Below the pieces are notes generated by a model. The model was not told where the DNA came from, did no database searches, and worked only from the letters and a program-made list of their open reading frames with translations. DNA of 64,000 nucleotides from Stenotrophomonas sp. BIGb0135 (GTDB lineage Bacteria; Pseudomonadota; Gammaproteobacteria; Xanthomonadales; Xanthomonadaceae), in the NCBI RefSeq assembly GCF_024810105.1, contig NZ_JANUDX010000002.1:62001-126000 (forward strand). Direction: 5' to 3'. The position numbers were made by a program, and so were the translations under genes. Positions 1 through 64,000 of this stretch are shown piece after piece. Numbering within the stretch: the stretch's first letter is position 1; the number at the start of each line of letters is the position of its first letter.

Positions 1-63
1 GCCGAAATCCTTGACCACTTCGCGCTGCTTGTAGCGCTTGCGCAGGCCTTTGGCGACGAGCAT
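1..63 (-). CDS. lptB: LptB, LPS export ATPase (partial, N-terminus only)
   Basis: Only the first 21 codons lie in the window, reading MLVAKGLRKRYKQREVVKDF, the usual N-terminal opening of the LptB ABC ATPase before its Walker A motif. LptB is the cytoplasmic ATPase that powers LPS extraction by LptFG and passage along the LptC-LptA bridge. Its ATG overlaps the TAA stop of lptA, so translation is probably coupled. The identification rests on this short N-terminus plus the lptC-lptA-lptB gene order; the rest of the gene runs off the left edge. Confidence 0.85.
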   Translation of the reverse strand, partial: MLVAKGLRKRYKQREVVKDFG

Positions 64-617
64 TACTTCTTGCTCCCGGCGGTGGGGACGGTGGTCTTGG
101 TGGCCGGCGTGGCCGCCGCCGGCGCGGCGGTCTTGTTCTTGGGCGGAATCACGGTGCGCACGCGGGTGCCGTCGCCACCGCTGTTCATTTCGCCGGTGCG
201 GGTGTTGTAGGTCATCTTCTGGCCGGCATTGGTGCCGCGCGCGCTCTTGACGTGGTAATTGCCGGTCATGGTCAGCACTTCGGACTTGATGTCGTAGTCG
301 ATGCGGTCGGCGCTGGCATCCATCCAGGTGCCGTCATCGAGCTGCTGCTTGAGCTTGGCCTGCTTGCCGGTGAACACCGCGCGCACCGCCTCGCCGTCCT
401 TCATGTAGATCTCCGCGTCCGAGGAGCGCAGGTCCAGGGTGCCCTGGGTGACGATCACGCCCTGGGAGAGCACGGTCTTGCCATCGCCGACCAGGGTGCC
501 CGACTGGGCGCCGGCGTCGATGGCCATGTCTTCGTTGCGGTCGGTGGACTTCGCGCTGACGGCGAAGGCGGGGACCAGAAGGCTGATCGCACAGGCGGCT
601 GCAAATAGGATCTTCAT
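63..617 (-). CDS. lptA: LptA, periplasmic LPS transport protein
   Basis: A 184-aa protein with a Sec signal peptide (about residues 1-22, ending AVSA) followed by an OstA/LptA beta-jellyroll region (about 28-150) and an Ala/Thr/Pro/Lys-rich tail. LptA polymerises head to tail to bridge LptC in the inner membrane and LptD in the outer membrane. The reading frame stays open upstream, but the ATG at 617 begins a clear signal peptide and gives the normal family length. It lies about 150 bp after lptC and its stop overlaps the lptB start. The proline/threonine tail is longer than in E. coli and looks disordered. Confidence 0.92.
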   Translation of the reverse strand: MKILFAAACAISLLVPAFAVSAKSTDRNEDMAIDAGAQSGTLVGDGKTVLSQGVIVTQGTLDLRSSDAEIYMKDGEAVRAVFTGKQAKLKQQLDDGTWMDASADRIDYDIKSEVLTMTGNYHVKSARGTNAGQKMTYNTRTGEMNSGGDGTRVRTVIPPKNKTAAPAAATPATKTTVPTAGSKK

Positions 618-766
618 GGAGTTGGTTTGTCCTGCCAGTGTTGGGGGCGTGGCCGTGGGCGGCCGGGCATCGTCGGGGTCGTGGCCAGGCGGGGGCGCGG
701 CCGGTGAATCGGGTGGTACTGTGCCGCCGGCGCCGGTCCTGAGGACGTCGCCCGGGCGGCACCGGC

Positions 767-1327
767 TCAGCGTTGGGGCGTGTAGCGGCCCTTGGACTGG
801 CTCAGGAACTGGTAGGTCTTGCTCTTGGAATCCAGCTCGAAGCCGACCCCGGACTGGGTCATGCCCGGACGGGTCATGGTGACCAGGGCATCGGTTTTGG
901 CTCGGTTTTCCTTGGGAAACACGTCCAGGTGGTCGGTGCGGAAGGTGGTGGGCGGCACGCTGGCGACCTTGGGGCTGTCGCCGCTGACGTTGCCGCTGAG
1001 CTTGAGCTGGTCGCCCTTGGCGCTCACCCAGCCCTTCTCGCTGCGCAGTTCCCAATGGTTGCCTTCGTTGTCGGGCAGCAGGAACAGCGGGGTGGCGATG
1101 CTCATGGTCTCATCGCTGCGCGAGCGCTCCAGCAGCGGCGCCTGCAGGGTGGTGGACTCCTTGCCCTGGTCGTCCAGCGCCACGATCTGGAAGTCGTGCA
1201 GCACGTAATCCTTGGTGCCGTCGTCGACCACCTCGGCCGCCGGTTTGTCGCGGTGGCGCAGCAGCGACCAGCCGCTCAGCAGCGCGGCGACCAGCAGCAG
1301 CCCGCCCAGGGCGGTGCGCCAGCTCAT
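767..1327 (-). CDS. lptC: LptC, inner-membrane LPS export protein
   Basis: A 186-aa bitopic protein: one N-terminal transmembrane helix (about residues 5-22), then a periplasmic LptC/OstA-like domain. LptC receives LPS from LptBFG and hands it to LptA. The ATG at 1327 overlaps the kdsC TGA in an ATGA arrangement and places the membrane anchor at the N-terminus as the family requires; the upstream extension of the frame is kdsC shadow. Placement between kdsC and lptA is the standard order in gammaproteobacteria. Confidence 0.93.
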   Translation of the reverse strand: MSWRTALGGLLLVAALLSGWSLLRHRDKPAAEVVDDGTKDYVLHDFQIVALDDQGKESTTLQAPLLERSRSDETMSIATPLFLLPDNEGNHWELRSEKGWVSAKGDQLKLSGNVSGDSPKVASVPPTTFRTDHLDVFPKENRAKTDALVTMTRPGMTQSGVGFELDSKSKTYQFLSQSKGRYTPQR

Positions 1328-1872
1328 GCGCCGAACCTCGCCAGAACCGCATCCACCTGGCCCTGCGCGGCCAGCAGCACGTCGCACAGCTCGCGCGCGG
1401 CACCGCGGCCGCCGTCGGCACGGGTCTGCCAGTGCACACGCTCGGCGATCCAGGGGTGGGCATTGGCCGGGGCCACGGCCAGGCCGACGGCGCACAGCGG
1501 GGCCAGGTCGGGCAGGTCGTCGCCCATGAACGCCACCTGGTCCAGGCCGATCCCGTGGGTCTCGCACAGCGCGCGCACGCTGGCCAGCTTGTCGCCGACC
1601 GCGATCTGGGTGTCGATGCCCAGGTCCGCGCCGCGCTTCTGCGCCGAGAGGCTGTTGCGCGCGGTGATCAGCACCGGGTGGATGCCGTGCTGTTGCAGCA
1701 GTTTCAGGCCAAGTCCGTCCTGCACGTAATACGCCTTGCTCTCGTTGCCCTCACGGTCGTAGTAGAGCCGACCGTCGGTGAGCGTGCCGTCCACGTCGAA
1801 GCAGGCCAGCCGGATGCGGCCGGCGATGGCATGCAGGTGGGACGGGAAACCGGGCAGCGGGGAGTAGGGCAT
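1324..1872 (-). CDS. kdsC: KdsC, 3-deoxy-D-manno-octulosonate 8-phosphate phosphatase
   Basis: A 182-aa HAD-superfamily phosphatase that dephosphorylates Kdo-8-phosphate to Kdo for lipid A inner core synthesis in the cytoplasm. HAD motif I is FDVDGT at about residues 25-30, motif II is around ITARNS (69-74), and motif IV is GDDLPD (117-122). It has no cap insert, which matches the tetrameric C0 KdsC type. The gene follows kdsD by about 40 bp and overlaps lptC by 4 bp, so the five LPS genes look like one transcript. Confidence 0.94.
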   Translation of the reverse strand: MPYSPLPGFPSHLHAIAGRIRLACFDVDGTLTDGRLYYDREGNESKAYYVQDGLGLKLLQQHGIHPVLITARNSLSAQKRGADLGIDTQIAVGDKLASVRALCETHGIGLDQVAFMGDDLPDLAPLCAVGLAVAPANAHPWIAERVHWQTRADGGRGAARELCDVLLAAQGQVDAVLARFGA

Positions 1873-1913
1873 CGGCAGGGGGATCTGGCTGAATGGCGGA
1901 AGGGAACTGTGGT

Positions 1914-2915
1914 TTAAACCACCCGCGCCCGCAACAGGTCATGAATGTTGAGCGCGCCGACCAGCCGGCCGGCCGCGTCGACCACCATCAGGCCGGTGAT
2001 CTTGTGGGTTTCCATCAGCCGGGCGGCTTCGGCGGCGAGCTGGTCGGCGCCGATGGTGCGCGGGTTGCGGGTCATCACCTCGGCGATCTTCGCGCTGCGC
2101 ACGTCCAGTTCGGTATCCAGGGCGCGGCGCAGGTCGCCGTCGGTGAACAGGCCGATCAGGCGCTGGTCGGCGTCGACCACGGCGGTCATGCCCAGCCGCT
2201 TGCGGCTCATTTCCACCAGCGCCTCGCTCAGGCTGGCGTCGGCGCCGACCTGCGGCAGCTCCTCGCCGCTGTGCATCACATCGGTGATGTGCAGCAGCAG
2301 GCGCCGGCCCAGGCTGCCGGCCGGGTGCGAGCGGGCGAAGTCGTCGGCGGTGAAGCCGCGCGCGTCCAGCAGGGCCACCGCCAGCGCATCGCCCATCGCC
2401 AGCGAGGCGGTGGTGCTGGAGGTGGGGGCCAGCGCCAGCGGGCAGGCCTCGGCTGGCACGCTGACGTCCAGATGCACGTCGGCGGCCAGGGCCAGGCTGG
2501 ACTGCGGGCGGCCGGTCATGGCGATCAGCCGGTTGCCCTGGCGCTTGAGCACCGGCAGCAGCATCAGCAGTTCGTCCGACTCGCCGGAATAGGACAGCGC
2601 CAGCACCACGTCGTCCTCGGTGATCATGCCCAGGTCGCCGTGGCCGGCTTCACCGGGATGCACGTAGAAGGCCGGGGTGCCGGTGGAGGCCAGGGTGGCG
2701 GCGATCTTGCGCGCCACGTGGCCGGACTTGCCCATCCCGGTGGCGACCACCCGGCCCTTGCCCTGCAGCACCAGCTGGCAGGCCTGGCTGAAGGCATCGC
2801 CGAGGCGGTCGGCCACCGCGGCCAGGGCATCGGCCTCGATCTGGAACACGCGGCGGCCGCTGGCGACCAGTGCCGCAGCGTCGGCCGGATGAGGGAGCAG
2901 GGGCGATACAGCCAT
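1914..2915 (-). CDS. kdsD: KdsD, D-arabinose 5-phosphate isomerase
   Basis: A 333-aa isomerase converting ribulose 5-phosphate to arabinose 5-phosphate, the first committed supply step for Kdo. It has an N-terminal SIS domain (about 40-180) with GMGKSG and HPGEAGHGDLG motifs, then two CBS domains (about 205-333). The ATG at 2915 (MAVSPLL) gives the normal family length. An in-frame ATG at 2951 would add 12 residues and overlaps a 14-bp palindrome in the ibaG-kdsD divergent region. Neither start has a strong ribosome-binding site. It is the first gene of the kdsD-kdsC-lptCAB operon. Confidence 0.92.
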   Translation of the reverse strand: MAVSPLLPHPADAAALVASGRRVFQIEADALAAVADRLGDAFSQACQLVLQGKGRVVATGMGKSGHVARKIAATLASTGTPAFYVHPGEAGHGDLGMITEDDVVLALSYSGESDELLMLLPVLKRQGNRLIAMTGRPQSSLALAADVHLDVSVPAEACPLALAPTSSTTASLAMGDALAVALLDARGFTADDFARSHPAGSLGRRLLLHITDVMHSGEELPQVGADASLSEALVEMSRKRLGMTAVVDADQRLIGLFTDGDLRRALDTELDVRSAKIAEVMTRNPRTIGADQLAAEAARLMETHKITGLMVVDAAGRLVGALNIHDLLRARVV

Positions 2916-2938
2916 GCGGGCGCCACGCGGAAGAGTAG

Positions 2939-2952
2939 AATGAGCGCTCATT
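2939..2952. promoter_or_regulatory. 14-bp perfect palindrome in the ibaG/kdsD divergent promoter
   Basis: The sequence AATGAGCGCTCATT is a perfect palindrome lying between the divergent ibaG (TTG at 2969) and kdsD (ATG at 2915) starts. A TAGAAT that could serve as a -10 box overlaps its left edge. The position suits an operator affecting both genes, but no regulator is identified; this is inference from symmetry and placement. Confidence 0.35.
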
Positions 2953-2968
2953 TTATTAGGAAAGCCCG

Positions 2969-3202
2969 TTGGACGCCGAGACCATCCGCAATCTGATCGA
3001 AACCGGCCTGCCTGGCGCCCGCGCGGACGTGCAGGGCGACGATGGCGTGCACTTCGAGGCCACCGTGGTCTGCGACGCCTTTGCCGGCAAGCTGCCGCTG
3101 GCGCGCCACCGCATGGTCTATGCCACCCTCGGCGATCTGATGGGCGGGGCGATCCACGCGCTGGCGCTGAAGACCGTGACCACCGCCGAAGGCGCCGGTT
3201 GA
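2969..3202 (+). CDS. ibaG: BolA-family protein, IbaG-like
   Basis: A 77-aa single-domain BolA/IbaG protein with the conserved core around HFEATVVCDAFAGKLPLARHRMVYATLGDLM. BolA-type proteins bind monothiol glutaredoxins and [2Fe-2S] clusters; IbaG is the acid-stress paralogue encoded next to murA in gammaproteobacteria. The start is TTG (MDAETI), preceded by AGGAAA at about 2957-2962; no ATG fits. It runs towards murA with three SMAG palindromes in between. The C-terminal gain of TTAEGAG has no assigned role. Confidence 0.85.
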   Translation: MDAETIRNLIETGLPGARADVQGDDGVHFEATVVCDAFAGKLPLARHRMVYATLGDLMGGAIHALALKTVTTAEGAG

Positions 3203-3228
3203 TTCCGGACGCCCCCTCGCGCGTTATT

Positions 3229-3301
3229 CAGCCGACCCACGGTCGGTTCTGCTCAGCCGACCAACGGTCGGCTCTACCTGCCGACCCACGGTCGGCTCTA
3301 C
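3229..3301 (-). repeat. Three SMAG (GTAG-type) palindromes
   Basis: Three successive 24-bp imperfect palindromes of the form CAGCCGACCNACGGTCGGCTCTAC fill the ibaG-murA gap. All three are in the same orientation, with the GTAG end on the minus strand. Such elements are the SMAG REP-like repeats of Stenotrophomonas. They would form stacked hairpins in the transcript. Confidence 0.85.
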
Positions 3302-3305
3302 CTGA

Positions 3306-4903
<1,598 letters not shown>

Positions 4904-4930
4904 AAAACGCCCGCGCAAGCGGGCGTTTTT
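4904..4930. terminator. Bidirectional rho-independent terminator
   Basis: A GC-rich hairpin (stem ACGCCCGC/GCGGGCGT, loop GCAA) is flanked by A-runs on the left and T-runs on the right. It starts at the stop of the EF-hand gene and serves both that gene and the converging DUF3108 pair. Confidence 0.85.
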
Positions 4931-4969
4931 CATCGGGCGGGCAGCCGACCCAGGGTCGGCGCCATGCCG

Positions 4970-5653
4970 TCAATTCATCCCTTTGATCGTCAGATCCAGC
5001 GCGTCCTTGCCGCTCTCACGCTGCAGCAGGCGGGCCGGCACCGGGAACTCCTTGACGATCCAGGCGATCAGTTCCTTGTTGCCATCGGTGCGCGAGACCT
5101 TGGTGGCGTCGTAGGACTTGCCAGCGACGTTGATCTTTTCCTGGCCGACCACCTTGTAGGTCATCGGCTTGATCCGGCCCTCGTCGACCATGCGGTAGGT
5201 GAGCGGCTTGCCGGCGGCCAGGTCGCGGGCGATCGCCAGGTTGATCAGCAGTGCGTCCATGTCGCCGGTCTTCAGCGCGACCGGGCCGCGGCGGTCCGGC
5301 TTCACGTCGCCGGTCCAGGTGGCCTGGTTGCTGCTCCAGTTGTAGGTGGCATCCACGTTGCGCTTCTTCACCAGCAGCACCGAGCGATCGTTGCTGCTCA
5401 GCGGGCGCAGGCGACCGTTGCTTTCGTCGAAGACCGTGCTCTGGCTGAGGTCGGCGAGCTGGTTCTTCACCTTCAGGCTGTAACGCCACTTGTTGGCGCC
5501 TTCGCTGGTGAGGGTCATCGTGCCGTTGGCCTGCATGCCCATGTAGCTGGCCAGGTAGTCGGCCTTGAACGGCTCCAGGGCCATGGCCGGCAGGCTCACC
5601 AGGGCCAGTGCGCCGGCGGCGATCCAGGTCAGCGGGCGGTTGATCAGGTTCAT
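4970..5653 (-). CDS. DUF3108 secreted protein (copy 1)
   Basis: A 227-aa protein with a Sec signal peptide (about 1-25, cleavage near AMA-LEPF) followed by a DUF3108 domain. The domain opens with LEPFKADYLASYMGMQANGTMTL and contains the typical DALLINLAIARDLAAGKPLTYRMVDEGRIKPM core. DUF3108 proteins are periplasmic or outer-membrane-associated beta-rich proteins of unknown role. It starts 2 bp after the stop of a second DUF3108 gene, to which it is clearly related (QSTVF, LLINLAI, R(I/L)LQRE). Likely a co-transcribed paralogue pair. Confidence 0.85.
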   Translation of the reverse strand: MNLINRPLTWIAAGALALVSLPAMALEPFKADYLASYMGMQANGTMTLTSEGANKWRYSLKVKNQLADLSQSTVFDESNGRLRPLSSNDRSVLLVKKRNVDATYNWSSNQATWTGDVKPDRRGPVALKTGDMDALLINLAIARDLAAGKPLTYRMVDEGRIKPMTYKVVGQEKINVAGKSYDATKVSRTDGNKELIAWIVKEFPVPARLLQRESGKDALDLTIKGMN

Positions 5654-5655
5654 GC

Positions 5656-6444
5656 TCAGACTCCTTGGTATTCGATCAGGCGCAGATCAATCCGATCTTC
5701 GCCATCTTCGCGTTGCAGGATGCGCACCGGCGTGGGGACACCGTTGGCGATCCAGAGGATGGTTTCGTCATTGCCGCCGTTGGTCCGATGGACCCGCAGC
5801 GCGTTGTAGGAGAGGTCGCCGACCTGCACGTTCTCGGTATCCGCGGCGGCCTGGTAGTCGTGCTGGCGCACGCGGCCCACGTCGACGTAGCGGTAATGCA
5901 TCTGCCCACCGGGGCGGGCGTCGCGCATGATCGCCAGGTTGATCAGCAGCGCGCTCTGGTCGCCCGGCTGCAGCGCGATCGGCTGGGTGCGCTCTTTCTT
6001 CAGGTCGCCCAGCCACTGCGCCGTGCCGGCCTGCCAGTTGTAGGTGCCGCTGACCTTCTTGCCCAGGAACAGGCCCTTGCGCACGGTGGCCTGGCTGATC
6101 GGCACGTAGGTGTCGCCGCGCTTCTCGAACACGGTGCTCTGTTCCAGGTTCAGCCCGAGCACGCTGGCGAAGCCGCGCCGGCCGACCACCTGCATGTCCA
6201 CCCGCCACTGCGCGCCGCCGGTGTGGGTGACCCGCATGGTGGCATCGCCGGCGTCCTTGCCCTTGTACAGGGCCTGGTAGGTCGCGGTGAACGGTTCCAG
6301 CGCGGGCGCTTCCCAGCTGATCGCCGGCACGGCCGGCAGCGGCGGCGTTGCCGCTGGCGCCGGCGGTTCCTGCGCCTGTGCGATCGCCACGGTGCACAGC
6401 AGGGATGCGAGCAGCAGCACTGGCTTGGACGAAGTGATCTTCAT
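5656..6444 (-). CDS. DUF3108 secreted protein (copy 2)
   Basis: A 262-aa protein: signal peptide (about 1-24), a Pro/Ala-rich linker (about 26-48), then a DUF3108 domain beginning LEPFTATYQALYKGKDAGDATM. It shares QSTVF, YNWQ/YNWS, GD(Q/M)xALLINLAI and ILQRE(D/S)G with the downstream copy. The extra linker is the main difference. It lies downstream of purN on the same strand with a gap of about 65 bp that could hold its own promoter. Function unknown. Confidence 0.85.
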   Translation of the reverse strand: MKITSSKPVLLLASLLCTVAIAQAQEPPAPAATPPLPAVPAISWEAPALEPFTATYQALYKGKDAGDATMRVTHTGGAQWRVDMQVVGRRGFASVLGLNLEQSTVFEKRGDTYVPISQATVRKGLFLGKKVSGTYNWQAGTAQWLGDLKKERTQPIALQPGDQSALLINLAIMRDARPGGQMHYRYVDVGRVRQHDYQAAADTENVQVGDLSYNALRVHRTNGGNDETILWIANGVPTPVRILQREDGEDRIDLRLIEYQGV

Positions 6445-6511
6445 GCGGACGGGAAAAGGGGGGAGGGGAGAGGATGCCAGCGCAAGGATCAGCGGCGCGT
6501 GTGCGCGCGGC

Positions 6512-7171
6512 TCACCCGTTCAGCTTGCCGGCGCAATCTAGGCGCAACGGGATAAACAGGGGGTGACCGTCCACCTCCAGATGTCCCTCGCGTTCAGCCA
6601 CGCGGCCGGCCACCAGCCATTGCAGGCTCGCGATCAACAGCGGGTGTTCGACCGCCAGCACGCGCTGGGCAAGGGTTTCCGGGCTGTCGCCGGGCTCCAC
6701 CGGTACCCGCGCCTGGGCCAGCACCGTGCCGGCATCCAATTCGGGCACCACGAAATGCACGCTCGCGCCATGCTCGGCATCGCCGGCCTCCAGCGCACGT
6801 GCGTGGGTGTGCAGGCCCTTGTACAGCGGCAGCAGCGAGGGGTGGATGTTGACCAGGCGGCCCGCGAAGCGCGCCACGAACGCCGGGCCAAGGATGCGCA
6901 TGTAGCCGGCGCAGACCACCCAGTCGGGGCGGAAGCCGGCCAGCGCATCGCCCAGCGCCGCATCGAAGCTGTCACGGTCGGCGAACGCCTTGGGCGAGCG
7001 GGCCCAGCGGCGCTCGCTCGCCACGTGGTGCAGCGCCGGGGCGTCGGGTTTGTCGGACAGCACCGCGACCACCTCGGCGTCGAGCCGGCCGGCTTCGATC
7101 GCGGCCAGGATCGCCTGCAGGTTGCTGCCGCGCCCGGAGGCCAGCACCGCGATGCGGCTGCGCGTGCTCAT
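6512..7171 (-). CDS. purN: PurN, phosphoribosylglycinamide formyltransferase
   Basis: A 219-aa folate-dependent GAR transformylase for step 3 of purine synthesis. The N-terminal IAVLASGRGSNLQAI loop binds the nucleotide phosphate. The catalytic Asn-His pair sits in LVNIHPSLLPLYKGLHTH and the Asp in HFVVPELDAGTVLAQA. The frame is open upstream, but MSTRSRIAVL at 7171 gives the standard start and overlaps the preceding gene by ATGA. It belongs to the purM-membrane protein-DUF2238-purN group. Confidence 0.95.
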   Translation of the reverse strand: MSTRSRIAVLASGRGSNLQAILAAIEAGRLDAEVVAVLSDKPDAPALHHVASERRWARSPKAFADRDSFDAALGDALAGFRPDWVVCAGYMRILGPAFVARFAGRLVNIHPSLLPLYKGLHTHARALEAGDAEHGASVHFVVPELDAGTVLAQARVPVEPGDSPETLAQRVLAVEHPLLIASLQWLVAGRVAEREGHLEVDGHPLFIPLRLDCAGKLNG

Positions 7172-7809
7172 CGGCCAGCCTCGCGGCGGGCCAGCGGCCA
7201 CACCAGCACGCTGCCAACGGTGGCCAGCAGCATGTCCGCGTGCGCATCCCACATGTCGCCCTGCTGGCCGTTGTAGGCCTCAGCGGCTTCCGGCGAGAGC
7301 AGCAGTGCGATGCCCCATTCCAGCCATTCGTATACGAGGCTGGAACACATCACCGCCATCACGGCCAGGCTGAAGGCCTGGCCGATGCGCAGCGCCGGCC
7401 AGGCGTGCCGCGCCAGTTGCACCAGCGCCGGGGTGAAGCAGATTCCGTAAAGCAGGTGGATCAGCCGGTCGAAGTGATTGCGCTGCCAGCCGAACGCCGC
7501 ATTCGGCGACCAGCCGGTGGCGGTCTGCAGCCAGGCGTCGTACGGCACGTTGGAGTACAGCCAGCGCGCGGCAATGCAGTGGATGGCGATGAAGCCGCAG
7601 ATCGCCACGAACGCGCCGTTGCCCAGCGGCCAGCGCCGATTGACCCACCACAGCGCGGCGAGGCCGATCACCGCCAGCGAGCCGTGCAGCGCCTGTTCGG
7701 CCGGCCACAGCGGATGGATCCAGGTCGCCACGAACACGGCCAGTACGGCGGCGAAGGCAGCCTTCTGGGCCATCGAAAACGGGCGGGCGCTGCGGCCACG
7801 GTGGTTCAT
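7168..7809 (-). CDS. DUF2238/YjdF-type integral membrane protein
   Basis: A 213-aa multi-pass protein with about six hydrophobic segments. It carries the family's conserved acidic/histidine motifs YEWLEW and GDMWDAHADMLLATVG near the C-terminus. The family function is unknown. The ATG at 7809 (MNHRGR) gives the usual length; the upstream open frame is not coding. Its stop overlaps the purN start, so it is likely translationally coupled to purN. Confidence 0.82.
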   Translation of the reverse strand: MNHRGRSARPFSMAQKAAFAAVLAVFVATWIHPLWPAEQALHGSLAVIGLAALWWVNRRWPLGNGAFVAICGFIAIHCIAARWLYSNVPYDAWLQTATGWSPNAAFGWQRNHFDRLIHLLYGICFTPALVQLARHAWPALRIGQAFSLAVMAVMCSSLVYEWLEWGIALLLSPEAAEAYNGQQGDMWDAHADMLLATVGSVLVWPLARREAGR

Positions 7810-7826
7810 GCGCGTCAACCGGGAAG

Positions 7827-8327
7827 TCAGGGCGTGGAAGGCTGCGCGGTGTCGCCGTGCAGGAAGCGCTCCCGCACCGAGGAGCGCGACAGGATCACCA
7901 CGGTGAAGATGCCGAGGATGGTGCCAAGGGGGATGGACATGCAGCACAGGCCGGCCGCGATCATGCACAGCGTGTGGCGTTGCTGGCGGGCCAGGCAGCG
8001 ACCGGCGTAGCCGATCAGGCCGGCCGCGGCGAGCATCAGCGCGAAGAACGCAGCGCCCAGGCCGGTGAACACCCATCCCATCAGCCGGGCTTCGCCCGCC
8101 GAGGAGACGGTGTCGCTGTCCACCGGCAGGACCCCGCTGAGCACGGCAATACCGACCGCCAGGTAGATCGCCGGAAACACCGAGCCCAGCCCGATGAACC
8201 CGGCCATCACGTAGTGGAAGGCCGACAACAGGCGCAACTGGGCGAGGTCGTCGGGCGCGGCGCGCGCCGTCACCGGCGCGGAGGCCGGCAGCGGCGGCGG
8301 AGCGATGCCATCCATGCGGGGTTGCAT
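7827..8327 (-). CDS. Hypothetical multi-pass membrane protein
   Basis: A 166-aa protein with a Pro/Ala-rich cytoplasmic N-terminus (about 1-30) and three hydrophobic stretches (about 36-68, 85-112, 118-145). The middle of the chain has GYAGRCLARQQRH between the last two segments. I see no enzymatic motif. It starts 8 bp after the purM stop and ends about 17 bp before the DUF2238 gene, so it looks like part of the purM-purN transcript. An internal ATG 12 bp downstream (MDGIAPP) is an alternative start. Confidence 0.7.
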   Translation of the reverse strand: MQPRMDGIAPPPLPASAPVTARAAPDDLAQLRLLSAFHYVMAGFIGLGSVFPAIYLAVGIAVLSGVLPVDSDTVSSAGEARLMGWVFTGLGAAFFALMLAAAGLIGYAGRCLARQQRHTLCMIAAGLCCMSIPLGTILGIFTVVILSRSSVRERFLHGDTAQPSTP

Positions 8328-8335
8328 CGACTGGA

Positions 8336-9391
8336 TCAGCCGATCCTGACGCGCTCGGCACCGCTGGCGACGGTGACCTCGCCGATGCTCCAGTGATCCA
8401 GGCCCTGCGCGGTCACGGCGGCGGAGACCGCCTGGACCTGGTCGGCGGCCACGATCAGCACGAAGCCGATGCCGCAGTTGAAGGTGCGCCACATCTCGCT
8501 GTCGGCGACCGCGCCTTCCTTCTGCAGCCACTGGAACACCGGCGGCAGGGTCCAGGCGTCGGCCTTGATGTCCAGGCCCAGGCCCTCGGGCACCACGCGG
8601 ATGATGTTCTCGGTGAGGCCGCCGCCGGTGATGTGGGCCATGCCGTGGATGGCCGGGCCGTGGCTCTTCAGCAGGGCCAGGATCGGCTTGACGTACAGGC
8701 GAGTCGGGGCCATCAGCGCATCGACCAGCTTGACCCCGCCGTCCAGCTCCAGGTCGGCCGGCTGGCCGGCGCGGTCATAGATGCGGCGCACCAGCGAGTA
8801 GCCGTTGGAGTGCGGGCCGGAGGAGGCGATGCCGATCAGCACGTCGCCGGCAGCCACGCTGGCGCCGTCCTTCAGTTCGCTCTTCTCGACACCGGCCACG
8901 GTGAAGCCGGCCAGGTCGTACTCGCCCGGGGCGTACATGTCCGGCATTTCCGCGGTCTCGCCGCCGATCAGCGCGCAGCCGGCCTCGGTGCAGCCGTTGG
9001 CGATGCCGCCCACGACCGCCGCGGCGGTGTCGATGTCCAGCTTGCCGGTGGCGAAGTAGTCCAGGAAGAACAGCGGCTCGGCGCCCTGCACCAGCACGTC
9101 GTTCACGCACATGGCGACCAGGTCGATGCCGATCGTGTCGTGCCGGCCCAGCTGTTGTGCCAGCTTCAGCTTGGTGCCCACGCCGTCCGTCCCCGACACC
9201 AGCACCGGCTCGCGGTACTTGTTGGACAGGTCGAACAGCGCGCCGAAGCCACCCAGCCCCCCCATGACCTCCGGGCGGAAGCTGCGCTTGACCAGCGGCT
9301 TGATGCGCTCGACCAGTTCGTTGCCCGCGTCGATGTCGACGCCGGCGTCGCGGTAGGTCAGGGGGGAGGGGTTGGACGGGGAATTGGTCAC
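8336..9391 (-). CDS. purM: PurM, phosphoribosylformylglycinamidine cyclo-ligase
   Basis: A 351-aa AIR synthetase that closes the imidazole ring in purine synthesis. The ATP/substrate loop [14 protein letters not shown] and the [11 protein letters not shown] and [11 protein letters not shown] motifs are present, and the length is normal. The start codon is GTG (MTNSPSN). It is divergent from the DUF2066 gene. Grouping with purN through two membrane-protein genes is common in Xanthomonadaceae. Confidence 0.96.
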
Positions 9392-9487
9392 GGGCGTCGG
9401 CGCTGCGCTGGGGTGAAAGCGCGATTTTAACAGGCCACGTTGGCGCGCAGGCCCTATTCGGGCAACAATTCCCCCCGGATACGCTCA

Positions 9488-10621
9488 ATGGAAGTCCTGA
9501 TGCGCCGCAGCCTCTTTTTGATGATGCTCCTCACGCTATGCCTGCCGGTGGCCACGATGGCCCAGAGCGGACTGCGAACCGAAGGCGACGTGGCCACGGC
9601 CAGCGGTGCTTATGAAGCCGAAGTCCCGGTCAACAGCCAGGCCGACGGCGACCGCAATGGCGCCCTGGCACGTGCGCTCGGCGTGGTGCTGGGCAAGTTG
9701 TCCGGCGACCGCAGCGTGATGGGCCGCCCCGGGGTGGGCCAGGCGCTGCGTGGGGCCAAGGATTACGTGGCCAGCTACGACTACCGCCAGGACCAGAGCA
9801 CCTCGGCCAGCGGTGCACCCAGCTTCCGCACCATGCTGGTGGCGCGCTTCCGCGAGGACGACGTGGATGGCCTGATCGCCGCGCTGGGCCTGCCGTTGTG
9901 GCCGCAGCCGCGGCCCAAGCCGGTGGTCTGGCTGGCCATCGACGATGGCTCCGGCCCGCGCCTGGTCAGCGTGCAGCAGGCCAATGCGGCCCGTCCGCTG
10001 CTGAACCGTGCGGTCGAGCGTGGCTACAAGCTGGGCCTGCCCGGCGGCAGCGCGGCCGAACAGGCCCTGGTCGGGGCAATCTGGCGCCAGGACACCGCCG
10101 CGGTCGCCCGCGCCTCCTCGCGCTATGCCCCGCCGATGCAGCTGGTGGGCAAGCTGTACCGCGCCAACGGCGGCTGGGTGGCCGACTGGGTGTTCGTGGA
10201 CGGCGGCAAGGAACTGAACAAGTGGACCACCAAGGACAGCGACGCCCGCCGTGCCATGGCCGGCGGCGCCGATGGTGCCGCCGATGCGCTGGTGCGTCGC
10301 TATGCCAAGCCCGGCGTGGCCACCGGCGCGGCCGGCAGCTACACCATCGTGGTGGTGGGGCTGGACAGCGCCGAGGACTACCTGCGCCTGGCCGCCGGCC
10401 TGCGTGAGAACCCGGTGGTGCGCAACATCACCCCGCTGCGCGCCTCCGGCAACCGCCTGGAGCTGTCGCTGGACATGACCACCGGCCTGGCCGGCCTGAA
10501 CCGCATGCTCGGCGACAACGGCGTGATCGCGCCGCTGGCCCCGCTGCCGGTGCCGGTCGATGCCAATGACCCGCCCGGCACCCCGCCGCCCCCGGCCAGC
10601 AACGAGTACCGCCTGCGATGA
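9488..10621 (+). CDS. DUF2066 secreted protein
   Basis: A 377-aa protein with a signal peptide (MRRSLFLMMLLTLCLPVATMAQ) and a DUF2066 domain across most of its length. The C-terminus has a proline-rich stretch (PPGTPPPPAS). The family is periplasmic and of unknown function, typically encoded upstream of a PerM-type transporter and hda, as here. I start at ATG 9488 (MEVLMRRS); ATG 9500 is equally possible. Its stop overlaps the next ATG by 4 bp. Confidence 0.82.
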   Translation: MEVLMRRSLFLMMLLTLCLPVATMAQSGLRTEGDVATASGAYEAEVPVNSQADGDRNGALARALGVVLGKLSGDRSVMGRPGVGQALRGAKDYVASYDYRQDQSTSASGAPSFRTMLVARFREDDVDGLIAALGLPLWPQPRPKPVVWLAIDDGSGPRLVSVQQANAARPLLNRAVERGYKLGLPGGSAAEQALVGAIWRQDTAAVARASSRYAPPMQLVGKLYRANGGWVADWVFVDGGKELNKWTTKDSDARRAMAGGADGAADALVRRYAKPGVATGAAGSYTIVVVGLDSAEDYLRLAAGLRENPVVRNITPLRASGNRLELSLDMTTGLAGLNRMLGDNGVIAPLAPLPVPVDANDPPGTPPPPASNEYRLR

Positions 10622-11790
10622 TCCTGACACCCGAAGCAGAGATCGCGCAGTTCCTGCGCCGCCTCAAATACGTGTTGGCGGCGCTGGCGGTGGGCTGGGT
10701 GATCTGGCTGCTCGGCCCGATCCTCACCCCGTTCGTGCTGGCCCTGGCGCTGGCCTGGCTGGGCGATCCCCTGGTCGACCGGATCGAGGCCACCGGCCGT
10801 TCGCGCAATACCGGCGTGGTGCTGGTGTTCGTGGCGATGGTGCTGATGCTGACCGCCGCGCTGCTGATCCTGGTGCCGATGATCGAGCGCCAGATCGCCA
10901 CCCTGATCGCGGCCATCCCGCAGGCCCAGCAGTGGCTGATGCAGACCGGCATCCCCTGGTTCGAGCAGAAGACCGGGCTGGAGATCATGCAGTGGATGGA
11001 CCCGGACCGGCTGATCGAGTGGGTGCGCAGCCATTGGCAGCAGGCCGGCGGCTTCGCCAAGACCTTCTTCGGCTACGTCTCGCGCTCGGGCTTCACCATG
11101 GTGACCTGGGTCGTCAACCTGCTGCTGCTGCCCATCCTGGCGTTCTACTTCCTGCGCGACTGGGACAAGCTGGTGGAGCGGGTGGCCTCGATGATCCCGC
11201 GCAACCACATCGGCACCATCACCAAGCTGGCGCGCGAGTCCGATGAAGTGCTCGGCGCGTTCATCCGCGGCCAGTTCCTGGTGATGATCGCGCTGGGCGT
11301 GGTGTACGCCGCCGGCCTGTCGCTGGTCGGCCTGAAGCTGGGCCTGTTGATCGGCCTGGTGGCCGGCCTGATCAGCTTCATCCCGTACCTGGGCGCGACC
11401 ACCGGCATCGTGATGGCGATCGCCGCCGCGCTGGTGCAGGCACAGGGCTTCGACCTGAAGCTGCTGATCCTGGTGGGCGTGGTGTTCACCGTGGGCCAGT
11501 TGCTGGAAAGCTACGTGCTGACCCCGCGCATCGTCGGCGACAAGATCGGCCTGCACCCGGTGGCGGTGATCTTCGCGGTGATGGCGGGCGGCCAGCTGTT
11601 CGGCTTCCTCGGCATGCTGCTGGCGCTGCCGGTGGCGGCGGTCAGCAACGTGCTGCTGCGCTATGCGCACCAGCGCTATCGCCAGAGCGATCTGTATGCC
11701 GGTGAGAAGTCGGCGATCGTGCTCGATGCCTACCTGGACAAGCCGACCATCATCGTGGATACCTCGCCGAAGGCGCCCGACCCGCAGTGA
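10618..11790 (+). CDS. AI-2E/PerM-family transporter
   Basis: A 390-aa inner-membrane protein of the AI-2 exporter (PerM/YdiK) superfamily. It has two N-terminal helices, a soluble insert (about 85-160) and a C-terminal bundle containing the family motif SFIPYLGATTGIV. Substrates are mostly unproven; some members act as Na+/H+ antiporters or exporters. It overlaps the DUF2066 gene at the front and hda at the back (GTGA), so the three genes form an operon. Confidence 0.88.
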   Translation: MILTPEAEIAQFLRRLKYVLAALAVGWVIWLLGPILTPFVLALALAWLGDPLVDRIEATGRSRNTGVVLVFVAMVLMLTAALLILVPMIERQIATLIAAIPQAQQWLMQTGIPWFEQKTGLEIMQWMDPDRLIEWVRSHWQQAGGFAKTFFGYVSRSGFTMVTWVVNLLLLPILAFYFLRDWDKLVERVASMIPRNHIGTITKLARESDEVLGAFIRGQFLVMIALGVVYAAGLSLVGLKLGLLIGLVAGLISFIPYLGATTGIVMAIAAALVQAQGFDLKLLILVGVVFTVGQLLESYVLTPRIVGDKIGLHPVAVIFAVMAGGQLFGFLGMLLALPVAAVSNVLLRYAHQRYRQSDLYAGEKSAIVLDAYLDKPTIIVDTSPKAPDPQ

Positions 11791-12497
11791 GCGTCGTTCC
11801 GCAGCTGCCGCTCGCCCTGCGCTACCCGCAGGACGAGCGGCTCGAGACCTTCATCGGTGCACCCGACGGTGCGCTGGCGCAGCTGCGTGCGATCGCGGTG
11901 GGGGCCGCGCATGACTGGGTGTACCTGGAAGGCGCGGCCGGCACCGGCAAGACCCACCAGGCGCTGGCGATGTGTTCGCTGGCCGAGCAGGCCGGGCGGC
12001 AGCCGACCTACCTGCCGTTGAAGGCGGTGGTGGGGCGCACCCGCGCCGCACTGGAGTCGCTGGAGGGGCGTGATCTGGTCGCGCTGGACGGGTTGGATGC
12101 CGTCGCCGGGCAGCGCGAGGACGAAGTGGCGCTGTTCGATTTCCACAACCGCGCGCGTAGTGCCGGTATCACCCTGCTGTACACCGCGCAGCATGCACCG
12201 GACCAGCTGGGCCTGGTGCTGCCGGACCTGCGCTCGCGTCTGCAGCAGTGCGTGCGCCTGCACCTGCAGCCACTGGACGACGAAGGCCGCGCAGCCGTGC
12301 TGCGCGAGCGCGCGCTGCGCCGCGGGCTGGCGATCGACGAAGCGGCGATCGAATGGTTGCTCACCCGCACCGGCCGTGAACTGGGCAGCCTGGTGAGCCT
12401 GCTGGACTGGCTGGACCGCGAATCGATGGCCGCGCAGCGGCGCATTACCGTGCCGTTTCTGCGCCAGGTCCTGGAAGACGGCCCACACCGCCTGTAG
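11787..12497 (+). CDS. hda: Hda, DnaA regulatory inactivator
   Basis: A 236-aa AAA+ protein that, with the DNA-loaded sliding clamp, stimulates ATP hydrolysis by DnaA and so limits re-initiation. The clamp-binding motif QLPLAL is at residues 6-11 and Walker A (GAAGTGKTH) at about 49-57. A Walker B-like LVALDGLDAV follows. The start is GTG overlapping the upstream TGA. The stop codon TAG is the first part of a SMAG palindrome, and the last roughly 40 bp of the gene are repeated downstream. Confidence 0.92.
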   Translation: MSVVPQLPLALRYPQDERLETFIGAPDGALAQLRAIAVGAAHDWVYLEGAAGTGKTHQALAMCSLAEQAGRQPTYLPLKAVVGRTRAALESLEGRDLVALDGLDAVAGQREDEVALFDFHNRARSAGITLLYTAQHAPDQLGLVLPDLRSRLQQCVRLHLQPLDDEGRAAVLRERALRRGLAIDEAAIEWLLTRTGRELGSLVSLLDWLDRESMAAQRRITVPFLRQVLEDGPHRL

Positions 12498-13011
12498 AGC
12501 CGACCGTTGGTCGGCTGCTCTTCTGGCCTTTTCACGGCAGCCGACCAACGGTCGGCTCTACGAGCGCCGGTTGGTGGGCTGCTGTTCTGCGCCAGGTCCT
12601 GGAAGACGGCCCACACCGCCCGTAGAGCCGACCGTTGGTCGGCTGCTCTTCTGGCCTTTTCAAGGCAGCCGACCAACGGTCGGCTCTACGAGCGCTGGTT
12701 GGCCGGCTGCTGTTCTGCGCAGGTCCTGGAAGACAGCCCACACCGCCTGTAGAGCCGACCGTTGGTCGGCTGCTTTTCTAGCCTTTTCAGGGCAGCCGAC
12801 CAACGGTCGGCTCTACGAGCGCCGGTTGGTTGGCTGCTGTTCTGCGCCAGGTCCTGGAAGACGGCCCACACCGCCTGTAGAGCTGACCGTTGGTCGGCTG
12901 CCTTTCTGGCCTTTTCACGGCAGCCGACCAACGGTCGGCTCTACGAGCGCCGGTTGGTTGGCTGCTGTTTGCCTGGCCTTTTCACGGCAGCCGACCAACG
13001 GTCGGCTCTAC
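12457..13011. repeat. 127-128 bp tandem array: hda 3' end plus SMAG pair
   Basis: Each unit starts with the last 41 bp of hda (TTCTGCGCCAGGTCCTGG onward through TAG), then a SMAG pair, then a spacer resembling GAGCGCCGGTTGG. Units begin at 12457 (inside hda), 12585, 12713 and 12840. A fifth unit, from about 12967, has lost the hda segment. Each SMAG pair is a 25-bp inverted repeat around a loop of about 19 nt. The period is not a multiple of three and every copy carries TAG, so this is not a coding array. Confidence 0.93.
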
Positions 13012-13050
13012 GGGTGATCAGGCGTGGCGCCCGCTCTGGTACCCGTGCCG

Positions 13051-14774
<1,724 letters not shown>

Positions 14775-14835
14775 GGACGGGTACGTCGAAGCGGCACCGT
14801 GCAGGCGCCAGGGAAGGGGGAGGAGGCGGAGATGA

Positions 14836-15105
14836 TCAGCGTTTGCCGCTGACCAGTCGCAACAGGGCCAGGATCGCCACGGCACCGAGTACCGCGCCGA
14901 GGAAACCGGCCGGTTCGCCGGCGGCATACCAGCCCATGTACTGGCCGAACCAACCGGCCAGCAGGGCGCCGACGATGCCCAGGCCGATGGTCAGCAGGCA
15001 GCCCATGCGGTTGTTGCCGGGCATGAAGAAGCGCCCGAGCAGGCCGACCACGAAGCCGACCAGGATGATGTAGAGCCAGCTGGTGCTGCCGAACAATCCG
15101 TTCAT
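14836..15105 (-). CDS. GlsB/YeaQ/YmgE-family membrane protein
   Basis: An 89-aa protein of about three transmembrane helices with the glycine-rich GFVVGLLGRFFMPG and GLGIVGALLAGWFGQYMG pattern of the transglycosylase-associated (GlsB/YeaQ/YmgE) family. The molecular role is unknown; members are stress-induced. Monocistronic in appearance, on the same strand as amgK but about 60 bp upstream of it. Confidence 0.85.
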   Translation of the reverse strand: MNGLFGSTSWLYIILVGFVVGLLGRFFMPGNNRMGCLLTIGLGIVGALLAGWFGQYMGWYAAGEPAGFLGAVLGAVAILALLRLVSGKR

Positions 15106-15174
15106 GCCATCTGCGCCTTCGGAGGGTGGACGCAGCCTAGCAAGGCCAGGCTGCGTCCGTCACGACGTGTGCGA

Positions 15175-16686
15175 TCAGCAGCAGCCGTGGCCGCCGTGGC
15201 GGGTGCCGCTGTCGGCGGCGACCGGCGAGCCGCTGGTCTCGCCACGCAGGCTGGCCGCGTAGTGCTCGCTGATCACCTTGGACACGCAGGCAGTGACTTT
15301 CTTGCCCATCGGGATGTGCAGGAATTCGTTCGGACCGTGCGCGTTGGAATGCGGGCCGAGCACGCCGGTGATCATGAACTGCGCGCCCGGGAACTTCTCG
15401 CCGAGCATGCCCATGAACGGGATCGAGCCGCCTTCGCCCATGTACATCGCCGGCTTGCCGAAGAAGGTCTGGCTGGCGTCGTCGATCGCCTGGGTCAGCC
15501 ACGGCGCCATCGCCGGCGCGTTCCAGCCGCTGGACGCCTTTTCCAGGTCCAGCTTCACTTCCGCGCCGTTGGGCGGATCGCGCAGCAGGGCTTCCTTGAG
15601 CAGCTCGCCGCAGGCCTTGCCATCGGCGGTCGGCGGCAGGCGCAGCGAAAGCTTCACTGCGGTATGCGGGCGCAGCACGTTGCCGGCCGAGGCCAGCGGC
15701 GGCATGCCGTCCACGCCGGTCACCGACAGCGCCGGGCGCCAGGTGCGGTTGAGCACCAGTTCGGCCAGGTCATCGTTCATCGGGCGCAGGCCGTCGACCA
15801 TCGGGAATTTCTCGAAGATGGCGGTGTCCACCACCTCGGCAGCACGCTTGGCCTGCTCCTGGCGCTCGGCCGGGATCTCCACGTGCATGCCATCGATCAG
15901 GATGCGGCCGGTGTTCTCGTCCTCGATCCGCGACAGCAACTGGCGCAGCAGGCGGAAGCTGGACGGGATCACGCCGGAGGCATCGCCGGAGTGCACGCCT
16001 TCGTTGAGCACCTTGACCGAGAAGTTGCCGCCGGTCAGGCCGCGCAGCGAGGTGGTGCACCACAGCTGGTCGTAGTTGGCGCAGCCCGAATCCAGGCACA
16101 CCACCAGCGACGGCTTGCCGATGCGGTCGGCCAGGTGGTCCACGTAGGCCGGCAGGTCGTAGCTGCCCGATTCTTCGCAGGCTTCGATCAGCACCACGCA
16201 GCGTGCATGCGGCAGGCCCTGTTCCTGCAGCGCCAGCACGGCGGCCAGCGAGCCGAACATGGCGTACCCATCATCGGCGCCGCCACGGCCGTACAGCTTG
16301 TCGCCGCGCAGCACCGGCAGCCACGGACCGAGATCGGCATCCCAGCCGGTCATTTCCGGCTGCTTGTCCAGGTGGCCGTAGAGCAGGATGGTGTCGTCGC
16401 CGGTCTCGGCGCCAGACGCCGGAATTTCCAGCAGCAGCAGCGGCGTGCGGCCTTCCAGGCGCACCACCTCCACGGTCAGGCCGGGCAGGTTCTGGGCCCG
16501 GGCCCAGGTTTCCATCAGGGTGACGGCCTGTTCCATGTAACCGTTGGCGACCCAATCTGCGTCGAACATCGGCGATTTGTTGGGAATGCGGATGTAATCG
16601 ACCAATTGCGGGACGATCTCGCTGTCCCACTTTTCATTGACGAATTGGCCGAGTTTGGCGCTGTCCATCTGAAACTCCGGATGCAT
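15175..16686 (-). CDS. M20-family metallopeptidase
   Basis: A 503-aa di-zinc peptidase of the M20 (dipeptidase/ArgE-DapE) family. Expected ligands are seen: H105 and D107 in LLYGHLDKQP, D138 in GRGGADDG, and the catalytic Glu pair in EACEESGS (about 171-172). A dimerisation lid occupies the middle. An alternative start is MDSAKLG at 16668. The protein ends in a His/Gly/Cys-rich tail (TRHGGHGCC) outside the M20 fold. No signal peptide, so it is likely a cytoplasmic dipeptidase. Confidence 0.88.
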   Translation of the reverse strand: MHPEFQMDSAKLGQFVNEKWDSEIVPQLVDYIRIPNKSPMFDADWVANGYMEQAVTLMETWARAQNLPGLTVEVVRLEGRTPLLLLEIPASGAETGDDTILLYGHLDKQPEMTGWDADLGPWLPVLRGDKLYGRGGADDGYAMFGSLAAVLALQEQGLPHARCVVLIEACEESGSYDLPAYVDHLADRIGKPSLVVCLDSGCANYDQLWCTTSLRGLTGGNFSVKVLNEGVHSGDASGVIPSSFRLLRQLLSRIEDENTGRILIDGMHVEIPAERQEQAKRAAEVVDTAIFEKFPMVDGLRPMNDDLAELVLNRTWRPALSVTGVDGMPPLASAGNVLRPHTAVKLSLRLPPTADGKACGELLKEALLRDPPNGAEVKLDLEKASSGWNAPAMAPWLTQAIDDASQTFFGKPAMYMGEGGSIPFMGMLGEKFPGAQFMITGVLGPHSNAHGPNEFLHIPMGKKVTACVSKVISEHYAASLRGETSGSPVAADSGTRHGGHGCC

Positions 16687-16720
16687 TGGCTAGTCCTCAC
16701 ATTCTACGCCGCTGGCAGGG

Positions 16721-16736
16721 GTAGGGATTTCCCTAC
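16721..16736. promoter_or_regulatory. 16-bp inverted repeat, possible response-regulator operator
   Basis: GTAGGGATTTCCCTAC is a perfect 7-2-7 inverted repeat between the divergent M20 peptidase and ComEA-like genes. The 7-2-7 layout is that of NarL/LuxR-type response-regulator sites. It lies about 130 bp before the ComEA-like start and upstream of the RNA candidate. The regulator is not identified. Confidence 0.45.
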
Positions 16737-16867
16737 ACCACGTCAGGTATTTGGCTGGCTGTGTGAAGGGGCTGTGGACGATAGGCTGTGTGTATGTGGC
16801 GAGGGATGCTGGGGCCTCCGACGGGATAGCCGGCAGGACCCGGTTCCGAGCCACAAGGAGTTGCAAG

Positions 16868-17197
16868 GTGGGGTCTTGGTTTTCGTGGAAGGCGCTTGCG
16901 CTGGGACTGCTGTTGATCGGGGCTGCTCAGGCGGCCAACCGCATCGACATCAATACGGCTGATGCGTCGACGCTGCAGCAGGGATTGACGAACGTGGGGC
17001 CGCACAAGGCTGAAGCGATCGTTGCGTACCGGCGACAACACGGACCTTTCCTCCGGGTCGAGGACCTGGCACGGGTGAAGGGGATAGGGACGAGAACGGT
17101 CGAACGGAATCGACAACGGATGACGACGGGGGTCATGGAGAGCCCCGCCGCGGAACCGCCCAGGAGGGCGTTGCCGGCAGCCGTACCAAGACGCTGA
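16868..17197 (+). CDS. ComEA-like helix-hairpin-helix protein
   Basis: A 109-aa exported protein: signal peptide (about 1-22, GLLLIGAAQA), then a double helix-hairpin-helix domain (about 24-87) with IDINTADASTLQQGL and RVKGIGTRTVERNRQRM. Such proteins bind double-stranded DNA in the periplasm during transformation. The start is GTG at 16868, preceded by AAGGAG at 16855-16860; the longer open frame has no sensible N-terminus. The C-terminal 25 residues are low-complexity Pro/Arg/Ala. The DNA encoding them already forms GGA-loop hairpins, so this end may be shaped by an overlapping RNA. Confidence 0.82.
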   Translation: MGSWFSWKALALGLLLIGAAQAANRIDINTADASTLQQGLTNVGPHKAEAIVAYRRQHGPFLRVEDLARVKGIGTRTVERNRQRMTTGVMESPAAEPPRRALPAAVPRR

Positions 17198-17504
17198 CCA
17201 ACAGGACAGGTCGGAGACAGGCAGGAGCCCGTCATCGCCGGTCGCGCAGGATGCGCGGCGGCACCGGCACACGCAGGGAGGCGGTACGCAGGGATGCGGC
17301 GCGGAAGGATCGGCGCGGAACCACCAGGACGGTGGCGCCCAGGCTCGGGAAGGGCTGTCATGGCGGAGCGATATTCGGCCGAGTGCAGGGAGCATGGCCG
17401 GCACCCAAACTGGGCAGGATGCACAGGGGGAAGGCGGGAAGCCGACAAGGATGTGATGATTGCCCGGTACTGCGCAGGGATGCGTGGCCGGGCAATTTCT
17501 TTAT
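17126..17504 (+). ncRNA. Candidate CsrB/RsmB-type RsmA-sequestering small RNA
   Basis: About 20 GGA motifs fall in 17150-17485, many at hairpin tips. Stem/loop examples: CGCCC-AGGA-GGGCG (17157-17170); GGC-AGGA-GCC within GAC/GTC (17216-17233); CGCGCA-GGA-TGCGCG (17243-17257); CGCA-GGGA-TGCG (17287-17298); CCACC-AGGAC-GGTGG (17321-17335); TGC-AGGGA-GCA closed by GGCC/GGCC (17377-17399); and CGCA-GGGA-TGCG inside the terminal hairpin (17473-17484). A U-rich tail follows. No open frame here resembles a protein. This is the architecture of RNAs that titrate CsrA/RsmA. The 5' end is unknown and may lie inside the ComEA-like gene. Confidence 0.6.
17459..17504 (+). terminator. Terminal hairpin with T-rich tail
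   Basis: ATTGCCCGG (17459-17467) pairs perfectly with CCGGGCAAT (17488-17496); an inner CGCA-GGGA-TGCG hairpin fills the loop. It is followed by TTCTTTAT. It would end the candidate small RNA and shield the L,D-transpeptidase gene from read-through. Confidence 0.6.
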
Positions 17505-17536
17505 GGGCGTCTGCCTGCGCGCGCCAACACCTGTTT

Positions 17537-17576
17537 CATGCAGTGCGTTGGTGTAGCGTCGTCGCATTACTGCATG
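17537..17576 (+). promoter_or_regulatory. Inverted repeat in the L,D-transpeptidase leader
   Basis: CATGCAGT (17537-17544) and ACTGCATG (17569-17576) are perfect 8-bp arms ending 2 bp before the first possible ATG. The structure could act as an operator or as a leader hairpin that hides the start region. Inference only. Confidence 0.3.
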
Positions 17577-17578
17577 GA

Positions 17579-18655
17579 ATGAACCACATGGCACCACGCC
17601 GCGCATTGCTCACCCTGGCCCTGGCCACCTTGTTCGCCACCGGCGCCTGCGCTGCGACGGCCGCGACCCCGCCCGCCAGCAGTGCCACCGATACGGCCGT
17701 TGCCGCGCCGCGCGGTCCCACCGATCTCAAGCCCGGTGAATTCCTGTGGCATCCGGAAATCTCGCCGGCTGGCCCGATCGTGCTGGTGGTCAGCCTGGAT
17801 GAGCAGCGCGCCTATGTGTATCGCAACGGCATCGCCATCGGCCTGAGCACGATCAGCTCGGGCAAGACCGGCCACGAAACCCCGACCGGCGTGTTCACCA
17901 TTCTGCAGAAGGACAAGGACCACAAGTCCAACCTCTACAACAGCGCGCCGATGCCCTACATGCAGCGGCTTACCTGGGACGGCATCGCCCTGCACGGGGG
18001 CAATCTGCCGGGGCACCCGGCCTCGCACGGGTGCGTGCGGCTGCCGCAGGCGTTCGCGCAGAAGCTGTTCAGTGCGACCCAGCGCGGCGACACGGTGGTG
18101 GTGGCCGATGCCAAGAGCGCGCCGATGACGCTGGCCTATCCGGCGGTACTGGCGCCGGTCAACAGCACCGGCAAGCCGCTGCTGGAGACCACCGATGCGC
18201 CCGACCACTACTGGAACGACGCGGCTGCGCCGAGCGGGCAGGTCGGCATCCTGGTGAGCCTGCACGACCAGCGCCTGTACGTGCTGCGCGACGGCGTGCT
18301 GATCGGTGAATCGCGGCTGCAGGCCAAGGCATTGCCGGCCTTCGAAGGCACCACGCTGTTCGTGATGCAGCAGGGCTATTCGGACGTGCCCAGCCCGCTG
18401 GACGCGCACCAGCGCCTGCACAAGTGGACCGCCTATCCGCTGCTGGGGCAGAGCGCGGGCAACGCCAGTCCCGACCTGCTGGCCACCCCCAGCCTGCCGA
18501 TGGCGCTGCCGCCGGCCTTTGCCGAGCAGCTGTACCAGGCGCTGGTGCCGGGTACCACGTTGCTGGTGACGAGCCTGCCGGCGGTTCGCCCGGTGGCCGA
18601 TGAACAGAACCTGCAACCGGTGTTGGAATCGGACGCCGGCGGGTCCACCTTGTAG
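17579..18655 (+). CDS. L,D-transpeptidase (YkuD) family protein
   Basis: A 358-aa exported protein with a signal peptide (MAPRRALLTLALATLFATGA) and a YkuD domain (about 65-175). The catalytic motif HGGNLPGHPASHGCVRLP includes H139, H150 and nucleophile C152. The C-terminal half repeats a YkuD-like beginning (VGILVSLHDQRLYVLRDGVLIG) but lacks the SHGC motif, so only the first domain can be active. It probably makes 3-3 crosslinks or anchors proteins to peptidoglycan. ATG 17588 is an alternative start. Stop is TAG. Confidence 0.85.
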   Translation: MNHMAPRRALLTLALATLFATGACAATAATPPASSATDTAVAAPRGPTDLKPGEFLWHPEISPAGPIVLVVSLDEQRAYVYRNGIAIGLSTISSGKTGHETPTGVFTILQKDKDHKSNLYNSAPMPYMQRLTWDGIALHGGNLPGHPASHGCVRLPQAFAQKLFSATQRGDTVVVADAKSAPMTLAYPAVLAPVNSTGKPLLETTDAPDHYWNDAAAPSGQVGILVSLHDQRLYVLRDGVLIGESRLQAKALPAFEGTTLFVMQQGYSDVPSPLDAHQRLHKWTAYPLLGQSAGNASPDLLATPSLPMALPPAFAEQLYQALVPGTTLLVTSLPAVRPVADEQNLQPVLESDAGGSTL

Positions 18656-18681
18656 GGATTGGTCCTGCCGGTACGCCGTCG

Positions 18682-19443
18682 ATGCCTGTGTCCCCGATCT
18701 CCCGAGTTGCCCTGTGTGCGTTGGCGTTGGCCGCGTCGGCGGGCGCCGCGCAGGCGGCCCATGCCGCCTCGGCGGCCGCCGCGCAGGCGGCCCATGCCGC
18801 CTCGGCGGCCGCGCCTGCGGCGCTGCCGGCGGCGCAGATGGCCGACATGCTCGCGCGCGCCGCCCCCGGTGCCGACCGCAAGGTGTTGCAGTTGGCGGCC
18901 AAGGCGATGACCTGCGCGCTGCGGCGGCCGGAGCTGGGCATCGACCCGACCCGGCTGAGCGTGATCGATTACTCGCGCCCGTCCACCGAACAGCGCATGT
19001 GGGTGTTCGACCTGGCCCGGCAGAAGCTGCTGTTCGAGGAGTGGGTGGCGCATGGCCGCAACAGCGGCGGCAACCAGACCGAACATTTCTCCAACCGCGA
19101 TGGCAGCTTCATGTCCAGCCTGGGCGCGTTCACCGCCAGGGAAACCTACATGGGCGGCAACGGTTATTCGCTGCGCCTGGAAGGCCTGGAACCAGGGTTC
19201 AACGACCATGCCCGCGATCGCGCCATCGTGATCCACGGCGCGCCCTACGTGAACCCGACGATGGCCCGGCTGCAGGGCCGGCTGGGGCGCAGCCTGGGCT
19301 GCCCTGCGGTGCGCCTGACGGTGGCCAGGCCGCTCATCGACAGCCTGCGTGGCGGTGCGCTGGTATTTGCCTATTACCCCGACAAGGAGTGGCTGGCGCG
19401 TTCGCAGCTGCTCGGCGCGGACTGCGCCGCCAGCCCCGGCTGA
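18682..19443 (+). CDS. Murein L,D-transpeptidase catalytic-domain protein (YkuD_2 type)
   Basis: A 253-aa secreted protein: signal peptide, an Ala/His/Ser-rich linker made of an 11-residue duplication, then a YkuD_2-type domain. The putative catalytic residues are His in AIVIHGAPYVN and Cys in LGRSLGCPAVRL. This family resembles L,D-transpeptidases but its reaction is largely untested. It starts 26 bp after the previous YkuD gene and is probably co-transcribed. Two different YkuD-type proteins in a row suggest a cell-wall remodelling pair. Confidence 0.82.
   Translation: MPVSPISRVALCALALAASAGAAQAAHAASAAAAQAAHAASAAAPAALPAAQMADMLARAAPGADRKVLQLAAKAMTCALRRPELGIDPTRLSVIDYSRPSTEQRMWVFDLARQKLLFEEWVAHGRNSGGNQTEHFSNRDGSFMSSLGAFTARETYMGGNGYSLRLEGLEPGFNDHARDRAIVIHGAPYVNPTMARLQGRLGRSLGCPAVRLTVARPLIDSLRGGALVFAYYPDKEWLARSQLLGADCAASPG
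18751..18813 (+). repeat. 33-bp in-frame tandem duplication in the linker
   Basis: Two near-identical copies of a 33-bp unit (18751-18783 and 18784-18813, the second three bases short of a full unit) encode AQAAHAASAAA twice just after the signal peptide. The near-absence of divergence suggests a recent slip duplication. Confidence 0.9.
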
Positions 19444-19468
19444 GCGCGTACTGAGGCACACTGGCGGC

Positions 19469-20068
19469 ATGTCGACTGATGCCATCCTGGGCGCGGCCAC
19501 GCGCGTCATTCCGAGTGTCGAGTATCGCCGCGAGCGCTGGCGCAACGGGCTGGGCTGGACCCGCGAAATCCTGCGGGTGCCCGACACCGATGCCTGGCAG
19601 GTGCGGCTGTCGATTGCCGAGATCGAGCAGGACGCGGCGTTTTCCAGCTTCCCGGGGGTCGAGCGCGAACTGGTGCTGCTGCGTGGCGAAGGGCTGCGTC
19701 TGCGGTTTGCCGATGGCGCCGTGCACACACTGCTGCCACCGCACGACCGGCTGCGCTTTGCCGGCGAGGCGCAGGTCGGTGGCGAGCTGGTCGACGGCCT
19801 GACCCACGATTTCAACCTGATGTGGCGACGCGACCTGGTCGACGCCGAACTGCTGCACCGACCGTTGGTGGGCAGCATGTTCTTTTTCACCGAGCCGACG
19901 ACGGCGTGGGCGATCCACCTGCTGGCTGGCCAGGCCGAATTCGAGGGTGACGCCGGCTTGCCGCCGTTGGAGGCGGGTGACACCGCCTGGTTGGCCGCCG
20001 GCGCGCGCACGCGATTCGCGTTGCGCGGCGGTGGCGAACTGCTCGCGATCCGGCTGAGCCCCCGGTAG
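19469..20068 (+). CDS. HutD/Ves-family cupin protein
   Basis: A 199-aa protein of the HutD/Ves (DUF886) bicupin family, recognisable by YRRERWRNGLGWTREI at the start and by the PHDRLRFAGE and GLTHDFNLMWRRD segments. The family is linked to histidine utilisation in some bacteria, but no hut genes are visible here, so the role is open. MSTDAIL at 19469 starts the family-like sequence. The stop is TAG, and the gene converges on the flavoreductase. Confidence 0.82.
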   Translation: MSTDAILGAATRVIPSVEYRRERWRNGLGWTREILRVPDTDAWQVRLSIAEIEQDAAFSSFPGVERELVLLRGEGLRLRFADGAVHTLLPPHDRLRFAGEAQVGGELVDGLTHDFNLMWRRDLVDAELLHRPLVGSMFFFTEPTTAWAIHLLAGQAEFEGDAGLPPLEAGDTAWLAAGARTRFALRGGGELLAIRLSPR

Positions 20069-20171
20069 CGTCGCCTCCCGATCGACTGCCGGTAGCCTGC
20101 ACCTTGTTCGGTGGGGGCATGCCCGCGGTCGAAGGTTGCCCCGGTGCAGGGCAATGCGTTCGCCGTTGCCC

Positions 20172-21779
20172 TCAGTACACGTCGCGACGGTAGCGACCTG
20201 CGACGATCAACGCTTCCTTGCCGTCGCGTCCCAGTGCCTGCTCGATCACCGCATCCACCGCCGGGGCCATGCCCTGCAGGCTGCCGCAGACCAGGAGCGT
20301 GGCGCCTTGGCGCGACCATTCCCACAGGGTGTCGAGGTGGGCCTGCAGACGATCCTGCACGTAGCGGTGTTCGCCGCCGTCGCGGCTGAACACCGTATCC
20401 AGGCGCTCGATCCAGCCGGCCTGGTGCCAGGCGGTCAGCTCGTCGCCGAAGTAGAAATCGTGGGCGGCGGTGCGTTCCCCGAACAGCAGCCAGTTGCGTC
20501 GTGCGCCGGCCGCGATGCGTGCACGCAGGTGCGCGCGCAGTCCGGCGATGCCGGTGCCGTTGCCGATCAGGATCAGCGGGGCATCGTGGGCCGGCGCGTG
20601 GAAGTTGGGGTTGCTGCGGAAGCGCAGGTCGATCTGCCCACCCAGGGCGGCGTGGTCGCACAGCCACCCGCTGCCCAGCCCCGGGGTGCCGTCCGGACGC
20701 AGCTGGCGGCGCAGCAGCAATTGCACCTGGCCCTCATCGGGCATGCTGGCGATGGAGTATTCGCGATGCGGCAACGGACGCAATGCGGCCACCAGGGCGC
20801 CGGTGTCGGCGGCCCGCATTTCTTCGGCGGTGGGCAGGTGCGCGCGTGACAGATGCGCGTGCAAGGTGTCGCCGTCGATCACCTGCGCGCCGTCCAGCGC
20901 GGCGTCGGCCAGCCAGGCATCGACGGCACTCGGCGCATGCCGCGGGCCGATCTCGACCACGTCACCGGCCTGCCATGACGGCACGATGCCGTCGGCGGGG
21001 ACCAGCGCCACCTGCCAGGTGGGCGCACCCGGGCTGCCGGCATTGACCAGCGCGCGGCTGCGCAGCCGCCACGGCAGGTAGTCGGCCGGGGTCCAGTCGG
21101 GCAGGTCGGTGGCGTCGCCGCCGAGCTGGCCCAGCAGTTGCTGCCAGTGGCGCAGTGCGGCCGGGTCGGCGTTGTCCACCTCGACCGTATCGAACAGCGG
21201 GTGCGCGCCCCGCTGGCGCAGCCAGGTATCGAGCTGGTGCCCGAACGCGCAGAAATGGCCGTAGCTGCGGTCGCCCAGCGCCAGCACGCCGTACTGCACG
21301 TGCGGCAACGCCAGGGGCTGCGCCATCGCGCCGCGCAGGAACGGCAGCGCGTGGTCGGGGGCGTCGCCTTCGCCGGTGGTGCTGGCGATCAACAACACCT
21401 GCGAGGCCCGCTGCAGCGTCGCGGCATCGACCTGGTGCAGGCCTCGGATGCGCACCGGCATGCCGGCCGCGCGCAGGGCCTCGGCGCTGCGGTCGCACAG
21501 GTGCCGCGCAAAGCCGGTCTGGCTGGCCCAGACCAGCAGCAATGGGGCCTGACCATCGCTGCCGCGACGGTCATCGCGTGCTCGCCCGCGCCACCAGATC
21601 ATCCCGCATAGCCCGGCATACGCCAACACGCTGCCGAGCGCGATGCGCCAGTGCGAGGCCAGCGGCGCGCCCTGCCACCAGCGCTCCTGCAGGTGCAGGC
21701 GCAGCAGCAGCCCGGCCAGTACCGCCAGCAGGGCGATCACCAGCAGGTTGCCGAGGGTGGCGCGCGAGGGGCGGGTCAT
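20172..21779 (-). CDS. Membrane-anchored flavodoxin/NADPH flavoreductase (CysJ/CPR-like)
   Basis: A 535-aa diflavin reductase with two N-terminal transmembrane helices (about 8-28 and 43-62), a flavodoxin FMN domain (about 78-215; SQTGFARHL, STTGEGDAPD), and a ferredoxin-NADP reductase part. That part has the FAD motif REYSIAS, the nucleotide motif LILIGNGTGIAGLRAHL and the C-terminal LLVCGSLQGM. It is annotated elsewhere as sulfite reductase alpha-like, but the membrane anchor and the apbE/PepSY neighbours suggest transfer of NADPH electrons to membrane iron-reducing partners. It overlaps apbE by 4 bp. Confidence 0.85.
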   Translation of the reverse strand: MTRPSRATLGNLLVIALLAVLAGLLLRLHLQERWWQGAPLASHWRIALGSVLAYAGLCGMIWWRGRARDDRRGSDGQAPLLLVWASQTGFARHLCDRSAEALRAAGMPVRIRGLHQVDAATLQRASQVLLIASTTGEGDAPDHALPFLRGAMAQPLALPHVQYGVLALGDRSYGHFCAFGHQLDTWLRQRGAHPLFDTVEVDNADPAALRHWQQLLGQLGGDATDLPDWTPADYLPWRLRSRALVNAGSPGAPTWQVALVPADGIVPSWQAGDVVEIGPRHAPSAVDAWLADAALDGAQVIDGDTLHAHLSRAHLPTAEEMRAADTGALVAALRPLPHREYSIASMPDEGQVQLLLRRQLRPDGTPGLGSGWLCDHAALGGQIDLRFRSNPNFHAPAHDAPLILIGNGTGIAGLRAHLRARIAAGARRNWLLFGERTAAHDFYFGDELTAWHQAGWIERLDTVFSRDGGEHRYVQDRLQAHLDTLWEWSRQGATLLVCGSLQGMAPAVDAVIEQALGRDGKEALIVAGRYRRDVY

Positions 21780-22756
21780 GCGGGCGACGCCGATGCGGCA
21801 GCGAGCAGGTGCTCGAAGGCCGGGCTCATGTGTTCGGTGATGCCGTCCGCGCCGCGGCTGACGAAGCGCGCCGCCAGCCCGTGCGTCCGGGCGAAGGCCA
21901 GGCCCTGCTCCAGGCCCATCACGGTCAGCGCGGTGGCCCAGCCGTCCGCCTGCATGGCGTGGCGCGCGACCACGCTGACCGCGGCGGCGGCATGGTCCAC
22001 CGGGGCGCCGGTGCGCGGGTCCACGGTGTGGCTGAAGTGTGCGCCGTCCTGGTCGAAGTGGTGCCAGCGGTCACCGGAGGTGGCCACGGCCAGATCCTCC
22101 AGGGCCAGCACGCGCGGGGGATGGTCGGCCAAGGCGCTTTCTTCGGGGCCGGCTTCAACCAGCACCCGCCAGGGCTGGCCATCGGGCTTGCGGCCGTAGC
22201 CGTGCAGTTCGCCGCCCACTTCCACCAACGCGGCACGCACGCCCTGTGCGCGCAGCCACTGGCTGGCCTGGTCGACGCCGAAGCCCTTGGCGATCGCCGA
22301 CAGGTCCAGCGCGACCGCGCCGGGTTGCTGCAGGTTGCCGTCCTGCCAGTGCAGGCGTTGCCAGCCGCAGCGGGCGCGGGTGGCGGACAGCGCGGCGGGG
22401 GTGGGAATGCGTTGGGCATGCGCATGCGCGCCGAAACCCCACAGTGCGACCAACGGGCCGACGGTGGGATCGAAGGCGCCACCGCTGCGGGCGGCGATGT
22501 CCAGCGCGGCGTCCAGGACCTGCGCGAACAGCGGCGGGACCGGCTGCATGCTGCCGGCCTCGGCGCGATTGAAGCGGGAGATATCGCTACCGGCTTCCCA
22601 GGTGCTCATCTGCGCCACGATGGCGTCGAGCCGGGCCTGGATGCCCGCGTGCAGCGGATGCAGGTCGCGCGTACGCGCGACCACCAGCTTTACCTGCCAG
22701 GTGGTGCCCATGGTGTGGCCACCGAGGCTGGCGATGTCGAGATCTGCGTTGTTCAT
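21776..22756 (-). CDS. apbE: ApbE, FAD:protein FMN transferase
   Basis: A 326-aa ApbE-family flavin transferase, which attaches FMN covalently to Thr/Ser of target proteins using FAD. Recognisable motifs are GTTWQV near the N-terminus, DLSAIAKGFGVDQ, VEVGGELHGYGRKPDG and the Mg-binding DGWATALTVMG. No signal peptide or lipobox is evident from the ATG at 22756, unlike most periplasmic ApbE, so location is uncertain. It is translationally coupled to the flavoreductase and separated from the upstream DUF4198 gene by a terminator. Confidence 0.88.
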   Translation of the reverse strand: MNNADLDIASLGGHTMGTTWQVKLVVARTRDLHPLHAGIQARLDAIVAQMSTWEAGSDISRFNRAEAGSMQPVPPLFAQVLDAALDIAARSGGAFDPTVGPLVALWGFGAHAHAQRIPTPAALSATRARCGWQRLHWQDGNLQQPGAVALDLSAIAKGFGVDQASQWLRAQGVRAALVEVGGELHGYGRKPDGQPWRVLVEAGPEESALADHPPRVLALEDLAVATSGDRWHHFDQDGAHFSHTVDPRTGAPVDHAAAAVSVVARHAMQADGWATALTVMGLEQGLAFARTHGLAARFVSRGADGITEHMSPAFEHLLAAASASPA

Positions 22757-22805
22757 GGGGTGGGCATAGGGGCCGGGTCGACCCGATTGCCGGCATCTCG
22801 GGGGT

Positions 22806-22833
22806 AAAAAGCCCCCTTCGCGTGGAAGGGGGC
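22806..22833 (-). terminator. Rho-independent terminator after the DUF4198 gene
   Basis: A 9-bp stem (GCCCCCTTC/GAAGGGGGC, loop GCGTG) is followed on the minus strand by a run of five T. It lies between the DUF4198 stop and the apbE start, so apbE-flavoreductase would need read-through or its own promoter. Confidence 0.85.
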
Positions 22834-22885
22834 CGGTCAACGGCGTAGCGTTGTTGCGGGACTGCGCGGCAACCGCGGTGGGCGG

Positions 22886-23692
22886 TTACTGCGGCAGCAC
22901 TTCCAGCGTGGCAACGTAGTTCAGGCGACGCTTCTTGGCCTGCTTGAGCGAGGCCTTCTTGTCTTCGCTGCTGGTTTCCAGCCAGTACATGCCGGCCTCC
23001 GGCCAGGTGATGCTGAACTCGCCCTTCTTGTCGCTGGTCACCTTGATCTCGTCCTGCGCGTTGCGGTAGCGGGTGCCGCCCCGGGTGATTTCGAATTCCA
23101 GGCCGGCGCGCGGCTTGCCATCGACCAGCACGCGGAAGCGGGCCGGTTCACCGGCGACCAGGTCGTTGGGATGGCCCAGGGCGATCATCTCGATGCCCTG
23201 CTTGGTCGGCTTGAGCGCAGTGGCGTTCGGGGTCCCGTTGGTGACGAAGGTTTCGATGCGGTTGACCGACTGCGCGACCTCCAGCTTCTTGGCCTTCTTC
23301 GGCACTTCGTTGGCGAAGGTGGCCGGGGTGCCGCGCCAGCGCTTGGGCGCGCCATTTTCTTCCCAGGTGGCCGACAGGCCGGTGCTGACCGACGCCAGGC
23401 GGTAGGTGCCCTGCTGGGTCAGCTCCACGTCGAACACGCTGCGGAACTTGCCGGTGGAGGCGTTCTGCGGCTGCACGATGGTGCCATCGGGTGCGGTGAT
23501 GACCAGGCTGTCCAGGCGCAGCGGCACGTGGTTGAAGTAGAACAGGTCGTTGGACACGGCCGCATCCACGGTGATCCACGGCTTTTCACCGGCGATCACG
23601 GTCTGCGAGGGCTGCAACCAGGCCTTGTGGGCCAGGGCGGAGAACGGAAGTGCGGCGGCCAGGGCGGCGGCTAGGACGAGCGAGCGCTTCAT
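22886..23692 (-). CDS. DUF4198 periplasmic protein
   Basis: A 268-aa protein: signal peptide ([21 protein letters not shown]) then a DUF4198 domain, beginning [39 protein letters not shown]-terminal Ig-like part ([22 protein letters not shown]) follows. Members are commonly Fur-regulated and encoded with TonB receptors or PepSY proteins; some are described as nickel- or iron-uptake accessory proteins. The upstream in-frame ATG at 23704 (MELL) is possible, but MKRS gives the better signal peptide. Confidence 0.83.
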
Positions 23693-23774
23693 CAACAACT
23701 CCATGTAAGGGACAACGTCAGTGGACAGGGGGCCGAGTGGCCGATGCTACCCGCCGTGGAGGGCGGGCGGTGGA

Positions 23775-24293
23775 TCAGGGTTTGGCGGTCAGGGTAACCA
23801 GGCCCAGTTCGGTACTGCCCTGGGACTTGCCGTTCTGGATGCTGGTGGCCGGCCAGGTGAAGGGAATCTTGACCAGTTCACGCCCACCGACCTCGCGCAC
23901 CGCTTCCACCACCAGCGTGTAATTGCCGGGCGCCAGTGCCTTCAGCGCGGGCTGCTTGTCGTTGAACGACAGCGCCTGCTTGCCGGCCGGGCGGGTGGGA
24001 CCGGTGACGCCATCCACCGGCACGTCCAGGGTGCGGCCGCTCTTGCGCCACCACTGGCGCAGGTCGGGCAGCCACTTGGTGCCATGGCCTTCGCTGTTGC
24101 CGGTCTGCTGGTACCAGACCGAGAGGTTGGCGGCGACCTTCTGGTCGGCCCCTTCCAGCCACACCGCCACGTACGGGCGATGGTATTCGGCAACGGTGAG
24201 CTTGGGCACTTCGACGTTGATGTCGAGGGTGGCAGCGTAGGCCGGGGAGGTGGCCAGCAGGCCGCTCAGGGCGATGGTCAGGGTAACGCGCAT
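23775..24293 (-). CDS. DUF2271 periplasmic protein
   Basis: A 172-aa protein with a signal peptide (MRVTLTIALSGLLATSPAYA) and a DUF2271 domain: YHRPYVAVWLEG, TKWLPDLRQWWRKSGR and the C-terminal YTLVVEAVREVGGRELVKIPF. This family is typically encoded between a PepSY membrane protein and a DUF4198 protein, as here. Biochemical function unknown; the context points to periplasmic redox or metal handling during iron uptake. Confidence 0.85.
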   Translation of the reverse strand: MRVTLTIALSGLLATSPAYAATLDINVEVPKLTVAEYHRPYVAVWLEGADQKVAANLSVWYQQTGNSEGHGTKWLPDLRQWWRKSGRTLDVPVDGVTGPTRPAGKQALSFNDKQPALKALAPGNYTLVVEAVREVGGRELVKIPFTWPATSIQNGKSQGSTELGLVTLTAKP

Positions 24294-24331
24294 GGTGCGG
24301 CTCCGTGGAGGACGAACGGTGGAAGTACGAA

Positions 24332-24973
24332 TCAGTGGATCAGGATCAGCGCGATCAGCAGCGGCACCATCAGGCCCAGGCCGACCAGCGGCCAGGTCAT
24401 GCGGCGCTGGCGGGCATGCAGGTGCAGCAGGAACAGGCCGGTGATGCAGAACACCAGGCAGGCGACGGCGAAGATGTCCAGGAACCAGCCCCAGGCCGGG
24501 CCTGCATTGCGGCCTTTGTGCAGGTCGTTGAAATACGACACCCAGCCGCGCGTGGTGGCCTCGTATTCGACGGCGCCGGTGTCGCGATCGATGCTCAACC
24601 AGGCGTCGCCACCGGGGCTGGGCATGGACAGGTAGACCTCGCCGTCGGACCACTCGGCGGGGCGGCGGCCGATGGAAATCACGAGCTGGTCGTCGAGCCA
24701 GCGGCTGGCGGAACGCGGCAGGGGCGCCTGGCCGTCGGTACGCTCGCCGAGCGAGGCCAGCACGGGCGCGGGCAGCGTGAGCTGCCGGTTGACGACCTGG
24801 GGCGTGGCTTCGATCCTGCTGGCGTGATTGAGGGTGATGCCGGTCGCGGCAAACAGGAGCATGCCGATCAGGCAGACGGCCGAGCTGATCCAGTGCCACT
24901 GGTGCAGGGTGCGCAGCCAGAAGCCGCGACTTTGTTGCTGCTGCACGCTGGAAAGGGGAGTGGCCACGGTCAC
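24332..24973 (-). CDS. PepSY-associated transmembrane protein
   Basis: A protein of about 213 aa with a cytoplasmic N-terminus, a TM helix (about 37-56, [20 protein letters not shown]), a periplasmic PepSY-like domain, and two C-terminal helices. Conserved membrane histidines (LHQWHWISS and [10 protein letters not shown]) suggest haem binding, as in PepSY-TM reductases. No ATG fits; I use GTG at 24973, but the start is uncertain because the frame continues into repeats. A Fur-box-like site lies 35-53 bp upstream. First gene of the PepSY-DUF2271-DUF4198 group. Confidence 0.75.
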
Positions 24974-25007
24974 GACATTGGGATTTGAATGGCGAATTAC
25001 ACCATTG

Positions 25008-25026
25008 ATGAGAATGGTTCGCAATT
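25008..25026 (-). promoter_or_regulatory. Fur-box-like site upstream of the PepSY gene
   Basis: ATGAGAATGGTTCGCAATT forms two near-symmetric halves like the ATGAGAAT..ATTCGCATT type seen at the other iron genes of this window. It sits 35 bp upstream of the chosen GTG start. The assignment is by similarity to the Fur consensus. Confidence 0.5.
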
Positions 25027-25030
25027 TCTG

Positions 25031-25900
25031 GCGAACGACGGTGCCGTGGACCCATACCCGCCGTCTCCCGACGGTGGGACGGTGCGCGCGGGGAAGCAGG
25101 GGCCGTGTCGTTTTTTTCTTGAGGGCTGCCGAGCATGGCTCGGCACTACCGGTGATCCGCGCAGCACCCGCGGCGCGGCGCCGCCGCGGGCGGCGGTGCA
25201 ATCGGTCGCATGCGTCCGATCCATCGCGAACGACGGTGCCGTGGACCCATGCCCGCCGTCTCCCGATCGTGGGACGGTGCGCGCGGGGAAGCAGGGGGCC
25301 GTGGCGTTTTTTTCTTGAGGGCTGCCGAGCATGGCTCGGCACTACCGGTGATCCGCGCAGCGCCCGAACGTCCGCTCGGCGGCGCGGCCCAGCCGGTCGT
25401 GCGCGCAGCCCTGGTAGAGCCGAGCCGCGCTCGGCTGCTCTTGCTCTTGCTGGTGCTGCAAGGCCCGCGGCGCGGCCCCGCCGCGGGCGGCGGTGCAATC
25501 GGTCGCGTGCGTCCGACCCTTTGCGAACGACGGTGCCGTGGACCCATGATCGCCGTCTCCCGATCGTGGGACGGTGCGCGCGGGCAAGTAGGGGGCCGTG
25601 CCGTTTTTTTCTTGAGGGCTGCCGAGCATGGCTCGGCACTACCGGTGATCCGCGCAGCGGTTGAACGCCTGCTCCGGGCGCGGCCCAGCCAGTCATGCGC
25701 GCAGCGGTTGAACGCTCGCTCTGCGGCGCGGCCCAGCCGGTCATGCGCGCAACGGTTGAACGCCCGCTCCGACGCGCGGCGCAGCCAGTCACCCGCGCAG
25801 CGGTTGAACGCCCGCTCCGGGGCGCGGCCCAGTCGGCCGTGCGCGCAGCCCTGGTAGAGCCGAGCCGCGCTCGGCTGCTCTTGCTCTTGCTCTTGCTCTC
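25031..25900. repeat. Composite repeat island with SMAG variants
   Basis: This 870-bp gene-free stretch is built from repeats. A unit of roughly 135 bp begins GCGAACGACGGTGCCGTGGA and ends in a SMAG-type hairpin (CTGCCGAGCATGGCTCGGCA); copies start at 25031, 25226 and 25523. A unit of about 48 bp (core CGCAGCGGTTGAACGCCCGC) is repeated four times from about 25652 to 25845. A GGTAGAGCCGAGCCGCGCTC hairpin occurs twice. The open frames that cross it on both strands are repeat artefacts. Confidence 0.85.
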
Positions 25901-25960
25901 AATGCGGCGCCCCACCGCCCCGGCCGGCATTCCGCCGGCCCTCGGCGGTCGCCGTCGCCC

Positions 25961-28381
25961 TCAGAACGTCGCGTTCACCGAGATCCAGTAACTCCGGCGC
26001 TGGTCCTTGGTCGCGTAATCGTCCACGCAGTTGTAGTCGCTGTCGCTGATCAACACGCACGACTGTGACACGAAGTCCTTGTCGAACAGGTTGTTGACCC
26101 GCGCATTGACGGTCAGCCATGGGGTGATGTCCCAGCTGCCGCCGAGGTGGAAGATCGTGTAGTCCTCGTAATAGCGCGTCTGCGAGCTGCTGACGCCGCC
26201 GACGTTGCTGACCAGGGTGTCGCGGTAGCGGTCGTAGCGGCCTTCGCCGATCAGCGACAGGCTGACCGCTTCGCTGACCTGCCAGTTCAGGCTGGCATTG
26301 GCCATGTGCCTGGCCGGGTTGCCGGTGATCGGCAGGCCCTTGCCGCTGCCGCTGGTCTGTTCGCTCCTGGTCCAGGTGTAGTTGCCGCGCAGCTGCAGGG
26401 TGTCCAGCAGGTCGACTTGGGCGGCCGCTTCCACGCCACGGGTTTCGGCCTTGTCGATGTTCACGCTCTGGCCGAAGGTGCTGTAGCCCAGCTCGGCCCA
26501 GCCCGGCCCGATGTCCACGCAGTAGCTGCCATCGTTGGGGGCCACTTCGCAGTTGGCGAAGGTGCCGCCGCTGGCGATCTTGTCATCGAACCTGTTGAGG
26601 AAGCCGGTGACGTTGAAGCCCCAACGATCGCCTTCGTAGTACGCGGCGATTTCGTAGTTGGTGCTGGTTTCCGGCGTGAGGTTGGGCGAGCCGACCAGCG
26701 GCGTGACGCCCTGGCCACCGAAGCCGACGATGCCGGGGAACAGCTGGTCCGGGCGCGGGGTCTTGTAACCGGTGCTGACGCCGCCCTTGACGGTCCAGGC
26801 AGCGTTGGCGTTCCACACCAGGTAGGCGCGCGGGCTGACGTGGCTGCCGAAGATGTTGTGGTCGTCGTAGCGCACGCCGACGGTGGCGGTCAGGCTGTCG
26901 GTCAGCGACCAGTTGTCCTCGGCGAACAGCGCCCACATGCGGTGCTGCTGCTTCACGTTGTTCTTGTAGCCGGCGCCATCCATGCCGAACACGCCGTCGA
27001 TCATGTCGGTGTCGTTGTACTGGCCGCCGACGGTGAGCTTGTGCGCGCCGAAGGTCAGGTCGAGCATCGTGTCCAGCACGTTGCCCTTGAGTTCCATGGT
27101 GCGCAGCGGACGCGGCAGGAAGGCCTGCAGGCGCGCCAGCTCGGCGGCGTTGAGTGCGCCCAGCCCGTTGCGTGCGCCGGCCGCGCAGTTGGCGGCGGCG
27201 CCGGTGCGACGGCAGACGTCGTTCCACAGGCCCTGCAGCTCGGCGCGTTCGTCCAGCGTCAGCGGCAGCGAGCGGCCGAGGTTGTTGCTGGTGATATGGG
27301 TGAGCGTGGTCTGCCAGGTGCCGAATCCATAACGGCCCTGGTGGGTCAGCGCCCACTGGTCGCGCTCATAGCGCTGGTAGGCGGTGTAGCCCACGCGCGG
27401 CTGCACCACGCGGCGGGTGATGTTGCCCGGGCCGTTGGGATTGCGGACCGTCGCATTGCCCACGCGCCACAGGCTGGCCAGGCTGTCCAACGTGCCGGTC
27501 TGGCCTTCGCTGTTGTCGTACTTCTGCCGCGACGCGTCGTAGTCCAGCCACAGTTCGTGGTCGTCGTTGACCATGAAGTTCAGGCGCATGCCTGCGTTCC
27601 AGTTGGTGTTGGCCACCGCCTTGCCGCCGGCACCGAAGCCGATCTCGCGCGACCACAGGGTGCCGTCCGGCAGCGGCAGGTCATCCCACGCCGGATTGGA
27701 TGCCTTGGCGTCGTAATAGCTGCCGCGTACCGATACGCCGAGGCGGTCCTTGAGCAGCGGGCCGCTCAGGTAGACATCGGTGCTGCGCGCGTCACCGAAC
27801 TGGTCGTCCTGCTGCACCGTGAACCCCTGGGTGACCGCGCCGCGCCACTCGGCCTGGTTGCGCCGGGTGATGATGTTGATCACCCCGCCCATGGCGTCCG
27901 AGCCGTACAGGGTGGACATCGGGCCGCGCACCACTTCGATCCGTTCGATCGCATCCAGCGGCGGCATGTACGAGAACTGGCCGCCGCCGAAGTTGTTGGG
28001 GTACAGGTTGCCGGCGTTGCTCTGGCGGCGTCCGTCGATCAGCACCAGGGTGTAGTCCGAGGGCATGCCACGCATGGAAATGGTGGCACGGCCGTTCTTG
28101 TCGGTCGGTTCCATGCCCACGTCGATGCCTTCCACGTCGCGCAGCGCATCCACCAGGCTGGTGTACGGGCGCTTGCTCAGTTCCTCGCGGCTGATCACGC
28201 TGATGCTGGCCGGTGCATCGGCGATCTTCTGCTCGAAGCCGGCGGCGGTGACCACCACCTTGTCCAGCGTGGTCGGCGCGGCGGCGCCGTTGGCGAAGGC
28301 GGGTGCACTGAGCGCACCGAGCAGGGCGATGCTCAGCGAGCACCGGGAAAGGGACGTGCGACGACGCTGGCGCTGGGCCAT
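25961..28381 (-). CDS. TonB-dependent siderophore receptor, FepA/CirA type
   Basis: An 806-aa outer-membrane receptor: signal peptide (to about AFANG), a TonB-box-like TLDKVVVTA, a plug domain (about 40-150; RPYTSLVDALRDVEGIDV, SMRGMPSDYTLVLIDGRR) and a 22-strand barrel ending in WISVNATF with terminal Phe. The plug is of the catecholate-receptor (FepA/CirA/BfeA) class. The ATG at 28381 is chosen over 28423 because it begins the signal peptide. A small one-TM protein precedes it, with a Fur-box-like site upstream of both. The actual ligand cannot be read from sequence. Confidence 0.88.
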   Translation of the reverse strand: MAQRQRRRTSLSRCSLSIALLGALSAPAFANGAAAPTTLDKVVVTAAGFEQKIADAPASISVISREELSKRPYTSLVDALRDVEGIDVGMEPTDKNGRATISMRGMPSDYTLVLIDGRRQSNAGNLYPNNFGGGQFSYMPPLDAIERIEVVRGPMSTLYGSDAMGGVINIITRRNQAEWRGAVTQGFTVQQDDQFGDARSTDVYLSGPLLKDRLGVSVRGSYYDAKASNPAWDDLPLPDGTLWSREIGFGAGGKAVANTNWNAGMRLNFMVNDDHELWLDYDASRQKYDNSEGQTGTLDSLASLWRVGNATVRNPNGPGNITRRVVQPRVGYTAYQRYERDQWALTHQGRYGFGTWQTTLTHITSNNLGRSLPLTLDERAELQGLWNDVCRRTGAAANCAAGARNGLGALNAAELARLQAFLPRPLRTMELKGNVLDTMLDLTFGAHKLTVGGQYNDTDMIDGVFGMDGAGYKNNVKQQHRMWALFAEDNWSLTDSLTATVGVRYDDHNIFGSHVSPRAYLVWNANAAWTVKGGVSTGYKTPRPDQLFPGIVGFGGQGVTPLVGSPNLTPETSTNYEIAAYYEGDRWGFNVTGFLNRFDDKIASGGTFANCEVAPNDGSYCVDIGPGWAELGYSTFGQSVNIDKAETRGVEAAAQVDLLDTLQLRGNYTWTRSEQTSGSGKGLPITGNPARHMANASLNWQVSEAVSLSLIGEGRYDRYRDTLVSNVGGVSSSQTRYYEDYTIFHLGGSWDITPWLTVNARVNNLFDKDFVSQSCVLISDSDYNCVDDYATKDQRRSYWISVNATF

Positions 28382-28517
28382 GGCAATAACCTCGAAGGAA
28401 AGCGAACGGACGCATGCAGGCACGGCCGGCAGGCCGTGACACGCGCAACAGATCAGGAGAGCGCCCGCGGGGCGGGCAGGCAGGCGGTGGGCGGCATCGA
28501 CGAGGCGATGCCGGCGA

Positions 28518-28949
28518 TCAGCCCTGCGGCGGCGCCTGGCCGCGTTGGACGCGCAACCCGGGGGCGGCAGGCAACGGCGTGGCCGGTGCCGAATCGATGG
28601 CGGGCGATACCCGCGGTGGCAGCGCCACCTGCATGGCCATCAACGCATCCAGCGACGCGAGGGGGTGCGGGTGCGGTGGCAGCGGGGCAGTGGCGGCACG
28701 GGTACCGGCCATGCGCCGCGGCTTGGCCGGACTTTCTTCCTGCACCGCGGTGTCGCCACCGCCGGCCGGGCGTTCTTCCGCCGGCAGGTGCAGCACCCGC
28801 GCGGCGCCGCCGGGCAGGGTCCGCTCCAGCACCGGCAGGCCGGTGAACAGCATCGACAGCAGTGCCAGCCAGGCCAGTACGCTCGCCAACGCCGGACGCT
28901 GCCCGCGCATGGCGGGGGCAAAGCTGCGGTGGCGGTGCGGGTGGCGCAT
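28518..28949 (-). CDS. Small one-TM protein upstream of a TonB receptor (copy A)
   Basis: A 143-aa protein with a His/Arg-rich N-terminus (MRHPHRHRSF), one hydrophobic helix (about 21-40), and a Pro/Ala-rich low-complexity tail. It ends PGLRVQRGQAPPQG, closely resembling PALRLNPGHAPPRP at the end of the protein at 32309-32731, which also precedes a TonB receptor. I recognise no described family. Fur-box-like site about 75 bp upstream. Possibly a receptor-associated or signalling accessory, but that is inference. Confidence 0.6.
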   Translation of the reverse strand: MRHPHRHRSFAPAMRGQRPALASVLAWLALLSMLFTGLPVLERTLPGGAARVLHLPAEERPAGGGDTAVQEESPAKPRRMAGTRAATAPLPPHPHPLASLDALMAMQVALPPRVSPAIDSAPATPLPAAPGLRVQRGQAPPQG

Positions 28950-29023
28950 GGACGTCCCTGTGAGCGGCCAACCTGCGGGCGGATGGCAATGCGGCGCGAT
29001 TGTAATGAGATACGCCTACAGAC

Positions 29024-29042
29024 GCAAATGGGAATGATTTGC
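29024..29042 (-). promoter_or_regulatory. Fur-box-like site upstream of copy A and its receptor
   Basis: GCAAATGGGAATGATTTGC is an inverted repeat (GCAAAT...ATTTGC) fitting the Fur pattern. It is located between the piuC stop and the copy A start, about 75 bp from the latter. Confidence 0.55.
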
Positions 29043-29083
29043 GATTGAGCCGGCGCAGCCGTGGTGTCTCCCGACGGGCTGGC

Positions 29084-29770
29084 TCAGATCTCGCTCCAGC
29101 GCCGCAACAGGTTGTGGTAAACGCCGGTCAGCTGCAGGACCGCGGCGCCGTCCGCGCCGCTGGTGCGCAGGGTTTCGATGGCGCTATCCATGTCCAGCAG
29201 CATGCGTCGCGCGCTGTCGTCGCGGACCATGCTCTGCACCCAGAAGAACGAGGCCAGGCGCGCACCGCGGGTGACCGGGGCGACCCGGTGCAGGCTGCTG
29301 GAGGGGTACAGCACCAGGTCGCCGGCAGGCAGCTTCACTTCGTGCTCGCCGTAGGTGTCGCTGATCACCAGTTCGCCGCCGTCATATGCCTCCGGCGGCG
29401 TGAGGAACAAGGTGCAGGACACATCCGACCGCAGGTGGCTGCGCTGGCCTTCCGGGCCGGTGACCATCACCGCGCCGTCGACGTGGAAGCCGTATTGGCC
29501 CCCGCCCTGGTAACGGTTGAAGCGCGGCGGCAGGATTCGCAACGGCAGGGCAGCGGCGAAGAACAGCGGGTGCCGCTCCAGTGCCGCCAGCACGATCCGG
29601 CCCAGCTCACCCTTCAACGGCGATGCGTCGGGAAGCTGTTCGTTGCGCTTCACCCGTGCCCCCTGCGCACCCACGGTCTCGCGGCCATCGGCCCAGTCCG
29701 CCGCGTCCAGCATGCGCTGCAGGTAGGCCAGTTCATCGGCGGTCAGTACGTTGGGGACATGCAGCAGCAT
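29084..29770 (-). CDS. PKHD-type Fe(II)/2-oxoglutarate hydroxylase (PiuC/YbiX)
   Basis: A 228-aa dioxygenase of the PiuC/YbiX family. The iron ligands HxD are H96 and D98 in [10 protein letters not shown] and the distal His is H161 in [15 protein letters not shown], whose Arg binds 2-oxoglutarate. Members are encoded next to TonB-dependent siderophore receptors and are Fur-regulated; the substrate is unknown. MLLHVPN at 29770 is the family start. It follows the receptor gene by about 47 bp, probably in one transcript. Confidence 0.9.
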
Positions 29771-29817
29771 GGCAGGGTCCTTGTGCGGCGCGAGGGGTGC
29801 CCCCGCGCCGCCGTGCA

Positions 29818-32142
29818 TCAGAAGCGGAAGTCCGCGCTGAACAGGAACGAACGCGGAGCGCCCGGGGTATAACGGTAGCCGCTCTTGTTGATCGCGGCCA
29901 CGTACTGCTTGTCGGCCAGGTTGTAGGCGTTCAAACGCAGCACCAGGTGCTCGTTGACGGCATAGGAGGCGACCGCATCGAATACGGTGTACGCGCGGGT
30001 GAACGCCGGCGTGCCTACCGCGCCATCGGTGCCACGGTGCATGGAACCGGCGTAACGCGCGCCACCTCCGATGGTGAGGCCGAACGGGAACGTGTAGCTG
30101 GTCCAGCTGGTGAAGGTGTCGCCCGGGGTGTAGGTGAGGTTGCGGGTGCCATCGGCGGCGACGTTGGCGCCTTCCTCAACCTCGGTATCCAGGTGGCTGT
30201 AGCCGGCGCTCAGCGACCAGTTCTCGGTGATGCGGCCCACCGTGGACAACTCGATGCCCTGCACCGACTTCCTGCCGGTCTGGGTGGGGTTGCCGGCCTC
30301 ATCCAGCACCTGGGCGTTGATCTCGTTGCTGACCTCGGTCTTGAACAGGGCCAGGTTCACGGCCAGGGCATCCTGCATGAAGCTCCACTTCGTGCCCACT
30401 TCGAACGTCTTGGCCTTCTGCGGGTCCAGGCGCGGGTTGTCGGCGCTGCTGGTGGAACTGCTCAGCTGGAAGTTGCTGCCGCCCGGGGGCTGCTGGGAAA
30501 TGGCGTAGTTGGCGTACAGGCTGACGATGTCATCCACCTTGTACACCGCGCCCAGCTTCCAGTTGATGAGAGTGTCCGAATGCGCCAGCGTCGGATTGGT
30601 GATCACCGTGCCGACCGGGCTGGTGCCGCAGGCGGGACCGCGGCCACCGCAGACAGCGGCACTCTGGTACTCGGTCTTGTAGTGGTCGGCGCGCAGGCCG
30701 GCGGTGACCAGGAAACTCTCGCCGATGTTCAACGTATCGAACAGGTACACCGAGGACGTGGTGGTCTTGCCGCGGCTGTCGGCGCCATTGTGGGCCCAGG
30801 TCAGGCCGGTCGCGTTCCAATCCGGCGCGTACAGGTTGGCCGGCGACCAGGTGGTGCCGCCGGTGGCGGCCTGGCCGAAGCTCTCCAGCTCCTCGCGGGT
30901 GAACTCCAGTCCGGTGCTCAGGTTGTGTTCGATGGCGCCGGTGGCGAAATCCGCGCGCAGGTTGAGCTGGTCGGTGAGGATGGTGTTCCGCTGGTCCTTG
31001 AAGGTCGGCAGGCTGCGCGCGATCGTGTAGCTGCCAAGGTCGGCGGCATTGGCGTAGCGGATGTTGCCGGTCGGTGCGCCGTTGGCGCCGCGCGTGCCGG
31101 TGCCCATGAACGCGGTCAGCATGTAGTCCTGGTCGGTACGGCCCCAGCGTGCGGTGTTGGTCAGCCGCACGTTGTCGTTGATGTCGTGTTCGATGCGGAA
31201 GGTGGCCATCTTCGCGGTGACGTCGTCGTGGTCGGCGCGCGTGCCGTAGAAATTCTCCGGATCCACTGGATGGCCCGCCAACTGTTCGAGGGTCGGCTGC
31301 GCGGTCCAGCCCGGCAGGCCCAGGGTGGGGACGCCGCCGTCAGGCACGTTGCTCTGGTCCACGTACAGCAGGTTGAGGTAGTACCGGGTGCGGGTGCCCA
31401 GGCCGAAGGCCAGTGACGGCGCGATGCCCCAGCGCGTGTTGTTGACGTGGTCGCGGCCCGGCTGGTCGCTGTCCTGCCACATCGCGTTCAGGCGCAGCGC
31501 GCTGGTCGCGCCGAGGGTCTGGTTCCAGTCTGCGGTGCCGCGCTGTTGATCGTCGGTGCCGGCCGAGAGGGTACCCGACACGGCGTTGTGAAGGTTGGCC
31601 TGCTTGCTGACCATGTTGATCGAACCGGTCGGTGCCGAGCGCCCATTGTCCGTACCGGCCGGGCCCTTGGACACTTCCACCTGCTCGGTATTGAAGACAT
31701 CGCGTGAGATGGAGCCCAGGTCGCGCACCCCATCCACGAAGATGCTGCTGGAGGTATCGAAGCCGCGCATGAAGATGCTGTCGCCAGTGTTCGTGTTGCC
31801 GTTCTCGCCCACGTAGAACGTGCCCACGCCTGGGCTGTTGCGCAGCGCATCGGTCAGCGTGGTGGCGCCCTGCTGGTTGAACAGGTCGCGCGTGATCACC
31901 TGGATGGTCTGCGGCGTGTCCTGCAGGGACTGGGTGAACTTCGGCGAGGCGATCCTGTCGGCCTTGAAGCCACGCACCCCCAGCACATGGATCTGGTCGA
32001 GCGTCTGCGCCGTGGCGGTGTCGCTGGATTGGGCGTGGGCGACGACCGGCAGGACCGCCAGGCCGAGGCCGGTGACCAGGCCGGCAGTGGCCAGGGTGGC
32101 TGCCGTGCGGGGGGAGGAGGAGTGCTTGCGACTCTTGATCAT
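29818..32142 (-). CDS. TonB-dependent siderophore receptor, Fiu/FhuE type
   Basis: A 774-aa outer-membrane receptor: signal peptide (about 1-38, ending AHAQ), plug domain with [32 protein letters not shown] and [18 protein letters not shown], then a beta-barrel ending FLFSADFRF with terminal Phe. The plug pattern is that of the TonB-siderophore subfamily (Fiu, FhuE, PiuA). Pairing with a PiuC hydroxylase supports a catecholate receptor of the PiuA/Fiu kind. ATG 32142 ([10 protein letters not shown]) is used; the longer frame lacks a credible N-terminus. Confidence 0.9.
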
Positions 32143-32308
32143 GTTGGCGATCCGGAAAGGCGGGTAGGTCGAAGGGCGCGGCGCCGCGCGGGGGCGGCGC
32201 AAGCACGGCATCGGGTTGCAGGCAGGACAGACACGGGTGGGCCGCACAGGGGGCGGCCGTGCACCGCGCAGGGGGTGGGCGAGCACCGCGCAGGGCACGG
32301 TGCCGGAA

Positions 32309-32731
32309 TCAGGGGCGGGGAGGGGCGTGGCCGGGATTGAGCCTGAGCGCAGGTTCCATCCGCTGCCAGGCCAGCGCACCGGCCGGCCACCGCGGCACCA
32401 CGGCTACCCAGGCGCTGCGGCGCAGGCGGGGGCTCACGGCGTCCGGGCTGGACTCGGGGTCTGCGCCTGCTTCGAGCACGGACGGCTCACCGGCGGGCGC
32501 TTCCGGCGCCGGGGCCGGCAGGGCAGGTCCCGAGCGACTGTCGGCCGCGTCCGCCAACAGCGCCAGGGCGTGGGATGCGGGGCCGGGCCGGGCGTCTGTC
32601 TGGCCACCGCTCAGCCAGCCGGCCGCCAGCAGCACCACGCAGAACGTGGCCCACAGGGCAGCAACACCGATGGCGGAACGGATGGCGGGCACGAAGGACC
32701 AGGCAGGCGCGGCCGGGTGGCCGCGGCGCAC
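32309..32731 (-). CDS. Small one-TM protein upstream of a TonB receptor (copy B)
   Basis: A 140-aa protein starting with GTG: short basic N-terminus, one hydrophobic helix (about 19-41), then an Ala/Pro/Glu-rich tail ending PALRLNPGHAPPRP. The C-terminal motif P-x-L-R-[LV]-x-x-G-x-A-P-P is shared with the protein at 28518-28949. Otherwise the two are poorly alike. A Fur-box-like site ends 6 bp upstream of the start codon and would drive this gene, the receptor and piuC. Not assignable to a known family. Confidence 0.55.
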   Translation of the reverse strand: MRRGHPAAPAWSFVPAIRSAIGVAALWATFCVVLLAAGWLSGGQTDARPGPASHALALLADAADSRSGPALPAPAPEAPAGEPSVLEAGADPESSPDAVSPRLRRSAWVAVVPRWPAGALAWQRMEPALRLNPGHAPPRP

Positions 32732-32736
32732 ATGGT

Positions 32737-32755
32737 AATGCTAGCGATTCGCATT
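32737..32755 (-). promoter_or_regulatory. Fur-box-like site upstream of copy B, Fiu-type receptor and piuC
   Basis: AATGCTAGCGATTCGCATT is a 19-bp imperfect palindrome (AATGC...GCATT) of the same type as the site at tonB. It lies between the Rieske gene stop and the copy B start. Confidence 0.6.
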
Positions 32756-32772
32756 TTCAAAGCGCCCGGCGT

Positions 32773-33105
32773 TCAGTCGCGGTCGTCGCGGGTCCAGACC
32801 CCATCGAACTCACGCTTCACCGGGAACCGGGCTACCGGCGAGTAGGCCGGGGCGCACAGGGCACGCCCATCGCGGACGTCGAAACGCGCCCCGTGCAGCA
32901 CGCATTCGATGCTGGCCTCGGCGGTGTCGAAGGTGCCCGAGGACAGGTCGAACTCATCGTGGGTGCACTGGTCTTCCAGGGCGTACAGCTCGCCGTCCAG
33001 GTTGAACACCACGATCGGGGTGCCGGTGACCTCGTCGAAGGTGCTTTTCATCTCGCCGGGCAGCAGCTCGGCGCTGGCGCAGACGAAGGTCCAGGTGTCG
33101 CTCAC
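32773..33105 (-). CDS. Rieske [2Fe-2S] ferredoxin-type protein
   Basis: A 110-aa single Rieske domain. Cluster ligands are C47 and H49 in CTHDEF and C68 and H71 in ECVLHGARF. It resembles the ferredoxin subunits of non-haem dioxygenases (BphA3/NirD-like), but no oxygenase or reductase lies next to it, so its partner is unknown. It starts with GTG overlapping the stop of the acetyltransferase gene (GTGA), indicating co-translation. Confidence 0.88.
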   Translation of the reverse strand: MSDTWTFVCASAELLPGEMKSTFDEVTGTPIVVFNLDGELYALEDQCTHDEFDLSSGTFDTAEASIECVLHGARFDVRDGRALCAPAYSPVARFPVKREFDGVWTRDDRD

Positions 33106-33638
33106 GGGCGGGCCGCCAGTGGCTTTTCCAGGATCTCGAAGCGCAGGTCGTCGCGCTTGGGGATGCCGAAGCGTTCGTCGCCGTAGGGGAACGGCTTCTT
33201 GATGCCGGTCCGCGCATAGCCGCGGCGCTCGTAAAAGGCGATCAGCTCGTCGCGGACGTCGATGACGGTCATCTGCATCACCGGCACGCCCCATTCGCGC
33301 GCGGCGTGCGCCTCGGCGGCGTCCATCAACTGCTTGCCGATGCCGCCGCCCTGCTGGGCGGGGTCGACCGAGAACATGCCGAAGTAGCCCTTGCCGCTGT
33401 CATCGGCCACGTGCGCGCAGGCCAGCAGGTGGCCATCGCGCTCGGCCAGCAGGATGGTCGAACGCGGCCTGGCCAGGTCGGCCTGCAGGCCCTGCGCATC
33501 GATGCGGGCGCCGTCCAGCAGGTCGGCTTCGGTGGTCCAGCCGGCGCGGCTGGCGTCGCCGCGGTAGGCCGAGGTGACCAGGGTGATCAGGGCGGGGATG
33601 TCGGCGGCGGTGGCCGATCGGAAGGTCAGGGTGCTCAT
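33102..33638 (-). CDS. GNAT-family N-acetyltransferase
   Basis: A 178-aa GNAT acetyltransferase. The acetyl-CoA-binding motif A is seen as MFSVDPAQQGGGIGKQLMDAAE (Q-x-x-G-x-G), and the C-terminal FYERRGYARTG is typical. The substrate cannot be predicted. It forms a two-gene unit with the Rieske protein by a 4-bp overlap. No iron-related motif is seen despite the surrounding iron genes. Confidence 0.88.
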   Translation of the reverse strand: MSTLTFRSATAADIPALITLVTSAYRGDASRAGWTTEADLLDGARIDAQGLQADLARPRSTILLAERDGHLLACAHVADDSGKGYFGMFSVDPAQQGGGIGKQLMDAAEAHAAREWGVPVMQMTVIDVRDELIAFYERRGYARTGIKKPFPYGDERFGIPKRDDLRFEILEKPLAARP

Positions 33639-33758
33639 GCCTACATTCTAGGCGGGGGCGCCCATGCAGGGGAGGGGCGGTAGTCATTCGGCGGCGGGTG
33701 GGCGACAGAACGCGCAGGCGAGCGAGCCGAGCGTCGACGGTCACGCGCGCTCGCCTGC

Positions 33759-34520
33759 TCAGCGCATGAAAAACTCCACCGGAAACGACAGCTCCACCGG
33801 CGCCGGGCGCTCATCGGGCACGTCGGGCAACGGTGCCGCGCGGCGGAAGGTGTCCAGCGCGGCCTGGTCGAGCAGCGCGAAGCCGGAGCTGCGTTCCAGC
33901 GAGAGGTGCAGCAGGCTGCCGTTGCGGGCCACGCTGACCCGGAGCTGGGCGATGCCCTCCTGGCGGCGTGCGCGCGCGGCAGCGGGATAGCGGCGGAAGC
34001 GCTCCAGGCGCGCCATCACCCGGCCTTCCCAACTGTCGCGCCCGGGCGTGGTCTCGCTGGGGCCGGTCGGCAGCGGCGGGCTGGGCGGGGCGGCGGCGAC
34101 CGATGCCTCCTGTTGCTGCGGCGCCGTGGCGTCCACGCGCGGTTGCGGCGGGGTGGGGGGCGGGATGATCCAGTTGGCAGCGGCCCGCACGGGCGTGGGC
34201 GGCAGCGGGCGCGGTGGTTCCGGCGCTTGCCTGGTCGGCGTGGCGGCGGTGCTGGGGGTGGGGGCGACGATGTCTTCCAGTGGCACGTCCGGGGCCTGCG
34301 GCGGCAGCAGGATCAGCTGGGTACGTTCGGCTGGCGGTGGTGGCAGCGCGACAGGGGCGTAGGCCTGGGTCCAGAGCACCCCGACGAACACGCCGACATG
34401 GGCCAGCAGCGTGATGCCGGCCGCCACGGCCCGCGCAGGGCGTTCACCGATCGCGGGCAGGCGGGGCGACCACGTCGGATCCAGGCGGGGATGGCCCGTG
34501 GGAAGAAGGGGAGATAGCAT
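33759..34520 (-). CDS. tonB: TonB, energy transducer
   Basis: A 253-aa TonB: cytoplasmic N-terminus, one TM helix (about 31-53) with T-x-x-x-H (T37, H41) in place of the usual S-x-x-x-H, a proline-rich periplasmic spacer (about 58-165), and a C-terminal TonB domain with YPAAARARRQEGIAQLRVSV. It couples ExbBD energy to outer-membrane receptors such as the two encoded downstream. No exbB/exbD in the window. ATG 34520 is preferred over an in-frame TTG at 34526. Fur-box-like sequence lies just upstream. Confidence 0.9.
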   Translation of the reverse strand: MLSPLLPTGHPRLDPTWSPRLPAIGERPARAVAAGITLLAHVGVFVGVLWTQAYAPVALPPPPAERTQLILLPPQAPDVPLEDIVAPTPSTAATPTRQAPEPPRPLPPTPVRAAANWIIPPPTPPQPRVDATAPQQQEASVAAAPPSPPLPTGPSETTPGRDSWEGRVMARLERFRRYPAAARARRQEGIAQLRVSVARNGSLLHLSLERSSGFALLDQAALDTFRRAAPLPDVPDERPAPVELSFPVEFFMR

Positions 34521-34532
34521 TGCCAACCGCGC

Positions 34533-34560
34533 AAATGAGAAGTGTTCGCATTATCTCATT
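34533..34560. promoter_or_regulatory. Fur-box-like cluster upstream of tonB
   Basis: AATGAGAAGTGTTCGCATT at 34534-34552, followed directly by ATCTCATT, gives two overlapping Fur-like sites between tonB and the divergent small secreted protein. Its distance from the tonB ATG is about 13 bp, over the likely promoter. Confidence 0.65.
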
Positions 34561-34629
34561 GTTGCATGCGGGTGCGGCGACCGTTTGGGCGACGCTGCGC
34601 GACGGGACGTTGGGCAACCAGGAGCGAGC

Positions 34630-35046
34630 ATGGACGGCGTGCGTGCGGCGATGGCGGTGATGCTCGTGCTGCACGGGGCGAGCGCGCAGGCGGGCGTGGC
34701 GCCCCCGTTGGCGGGGATCTATTCGAATGTATGCATGCACCCGGAGAGCGGCGACCTGCTCGGCACCGAGCTCACCTTTGCCGGCCCCGCCGACCCGGGC
34801 CGCGTGCAGTTGCAGCGCTACGAAGGCGCTGCCGTGGCACCGGAGCAGTTGCGGATGACCGCGCGCGGCACGGCGTGGTACCTGGATGGCGGCGACGGTG
34901 CGGCAATGATGCTGCTGCAGCGGCAGGGGGCGGCGCTGCGGGTGATCTATCTGGATGGCCAGCAGGCCAGCGACGGCGGAACGAGCGAGACGCTGGTGGT
35001 CACCGCGCCGGGTCGCGCCGACCGCCAGCGCCCGATATGCCGGTAG
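34630..35046 (+). CDS. Small secreted hypothetical protein
   Basis: A 138-aa protein with a signal peptide (about 1-23, ending ASAQAG) and a small beta-rich domain. The domain has GIYSNVCMHPESGDLLGTELTF and YLDGGDGAAMMLLQRQG; two Cys may form a disulfide. No family recognised. The ATG at 34630 is preceded by AGGAGCG. It is divergent from tonB across the Fur-like cluster, so iron regulation is possible but not shown. Stop is TAG. Confidence 0.65.
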   Translation: MDGVRAAMAVMLVLHGASAQAGVAPPLAGIYSNVCMHPESGDLLGTELTFAGPADPGRVQLQRYEGAAVAPEQLRMTARGTAWYLDGGDGAAMMLLQRQGAALRVIYLDGQQASDGGTSETLVVTAPGRADRQRPICR

Positions 35047-35067
35047 CGGTGGAACGCGCCTGAACGC

Positions 35068-35095
35068 GGAACGCCGCGATCTCTCGCGGCGTTCC
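35068..35095. terminator. Strong hairpin between converging genes
   Basis: A perfect 11-bp stem (GGAACGCCGCG/CGCGGCGTTCC, loop ATCTCT) lies between the secreted protein gene and sufS. There is no T-run, so it is terminator-like rather than a textbook rho-independent terminator. Confidence 0.55.
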
Positions 35096-35119
35096 GGGGT
35101 AGGCGAGAATCGGTGGCCG

Positions 35120-36376
35120 TCAGCCCAGCAGCTTGCGCACCTTGTTCAACGCCACGATGAAGCGCTCGATCTCCTCGTGCGTGTTGTAGAAGGCCAGCGA
35201 CGCGCGGCAGGTGGCGGCCACGCCGTAGTACTGCAGCAGCGGATGCGCGCAGTGCTGGCCCGAGCGCACAGCCACGCCTTCCAGGTCGAGCAGGGTCGCC
35301 AGGTCGTGCGAATGCGCGCCATCGACCAGGAAGGAGACCACGGCCGCCTTGTCCGGCGTGGTGCCGAAGATGCGCAGGCCGTCGATTTTGCCGAGCTCTT
35401 CGTTGAAGTGGGCCAGCAGCTCGGCTTCGCGTGCTTCCACGTGGTCCAGGCCCAGCGAGTCGAGGTAATCCACCGCCACGCCCAGCCCGATGAAACCGGC
35501 GATGTTGGGGGTGCCGGCCTCGAACTTGTGCGGGGCATCGTTGAACACCGTGCCCTCGAAGCTGACTTCCTTGATCATCTCGCCGCCGCCGATGAACGGG
35601 GGCATCGCCTCGAGGTGCTCGCGGCGCGCCCACAGCGCGCCGGTGCCGGTCGGGCCACACATCTTGTGGCCGGTGATGGCGTAGAAATCGCAGCCGATCG
35701 CGGCCACGTCGACCTTGCGGTGCGGCACCGCCTGGGAACCGTCGACCACGGTGATGATGCCGCGCTTGCGTGCTTCGCGGCAGATCTCGCGCACCGGGTT
35801 GACCGTGCCGAGCACGTTGGACACGTGGGCCACGGCCAGCAGCTTGACCTCGGCGGTCATGGCACGGCGCAGGGCATCCAGGTCGAGCGCACCGTCGGGG
35901 GTGATCTCGGCCACGCGGATCGTGGCGCCCGTGCGTTCGGCGACCAGCTGCCACGGCACGATGTTGGCGTGGTGCTCCATGCGCGAGACCAGGATGACAT
36001 CGCCCGCCTTCAGCCGCGGCAGCGCCCACGAGTAGGCAACCAGGTTGAGCGCGAAGGTCGTGCCGCTGCACAGCACCAGTTCGCTGGGGCGCACGTTGAG
36101 GAAGCGTGCCAGCTTGTTGCGCGCGCCCTCATAGGCGTCGGTGGCCTCGGTGCCCAGCGCATGCACGGCGCGGCTGACGTTGGCGTTGTAGCGCCGGTAG
36201 AACTCGTCGACCGCGCCAATCACCTGCACCGGCTTCTGGCCGGTGTTGGCGTTGTCGAAATAGACCAGCGGCTTGCCGTGCACTTCCCGCATCAACAACG
36301 GGAAATCCAGGCGCACGCGGTCCCAGTCCGGGGCCACCGCGGTATCGGTGGCCGGGCGCGGGGTGGACAGGTTCAT
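35120..36376 (-). CDS. sufS: SufS, cysteine desulfurase
   Basis: A 418-aa group II PLP cysteine desulfurase supplying sulfur for Fe-S assembly. The PLP lysine is in ITGHKMCGPTGTGALW and the persulfide cysteine in AVRSGQHCAHPLLQYY. Length and motifs match SufS. It overlaps sufD by ATGA and ends the suf operon here; no sufE or sufT follows, so a sulfur-acceptor partner must be encoded elsewhere. Confidence 0.95.
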   Translation of the reverse strand: MNLSTPRPATDTAVAPDWDRVRLDFPLLMREVHGKPLVYFDNANTGQKPVQVIGAVDEFYRRYNANVSRAVHALGTEATDAYEGARNKLARFLNVRPSELVLCSGTTFALNLVAYSWALPRLKAGDVILVSRMEHHANIVPWQLVAERTGATIRVAEITPDGALDLDALRRAMTAEVKLLAVAHVSNVLGTVNPVREICREARKRGIITVVDGSQAVPHRKVDVAAIGCDFYAITGHKMCGPTGTGALWARREHLEAMPPFIGGGEMIKEVSFEGTVFNDAPHKFEAGTPNIAGFIGLGVAVDYLDSLGLDHVEAREAELLAHFNEELGKIDGLRIFGTTPDKAAVVSFLVDGAHSHDLATLLDLEGVAVRSGQHCAHPLLQYYGVAATCRASLAFYNTHEEIERFIVALNKVRKLLG

Positions 36377-37635
36377 GCCACGCCCGCCCGGGCCAGGGCC
36401 AGGTCGAGCTGGCGGCGCAGCTGGTCGGTCAGGCGCGCATCGAGCGCGTTCAGCGGCTCATGGCAGAACGCGGCGCTGAGCAGCTGCTGCGCCTGCTCGG
36501 CGGCCAGGCCGCGCGAGCGCAGGTAGAACAGCGCGTTGGCATCGAGCTGGCCGACGGTGGCGCCGTGCGCGGCCTTCACTTCGTCGGCGTCGATCACCAG
36601 CGTCGGCTGGGTATCGATTTCGGCGTCGGCCGACAGCAGCAGGTTCTTGTTGGACAGGTTGGCATCGGTGCCGTCGGCGCCGGCGCGGATGTGGATGCCA
36701 CCATGGAACACCACGCGGCTGCGGTTGGCGGCCACGCCGCGCCAGACCATTTCCGAGGACGTGTCGCGCGCGATGTGCTCGATGCCCAGGCGGGTATCGA
36801 CATGGCGGCGGCCGTTGCCGAGCAGCACGCCGTTGGCGGTCAGCTGGGCGTTGTCGCCTTCCAGGCGCACGTTGAACTCGTGGCGGCTGAGCGCAGCGCC
36901 CAGTTCCAGGTCGATGCGGCGGTACTGCGCGTTGCGGGCCAGCACGGCGTCGGTGCGCAGCAGGCTGGTGGCGCGGGTACCGTCGGCCTGCACGCGGGCG
37001 TGCGAGAGCACGGCGTCCTGGGCCAGGTGCACGTGCACCAGGGTGTTGCCCAGGTGCGCGGCATCGCCGACATGCAGGTGGTGCTCGACCACGCCGAGGG
37101 CCGCGCCACTGCGCAGTTCGATCAGGTGGCGGTGGTGCCAGGCCAGGTCGGCGGCGCCGGCCACGCTGACGAACACCAGCTGCAGCGGCAGGTCGATCTG
37201 CGCATCGTCGTCCACCCGGACCAGCACGCCTTCATCGGCGAGGGCAGCGTTGAGGCGGGCGAAGACTTCGTCGCTGCGTTCGAAACGACGGCCGAGGAAG
37301 CGCAGGGCGTCATCGCCGGCGGCCAGCGCCGAGGACAGCGTCTGCAGCTGCACGCCGGCCGGCAGCGCGCCCAGGTCGCTCAGCGCGTCGGACGGCCGGC
37401 CGTTGACGAACACCAGGCGCGGCGACGGGATGTCGGCCAGCAGCGCGGCATCGACCTCGACGGCCGCCAGCGGCGCGGGGCTGAAGCTGCGGCGTTCGAG
37501 CTGACGCAGCGAGGTGTACTTCCAGGCTTCGGTGCGCGGGCCGGGCAGGCCGGCCTGCAGGGCGGCATCCAGTTCGGCGCGACGTGCGTCGCTGCCGCAG
37601 AAGCCGCTGGCGAGGGAATCCAGCAGGACGCTCAT
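36373..37635 (-). CDS. sufD: SufD, Fe-S scaffold complex subunit
   Basis: A 420-aa SufD of the SufBC2D scaffold. The SufBD core beta-helix runs over roughly residues 130-380, with the conserved VDTRLGIEHIARDTSSEMVWRG stretch and the C-terminal HGATVGQLDANALFYLRSRG. It overlaps sufC at the front (ATGA) and sufS at the back. SufD helps with iron entry and ATP-driven remodelling of the scaffold. Confidence 0.94.
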   Translation of the reverse strand: MSVLLDSLASGFCGSDARRAELDAALQAGLPGPRTEAWKYTSLRQLERRSFSPAPLAAVEVDAALLADIPSPRLVFVNGRPSDALSDLGALPAGVQLQTLSSALAAGDDALRFLGRRFERSDEVFARLNAALADEGVLVRVDDDAQIDLPLQLVFVSVAGAADLAWHHRHLIELRSGAALGVVEHHLHVGDAAHLGNTLVHVHLAQDAVLSHARVQADGTRATSLLRTDAVLARNAQYRRIDLELGAALSRHEFNVRLEGDNAQLTANGVLLGNGRRHVDTRLGIEHIARDTSSEMVWRGVAANRSRVVFHGGIHIRAGADGTDANLSNKNLLLSADAEIDTQPTLVIDADEVKAAHGATVGQLDANALFYLRSRGLAAEQAQQLLSAAFCHEPLNALDARLTDQLRRQLDLALARAGVA

Positions 37636-38399
37636 CAGACCGCTGCCTCGGGGACGACGCGGTCCTTGAGGAAGTGGTAGCCATGGGCTTCCAGTTCCAG
37701 GGCCAGTTCCGGGCCGCCGCTCTGCACGATCTTGCCGTCGGCCAGCACGTGCACCACGTCCGGCTTGATGTAATCGAGCAGGCGCTGGTAGTGGGTGATC
37801 ACGATGAACGAACGGTCCGGCGAGCGCAGCGCGTTGACGCCGTCGGCCACGCTCTTGAGTGCGTCGATGTCCAGCCCGGAGTCGGTTTCATCCAGGATCG
37901 CCAGCTTCGGCTCGAGCACGGCGAGCTGGAAGATCTCGTTGCGCTTCTTCTCGCCACCGGAGAAGCCTTCGTTGACGCCACGGTGCAGCAGTTCGTCCTT
38001 CAGGTGCAGCACGGCCAGCTTCTGCCGTACCAGCTTGAGGAACTGCATCGAATCCAGCTCTTCCTCGCCACGTGCCTTGCGCTGGGCGTTGAGCGCGGCG
38101 CGCAGGAAGTAGGTGTTGTTCACGCCGGGGATTTCCACCGGGTACTGGAAGGCCAGGAACAGGCCGGCGGCCGCGCGTTCTTCCGGCGCCAGGTCCAGCA
38201 GGTCACGGCCGTCGAACTGCACGCTGCCTTCGCTGACGTCATAGCCGTCACGGCCGGCCAGAACGTTGCCCAGGGTGGACTTGCCGGCGCCGTTGGGGCC
38301 CATGATGGCGTGAACCTGGCCGGGCTTCACGTCCAGCGACAGGCCCTTGAGGATGTCTTTCCCGCCGATGCGGGCGTGGAGGTTGTCGATCTTCAGCAT
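37635..38399 (-). CDS. sufC: SufC, Fe-S assembly ATPase
   Basis: A 254-aa ABC-type ATPase. Walker A is GPNGAGKST near residue 35, the ABC signature FSGGEKKRNEI, and Walker B LAILDETDSGLD. The ATG at 38399 (MLKIDNLH) is the family start; the frame opens further up without meaning. It lies about 65 bp downstream of sufB, and a SMAG hairpin occupies that gap, the only non-overlapping junction among sufB, C, D and S. Confidence 0.96.
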   Translation of the reverse strand: MLKIDNLHARIGGKDILKGLSLDVKPGQVHAIMGPNGAGKSTLGNVLAGRDGYDVSEGSVQFDGRDLLDLAPEERAAAGLFLAFQYPVEIPGVNNTYFLRAALNAQRKARGEEELDSMQFLKLVRQKLAVLHLKDELLHRGVNEGFSGGEKKRNEIFQLAVLEPKLAILDETDSGLDIDALKSVADGVNALRSPDRSFIVITHYQRLLDYIKPDVVHVLADGKIVQSGGPELALELEAHGYHFLKDRVVPEAAV

Positions 38400-38413
38400 G
38401 ATACGAATCCGGG

Positions 38414-38437
38414 GTAGCGCCACGCCGTGCGTGGCTG
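38414..38437 (-). repeat. SMAG palindrome between sufB and sufC
   Basis: GTAGCGCCACGCCGTGCGTG and the following GCTG form a GTAG-type palindrome inside the suf operon, in the intercistronic space after the sufB stop. Confidence 0.75.
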
Positions 38438-38465
38438 AAAAATTCAAACGAAGGCGGCTGTCGGG

Positions 38466-39941
<1,476 letters not shown>

Positions 39942-39957
39942 GGGGGCTGCCTGTGGA

Positions 39958-40410
39958 TCAGGAGACGACGTCCGCCGCGATCACGCGGCGGGGGGCGTCA
40001 ACAAGGGGAAGAGGGGGCAGGATCTGCGCCAGGCTGACCGCACGCAGTGCTTCGGACACGACGTCGTTGATCAGCCGCCAGCTGCTGCGTGCGCCGCACT
40101 GCATCTCGCGCCCGCACTGGCTGTGCTCGTGGGCGCACTCGGTGAGGCCCAGCGGACCTTCCATGGCTTCCACGATCTCGAACAGGCTGATCTGGTCGGC
40201 CGCGCGGGTCAGGCGATAGCCGCCGCGCACGCCGCGCAGGCCTTCGACCAGGCCGGCCTGGGCCAGCGGCTTGAGCAGCTTGCTGACGGTGGGCGGTTCG
40301 AGGCTGGCGAACTCGGCCAGCTCGGTGGCGCTGAGCACCTCACCCGGGCGGGCGGCGAGCACGGTCAGCACGACGGTGGCGTAATCGGTGAGCTTGGTAA
40401 CGCGGAGCAT
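39958..40410 (-). CDS. Rrf2-family SUF regulator (SufR/IscR-like)
   Basis: A 150-aa Rrf2 regulator with an N-terminal winged helix (about 8-65; [27 protein letters not shown]) and three cysteines, C92, C99 and C105, that would ligate an Fe-S cluster as in IscR. Its first position in the suf operon supports autoregulation in response to cluster demand. Its promoter lies in 40411-40585, divergent from the SET-domain gene. Confidence 0.9.
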
Positions 40411-40585
40411 GGGGAGGGCAGAACCATAAAGCGGACTGAAATTGTACGCTTTTATCCCCGGGCATCCAACCCACCCCGTTCAGGCGCGTCGCGGCGGGGT
40501 GTCGCGGGGGCGGGCGCGCGCGTCGCTTTGGCAATCACAAAGATTAAGCGAGAATCGGTCCCTACCTCTCGCAACGGCCAGCCAG

Positions 40586-41053
40586 ATGCCCAAGAAGATC
40601 CAAGCCCGCAAGTCCTCCATCCATGGCAATGGCGTGTTCGCGCTGGCGCCGATCAAGCAGGGCGAGCGGGTCATCCAGTACAAGGGTCTGCTGCGCAGCC
40701 ACGCCGACGTGGATGCCGATGATACCGGGGACGTGGAGAGTGGTCACACCTTCCTGTTCACCCTGAACGACGATTACGTCATCGACGCCAACTACAAGGG
40801 CAACGACGCGCGCTGGTTGAACCACAGCTGCGAGCCGAACTGCGAGGCGGTGATCGAAGAGGCCGAGGGTGACAACCGCCGCGAGGACAAGGTGTTCATC
40901 GAGGCGATCAAGGACATCCAGCCGGGCGACGAGCTGACCTACAACTACGGCATCACCCTGGCCGAGCGCCACACCGCGCGCCTGAAGAAGATCTGGGAAT
41001 GCCGTTGCGGGTCGAAGAAGTGCACCGGGACGATGCTGCAGCCCAAGCGCTGA
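40586..41053 (+). CDS. SET-domain protein-lysine methyltransferase
   Basis: A 155-aa minimal SET domain with all hallmark motifs: HGNGVFA near the start, NHSCEPNC (79-86), ELTYNYG (116-122) and a post-SET cysteine cluster CRCGSKKC (139-146) able to bind zinc with the SCEPNC cysteine. It should methylate lysines using S-adenosylmethionine. Bacterial SET proteins are known; the target is not given by the sequence, but an HU protein with a histone-like lysine tail is encoded about 3 kb away. ATG 40586 begins the domain. Confidence 0.88.
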   Translation: MPKKIQARKSSIHGNGVFALAPIKQGERVIQYKGLLRSHADVDADDTGDVESGHTFLFTLNDDYVIDANYKGNDARWLNHSCEPNCEAVIEEAEGDNRREDKVFIEAIKDIQPGDELTYNYGITLAERHTARLKKIWECRCGSKKCTGTMLQPKR

Positions 41054-41189
41054 TAGCGTCGCGCGTACCGGCCCTTGGTCGGTACCGGCCGTGCATGGCG
41101 GTGGACACCGACACGCCGTGCACATGCCGGTCACTGTTGCCCAATGCGGCGCTGCGCACACTGGACGCTCCTTTTCAACGGAGCTTTCC

Positions 41190-41732
41190 ATGGCACACGC
41201 ACTCAACGGCAAGCAGGTGGCGGTCCTGGCCACCGACGGTTTCGAACAGTCCGAGCTGCAGGAGCCCAAGCGCCTGCTGGAATCTTGGGGCGCTACCGTC
41301 ACGGTGATCGCGCCGGACGACGCCAAGCAGATCCGCGGCTGGAAGGACAAGGACTGGGGCGAGAGCGTCACGGTCGACCAGTCGCTGGCCGCCGCCAAGG
41401 CCGAGGCCTATGACGCGCTGGTGCTGCCGGGCGGGGTGATCAACCCGGACAAGCTGCGCATCGACAGCCAGGCGGTGGACTTCATCAAGGCCTTCGGCGC
41501 CAGCGGCAAGCCGGTCGCGGCGATCTGCCACGGACCGTGGCTGCTGGTGGAGTCGGGCCTGGCCAAGGGCCGCGAGGTCACCTCGTGGCCGTCGCTGAAA
41601 ACCGATCTTGGCAATGCCGGCGCGCGCTGGCGCGACGCCGAGGTGGTGGTGGATGGCAACCTGATCACCAGCCGCAAGCCGGATGACATCCCCGCGTTTG
41701 CCGATGCGGTCGCCAAGGCGCTGGCCGCTTGA
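41190..41732 (+). CDS. DJ-1/PfpI-family protein
   Basis: A 180-aa type 1 glutamine amidotransferase-like protein of the DJ-1/PfpI family. The nucleophile elbow is AAICHGPWLL, with the reactive Cys followed by His, and the N-terminal VAVLATDGFEQSEL contains the conserved Glu. Family members act as proteases, glyoxalases or deglycases; which applies is unclear. MAHALNG at 41190 is the start. Hairpins follow the stop. Confidence 0.9.
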   Translation: MAHALNGKQVAVLATDGFEQSELQEPKRLLESWGATVTVIAPDDAKQIRGWKDKDWGESVTVDQSLAAAKAEAYDALVLPGGVINPDKLRIDSQAVDFIKAFGASGKPVAAICHGPWLLVESGLAKGREVTSWPSLKTDLGNAGARWRDAEVVVDGNLITSRKPDDIPAFADAVAKALAA

Positions 41733-41739
41733 TCATCGC

Positions 41740-41793
41740 GGTACCGACCGGCCCACGGTCGGTACCCGCCGCGGCCCCTGACGTGGGCCGCGG
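41740..41793. terminator. Two adjacent strong hairpins between converging genes
   Basis: GGTACCGACC/GGTCGGTACC (41740-41766, 10-bp arms, SMAG-like) is followed by CCGCGGCCC/GGGCCGCGG (41769-41793, 9-bp arms). They separate the PfpI gene from the DUF1439 gene. No T-run is present. Confidence 0.5.
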
Positions 41794-41805
41794 CCTGGTT
41801 CGAGG

Positions 41806-42402
41806 TTATCGGCCCAACACACCCGCCGGCACCAGCTTGCCGAGGTCCTGGTTGAAGGTGACCACCAGCTTGCCGTTCTGCACCTGCGCCGACTGCACCT
41901 GCAACGCGCCCAGCACGCTGGCCACGGTCGGGTCGATCTTGTAGATCGGCTCGCGCCGCGCGTAGTCGGTCAGCCAGGCGTTGAGCAGGCTGCGGGTGCG
42001 CGAGTCGAGGCGGCCGCCATTGTTGGCGGGGGTGAAATCGTCCACGGTCGGCTGGTCCAGGTGGAAGCCTTGGGTCTGCGCGTCATAGCGCAGGCCGCTG
42101 CTCAGCTTGACCTTGCCCAGCGGCGCAGGCGCACTGCCGGCGGTGGCCATCGCCACGTCGAAGCCGAGGTCCAGGCGATTGCCTTGCGGCAGGGTCAGCT
42201 GCGGGTGGCTCATGGTCATGGCGATCAGGCCGCCGAGGGCATCCTGCGTGCGCGGGAAGCTGCCGTCGAGGTACTGCTGGACGTCGCTGGCCCCGACCGA
42301 CAGCTGGCGACCGGAGACGCTGGGGGCAGCCTGCGCGCCGACCGCAGCGGCGATCAAGACGGTGCAGGCGGCAAGGCGGGACAACAGCGGGCGTGCGTTC
42401 AT
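41806..42402 (-). CDS. DUF1439 (YceB-like) secreted protein
   Basis: A 198-aa protein with a signal peptide (about 1-25, AAAVGAQA) and a DUF1439 domain. Typical features are the opening QLSVGASDVQQYLDGSFPRTQ and the C-terminal LVVTFNQDLGKLVPAG. E. coli YceB is a lipoprotein of this family; here no lipobox Cys is seen at the cleavage site. Function unknown, likely envelope-associated. Confidence 0.8.
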   Translation of the reverse strand: MNARPLLSRLAACTVLIAAAVGAQAAPSVSGRQLSVGASDVQQYLDGSFPRTQDALGGLIAMTMSHPQLTLPQGNRLDLGFDVAMATAGSAPAPLGKVKLSSGLRYDAQTQGFHLDQPTVDDFTPANNGGRLDSRTRSLLNAWLTDYARREPIYKIDPTVASVLGALQVQSAQVQNGKLVVTFNQDLGKLVPAGVLGR

Positions 42403-42504
42403 GGTGTCAGGCCGTGGGAGGTGGGAGGAAGACGCCCACGATAGCGCCTTCGGCTGAATCCAGCTTGGATACGGGGCGCACGCAGCGCCGCGGTTGCCGG
42501 CGGC

Positions 42505-43017
42505 TCAGTCGAGCATCGGCTGCAGGGACGCGGCATGGATTTCCCAGCCGCTGCCATCGGGCTTGGGTCGCAGGCGGTACCAGCCTTTGTAGCGCTGCAC
42601 GCCGTCGACGGTGGCGGCGCGGATCCGCACGGGTACTTCGCGCAGCCGCGAGGGCTGGTCCTCGTCGCGGGCGATCGGCGCATCGGTCTCCACCCGCAGC
42701 GTGCGCAGGCCGGGCAGGTCGCGCAGGGCGGCATCGTCGGCACCGAGGGACCGACCAGTGCTCCAGAACGCATCGGCGGCGGCGCGATCACCGCGCATCA
42801 CCGCATTGAGGTAGTGGCGCACCACGCGGCCTTCGCTGTCCGCACCGGCAGCCACCGCGCTGAGCGCGGGGATAGGGATGTCGCCCAGGGCGTCGCCGCT
42901 GGCGGCGTCGTTCGGCTGCGCTGCAGCGGCTGCGTGCGCGCGGCTGGCGTCGCCGGCATCGCGTTGGCAGGAACAGCCGCCCAGCAGGAGCGGTAACAGG
43001 AACATGGCACGGCGCAT
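42505..43017 (-). CDS. Putative lipoprotein of unknown function
   Basis: A 170-aa protein beginning MRRAMFLLPLLLGGCSCQRD: a lipoprotein signal with lipobox LGGC (lipidated Cys at 15). A low-complexity linker and a C-terminal domain follow (about 60-170; RHYLNAVMRGDRAAADAFW, PVRIRATV-like and YKGWYRLRPKPDGSGWEIHAAS). The latter looks like an NTF2/DUF4878-type fold, but I cannot assign it with certainty. Single gene between the DUF1439 and DUF3861 genes on the same strand. Confidence 0.7.
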   Translation of the reverse strand: MRRAMFLLPLLLGGCSCQRDAGDASRAHAAAAAQPNDAASGDALGDIPIPALSAVAAGADSEGRVVRHYLNAVMRGDRAAADAFWSTGRSLGADDAALRDLPGLRTLRVETDAPIARDEDQPSRLREVPVRIRAATVDGVQRYKGWYRLRPKPDGSGWEIHAASLQPMLD

Positions 43018-43066
43018 GGCGGTCTCTCCCCGGAGAAGGGCAGAGTGTAACGGCCGGGCGGCGGGC

Positions 43067-43375
43067 TCAGGGGGCCTGCTGGATGTCCTGCAAGGCGTCC
43101 AGCACCTGCCCCAGCTGCGGCTGCAGGCGGGTCAGCGGGTGGTCCGGTTCCTGCGCATGGCGGCGGGCCAGGTCGTGCAGCAACTGGGTGGCCACGATGG
43201 CCGCGGCGCGCTCGTCGCCGCTCAAGCCGGCCTGACGGCGTGCCACCTCCAGCAGCCGCATCCAGTCCTGCTGGGCGCGGTGTTCCAGTTCGATCGTGCA
43301 GCGTCCGCTGCACTGCAGCCCGTCCTTCTCGATCGGAGTGACGGTAATGCGGTAACGCTGGGAGGGACTGGTCAT
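43067..43375 (-). CDS. DUF3861-like small cytoplasmic protein
   Basis: A 102-aa protein beginning MTSPSQRYRITVTPIEKDGLQCSGRCTIELEHRAQQDW, which resembles DUF3861. A helical part with a DLARRHAQEPDHPLTRLQPQLGQ stretch follows. No signal or membrane segment. The frame is open upstream, but MTSPSQRYRI is the natural start. Function unknown. Confidence 0.65.
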   Translation of the reverse strand: MTSPSQRYRITVTPIEKDGLQCSGRCTIELEHRAQQDWMRLLEVARRQAGLSGDERAAAIVATQLLHDLARRHAQEPDHPLTRLQPQLGQVLDALQDIQQAP

Positions 43376-43691
43376 GGCGGCCGGCGGTGTGGGGACAGGC
43401 CCACCATAGGCGTGCCCATCGCCAGCGGCGACCGGTGCGGTCGCACGCAGTGTTCCACCTTGTGCGTTCCAGGCCTGACCGAACGGACCGGGAAGGCCGT
43501 GGCAGCGGCGTTTGCGCGCGTGCCAGGCCTGCACGCCGGCGTGGGCAACGCTGTGTTGCGCGGTCTGCCCGGATGGCAGGGCCATGCCTGCTGGGCCCCG
43601 CCCTGGACAGACGATGGATAGCCAGGCGGGCGAGCTGCAACCGCCGCACGCGTACCCCACGCAGTGCGTGCCGGAGGCGCGCAGGACAGCC

Positions 43692-43722
43692 AAAAAAGAA
43701 CGGGACGGCCAAGGCCGTCCCG
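43692..43722 (-). terminator. Rho-independent terminator of the HU gene
   Basis: CGGGACGGCC/GGCCGTCCCG forms a 10-bp stem (loop AA) and is followed on the minus strand by TTCTTTTTT. It lies 27 bp beyond the HU stop. Confidence 0.9.
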
Positions 43723-43748
43723 TCCGGGTGCTGCAGGAAACGCGCTGA

Positions 43749-44147
43749 TTACAGCGCAGCGTCCTTGAGCTTCTTGAGCGGACGCACCTTCAGCTTGGTG
43801 GAGGCCGGCTTGGCGGCGAACCACTGCTCTTCCTTGGTGAACGGGTTGATGCCCTTGCGCTTCGGCTTGGCCGGAACGCTGACGGTGGTGATCTTCAGCA
43901 GGCCCGGCAGGGTGAAGCTGCCCGCGCCCTTCTTGTGCACCGAAGCGGCGACGGCGCCTTCCAGCGAGGCGAGCACGGCGCGCACGTCCTTGGCGACAAC
44001 GCCGGACGCTTCAACGATGTGTGCAACCAGACCAGACTTGCTCAGTACGTCCTTGATCGGCTTGGGAGCGGCCGGCTTGGCGGCTGCCTTGGTAGCGACT
44101 TTCTTTACTGCCTTCTTCGGGGCAGCCTTCTTAGCGGTCTTTGCCAT
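43749..44147 (-). CDS. HU-family DNA-binding protein with histone H1-like tail
   Basis: A 132-aa nucleoid protein. Residues about 1-31 are a Lys/Ala/Pro tail (MAKTAKKAAPKKAVKKVATK) resembling eukaryotic H1; the rest is an HU/IHF domain with GAGSFTLPGLLKITTVSVPAKPKRKGINP, including the DNA-intercalating proline loop. It is about 40 residues longer than canonical HU. This tailed form is typical of Xanthomonadaceae. It should bind and compact DNA. A strong terminator follows. Confidence 0.93.
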   Translation of the reverse strand: MAKTAKKAAPKKAVKKVATKAAAKPAAPKPIKDVLSKSGLVAHIVEASGVVAKDVRAVLASLEGAVAASVHKKGAGSFTLPGLLKITTVSVPAKPKRKGINPFTKEEQWFAAKPASTKLKVRPLKKLKDAAL

Positions 44148-44523
44148 GGTTTCCTGTTCCGTGAACGGTTGGTTGTTTGGTCGCGCCGAACCCCGTCGGC
44201 AAGCGAAATGTAGGGCAACAATGCGGCGCCGCCAATAGGCAATCGCATAAATATTCGCGATTTCCCGCGTGTCGGTTACCGCAGTGCATCAGTACATAGC
44301 CGAAAAACAGGGGTCGGCGCGACCTGGGCCTGGTCCGGGCAGGGCCCGGCGACGTGTGTCTGGAGGACGCAACCCCCTTGAAAACAGCGGTTTTTTTGCG
44401 TCGCCCGGGCGCCATCGGGTGGCCGCGGGAGCGGCACTGCCGGCGCCGACACACCGGCCCGACACGGTGCTAACGCCGCACGGCCCATGCTGGTCCTGCC
44501 ATTCATCCGCAGGAGAACAACCG
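44148..44523. other. Divergent promoter region between HU and OsmC genes
   Basis: This 376-bp gap separates divergent genes. I see AT-richer sequence near the HU start (around 44220-44270), which suits a strong promoter, and a GC-rich stretch towards osmC. No small ORF with a convincing start, no SMAG element and no clear operator stands out. Confidence 0.5.
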
Positions 44524-44958
44524 ATGGGTATTTCGCGTCATGCCACCGCGCACTGGGAAGGTGACCTCAAGACAGGCAAGGGACAATTGAGCACGCCGCA
44601 GAGCGGCCTGCTGGACAAGACCCGCTATGCCTTCAGCAGCCGCTTCGGCGATGAGAAGGGCACCAACCCGGAAGAACTGATCGCCGCCGCGCACGCCGGC
44701 TGCTTCACCATGGCCCTGTCGGCCAAGCTCACCGAGGCCGGGTTCGTGCCGACCTCGCTGGACACCGAGGCCAAGGTCGACCTGTCGATGGAAGGCGGTC
44801 CGCAGCTTTCGCAGATCACCCTGACGGTCAAGGCCGTGGTGCCGAACATCGATGCGACGCAGTTCCGTGCGATCGCCGACGACGCCAAGCAGAACTGCCC
44901 GGTGTCCAAGGCGTTGAGCGCGGTGCCGATCAGCCTGGAGGCCGAGCTGGCCGGTTGA
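44524..44958 (+). CDS. OsmC-family peroxiredoxin
   Basis: A 144-aa OsmC/Ohr-superfamily protein of the OsmC branch. The peroxidatic and resolving cysteines are C60 in AHAGCFTMAL and C125 in KQNCPVSKAL. It reduces organic hydroperoxides at the expense of dithiols. The start ATG at 44524 is preceded by CAGGAG; the frame continues upstream without coding character. A terminator follows the stop. Confidence 0.93.
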   Translation: MGISRHATAHWEGDLKTGKGQLSTPQSGLLDKTRYAFSSRFGDEKGTNPEELIAAAHAGCFTMALSAKLTEAGFVPTSLDTEAKVDLSMEGGPQLSQITLTVKAVVPNIDATQFRAIADDAKQNCPVSKALSAVPISLEAELAG

Positions 44959-44989
44959 GCGTGCCGCAGCGCGCATTGAGTGAACCCGG

Positions 44990-45015
44990 CAGGGGCGGCA
45001 TAGTCGCCCCTGTTT
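44990..45015 (+). terminator. Rho-independent terminator after osmC
   Basis: CAGGGGCG and CGCCCCTG form an 8-bp stem around GCATAGT, followed by TTTCGTT. It lies between the OsmC gene and the amidohydrolase gene. Confidence 0.7.
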
Positions 45016-45033
45016 CGTTGCGGGGAGCATCAT

Positions 45034-46707
45034 ATGCGCGTTCGTGTTCTGGCTGTCCTGTTGTCCTGTCTGTGTGCCGCCCAGGCGCAGGCCGATGTGC
45101 GGCTGCTGACCGCCGCGACCATCCACACCGGTGAAACCGATGCGCCGGCCGCTACCGCGCTGGCTTGGGACGACGCCAGTGGCCGCGTGCTGGCGGTGGG
45201 CGAGCGCGACGCGCTGCGGGGGCGTTACCCGCTGGCGACGGTGACCGACCTGGGCGATGCAACCGTGGTGCCGGGCTTGATCGATGCGCATGCCCACCTG
45301 ATGTTCCTGGGCGCCACGCTGATGCAGGCCGACCTGAGCGGTGCGACCAGCAAGGCCGAGATCATCGCGCGGCTGCAGCGCTTCGCCGCCGACAACCCGG
45401 ACGGCTGGCTGCTGGGCAACGGCTGGGACCAGAACCAATGGGCGCAGACGGATTTCCCGACCGCGGTCGACCTCGATGCGGCGTTCCCGGCGCGTCCGGT
45501 CTGGCTCGGGCGCATCGACGGGCACGCCGGCTGGGCCAACAGCGCCGCCCTGCGCGCGCTGGCGCAGCAGCCCGGGCAGCGTGCCCTGGCCGGGCGCTGG
45601 CAGCCGGCGGGCGGGCGCATCGTCCGCGATGCGCGCCACCAGCCCAGCGGAGTCTTCATCGACGGCGCGATGGATCTGGTGCGTACGGCGATCCCGGCTC
45701 CGGGCGAGGCCGCGCGCGAGCAGATGCTGGCCCGCGCACTGCGCAAAGCGGTCAGCCAGGGGCTGACCGGCGTGCATGACATGGGCGTCTCACGCGAGGA
45801 CCTGGCGCTGATGCGCCGTTTCGCCGATGCCGGTCGGCTGCCGCTGCGCATCGATGCCTACGCCGATGGCAACGCCGAGGCGCTGGCCGATCTGTGCGCA
45901 CACGGGGCGTATCGCCACCCGGGCGGACGCCTGGAAATGCAGGGCGTGAAGCTGTTCATGGATGGCGCGCTGGGCAGCCGCGGGGCCGCGCTGTTGGCCG
46001 ACTACAGCGACGACCCGCATAACCGCGGGCTGCTGGTGACCTCGCCCGATGCCTTCGACGTGGCGGTGCGCAAGGCCGATGGCTGCGGTCTGCAGGTAGC
46101 CACCCACGCGATCGGCGATCGCGGCAACCGGATCGCGCTGGACACCTATGCGCGGGTGCTGGGCGACGGCAAATCGCGTGACCATCGCTGGCGCATCGAA
46201 CATGCGCAGGTGGTGGCGCCAGCCGACATCCCGCGCTTCGCCGCGCTGGGCGTGATCGCCTCGATGCAGCCCACCCACGCCACCTCGGACATGGGCTGGG
46301 CGCAGGACCGGGTGGGCCCGGAGCGCATCCAGGGCGCGTATGCATGGCGGCGGATGCTGGCCTCCGGCGCGCATCTCGCATTGGGCTCGGATTTCCCGGT
46401 GGAGCAGGTGGACCCGCGGCTGGGGCTGTACGCAGCGGTGACGCGGCAGGACCGCGCGGGGCAGCCGCCGGGCGGCTGGCTGCCGGACCAGCGCCTGAGC
46501 GCTGCCGAGGCGCTGCGTGGATTTACCGCCGACTCGGCCTGGGCCGGGCATGACGACGCCGAGGTGGGCCGCCTGCGGCCGGGGCTGCGCGCCGACTTCG
46601 TGGTGCTCGACCGCGACCCGCTGGCGGTGCCGGCGGCGCAATTGGCCGAGCTGCAGGTGCACTCGACCTGGGTGGATGGCCGCCCGGTCTACGAGGCCGC
46701 GCGCTGA
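45034..46707 (+). CDS. Secreted amidohydrolase (YtcJ-like)
   Basis: A 557-aa metal-dependent hydrolase with a signal peptide (about 1-22, CAAQAQA). The metal-binding motif is VPGLIDAHAHL; further ligands lie in ATHAIGDRGN and IEHAQVV and the Asp in LALGSDFPVE. The family (Amidohydro_3, YtcJ) cleaves amide or related bonds of unknown natural substrates. Export to the periplasm is usual for the Xanthomonadaceae members. Start ATG 45034. Confidence 0.88.
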   Translation: MRVRVLAVLLSCLCAAQAQADVRLLTAATIHTGETDAPAATALAWDDASGRVLAVGERDALRGRYPLATVTDLGDATVVPGLIDAHAHLMFLGATLMQADLSGATSKAEIIARLQRFAADNPDGWLLGNGWDQNQWAQTDFPTAVDLDAAFPARPVWLGRIDGHAGWANSAALRALAQQPGQRALAGRWQPAGGRIVRDARHQPSGVFIDGAMDLVRTAIPAPGEAAREQMLARALRKAVSQGLTGVHDMGVSREDLALMRRFADAGRLPLRIDAYADGNAEALADLCAHGAYRHPGGRLEMQGVKLFMDGALGSRGAALLADYSDDPHNRGLLVTSPDAFDVAVRKADGCGLQVATHAIGDRGNRIALDTYARVLGDGKSRDHRWRIEHAQVVAPADIPRFAALGVIASMQPTHATSDMGWAQDRVGPERIQGAYAWRRMLASGAHLALGSDFPVEQVDPRLGLYAAVTRQDRAGQPPGGWLPDQRLSAAEALRGFTADSAWAGHDDAEVGRLRPGLRADFVVLDRDPLAVPAAQLAELQVHSTWVDGRPVYEAAR

Positions 46708-46722
46708 ACCGCTGCGGCGCGC

Positions 46723-47598
46723 TTACCAGTCCAGGGTGCCGCGGATGACGGTCTGCACCTGGCCACCGGACCAGACATCGCCGGCGGCGTCGATATGCAG
46801 GTGCAGCCGCGCGTCGTGGCCGACTTCGCGGCCCTGGCTGACCACGTAGTCGCGCGCGCCGCCCGGGAGGGCATCGCGGCTGTCCAGCCACGCCGCCAGC
46901 ACGGCGTTGGCCGCGCCGGAGGCCGCATCTTCGAAGCGACGGCCATTGCCGACGAAGGCGCGCACGGCCAGGTCCCATGCCTGGCCCTCGCTGCGCGCGT
47001 AGGCGAACACGCCCATGCTGTCGGTGGCCTCGGCCAGCGCGGCAATCGCGTCCCAGTCCGGGCGCAGCGCACGCAGCGTGGCCTCCTCATCCAGTTCCAC
47101 CACCCACCAGCTGCGCCCGCCGGCCATGCGCGCCGGCGGCAGCGCGCCCAACGCCCAGCCGACCAGTGCGGCCTGCAGGCGCGGGTCGGCGGCGGTGGTC
47201 ACCTCGGCGACGCTGGCGCGCGGGGTGCGGATGGCGATGCTGCGCGCCGCGCCGTCACCGGCCACGCGCAGCGGCAACGCCCCGGCGATGCCGTCCTGCA
47301 CCAGCACCCCCTCCAGCGGCGCGGCCAACCCGGCCTCGAGCACGGCGTGGGCCGTGCCAACGCTGGGATGGCCGGCAAAGGGCACTTCCTTCTGTGGGCT
47401 GAACATGCGGATGCGGTAGCTGGTGCCGGCCGTTTCCGGGGCAAACACGAAGGTGGTCTCCGGCAGCCGGGTCCAGCGCGCGATGGCCTGCATGCTGGCC
47501 TCGTCCAGGCCCTCGGCGTCGAGCACCACCGCCAGCGGGTTGCCGGCGCCGGGGCGGGGGGAAAACACGTCCAACTGCAGGAAACGGCGGGAAGTCAT
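46723..47598 (-). CDS. PhzF-family isomerase-like protein
   Basis: A 291-aa protein of the PhzF/YddE family (diaminopimelate-epimerase fold). It has FLQLDVFSPRPGAGNPLAVV at the start, the active-site Glu in LPETTFVF, VPFAGHPSVGTAHAVLE, and FEDAASGAANAVLAAWL near the end. Not a phenazine gene by context; family members catalyse isomerisations of largely unknown substrates. MTSRRFLQLDVF at 47598 is the start. Divergent from lysAC. Confidence 0.88.
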   Translation of the reverse strand: MTSRRFLQLDVFSPRPGAGNPLAVVLDAEGLDEASMQAIARWTRLPETTFVFAPETAGTSYRIRMFSPQKEVPFAGHPSVGTAHAVLEAGLAAPLEGVLVQDGIAGALPLRVAGDGAARSIAIRTPRASVAEVTTAADPRLQAALVGWALGALPPARMAGGRSWWVVELDEEATLRALRPDWDAIAALAEATDSMGVFAYARSEGQAWDLAVRAFVGNGRRFEDAASGAANAVLAAWLDSRDALPGGARDYVVSQGREVGHDARLHLHIDAAGDVWSGGQVQTVIRGTLDW

Positions 47599-47767
47599 GG
47601 CGGCGGGGGTCTGCGAAACGGTCGGGCAGCTTACCAACCCGGGCCGGTTCCGGGGCCGCGCGGGTGCGCTGGCTGGCCCTGCCGGGGCCGGGCTTGGCAT
47701 AGAATCGGGAGTTCGGCCGGTGTGCCGGGCGAATCCCCCCTCCCACTACGAAACCCCCTTTACCTCC

Positions 47768-50371
47768 ATGTCAGCTTCCCCCCTTGTCGATCGCTGGATC
47801 GTACTGAAGTTCGGCGGCACCTCCGTGTCGCGTCGTCACCGCTGGGACACGATCGGGAAGCTGGCGAAAAAACGTGCGGAAGAGACCGGTGCGCGCGTGC
47901 TGGTGGTGGTCTCGGCGTTGTCCGGGGTGACCAACGAACTGACCGCCATCGCCGATGGTGCCGCCGACAGCCGTGCCCGCATGGATGCGCTGGTGGCGCG
48001 CCACCGTGCGTTCCTGGTGGACCTGGCGCTCGACGCCGGCGCGCTGGATGAGCGCCTGGCGGGGTTGTCCGGGCTGCTGGATGACCCGCGCGCGGCCAGC
48101 CGCCCGCTGGACTGGCAGGCCGACGTGCTGGGCCAGGGCGAGCTGCTGTCCTCCACCGTCGGCGCGGCCTACCTGCGCGCCAGTGGCCTGGACTTCGGCT
48201 GGATGGATGCACGCCAGTGGCTGGATGCGCTGCCGCCGCAGCCCAACCAGAGCGACTGGTCGCAGCGCCTGTCGGTGAACTGCCAGTGGCGTGCCGATGC
48301 CGAGTGGGCCGCACGCTTCCGCGCGCAGCCCACGCGCATGCTGATCACCCAGGGCTTCATTTCGCGGCACGCCGATGGCGGCACCGCCATCCTCGGCCGC
48401 GGCGGCTCGGATACCTCGGCGGCGTACTTCGGCGCGCTGCTCGGCGCCAGCCGCGTGGAAATCTGGACCGACGTGCCGGGCATGTTCAGCGCCAACCCGC
48501 GCGACGTGCCCGACGCCCGCCTGCTGACCCGCCTGGATTATTACGAAGCGCAGGAAATCGCCACCACCGGCGCCAAGGTGCTGCATCCGCGCTCGATCAA
48601 GCCGTGCCGCGACGCCGGCGTGCCGATGGCGATCCTGGATACCGAGCGCCCGGAACTGCCGGGCACCAGCATCGACGGAAACGCCGCGCCGGTGCCGGGG
48701 GTCAAGGCGATCAGCCGGCGCAACGGCATCGTGCTGGTGTCGATGGAAGGCATCGGCATGTGGCAGCAGGTCGGCTTCCTGGCCGACGTGTTCGGGCTGT
48801 TCAAGAAGCACGGGCTGTCGGTGGACCTGATCGGCTCGGCGGAAACCAACGTGACCGTGTCGCTGGACCCGTCCGAGAACCTGGTCAACACCGACGTGCT
48901 GGCCGCCCTGTCGGCCGACCTGTCGCAGATCTGCAAGGTGAAGATCATCGTGCCGTGCGCGGCGATCACCCTGGTCGGGCGAGGCATGCGCTCGCTGCTG
49001 CACAAGCTGTCGGACGTGTGGGCCACGTTCGGCCGCGAACGCGTGCACATGATTTCGCAGTCCTCCAACGACCTCAACCTGACCTTCGTCATCGACGAAG
49101 CCGACGCCGACGGCCTGCTGCCGATCCTGCATGCCGAGCTGATCGACAGCGGCGCGATGCCGGTCGAAGAGGGCGAGGTGTTCGGCCCGCGCTGGCGCGA
49201 GATCGCCGGCACCGTGCGTCCGCGCGAAACCGCCTGGTGGCGTGGCCAGCGCGAGCACCTGCTGACCCTGGCGCAGGCCGGTACGCCGCGCTATGTGTAC
49301 AACCTGCCCACGGTGCGCGCCCGCGCCCGCGCGCTGACGGCCATCAAAGCCATCGACCAGCGCTACTACGCGATCAAGGCCAACTCGCACCCGGCCATCC
49401 TGGAGGTGCTGGAGCAGGAAGGCTTTGGCCTGGAATGCGTGTCGCATGGCGAGCTCAAGCATGTGTTCAACACGCTGCCGACGCTGTCGCCGCGCCGCGT
49501 GCTGTTCACCCCGAGCTTCGCCCCGCGTGCCGAGTACGACGCAGCCTTCGCGCTGGGCGTGACCGTCACCGTGGACAACGTTGAAGCGCTGCAGCGCTGG
49601 CCAGAGCTGTTCCGCAACCGCGAACTGTGGCTGCGCGTGGACCTGGGCCGTGGTGAAGGCCACCACGCCAAGGTGCGCACCGGCGGCAAGGACTCCAAGT
49701 TCGGCCTGCCGATCGCCCGCGTGGACGAGTTCGTGCGCCTGGCCACCGAGCTGGGCACGCGCGTGGTGGGCCTGCATGCGCACCTGGGCAGTGGCGTGGA
49801 AACCGCGCAGCACTGGCGCCTGATGTGCGATGAGCTGGCCGGTTTCGCGCGCCGCATCGGCAGCGTGGAAACCATCGACATCGGCGGTGGCTTGCCCATC
49901 CCCTACAGTGCCGACGACGAGCCGTTCGACCTGGAGGCCTGGGCCGCCGGCCTGGCCGAGGTCAAGGCGGTGCACCCGGCGTTCCGCTTGGCGATCGAAC
50001 CCGGTCGCTATCTGGTGGCCGAGGCCGGCGTACTGCTGACCACGGCCACGCAGGTGATCGAGAAGGATGGCGTGCGCCGCGTGGGCCTGGACGCGGGCAT
50101 GAACACGCTGATGCGTCCGGCCCTGTACGACGCCTGGCACGACATCGAGAACCTCAGCCGGCTGGGCGGGTATGCCGAGGCCGTGTTCGACGTGGTCGGC
50201 CCGATCTGCGAGTCCAGCGACGTGTTCGGCAAGCGCCGCAAGCTGCCGGTGTCGACCGCGCCGGACGATGTGATGCTGATCGCCGATGCCGGTGCGTACG
50301 GCTACGTCATGGCCAACACCTACAACCAGCGCGAGCTGCCGCGCGAGGACGTCATCGATGACGTGCCGTGA
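47768..50371 (+). CDS. lysAC: Bifunctional aspartate kinase / diaminopimelate decarboxylase
   Basis: An 867-aa fusion of the first and last enzymes of lysine synthesis. Residues about 10-300 are the aspartate kinase (LKFGGTSVS, GRGGSDTSAAYFGALL, IWTDVPGMFSANPR), about 310-465 ACT regulatory domains (VSMEGIGMWQQVGFL), and about 500-867 the PLP diaminopimelate decarboxylase. The latter has YAIKANSHPA with the PLP lysine near 538, GGGLPIPY, and AIEPGRYLVAEAG. The single polypeptide could let lysine control entry and exit of the pathway together. Such fusions are a known Xanthomonadaceae feature. MSASPLVDRW at 47768 is the start. Confidence 0.95.
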   Translation: MSASPLVDRWIVLKFGGTSVSRRHRWDTIGKLAKKRAEETGARVLVVVSALSGVTNELTAIADGAADSRARMDALVARHRAFLVDLALDAGALDERLAGLSGLLDDPRAASRPLDWQADVLGQGELLSSTVGAAYLRASGLDFGWMDARQWLDALPPQPNQSDWSQRLSVNCQWRADAEWAARFRAQPTRMLITQGFISRHADGGTAILGRGGSDTSAAYFGALLGASRVEIWTDVPGMFSANPRDVPDARLLTRLDYYEAQEIATTGAKVLHPRSIKPCRDAGVPMAILDTERPELPGTSIDGNAAPVPGVKAISRRNGIVLVSMEGIGMWQQVGFLADVFGLFKKHGLSVDLIGSAETNVTVSLDPSENLVNTDVLAALSADLSQICKVKIIVPCAAITLVGRGMRSLLHKLSDVWATFGRERVHMISQSSNDLNLTFVIDEADADGLLPILHAELIDSGAMPVEEGEVFGPRWREIAGTVRPRETAWWRGQREHLLTLAQAGTPRYVYNLPTVRARARALTAIKAIDQRYYAIKANSHPAILEVLEQEGFGLECVSHGELKHVFNTLPTLSPRRVLFTPSFAPRAEYDAAFALGVTVTVDNVEALQRWPELFRNRELWLRVDLGRGEGHHAKVRTGGKDSKFGLPIARVDEFVRLATELGTRVVGLHAHLGSGVETAQHWRLMCDELAGFARRIGSVETIDIGGGLPIPYSADDEPFDLEAWAAGLAEVKAVHPAFRLAIEPGRYLVAEAGVLLTTATQVIEKDGVRRVGLDAGMNTLMRPALYDAWHDIENLSRLGGYAEAVFDVVGPICESSDVFGKRRKLPVSTAPDDVMLIADAGAYGYVMANTYNQRELPREDVIDDVP

Positions 50372-50441
50372 CCGCTGCCTGCCGCCCACCCTTGAAGACG
50401 CGCCGTGCAAACGCACGGCCGCTCTCTGAACCGGATACACC

Positions 50442-51794
50442 ATGACTGCTTTCGATAAACACCAGGTTGCCGTTTTCCGCTTCGTGCGCTGCGATTTCGC
50501 TGCCGACACCGGCGTGGCGCGCCTGGTCTACGCCTTCGACGACGGCCCCGAGCTGGTCGAGACGGTGACCATCCCCGGCGCGCCGTTCGTCCTCGACGGT
50601 GCCCGCGCCGAGGCGGTGCAGCACGCGCTGCGCCTGCTGCACCTGATTGCCGGCGTCAGCTACTACAAGGCCGGCGTACCGGACCAGGTGCGCATCGACA
50701 GCTATGCCATCGACGCGGCGACCGCCGCGCTGGTGGAAACGATCTACCTCAACGGGCTGGGCGAGTTCGCCTACCGCAACGGGCTGAACCTGCGCGGCCG
50801 CTTCCGCCTGCCGGTGGATGGCGCGGCGTTTGCCGCCCCCGCGGTGGGCCTGCGCGAGCACGCGCTGGTGGCGATCGGCGGCGGCAAGGATTCGCTGGTC
50901 AGCATCGAAGCCCTGCGCGGGCTGGGCATCGCCGAAACGGTGACATGGATCGGCGGCTCGCAGTTGATCCGCGCCTGCGCCGAACGCACCGGGCTGCCCA
51001 CGCTGAACATCGGCCGCGCGCTGGCCCCGGAACTGTTCGAGTTGAACCGCCAGGGCGCCTGGAACGGCCACATCCCGGTGACGGCGGTGAATTCGGCGAT
51101 CATGGTGCTGGCCGCGCTGCTGCAGGGCGTGGACCAGGTGGTCTTCTCCAATGAGCGCTCGGCCAGCTACGGCAGCCAGATTCCCGGTACCGGCGAGGTC
51201 AACCACCAGTGGTCGAAGGGCTGGGCGTTCGAGCAGGCCTTTGGCGAGCACCTGGAACAGCACGTCGCCGCCGACCTGCATTACTACTCGCTGCTGCGCC
51301 CGTTGTCGGAGCTCGCGGTGGCGCGCCAGTTCGCCAGGAGCGATGCGTACGACGCGCATTTTTCCAGCTGCAACCGCAATTTCCACATTCTTGGCGAACG
51401 CCCGGTCAACCGCTGGTGCGGGGTGTGCCCGAAGTGCCATTTCGTGTTCCTGGCGCTGGCCCCGTTCATGCCCAAGACGCGCCTGGTGGGCATCTTCGGC
51501 CGCAACCTGCTGGATGATCCGGAACAGGCCGGTGGCTTCGATGCGCTGCTCGAGTTCCAGGACCACAAGCCGTTCGAATGCGTGGGCGAAGGCCGCGAAT
51601 CGCGCGCGGCGATGGCCACCCTGGCCGCGCGCCCGGAGTGGGCCGAAGACGCGTTGGTGAAGCGTTTCGTGGCGCAGATCCAGCCGCAGCTGGATGCCGC
51701 CGAGCTGGGCATCGCGCCGCTGCTGGTGCTCGAGGGCGAACACCGTATCCCGGCGCCGATCTGGGAGCGCCTGCGTGCGAATTTCGCAGCTTGA
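50442..51794 (+). CDS. murL: MurL, UDP-MurNAc-L-Ala-L-Glu epimerase
   Basis: A 450-aa protein that converts the terminal L-Glu of UDP-MurNAc-L-Ala-L-Glu to D-Glu, allowing peptidoglycan synthesis without glutamate racemase. A PP-loop-like ATP-binding motif [10 protein letters not shown] is at about 145-154, and [10 protein letters not shown] near the C-terminus carries a CxxC pair. The MurL/MurD2 pathway was described in Xanthomonas. The gene overlaps murD2 by 20 bp. Recognised by the sequence and by its partner. Confidence 0.92.
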
Positions 51795-53184
51795 AGGCAA
51801 GCGCGTTGCGTTGTGGGGCTGGGGGCGCGAGGGCCGTGCCGCCTGGCGCGTGCTGCAACAGCGGCTGCCCGCGCTGCCGCTGACCCTGTTCTGCCCGGCG
51901 GCCGAAGCGGCCGCTGCGCGCGAGGAAACCGCCGGTAGCCTGGACGTGCGCGCCGATGTGGACGGCGCCGCGCTGGCCGCCTTCGAGGTGGTGATCAAAT
52001 CGCCGGGGATCAGCCCGTATGGCGAGGCGGCGCTGCATGCGGCGGCGCAGGGCACGCAGTTCATCGGCGGCACCTCGCTGTGGTTCGCCGAGCATGCCGA
52101 TGCACAGGGCACCGTGCGCGATACCGTGTGCGTGACCGGCACCAAGGGCAAGAGCACCACCACCTCGCTGCTGGCGCACCTGCTGCGTGCCTCGGGCGCG
52201 CGCACCGCGCTGGTGGGCAATATCGGCCTGCCGCTGCTGGAAGTGCTGGCGCCCGATCCGGCACCGGACTACTGGGCGGTGGAGCTGTCCAGTTACCAGA
52301 CCGGCGAGGTCGCGCGCAGCGGCGCGCACCCGCAGGTGGCGATCGTGCTCAACCTGTTTCCCGAGCACCTGGACTGGCACGGCAGCGAAGCGCGTTACAT
52401 CCAGGACAAGTTGCGCCTGGTGACCGACGCGCAGCCGCGCATCGCCGTGCTCAATGCCGCCGACCCGCACCTGGCGGCGCTGTCGCTGCCAGGCAGCGAG
52501 GTGGTCTGGTTCAACCAGGCCGAGGGCTGGCACATGCGGGGCGATGTCGTGCATCGGGGGGCGCAGGCGGTGTTCGACACCGCGCATACGCCGCTGCCCG
52601 GCCGGCACAACCGCGGCAACCTGTGCGCGGTACTGGCCGCGCTGGAAGCGCTGGGCCTGGACGCGGTGGCGTTGGCCGCGGCGGTGCAGGATTTCCGTCC
52701 GTTGCCCAATCGCCTGCAGACCATCGGCACGTGCGATGGCATCACCTTCGTCAACGACTCGATCAGCACCACCCCGCATGCCAGCCTGGCCGCACTCGAC
52801 TGCTTTGCGGGGCAGCGCATCGCGCTGCTGGTGGGCGGGCACGACCGCGGCCTGGATTGGCACGATTTCGTGCAGCACATGGCCCACGACGTGCCGCCGG
52901 TGGAGATCGTCACCCTGGGCGCCAACGGCCCGCGCATCCATGCGTTGTTGCAGCCGTTGGCCGACGCGGGCCGTTTCGGCCTGCATGCCGCCGCCGACCT
53001 GGCCGAGGCGATGCAGGTGGCGCGCACCGCGCTGGGTGGGCAAGGTGGGGTGGTGCTGCTTTCCCCCGGCGCGCCCAGTTATGGCGTGTACCGCGACTAC
53101 GTCGCGCGTGGGCGGCATTTCGCCGAACTGGCCGGATTCGATCCGGAGGCGATCACCGCGATCCCGGGGATCGGAATCGCGTAG
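51775..53184 (+). CDS. murD2: MurD2, UDP-MurNAc-L-alanine--L-glutamate ligase
   Basis: A 469-aa Mur ligase. The ATP loop GTKGKSTT is at 122-129, SSYQTGE and [10 protein letters not shown] follow in the central domain, and the C-terminal domain has [17 protein letters not shown]. MurD2 adds L-Glu rather than D-Glu, working with MurL. The start GTG at 51775 inside murL gives the normal length; the longer frame is murL shadow. The stop TAG belongs to a SMAG palindrome. Confidence 0.92.
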
Positions 53185-53607
53185 AGCCGACCGTTGCTCG
53201 GCTGCCCTTGCGGGTAGAGCCACGCCATGCGTGGCTGCGCGGTCTGCGCCGAGAGCAGCCACGCATGGCGTGGCTCTACGGGGGCGTGGCATTGACCATG
53301 GCCATCGATACGATGGTCAGGCGTCTTCATCGATGAAGACGGTCGCCGCTGACGCGAACCCGGTAGAGCCACGCCATGCGTGGCTGCGCGGTCTGCGCCG
53401 AGAGTAGCCACGCATGGCGGGATGCGCGGGGTCGACCATGGCCATCGATGCGATGGTCAGGCGTCTTCATCGATGAAGGCGGTCGCCGCTGATGCGAACG
53501 TGGTAGAGCCACGCCATGCGTGGCTGTGCGGTCTGCGCCGAGAAGCAGCCACGCATGGCGCGGCTCTACGGGATGCGCGGGGTTGACCATGGCCATCGAT
53601 GCGATGG
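53181..53607. repeat. SMAG pairs with duplicated 3' end of the SMI1/KNR4 gene
   Basis: A SMAG starts at the murD2 stop (53181). A SMAG pair of the GTAGAGCCACGCCATGCGTG type spans 53214-53279 and two further pairs follow. The element GACCATGGCCATCGATNCGA plus GGCGTCTTNNTCGATGAAG occurs at 53294, 53434 and 53585; the last copy is the real end of the SMI1/KNR4 gene. So each unit (140-151 bp) carries a copy of that gene's last codons with a SMAG pair. No gene lies in this stretch. Confidence 0.9.
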
Positions 53608-54204
53608 TCAGGCGTCTTTGTCGATGAAGGCGTAACCGCCGTCGATGAGCTGTTGCAGGTACGCATCGAAACTGGGGGCGATCACGGCGTAGCTGTCCGG
53701 GTCGTGCAGGTAGCGCACCACCTGGCCAACGCGGCCGCCGGGTGCGGGATCGAAATCCAGGTACAGCACCGAGGTGCCGCCGTTGTTGGCGCAGTGCGCG
53801 AAGCACAGTCGCCGGCCCATGGGCAGGTCGGCATCGATGCCCGCGCCGAGGATCGCGGGGTCTTCCTCCAGCCATTCTTCATAGATCGAACGGATGCTCT
53901 CTCCCCAGCCGTCCCACTGGACGCTGTCCTCGAACATCTGCTCGACCGAGCGTAGGTAGTAGGGGTAGCTGCCGAGGTCCGAGCCGAGCATCAGCAGGTT
54001 GACCTCGCCCTGGGGATAGGGACGGTAGTGCGTGCCATCGACCCGGCCGAGCAGGGCGAGCAGGCTGTCGGGAACCTGCGGCCAGCGTTCGCGCAGGCGC
54101 TGCAGGTCGGTGCTGCTGGCGCCTTCGATCCAGCCCCACATCGGCGCGTCGTCTGCCGGCAGGCGCGGTGCGAGGCCGGAGAGGAAGCGATCGACAAGGG
54201 TCAT
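53608..54204 (-). CDS. SMI1/KNR4 (SUKH) family protein
   Basis: A 198-aa cytoplasmic protein of the SMI1/KNR4 superfamily. Typical are the N-terminal ASSTDLQRLRERWPQVPDSLLALLGRVDG, the central EEWLEEDPAILGAGIDADLPMGRRLCFA, and VLYLDFDPAPGGRVGQVVRY. Such proteins include immunity proteins of toxin systems, but no toxin gene is adjacent, so a housekeeping or orphan immunity role is open. Its last codons are duplicated in the repeat region downstream. Confidence 0.85.
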   Translation of the reverse strand: MTLVDRFLSGLAPRLPADDAPMWGWIEGASSTDLQRLRERWPQVPDSLLALLGRVDGTHYRPYPQGEVNLLMLGSDLGSYPYYLRSVEQMFEDSVQWDGWGESIRSIYEEWLEEDPAILGAGIDADLPMGRRLCFAHCANNGGTSVLYLDFDPAPGGRVGQVVRYLHDPDSYAVIAPSFDAYLQQLIDGGYAFIDKDA

Positions 54205-54348
54205 GCGGGGCGTTCCTTACGCGGGGGCGGCCAGCCTGCCAGATCGGGGACGCGTCCGTCGAGCCGTTGAGGGCGGCCTCTGCGATCCGTTTCGAGGCGC
54301 GGGGCGATTTCCGTGCCAGATGTGGCGAAACAGTCACCGAACGAACGG

Positions 54349-54372
54349 CAGCCGACCCACGGTCGGCTCTAC
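54349..54372 (-). repeat. Single SMAG palindrome
   Basis: CAGCCGACCCACGGTCGGCT plus CTAC, one GTAG-type palindrome, in the gap upstream of the dienelactone hydrolase gene. Confidence 0.8.
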
Positions 54373-54429
54373 ACGGTGTCGTCAGGCGGCCGGCATACAC
54401 TCGGGGTTCTTTCTGTCGGGAGCAGACGC

Positions 54430-55230
54430 ATGAAAAGGCAATGGCGATGGGGTGCGGCGGTGCTGTTGGGGATGACGGCGTTGCCAGCCCTGGCGGCGAT
54501 GCAGGCCAAGCCGGTGGAGTGGACGCTGGACGGCACCACGTTCAGCGGCGTCCTGGTCTACGACGACAGCGACAGCGACAAGCGGCCCGGGCTGGTGATG
54601 GTGCCCAACTGGAAGGGCGTGAACGACTCCGCGATTGCCAAGGCCAAGCAGCTGGCCGGCGATGACTACGTGGTGCTGGTGGCCGATGTGTACGGCAAGG
54701 GCGTGCGCCCGAAGACCGATGCCGAGGCCGGCCCGGTGGCGACCAAGCTGCGCAACGACCGGCCCGTCCTGCGTGCGCGGGCGCTGAAGGCGATCGAGGT
54801 GCTGAAGGCGCAGGCGGGCAAGGCGCCGCTGGATGCAGGCAGGATCGGGGCGGTCGGGTTCTGCTTCGGCGGTACCACCGTGCTGGAGATGGCGCGTGCC
54901 GGGGCGCCGCTGGCGGGCGTGGTGAGCCTGCATGGCGGGCTGGGTTCACCGCTGCCGGCCAAGGCCGGTGGCAGCCATCCGTCGGTGCTGGTGCTCAATG
55001 GCGCCGACGACAAGGGCGTGAGCAAGGACGACATCGCCAGCTTCGAGCAGGAAATGAACACGGCCAAGGTCGACTGGGAGTTCACCAATTACAGCGGCGC
55101 GGTGCACTGCTTCGCCGAATCGGACGCCAACAGTCCGCCGGGATGCCTGTACAACGAACGCGCGGCCAAGCGCGCGTGGAAGGCGCTGGACGCGTTCTTC
55201 GAGGAGCGCTTCGAGACGAAACGCCGGTAG
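54430..55230 (+). CDS. Dienelactone hydrolase family protein, exported
   Basis: A 266-aa alpha/beta hydrolase with a signal peptide (about 1-23). The nucleophile elbow is GFCFGG (143-148) with Cys145, as in dienelactone hydrolases; Asp in NGADDKGV and His in GAVHCFAE complete the triad. The periplasmic location and context give no substrate. ATG 54430 opens the signal peptide. The stop TAG at 55228-55230 is part of the first SMAG of the following array. Confidence 0.88.
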   Translation: MKRQWRWGAAVLLGMTALPALAAMQAKPVEWTLDGTTFSGVLVYDDSDSDKRPGLVMVPNWKGVNDSAIAKAKQLAGDDYVVLVADVYGKGVRPKTDAEAGPVATKLRNDRPVLRARALKAIEVLKAQAGKAPLDAGRIGAVGFCFGGTTVLEMARAGAPLAGVVSLHGGLGSPLPAKAGGSHPSVLVLNGADDKGVSKDDIASFEQEMNTAKVDWEFTNYSGAVHCFAESDANSPPGCLYNERAAKRAWKALDAFFEERFETKRR

Positions 55231-56180
55231 AGCCGACCGTTGGTCGGCTGCACCGCGCAGGGCGCGGTGCATTCATCGGCGATCGTGGTGCCGGAACGAA
55301 GAGCAGCCGACCAACGGTCGGCTCTACGAATGCGGGACCACGTCGCCCCGGCGGTCGGCCTGTACGAATGAGGGACCATGTTGCCCCGACGGTCGGCCCG
55401 TACGAATTACGGACCACGTCGCCCGGCGGTCGGCCCGTGCGAACCATCCGGTAGAGCCGACCGTTGGTCGGCTGCACCGCGCACGGCGCGGTGCATTCAT
55501 CGGTGATCGTGGTGCCGGAACGAAGAGCAGCCGACCAACGGTCGGCTCTACGAATCAGGACCACGTTGCCCCGGCGGTCGGCCCGTACGAATGCGGGACC
55601 ACGTTGCCCCGGCGGTCGGCCCGTACGAATGCGGGATCACGTTGCCCGGCGGTCGGTCCGTGCGAACGATCCGGTAGAGCCGACCGTTGGTCGGCTGCAC
55701 CGCGCAGGGCGCGGTGCATTTATCGGTGATCGTGGTGCCGGGACGAAGAGCAGCCGACCAACGGTCGGCTCTACGAATGCGGGACCACCTTGCCCGGCGG
55801 TCGGCCCGTACGAATGAGGGACCACGTCGCCCCGGCGGTCGGCCCGTGCGAATGGGGGACCACGTTGCCCGGCGGTCGGCCGTGCGAACCATCCGGTAGA
55901 GCCGACCGTTGGTCGGCTGCACCGCGCACGGCGCGGTGCATTCATCGGCGATCGTGGTGCCGGAACGAAGAGCAGCCGACCAACGGTCGGCTCTACGAAT
56001 GAGGGACCACGCCGCCCCGGCGGTCGGCCCGTACGAATGCGGGACCCCGTCGCCCCGGCGGTCGACCCGTGCGAATCAGGGAGCACGTGGCCCCAACGGT
56101 CGGCCCGTGCGAATGCGGGACCACATCGCCCAGCGGTCGGCCTGTATGAACGATCCGGTAGAGCCGACCGTCGGCCGGCA
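55227..56180. repeat. Long nested repeat array with SMAG pairs
   Basis: Units of about 222-224 bp begin at 55227, 55451, 55674 and 55896; a degenerate fifth starts at 56158. Each holds a SMAG pair around CACCGCGC..GGTGCATTCATCGG, then several short 37-40 bp repeats (core GGGACCACGTCGCCCCGGCG and GGTCGGCCCG). The fourth unit is extended by extra short repeats (period about 262). Open frames across the array on both strands are artefacts. No gene in this 950-bp stretch. Confidence 0.9.
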
Positions 56181-56189
56181 CATCCTCCG

Positions 56190-57188
56190 TCAGTGCGAGC
56201 GCTGCACCGCGTAGCGGGCCAGGCCGCGCAGGGCGGCGACGGCGTCGTTGTCGGCCAGGCCGTCCAGCGCGCGCTCGGCGGCGTCGGCGTACTCCACCGC
56301 GCGGGCACGGCTGTATTCCAGGCCGCCGGTGGCGTGGATGGCGGCCAATACTTCCGGCATCGCCTCGGCATCGCCGTTCTGCACGATCTCGCGCAGGCGC
56401 TCGCGGGTGGTCGCGTCGGTATGCGCCATGGCGTGGATCAGCGGCAGGGTGGCCTTGCCTTCGGCCAGGTCGTCGCCGAGGTTCTTGCCCAGTTCGTCGG
56501 CGTTGGCCGAGTAGTCCAACACGTCGTCGGCGATCTGGAACGCGTAGCCCAGGGCCATGCCGTAGTCATACAGCGCCTGCTGGGTGGCCTCGTCCACGCC
56601 GCTGGCCAGCGCGCCCAGGCGGGTGCCGGCGGCGAACAGCACCGCGGTCTTGCGCTCGATCACGCGCAGGTAGGCGGCTTCGTCGGTGTCGGGGTTGTGC
56701 ACGTGCAGCAGCTGCAGCACCTCGCCTTCGGCGATGCGGTTGGTGGTGTCGGCGAGGATGCGCATGACCGGCATGCGGTCCAGCTCGACCATCAGCTGGA
56801 AGCTGCGCGAGTACAGGAAGTCGCCGACCAGCACGCTCGGGGCGTTGCCCCACAGCGCGTTGGCGGTGCTGCGGCCGCGCCGCAGGCTCGATTCGTCCAC
56901 CACGTCGTCGTGCAGCAGGGTGGAGGTGTGGATGAACTCGATGATCGCCGCCAGCTGGTGGTGCTCCGGGCCGGCCTGGCCGACCGCGTGGCCGGCCAGC
57001 ATCACCAGCATCGGGCGCAGGCGCTTGCCGCCGGCCGAAATGATGTGGTCGGCGATCTGGTTGATCAGCACGACATCCGAGGACAGTCGGCGGCGAATCA
57101 GGGCATCGACGGCGGCCATGTCGGGCGCGGCGAGCGTCTGGATCTGGGGCAGGCCCAGCGCGGGGCGGGTGTCTTCGGTGATGGTCAT
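56190..57188 (-). CDS. ispB: Polyprenyl diphosphate synthase (octaprenyl type)
   Basis: A 332-aa trans-prenyltransferase making the long isoprenoid side chain of ubiquinone. The first Asp-rich motif DDVVD is at 94-98 (LLHDDVVDES) and the second is DDVLD in QIADDVLDYSAN. GGKRLRP near the N-terminus binds pyrophosphate. Length fits IspB. The exact chain length cannot be read with certainty, but octaprenyl (Q8) is the norm in this family of bacteria. Divergent from the GH13 gene. Confidence 0.9.
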   Translation of the reverse strand: MTITEDTRPALGLPQIQTLAAPDMAAVDALIRRRLSSDVVLINQIADHIISAGGKRLRPMLVMLAGHAVGQAGPEHHQLAAIIEFIHTSTLLHDDVVDESSLRRGRSTANALWGNAPSVLVGDFLYSRSFQLMVELDRMPVMRILADTTNRIAEGEVLQLLHVHNPDTDEAAYLRVIERKTAVLFAAGTRLGALASGVDEATQQALYDYGMALGYAFQIADDVLDYSANADELGKNLGDDLAEGKATLPLIHAMAHTDATTRERLREIVQNGDAEAMPEVLAAIHATGGLEYSRARAVEYADAAERALDGLADNDAVAALRGLARYAVQRSH

Positions 57189-57283
57189 GCGGTCTGACTT
57201 TCAGGCTTGAGCTGAATTATAGGCGGTGCGGTGGTTTTCCGCCCGCGAAGGCCATCCGGGGCGGTCCGGGCCGGCCGCGGGCG

Positions 57284-57297
57284 TGAATACGTATGCA
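57284..57297. promoter_or_regulatory. LacI-type operator candidate upstream of the GH13 gene
   Basis: TGAATACGTATGCA, a near-palindrome centred on ACGT, ends 93 bp before the GH13 ATG. Exactly the same 14 bp lies upstream of the TonB receptor at 62232, in the same orientation relative to its gene. Confidence 0.6.
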
Positions 57298-57390
57298 TGC
57301 GGCGCCATCGCCGGAGGCGCGCGGATAAGCTTGTCGCTACGTTCTGGCACCCCGATGCGGGTGCCGTGGAAGCCCGGAGGGGGCCCTGAA

Positions 57391-59004
57391 ATGTCGCAGA
57401 CTCCATGGTGGCGTGGCGCCGTCATCTACCAGATCTACCCGCGCAGTTTCCTGGACGCCAACGGCGACGGCGTGGGCGACCTGCCCGGCATCATCGAACG
57501 CCTGGATTATGTGGCGGCGCTGGGCGTGGACGCGATCTGGATTTCGCCGTTCTTCACCTCGCCGATGGCCGACTTCGGCTACGACATCGCCGACCACCGC
57601 GACGTGGACCCGCTGTTCGGCCGCCTGGAGGACTTCGACCGCCTGCTGGCCAAGGCGCACGCGCTGGGGCTGAAGGTGATGATCGACCAGGTGTTCAGCC
57701 ACACCTCGATCGAGCACGCCTGGTTCCGCGAGAGCCGCCAGGACCGCACCAATCCCAAGGCCGACTGGTACGTGTGGGCCGACCCTCGCGAGGACGGCAC
57801 GCCGCCCAACAACTGGATGTCGATCTTTGGCGGGGTGGCCTGGCAGTGGGAGCCGCGGCGCGAGCAGTATTTCCTGCACAACTTCCTGGCCGACCAGCCG
57901 GACCTGGATTTCCACAACCCGGCCGTGCAGCAGGCCACGCTGGACTACGTGCGCTTCTGGCTGGACCGCGGCGTGGATGGCTTCCGCCTGGATTCGATCA
58001 ACTTCTGCTTCCATGACGCGCAGCTGCGCGACAACCCGGCCAAGCCGCTGGAGAAGCGGGTGGGGCGCGGTTTCAGTGCGGACAATCCGTACGCCTACCA
58101 GTACCACTATTACAACAATACCCAGCCGGAGAACCTCGGGTTCATCGAACGCCTGCGCGGGCTGCTGGACGAGTACCCGGGCACGGTGAGCCTGGGCGAG
58201 ATCTCGGCCGAGGATTCGCTGGCCACCACCGCCGAGTACACGGCGCCAGGCCGCCTGCACATGGGCTACAGCTTCGAGCTGCTGGTGAAGGATTTCAGCG
58301 CCGGCTACATCCGCGACACGGTGTCGCGGCTGGAGGCGACGATGACCGAAGGCTGGCCGTGCTGGGCGATTTCCAACCACGATGTGGAGCGTGCGGTGAC
58401 GCGCTGGGGTGGGTATCCGGCGCAGCCGCGGCTGGCGCGGCTGCTGGTGGCCGTGCTGTGCTCGCTGCGCGGGTCGATCTGCCTGTACCAGGGCGAGGAG
58501 CTGGGGCTGGGCGAGGCGGACGTGCCGTTCGAGGCGCTGCAGGACCCCTACGGGATCACGTTCTGGCCGAATTTCAAGGGCCGCGACGGGTGCCGGACGC
58601 CGATGCCGTGGCTGGACGCGCCGCTGGCGGGCTTCAGCACGGGCGAGCCGTGGCTGCCGATCCCGGCCGAGCATCGGGCGGCGGCGGTGGCGGTGCAGGA
58701 GCACGATCCGCACTCGGTGTTGAGCGCCTTCCGCGCGTTCCTGGGCTGGCGGCGGACGATGCCGACGCTGCTGGTGGGCGACATCGTGTTCCTGGCCACG
58801 GCCGAGCCGGTGCTGATGTTCGAGCGGCGGCACGCGGGCGAGACGCTGCTGCTGGCCTTCAATCTGTCGGCCGATGCGGTGCGCGTGGCGTTGCCGGCGG
58901 GGCCATGGCAGGCGCTGCACGTGCCGGGCCCGGACGTGGGCCACGCCGACGCCGGCGAGCTGGTGCTTCCAGCGCAATCGATGTACTGCGCGCGTCGCGG
59001 CTGA
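57391..59004 (+). CDS. GH13 alpha-glucosidase
   Basis: A 537-aa glycoside hydrolase family 13 enzyme of the oligo-1,6-glucosidase/alpha-glucosidase type. The nucleophile Asp is in GVDGFRLDSINF, the acid/base Glu in VSLGEISAED, and the third carboxylate in AISNHDVERA. The N-terminal WWRGAVIYQIYPRSFLDANGDGVGDL is diagnostic. No signal peptide, so it hydrolyses imported alpha-glucosides in the cytoplasm. ATG 57391 follows an AGGGGG stretch. It shares an operator-like site with the TonB receptor of this locus. Confidence 0.92.
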   Translation: MSQTPWWRGAVIYQIYPRSFLDANGDGVGDLPGIIERLDYVAALGVDAIWISPFFTSPMADFGYDIADHRDVDPLFGRLEDFDRLLAKAHALGLKVMIDQVFSHTSIEHAWFRESRQDRTNPKADWYVWADPREDGTPPNNWMSIFGGVAWQWEPRREQYFLHNFLADQPDLDFHNPAVQQATLDYVRFWLDRGVDGFRLDSINFCFHDAQLRDNPAKPLEKRVGRGFSADNPYAYQYHYYNNTQPENLGFIERLRGLLDEYPGTVSLGEISAEDSLATTAEYTAPGRLHMGYSFELLVKDFSAGYIRDTVSRLEATMTEGWPCWAISNHDVERAVTRWGGYPAQPRLARLLVAVLCSLRGSICLYQGEELGLGEADVPFEALQDPYGITFWPNFKGRDGCRTPMPWLDAPLAGFSTGEPWLPIPAEHRAAAVAVQEHDPHSVLSAFRAFLGWRRTMPTLLVGDIVFLATAEPVLMFERRHAGETLLLAFNLSADAVRVALPAGPWQALHVPGPDVGHADAGELVLPAQSMYCARRG

Positions 59005-59024
59005 ACGTTTTCCGGTGGTATTGA

Positions 59025-59056
59025 GAGGGCGAGGCTTTTGGCCTCGCCCTTTTTTT
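59025..59056 (+). terminator. Rho-independent terminator after the GH13 gene
   Basis: AGGGCGAGGC/GCCTCGCCCT forms a 10-bp stem with TTTTG-type loop, followed by seven T. Located 21 bp beyond the stop. Confidence 0.92.
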
Positions 59057-59422
59057 GTTCCTGTCCCAGGGAGGGGAGTGTCTCGCTGCGATGGCGTTGG
59101 TGGACGGTGGACGGTGGACGGTGAACGACGATATGCATGTGGTCTCGGGGCGTCCCGGCGCTGCGCGGATCGGGTGGTGTCTCCGCTTGGGTCGGTCGCG
59201 AGCGTGAGGGCCCCGTAGCAGCCGGTAGGCCCCTGGCGTAGTGTCCCCCGGCCGCGGGGCGGCCTCCTCATTTACTTTGCCCATGGGCCTAGCGGCTGCC
59301 ACGAGGCTCGGCTTGCGGTGCGCAGGAGGAAGCCAGGCGTTTCTGGCTTTGGTCGGTGGGTCGGGCATGGGGACCCAGCGCCCGATCCGCCGACCTGCGC
59401 GCTGCAACCTTCGATTGCCCAA
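59057..59422. other. Gene-free region with a 7-bp tandem repeat
   Basis: About 365 bp between two facing terminators. A short tandem of TGGACGG (three copies plus a variant, about 59100-59127) is the only repeat I see. Open frames cross it on both strands, but none has a good start, ribosome-binding site or recognisable sequence. Confidence 0.5.
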
Positions 59423-59452
59423 CAAAAAACCCGCTGCCGAAGCAGCGGGTTC
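59423..59452 (-). terminator. Rho-independent terminator of the TonB receptor gene
   Basis: ACCCGCTGC/GCAGCGGGT forms a 9-bp stem (loop CGAA) and ends on the minus strand in TTTTTTGTT. It lies 29 bp after the receptor stop. Confidence 0.9.
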
Positions 59453-59481
59453 TCTGTTGATGCAGCTATGGCACTACCGCA

Positions 59482-62232
59482 TCAGAACTTGTAGTTCACG
59501 CCCAGCATGTAAGTGCGGCCCCATTCCACGTATTCCAGCGGACGGTCCTTGGTGCCGGCGTAGGTGCGGTACGGCTCGTTGGTCAGGTTGCTTCCCTGCA
59601 GCAGCAGGGTCAGCCCGTGCAGACTGCTGCTGTCGGCGAAGGTGTAGCTGACCTGCGCATCGGTGACATTCTCGCCGACCACATAGCGCAGCGTGCGGTT
59701 ACCGTTGAAGTTGCCGATCTCACCGATGAAATCCGAGCGCCGACGCTGGCTGATGCGGGCTTCGAAACCGCTGCGCTCGTAGTAGGCGGTGAAGTTGTAC
59801 ACCCGCTTGGACAGGCCCGGCAGGCTGATCGGATCGCTGCCCACGCTGGACGCGCTTTCCGGGTCCAGGATCTTGATGTCGCTGTCGTTGAACGTCGCGC
59901 TGGCCTGCACGCCGAAGCCACGCAGGCTCTCGGTCAGCATCTCCAGCGGGAACGATGCGGTCAGCTCCAGGCCCTTCAGCGTGCCACCCTCACCGTTCTG
60001 CGGTGCCGAGAACGTGCCGGTCTGCTGCACCGGCACGATCATGCCCGGCGGCGGCACGTAGCTGGCCAGCAGGTCGCTGAAGTCGTAATCATCGCGCGAC
60101 TGCGTGTACACGTAGGACTTGAGGTCCTTGTAGAAGATCGCCGCGGCCACGTAGGCCTTCTCGCCGAAATACTTCTCGTACGACAGATCGATGGCATTGG
60201 CGCGCCACGGATCCAGCAGCGGGTTGCCGCCGCTGCCGCCCGGCTTGCCCGTGGACGTGTCCACGCCGAACTCCAGGCCGGCGCGCATCTGGTCCACGCG
60301 CGGGCGTGCCACCTGCTTGGCCGCCGCGAACCGCAGCGTCTGCTGGTGCGGGAACATGAAGACCAGGTTCAAGCTGGGCAGCCAGTCTGTGTAGGTCTTG
60401 CCGGCATCGATCGGCAGCACTTCCTGGCCTGCCGGGCGCGAACGATCGAAGTAGTTGGACTGCGAGCTCTGGTCGGTGCGCACCATCTGCACGCCGATGT
60501 TGCCACGCACGCCCACGTCGCCGATATCGGTGTTGATGTTGGCGCGCACCCAGGCGGTACTGGTCTTTTCCTGCACCGTCCACGCCTTGGGAATCAGGTA
60601 GTCCAGGTTGGTGACCGGGTTGAACACCATGTAGCGGTCCACCGCCGCCGGCACGTTCCAGGACGGAATGCGGCCGATGCCGGCGAAGCCCAGGTTGACC
60701 GGGGCGTACTGCAGGTCGCTGGCGATGTTGGCATCGCCCTGGTCACCGAGCAGGATGTTGCCCTCGGCCTGGGTCTTCTCCTTGCGGCGGTCGGCGTAGT
60801 TCACGCCCACGTCCACGTCGGCGAACCACTTCATCGCCTCGGGCAGGGCGAAGGTGGCCTGCAGGCGCGCGCCCTTCAGCCGGTCTTCCACCATCGGCAC
60901 CTTGCCGTAGCCGGAGCCGTAGATGGTGTTGGTCAGGAACAGCGCATCGGGATTGGAATAGTCCAGGCCCGGGCTGATCTGCGAGAAACCATCCGGCTTG
61001 ACCACCACGCCCACCGAATCCAGCTGCGGCATCGGGGTGAGCTGCAGGTTGTTCTCCAGGTTCAGCTCATCGCGCGTGGCCTTTGAGTAGTTCACGTCGG
61101 CAACGACCTTCACCCGCTCGAAGTTGAACTCGTTGTTCCAGCCGAACGCGTCGATCTTGTCCTTGCGCGTGTTGTACATGCCACGCACCAGCGGATACAC
61201 GCCGGTGGCCACGCCGCCGGTGAAGGTGCCATCGGCGTTGACCTGCGGGTTGGTGATCAGCAGGCCCGGGGTGTAGCCGCCGTTGTAGTTGCTGAGGTTG
61301 AGCTCGAACTGGTTGGCGGTGTCGATCTGCTCGGCTTCGGTGTGGAATGCATCCAGGGTGCTGGTCCACACGTTCGACGGGCGGAACTGCACCGTGGCCA
61401 TCAGCCCGTCGCGCTTGTTGTTGCCGGTGCGGCGCAGCGCCTTGATGCCGTCGGAGAACACCGTGCCCGGGGCCAGACCGGGGCGGTTGCCCTGGTCGGT
61501 CTGTTCGGTGGTCCACGGTTCGTACAGGCCCACCTGGTTTTCCTGGATCGGCATGTCGCTGTGCGCGTAGCCGATCGCCACGCCCCAGGTGTTGTCCAGG
61601 AACTGGTCGATGTAGCTGGCGCTGAAACGGTTGCCGTACGGGTCGACGTTGGCGGCCTTGCCCAGCGAGCTCTTCTGGTAGCGACCGCTGATGGCGATCA
61701 CGCGCTCGGCGAAGCTGAGCGGGCGCACGGTCTGCATGTCGATCGTGCCCGACAGGCCCTGGCCGACCAGTGCCGCATCGGGGGTTTTGTACACGGTGAC
61801 GCCGTTGACCAGTTCCGAGGGGTACTGGTCGAACTCGACGCTGCGGTTGTCGCCGGTGCTGACCACTTCACGCCCGTTGAGCAGGGTGGTGGCGAAGTCC
61901 GGCGACAGGCCGCGCACGCTGATCACCTGGGCGCGGCCGGCCACGCGCTGGGCGGCCAGGCCGGGCAGTCGGCCCAGCGATTCGGCGATGCTCACATCGG
62001 GCAGCTTGCCGATGTCTTCGGCCGAGATCGCCTCGACCACCGAAGTGGCGTCCTGCTTGATCGCGATCGCGTTCTCGATGCCCCGGCGGATGCCGGTGAC
62101 CTGCACGGTGTCCAGGTTGGTGGCCGCGGTCCCTGTCGGCGTAGTGGGTTCGGCGGTCTGCGCCGACGCCACCAACGGCGTCAGGGCGACGGCCAGCGCG
62201 ATACTCAGCGCGCTGCGCTTGCAGTTCAACAT
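59482..62232 (-). CDS. TonB-dependent receptor, carbohydrate (MalA-like) type
   Basis: A 916-aa outer-membrane receptor. After the signal peptide (about 1-25, LVASAQ) comes TNLDTVQVTGIRRGIENAIA, then a plug with DIGKLPDVSIAESLGRLPGLAAQRV. This is the plug pattern of the Caulobacter/Xanthomonas sugar receptors (MalA class), not of siderophore receptors. The barrel ends in MLGVNYKF with terminal Phe. Flanked by GH13 and GH97 alpha-glucosidases, so malto-oligosaccharide uptake is likely. The inner-membrane transporter and regulator are not in the window. Confidence 0.9.
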   Translation of the reverse strand: MLNCKRSALSIALAVALTPLVASAQTAEPTTPTGTAATNLDTVQVTGIRRGIENAIAIKQDATSVVEAISAEDIGKLPDVSIAESLGRLPGLAAQRVAGRAQVISVRGLSPDFATTLLNGREVVSTGDNRSVEFDQYPSELVNGVTVYKTPDAALVGQGLSGTIDMQTVRPLSFAERVIAISGRYQKSSLGKAANVDPYGNRFSASYIDQFLDNTWGVAIGYAHSDMPIQENQVGLYEPWTTEQTDQGNRPGLAPGTVFSDGIKALRRTGNNKRDGLMATVQFRPSNVWTSTLDAFHTEAEQIDTANQFELNLSNYNGGYTPGLLITNPQVNADGTFTGGVATGVYPLVRGMYNTRKDKIDAFGWNNEFNFERVKVVADVNYSKATRDELNLENNLQLTPMPQLDSVGVVVKPDGFSQISPGLDYSNPDALFLTNTIYGSGYGKVPMVEDRLKGARLQATFALPEAMKWFADVDVGVNYADRRKEKTQAEGNILLGDQGDANIASDLQYAPVNLGFAGIGRIPSWNVPAAVDRYMVFNPVTNLDYLIPKAWTVQEKTSTAWVRANINTDIGDVGVRGNIGVQMVRTDQSSQSNYFDRSRPAGQEVLPIDAGKTYTDWLPSLNLVFMFPHQQTLRFAAAKQVARPRVDQMRAGLEFGVDTSTGKPGGSGGNPLLDPWRANAIDLSYEKYFGEKAYVAAAIFYKDLKSYVYTQSRDDYDFSDLLASYVPPPGMIVPVQQTGTFSAPQNGEGGTLKGLELTASFPLEMLTESLRGFGVQASATFNDSDIKILDPESASSVGSDPISLPGLSKRVYNFTAYYERSGFEARISQRRRSDFIGEIGNFNGNRTLRYVVGENVTDAQVSYTFADSSSLHGLTLLLQGSNLTNEPYRTYAGTKDRPLEYVEWGRTYMLGVNYKF

Positions 62233-62357
62233 TTTCCCCTCCCAGGCAATGTTGCCAATCGATTTTGTGGTTGCCCGGAAGACCCGGGAGCGTCATGGCG
62301 CGGTGGCCGTTGACTGCGTGGCTATGGTAGGCAGCGCGCCATCGGCGTGAATCACCC

Positions 62358-62371
62358 TGCATACGTATTCA
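62358..62371. promoter_or_regulatory. LacI-type operator candidate upstream of the TonB receptor
   Basis: TGCATACGTATTCA, which reads TGAATACGTATGCA towards the receptor, is identical to the site upstream of the GH13 gene at 57284-57297. Distance to the receptor ATG is about 125 bp. Confidence 0.6.
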
Positions 62372-62387
62372 ATGGCGTTTACCGCGT

Positions 62388-62401
62388 TGGAACCGGTTAC
62401 A
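62388..62401. promoter_or_regulatory. Second palindrome (AACCGGTT core) upstream of the TonB receptor
   Basis: TGGAACCGGTTACA has an 8-bp perfect palindromic core AACCGGTT with a central CG, the LacI-family style. It lies 17 bp beyond the ACGT-type site. It could bind a second regulator or be chance. Confidence 0.35.
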
Positions 62402-62497
62402 GGTGCGTCATCGCAGTCGCGCTGCCGCGCCACGGTTTGCGTCGCACACCGCGAAGCCCTGTCTCACATACACCCGAATCCGCGTGCCTTCGGCAGC

Positions 62498-62516
62498 GCC
62501 CCCTGACTCAGGGGGC
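62498..62516 (-). terminator. Terminator-like hairpin after the GH97 gene
   Basis: GCCCCCT/AGGGGGC with loop GACTC lies 50 bp past the GH97 stop. There is no T-run, so termination is uncertain. The rest of the 62233-62565 gap holds the two operator candidates and no gene. Confidence 0.4.
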
Positions 62517-62565
62517 CCTCCTCCAGACGCGCCGACGGCCGGCATTCCGCAGGGCGCCGGGACCC

Positions 62566-64000
62566 TTACAACGGCGTGAAGCGGATCGCCTGGCCGCCGC
62601 CGGGTGCCAGCACCAGCGTCAGCGCGTCGGCACTGGTGACCTCGCGGGTGTCGCGGACGAAGGCGAACGGATTGCGGCGGAAATCCGCACCGTCGCCATC
62701 GCGGTAGATCTCCGCGCGGTAGCGCACGCCCGGTTCCAGGAAGCCCAGCGACACCGGCAGCACGCGGCCGTGTTCGTCGGTGATGCTGCCGAGGAACCAG
62801 TCGCGGCTGTGGCGGTCCTTGCGCACGATCGTCACGTAGTCGCCCACCTCGCCGTTGAGCACGCGCGAGTCGTCCCAGTCCACCGCCACGTCCTCGATGA
62901 AGCGGAACGCCTCGCGATGCTGCAGGTAGTGCTCGGGCAGGTCGGCGGCCATCTGGATCGGGCTGTAGATCGCCACGTACAGCGCCAGCTGGCGGGCCAG
63001 CGTGCTGGGGATGGCCTGGCCGCCACGGCCCTTGAGGCTGAGGATGCCGGGGGTGTAGTCCATCGGTCCGGCCAGCAGGCGGGTGAAGACCAGGTTGACC
63101 TCGTGGTCGGGCGGATTCGGCGGCTGCCCCCAGGCGTTGTACTCCATGCCACGGGCGCCTTCGCGCGAGATCCAGTTGGGGTAGGTGCGGCGCAGCCCGG
63201 TGTCCTTGATCGGCTCGTGCGGGTTGACCGCGATGTGGCGCCTGGCCGCTTCCTGCACCACCTTGAGGTGATGGCGGGCCATGAACTGGCCGTCGTGCCA
63301 CTCGCGCCACAGCGGGCCGCCAGCCGGGTTGCGCCGGTCCACCTGGCCGTCGTCGCACACGTAGCCGCTTTTGAAGGAATCCACGCCCAGCCGTGCATAC
63401 AGGTCCAGCGCGGCCCCGAGCTGGTCTTCGTAGTGCTCCACCGCGCAGCCGGTTTCGTGGTGGCCGATCAGGCGCACGCCTTTCTTCGCGCCATACGCCG
63501 ACAGCGCCTCGATGTCGAAGTCGGAGGTGGGGCGGGTGAAATCGAAGGCGTCGCCGTTGCCCACCCAGTTGCCGTCCCAGCCGGGATTCCAGCCTTCCAC
63601 CAGCACGCCGCGGAAGCCGTGCGCGGCGGCGAAGTCGATCACCTTCTTCGTTTTCGCCGTGGTCGCGGCATGTTTCGGGCCGGTCGCCCAGCTTTCCTGG
63701 TCCAGGTGCATCGACCACCACACGCCCAGGTACTTGGACGGCTTGACCCAGCTCACATCACCCAGCGCGTTGGGCTCGTTGAGGTTGAGGATCAGGTCCG
63801 ATTCGACCAGGCCGCCGGCGCGGTCGCTGATCTGCAGCGTGCGCCACGGGGTGGCGAAGGGCAGGGTGCGCCGCACCTTCCAGCCTTCGGCCGAGGGCGA
63901 CAGGTGCGCGCGCAGGCGCTGGCCGTCGATGCGGCGCAGCCACATGCCGGCGTAGTCGACCAACGCCGCCTCGTGGATCGCCACGTGCAGGCCATCGCGG
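62566..64000 (-). CDS. GH97 alpha-glucosidase/glucoamylase-like (partial, lacks N-terminus)
   Basis: At least 478 codons of a glycoside hydrolase family 97 enzyme are present; full members are about 650-700 aa, and the frame is open at the right edge, so the start lies outside. GH97 hallmarks are IGHHETG, VDSFKSGYVCDDGQVD, TYPNWISREGARGMEYNAW and AGPMDYTPGI. The acidic residue in SREGARGMEY matches the inverting SusB-type branch, though that subtype call is tentative. It probably removes glucose from malto-oligosaccharides in the periplasm and works with the neighbouring receptor. Confidence 0.9.
   Translation of the reverse strand, partial: RDGLHVAIHEAALVDYAGMWLRRIDGQRLRAHLSPSAEGWKVRRTLPFATPWRTLQISDRAGGLVESDLILNLNEPNALGDVSWVKPSKYLGVWWSMHLDQESWATGPKHAATTAKTKKVIDFAAAHGFRGVLVEGWNPGWDGNWVGNGDAFDFTRPTSDFDIEALSAYGAKKGVRLIGHHETGCAVEHYEDQLGAALDLYARLGVDSFKSGYVCDDGQVDRRNPAGGPLWREWHDGQFMARHHLKVVQEAARRHIAVNPHEPIKDTGLRRTYPNWISREGARGMEYNAWGQPPNPPDHEVNLVFTRLLAGPMDYTPGILSLKGRGGQAIPSTLARQLALYVAIYSPIQMAADLPEHYLQHREAFRFIEDVAVDWDDSRVLNGEVGDYVTIVRKDRHSRDWFLGSITDEHGRVLPVSLGFLEPGVRYRAEIYRDGDGADFRRNPFAFVRDTREVTSADALTLVLAPGGGQAIRFTPL

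Follow-up and report, generated by a model that had tools for sequence, protein, structure and literature searches.

A GGA-hairpin array in the comEA 3' untranslated region of Stenotrophomonas: a predicted long form of the Xanthomonas RNA RsmU

In Pseudomonas, the RNAs RsmX, RsmY, RsmZ, RsmV and RsmW titrate RsmA by means of GGA motifs. These are the Pseudomonas Rsm RNAs named in passages of Tang et al. 2020 (PMC7694677), which describe how, in Xanthomonas campestris pv. campestris (Xcc), the comEA 3' UTR gives rise to RsmU (sRX061), an RNA that binds RsmA/CsrA. RsmU begins 25 bp past the comEA stop codon, is processed out of the comEA mRNA, and comes in two lengths, 77 nt and, with a 40-nt terminator included, 117 nt (PMC7694677). 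The same passages report it from all Xanthomonas, with an identity of >90% within the genus, and from no other bacteria. Xanthomonas carries csrA, but neither CsrB/CsrC nor RsmX/Y/Z has been recognised in it (passages of PMC7286519 and PMC7694677), and a passage of PMC7831014 gives the regulators acting upstream of RsmA and of RsmU there as unknown. Over-expression of RsmU in trans mimics part of the rsmA mutant phenotype, and Xcc strains without RsmU show normal swarming, virulence and hypersensitive response. RsmU altered at four predicted GGA motifs forms a smaller RsmA complex, with binding and function both persisting (PMC7694677). Given that strains without RsmU are normal and that the four-GGA mutant still binds and functions, titration by RsmU at its natural abundance is a hypothesis even in Xcc.

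The window considered here is the whole 64,000-nucleotide stretch of Stenotrophomonas sp. BIGb0135 DNA that was analysed, and all coordinates refer to it. An earlier note, made from the letters alone, had proposed a CsrB/RsmB-like RNA at 17126-17504; the array of GGA hairpins it described is real, but the first 72 nt (17126-17197) are the coding 3' end of a comEA-like gene on the forward strand (16868-17197, stop codon 17195-17197). This gene, probably the host transcript of the RNA, encodes a 109-aa helix-hairpin-helix protein (PF12836 HHH_3, 69.1 bits) whose N-terminus reads as a signal peptide, and is followed on the same strand by a 306-nt 3' UTR (17198-17503) that holds the RsmU-type array, with 18 GGA and an intrinsic terminator at its end. 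Pfam places a divergent M20 peptidase gene upstream, and two L,D-transpeptidase genes and then hutD downstream; the same neighbours are read in X. cannabis, with the M20 peptidase gene divergent upstream and hutD further downstream. A promoter scan of 16650-17650 returned no sigma-70-like site, a result that neither supports nor excludes a promoter of the RNA's own. Elsewhere in the window, at 12457-12969, a 128-bp unit repeated four times in tandem (94% matches) is rich in GTAGAGCCGACC/GGTCGGCTCTAC palindromes and generates open frames without likely meaning.

The count of about 20 GGA given in the note is borne out, with 21 lying within 17126-17504 (379 nt), above the maximum of 20 among 1000 dinucleotide shuffles (mean 12.5, sd 2.4), and the 3' UTR itself holds 18 GGA against 0 TCC. 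At least seven GGA had been said to sit at the tips of short perfect stems; eight are found in loops closed by a perfect stem of 4 bp or more (2.3 ± 1.5 in shuffles, with 1/1000 reaching 8) and five where that stem has 5 bp or more (0.7 ± 0.9 in shuffles, with 0/1000 as many), confirming the excess over shuffled sequence that the note had proposed as a check. When 6364 segments of 379 nt, taken from either strand of the 64 kb, are ranked, the top ten by GGA hairpins (stem of at least 5 bp; the best beginning at 17061) all overlap 17126-17504, as do the top ten by GGA number. Folding, also proposed in the note, gives a divided answer: the GGA hairpins exceed the shuffles, whilst the global fold is only mildly more stable than theirs (z -2.0; 4/100 shuffles equally stable). 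The signal is thus one of local hairpins, GGA density and conservation, not of the global fold.

Along the forward strand, the first hairpin (helix 1, GAC-A-GGC-AGGA-GCC-C-GTC, 17216-17233) has a stem that changes on both sides among relatives, as do the outer pairs of the 8-bp stem of helix 2 (gtcgcgca-GGA-tgcgcggc, 17241-17259). Helix 3 (CGCAGGGAGGCG, 17272-17283) and helix 4 (ccacc-AGGAC-ggtgg, 17321-17335) each carry a GGA that is exact in 27/27 Stenotrophomonas sequences, and both hairpins quoted in the note (17243-17257 and 17321-17335) are present to the letter. A short stem-loop (GGC-GGGAA-GCC, 17433-17443) stands directly 5' of the core, where a stem of at least 4 bp is found in 51/70 selected family cores (mean 16.5 and maximum 26 in 200 mononucleotide shuffles of the 5' part only). 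The family-wide core itself (GACAAGGATGT, 17444-17454) fits the CsrA SELEX consensus RUACARGGAUGU, in which ACA and GGA occur in all ligands and GU in all but one (passages of PMC7652899); the core motif ACANGGANGT contains the letters that are invariant in this consensus. The array closes with the intrinsic terminator (helix 5, 17459-17503), whose 9-bp stem and T-rich tail the note had rightly recognised (17459-17467 with 17488-17496, then TTCTTTA), and which bears a GGA stem-loop at its apex (GGA at 17478); a simple terminator scan, which admits loops of 3-8 nt only, reported none.

Within the genus, a blastn search with the stretch matched 28/61 genomes, all of them Stenotrophomonas, in a sample of which 37 belong to this genus and the other genera of the family are absent. 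The window and its eight close relatives (77-88% identical) carry 17-19 GGA each, with 1-4 TCC in each of the eight relatives. Outside the terminator, GGA triplets are kept exactly in 0.82 of rows compared with 0.55 for other triplets (9 rows; permutation 0.005), and in 0.49 compared with 0.33 when 27 rows are used (permutation 0.04). Four of the 18 GGA are exact in all 27 Stenotrophomonas sequences and nine lie within 4 columns in all 27, a lenient count by which two others are found in 21 and 24 of the 27 and the remaining seven in 8-12, mostly of the close clade. The compensatory changes that the note had suggested looking for are found, with stems covarying, in these 27 sequences and in 70 selected family cores. 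In the 27, 99.1% of cells in the five GGA/terminator hairpins are paired and 14/34 pairs change both sides, with a covariation score of 0.282 compared with 0.125 for 3'-letter shuffles and 0.017-0.052 for slid controls, over which the structure is favoured by having been derived from the same alignment. In the 70 family cores, 13/16 pairs change both sides (covariation 0.371 compared with 0.160 shuffled), for a structure named by hand because RNAalifold gave only a partial one. These 70 rows were obtained from 101 by dropping 7 doubtful rows, 20/29 Stenotrophomonas rows and exact duplicates, and were picked by CA-(0-2)-GGA-N-GT and a stem of at least 7 bp, a choice that by itself fixes those letters and much of the pairing in the outer stem.

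Comparison with RsmU is possible through five named Xanthomonas loci (X. cannabis L171, X. hortorum L190, X. arboricola L224, X. phaseoli L186 and X. euvesicatoria L189), in which the bases after the comEA stop split exactly into 25 + 77 + 40 nt, with the terminator occupying the final 40. Since the published geometry is reproduced, we take these loci to be RsmU, none of them being X. campestris itself. The 117-nt RNA of each holds 8 GGA, double the number mutated in Xcc; should X. campestris resemble them, the mutated RsmU would keep four GGA, which may explain the persisting RsmA binding. The 117-nt X. cannabis RNA aligns through its nt 8-110 to window positions 17389-17493 (forward strand). 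Of the 107 columns, 83 are identities, 18 mismatches and 6 gaps, an identity of 78% over the aligned part, with a semi-global alignment giving 91 identities/117 nt. From this direct alignment, the window RNA reads as RsmU preceded by about 190 nt of additional GGA hairpins; the published Xanthomonas start would correspond to 17223 in the window. Like RsmU, it lies in the comEA 3' UTR on the same strand (comEA 16868-17197, array 17198-17503), and it is homologous to the Xanthomonas loci of published coordinates, with core and terminator aligned in 70 family sequences. Its 78% identity over the aligned part lies below the >90% reported within Xanthomonas, and in place of a 117-nt RNA beginning 25 nt past the stop, as found in the five Xanthomonas loci, it has a UTR of 306 nt, for which reason we file it as a long variant or counterpart of RsmU and not as the same RNA.

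The note knew of no described member of this RNA type at this locus, a statement overtaken by RsmU, whose origin is the comEA 3' UTR (PMC7694677, in part). Its reading as a CsrB/RsmB-like RNA was right in kind, the array of GGA hairpins being conserved and covarying, but does not extend to the CsrB family by sequence: the Rfam search that it had proposed finds nothing at gathering score in the window and no usable match at E up to 10, with RF00018 at 8.6 bits (E 5.7) against a cut-off of 71. Our search of the literature found in print no RsmU outside Xanthomonas (passages of PMC12189769 and PMC7831014 included), no CsrB-type RNA in Stenotrophomonas (passages of PMC7286519 included), and no Stenotrophomonas small-RNA work showing a transcript at the comEA 3' UTR.

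RsmU, previously called limited to Xanthomonas, occurs across much of the family. Relatives of ComEA were found in 144/149 family genomes, of which 131 were read (13 being unfetched or at a contig end) together with 23 further Stenotrophomonas genomes, L017 being left out of these 154 as its comEA was missed by the search expression. The core ACANGGANGU (= ACANGGANGT) lies within 330 nt past the comEA stop in 104/154 genomes, from 33/47 genera read, a count independent of the 70-row selection, compared with 0 on the reverse strand, 0 genomes at 331-600 nt, and 0.7 genomes on average in shuffles. Against a strict family-wide rule speak the 50/154 genomes in which the exact core is absent after comEA and the 14/47 genera without it in any genome read. 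GGA outnumbers TCC in the first 300 nt past comEA by 1408 to 635, and is ahead in 122/147 loci, with TCC ahead in 21. A covariance model built from the 70 cores matches 93/149 family genomes and 38/54 genera at E up to 0.01, and 77 of the 93 at E up to 1e-5; among the 16 weaker matches at least three (G090, G092, G095) lie on a contig other than that of comEA. Five genomes outside the training loci (G067, G089, G109, G150, G173) have a model match just after comEA, as judged by coordinates. The window's genome has one confident place, at 71.1 bits (a training member), the next scoring 23.9 bits. Two (L254, L255) of the seven further matches there (23.9 bits or less) were read as candidates for a second copy and rejected, as they look protein-coding.

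Beyond the family, the model matches 31/200 genomes in a sample of the order, 2 of them outside the family and weak, and 8/274 in a sample of the class, 5 of them outside. No comEA-type context is visible in the outside matches that were read (L289 and L297-L301, with G039 left out). Four of these (L289, L297, L298, L300) look like a dispersed palindromic element with GGA loops (CCGAGCATCGCA...GCGCAGGGA), carried by genomes elsewhere in the class and order, with five matches in G474, and scored weakly by the model. A pattern of exact core plus terminator, run against 84,980 species genomes, matched 92 stretches, of which 80 were listed, with 81 matches. Five of the matches listed fall in unrelated records (Streptomyces twice, Kibdelosporangium and two MAGs) where comEA was not found, and are probably due to chance. 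For the other 76 matches listed, comEA lies just upstream in 71 by script and in 4 by inspection, and in the remaining one the contig begins 40 nt before the motif. The records of these 76 are Xanthomonas, Stenotrophomonas or Pseudoxanthomonas, plus a few oddly named (one '[Pseudomonas] hibiscicola', two given only as Lysobacterales/Lysobacteraceae, and one contig labelled Bacillus subtilis). The last of these (L175, filed as Bacillus subtilis SK7B5) has a Stenotrophomonas-like comEA-RsmU locus and probably comes from a contaminated or mislabelled assembly.

Counted from the comEA stop up to 12 nt beyond the stem of the terminator, and among the matches listed, the locus spans 147 nt with 10 GGA in most Xanthomonas and 144-190 nt with 7-11 GGA in the others, 273-276 nt with 12-14 GGA in the S. 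maltophilia type, 304-310 nt with 17-21 GGA in the window type, 144 nt with 8 GGA in two short Stenotrophomonas, and 204-278 nt with 6-15 GGA in Pseudoxanthomonas. Two RsmU cores in series follow comEA in Pseudoxanthomonas spadix (L183, 268 nt apart) and in two genomes of genus g36 (L051 and L052), which suggests growth by duplication.

In one genus, the RNA is found apart from comEA. In two genomes rated 100% complete (G105, G163), ComEA has no match and HHH_3 none at E up to 0.001. The covariance model, for which both lie outside the training set, nevertheless finds the RNA in them (47.0 and 41.0 bits), in an intergenic space flanked by the M20 peptidase gene and hutD; this space holds 10 GGA, a terminator-like hairpin and the exact core ACANGGANGT. 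In a third genome of the genus (G137), the usual order of comEA followed by the RNA is seen. On the basis of G105 and G163, two genomes of one genus, the RNA has persisted in this lineage beyond the loss of its host gene, an argument for selection on the RNA itself; the free RNA would need another promoter.

A protein for such an RNA to bind is encoded in the same genome, with csrA found in 39/41 genomes and one canonical copy in the window's genome, whose product has, by our own count, the Leu4 and Arg44 highlighted in passages of PMC7652899. Both features by which we recognise the CsrA-titrating class, a csrA in the genome and many conserved GGA in hairpin loops, are thus found. Contig C4 of G000 additionally carries, at 132095-132208 and 173919-174032 (L294, L295), two identical copies of a sequence for a 63-aa divergent CsrA-like protein (32.7 bits, above the Pfam cut-off; by reading, without the HRxEIY end), inside an exact duplication of at least 3 kb that is possibly a mobile element, raising the question of a rival or decoy for CsrA.

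The 5' leader of comEA (16829-16860, forward strand), with GCCGGCAGGA at 16829 and GCCACAAGGAG at 16850, is a possible second CsrA target in the same mRNA, and CsrA may act on comEA in cis as well; the EMSA of Tang et al. used the whole mRNA and so does not tell its two ends apart (PMC7694677). At 16850-16860, CACAAGGAG lies over the comEA Shine-Dalgarno as a CsrA-type site that is also seen in Xanthomonas and other genera; by eye, CACARGGAG is present in 16/16 leaders long enough to judge (19 asked), a conservation of the Shine-Dalgarno that is expected for translation alone. The GGA of the site at 16829 is shared by L008 and the Xanthomonas leaders, and is absent from L002, L003, L004 and L006.

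We consider it highly probable, from sequence and homology, that the window RNA is a long, CsrB-sized RsmU variant that titrates CsrA. The RNA would be transcribed, probably together with comEA, would end at the terminator (17459-17503), and may be cut free from the comEA mRNA as in Xanthomonas. Several CsrA dimers would then be bound through GGA in hairpin loops, lowering free CsrA in the manner of a CsrB/RsmZ sponge, with comEA transcription setting the supply of RNA; sequestration of CsrA would be the simplest mechanism. Transcript, processing and RsmA binding are shown for Xanthomonas only (passages of PMC7694677), and for Stenotrophomonas we infer CsrA binding, processing and titration, as well as the existence of the RNA as a separate sRNA.

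The same hairpins could act in cis, with CsrA on the 3' UTR protecting comEA mRNA from decay, the leader perhaps controlling translation, and no titration in trans. In Xcc, an rsmA mutant has a less stable comEA mRNA and undetectable RsmU, and deletion of the 3' UTR slightly lowers comEA mRNA (all from passages of PMC7694677); the conserved CACARGGAG of the leader points the same way. However, the RNA is kept in the two complete-rated genomes without comEA, RsmU supplied in trans reproduces part of the rsmA mutant phenotype, and about 18 sites would far exceed what a protector needs, so that we regard a purely cis-acting element as unlikely.

Far less probable again is that base composition, or a short conserved coding sequence, accounts for the wealth of GGA, as might be proposed for a GC-rich region (67.6% over 17100-17510) in which many frames are open in many relatives and 6/9 close UTR lengths are multiples of three. 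Dinucleotide shuffles fall short of the GGA count, GGA abounds where TCC does not in the window UTR and its eight relatives, and stems show compensatory double changes; furthermore, none of the six frames (taken from the UTR ends) is stop-free in all nine rows and 3/9 lengths are not multiples of three, and on these grounds the coding explanation was rejected. We give as little credence to a mere comEA terminator region with dispersed palindromic repeats, for which the palindromic GGA-bearing elements in other genomes of the class (the five matches in G474) are a precedent, since the window's genome has one confident place, the next match reading as protein-coding, and this place is conserved across genera.

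We put at an even chance a wider reading, in which RsmU is a CsrB analogue that arose separately and was the CsrA sponge already in the ancestor of the whole family. It would reside in the 3' UTR of a competence gene, its GGA number would range between lineages from about 6 up to about 20, and it would have become a free-standing sRNA gene where comEA was lost. The comEA mRNA would here be both target and sponge, because its leader also has a CsrA-type site over the Shine-Dalgarno, and if true this would tie DNA uptake to the Csr switch. An RNA of this kind across much of the family, long in Stenotrophomonas and free-standing in one genus, makes CsrA tuning there directly testable. For RsmU itself, the 8 GGA per 117 nt are a likely reason why the four-GGA mutant still bound RsmA, with the reservation that X. 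campestris is not among the loci counted.

Set beside known systems, the window RNA differs from RsmX/Y/Z/V/W of Pseudomonas in locus and sequence, and belongs to no Rfam family at gathering score. GGA-rich, RsmA-binding sRNAs derived from 3' UTRs have been put forward, as predictions only, for Vibrio fischeri in the available part of PMC5568370, the main text of which names neither Xanthomonas, Stenotrophomonas nor comEA; they concern another organism and other genes. With CsrB/RsmB (RF00018) the window RNA shares its scale, many GGA hairpins and a terminal stem, the CsrB of E. coli having 22 GGA (passages of PMC7652899), but it scores 8.6 bits where 71 are asked and is embedded in the mRNA of a protein gene. 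The closest likeness is to RsmU, with which it has in common the comEA 3' UTR, homology over the last 105 nt (X. cannabis compared), GGA hairpins, the core, a GCCCGG/CCGGGC terminator and the upstream neighbour. In contrast to the roughly 147 nt and 10 GGA after the stop in most named Xanthomonas loci, the window has 306 nt and 18 GGA, the difference lying in the extra 5' hairpins of about 190 nt, and two L,D-transpeptidase genes stand before hutD.
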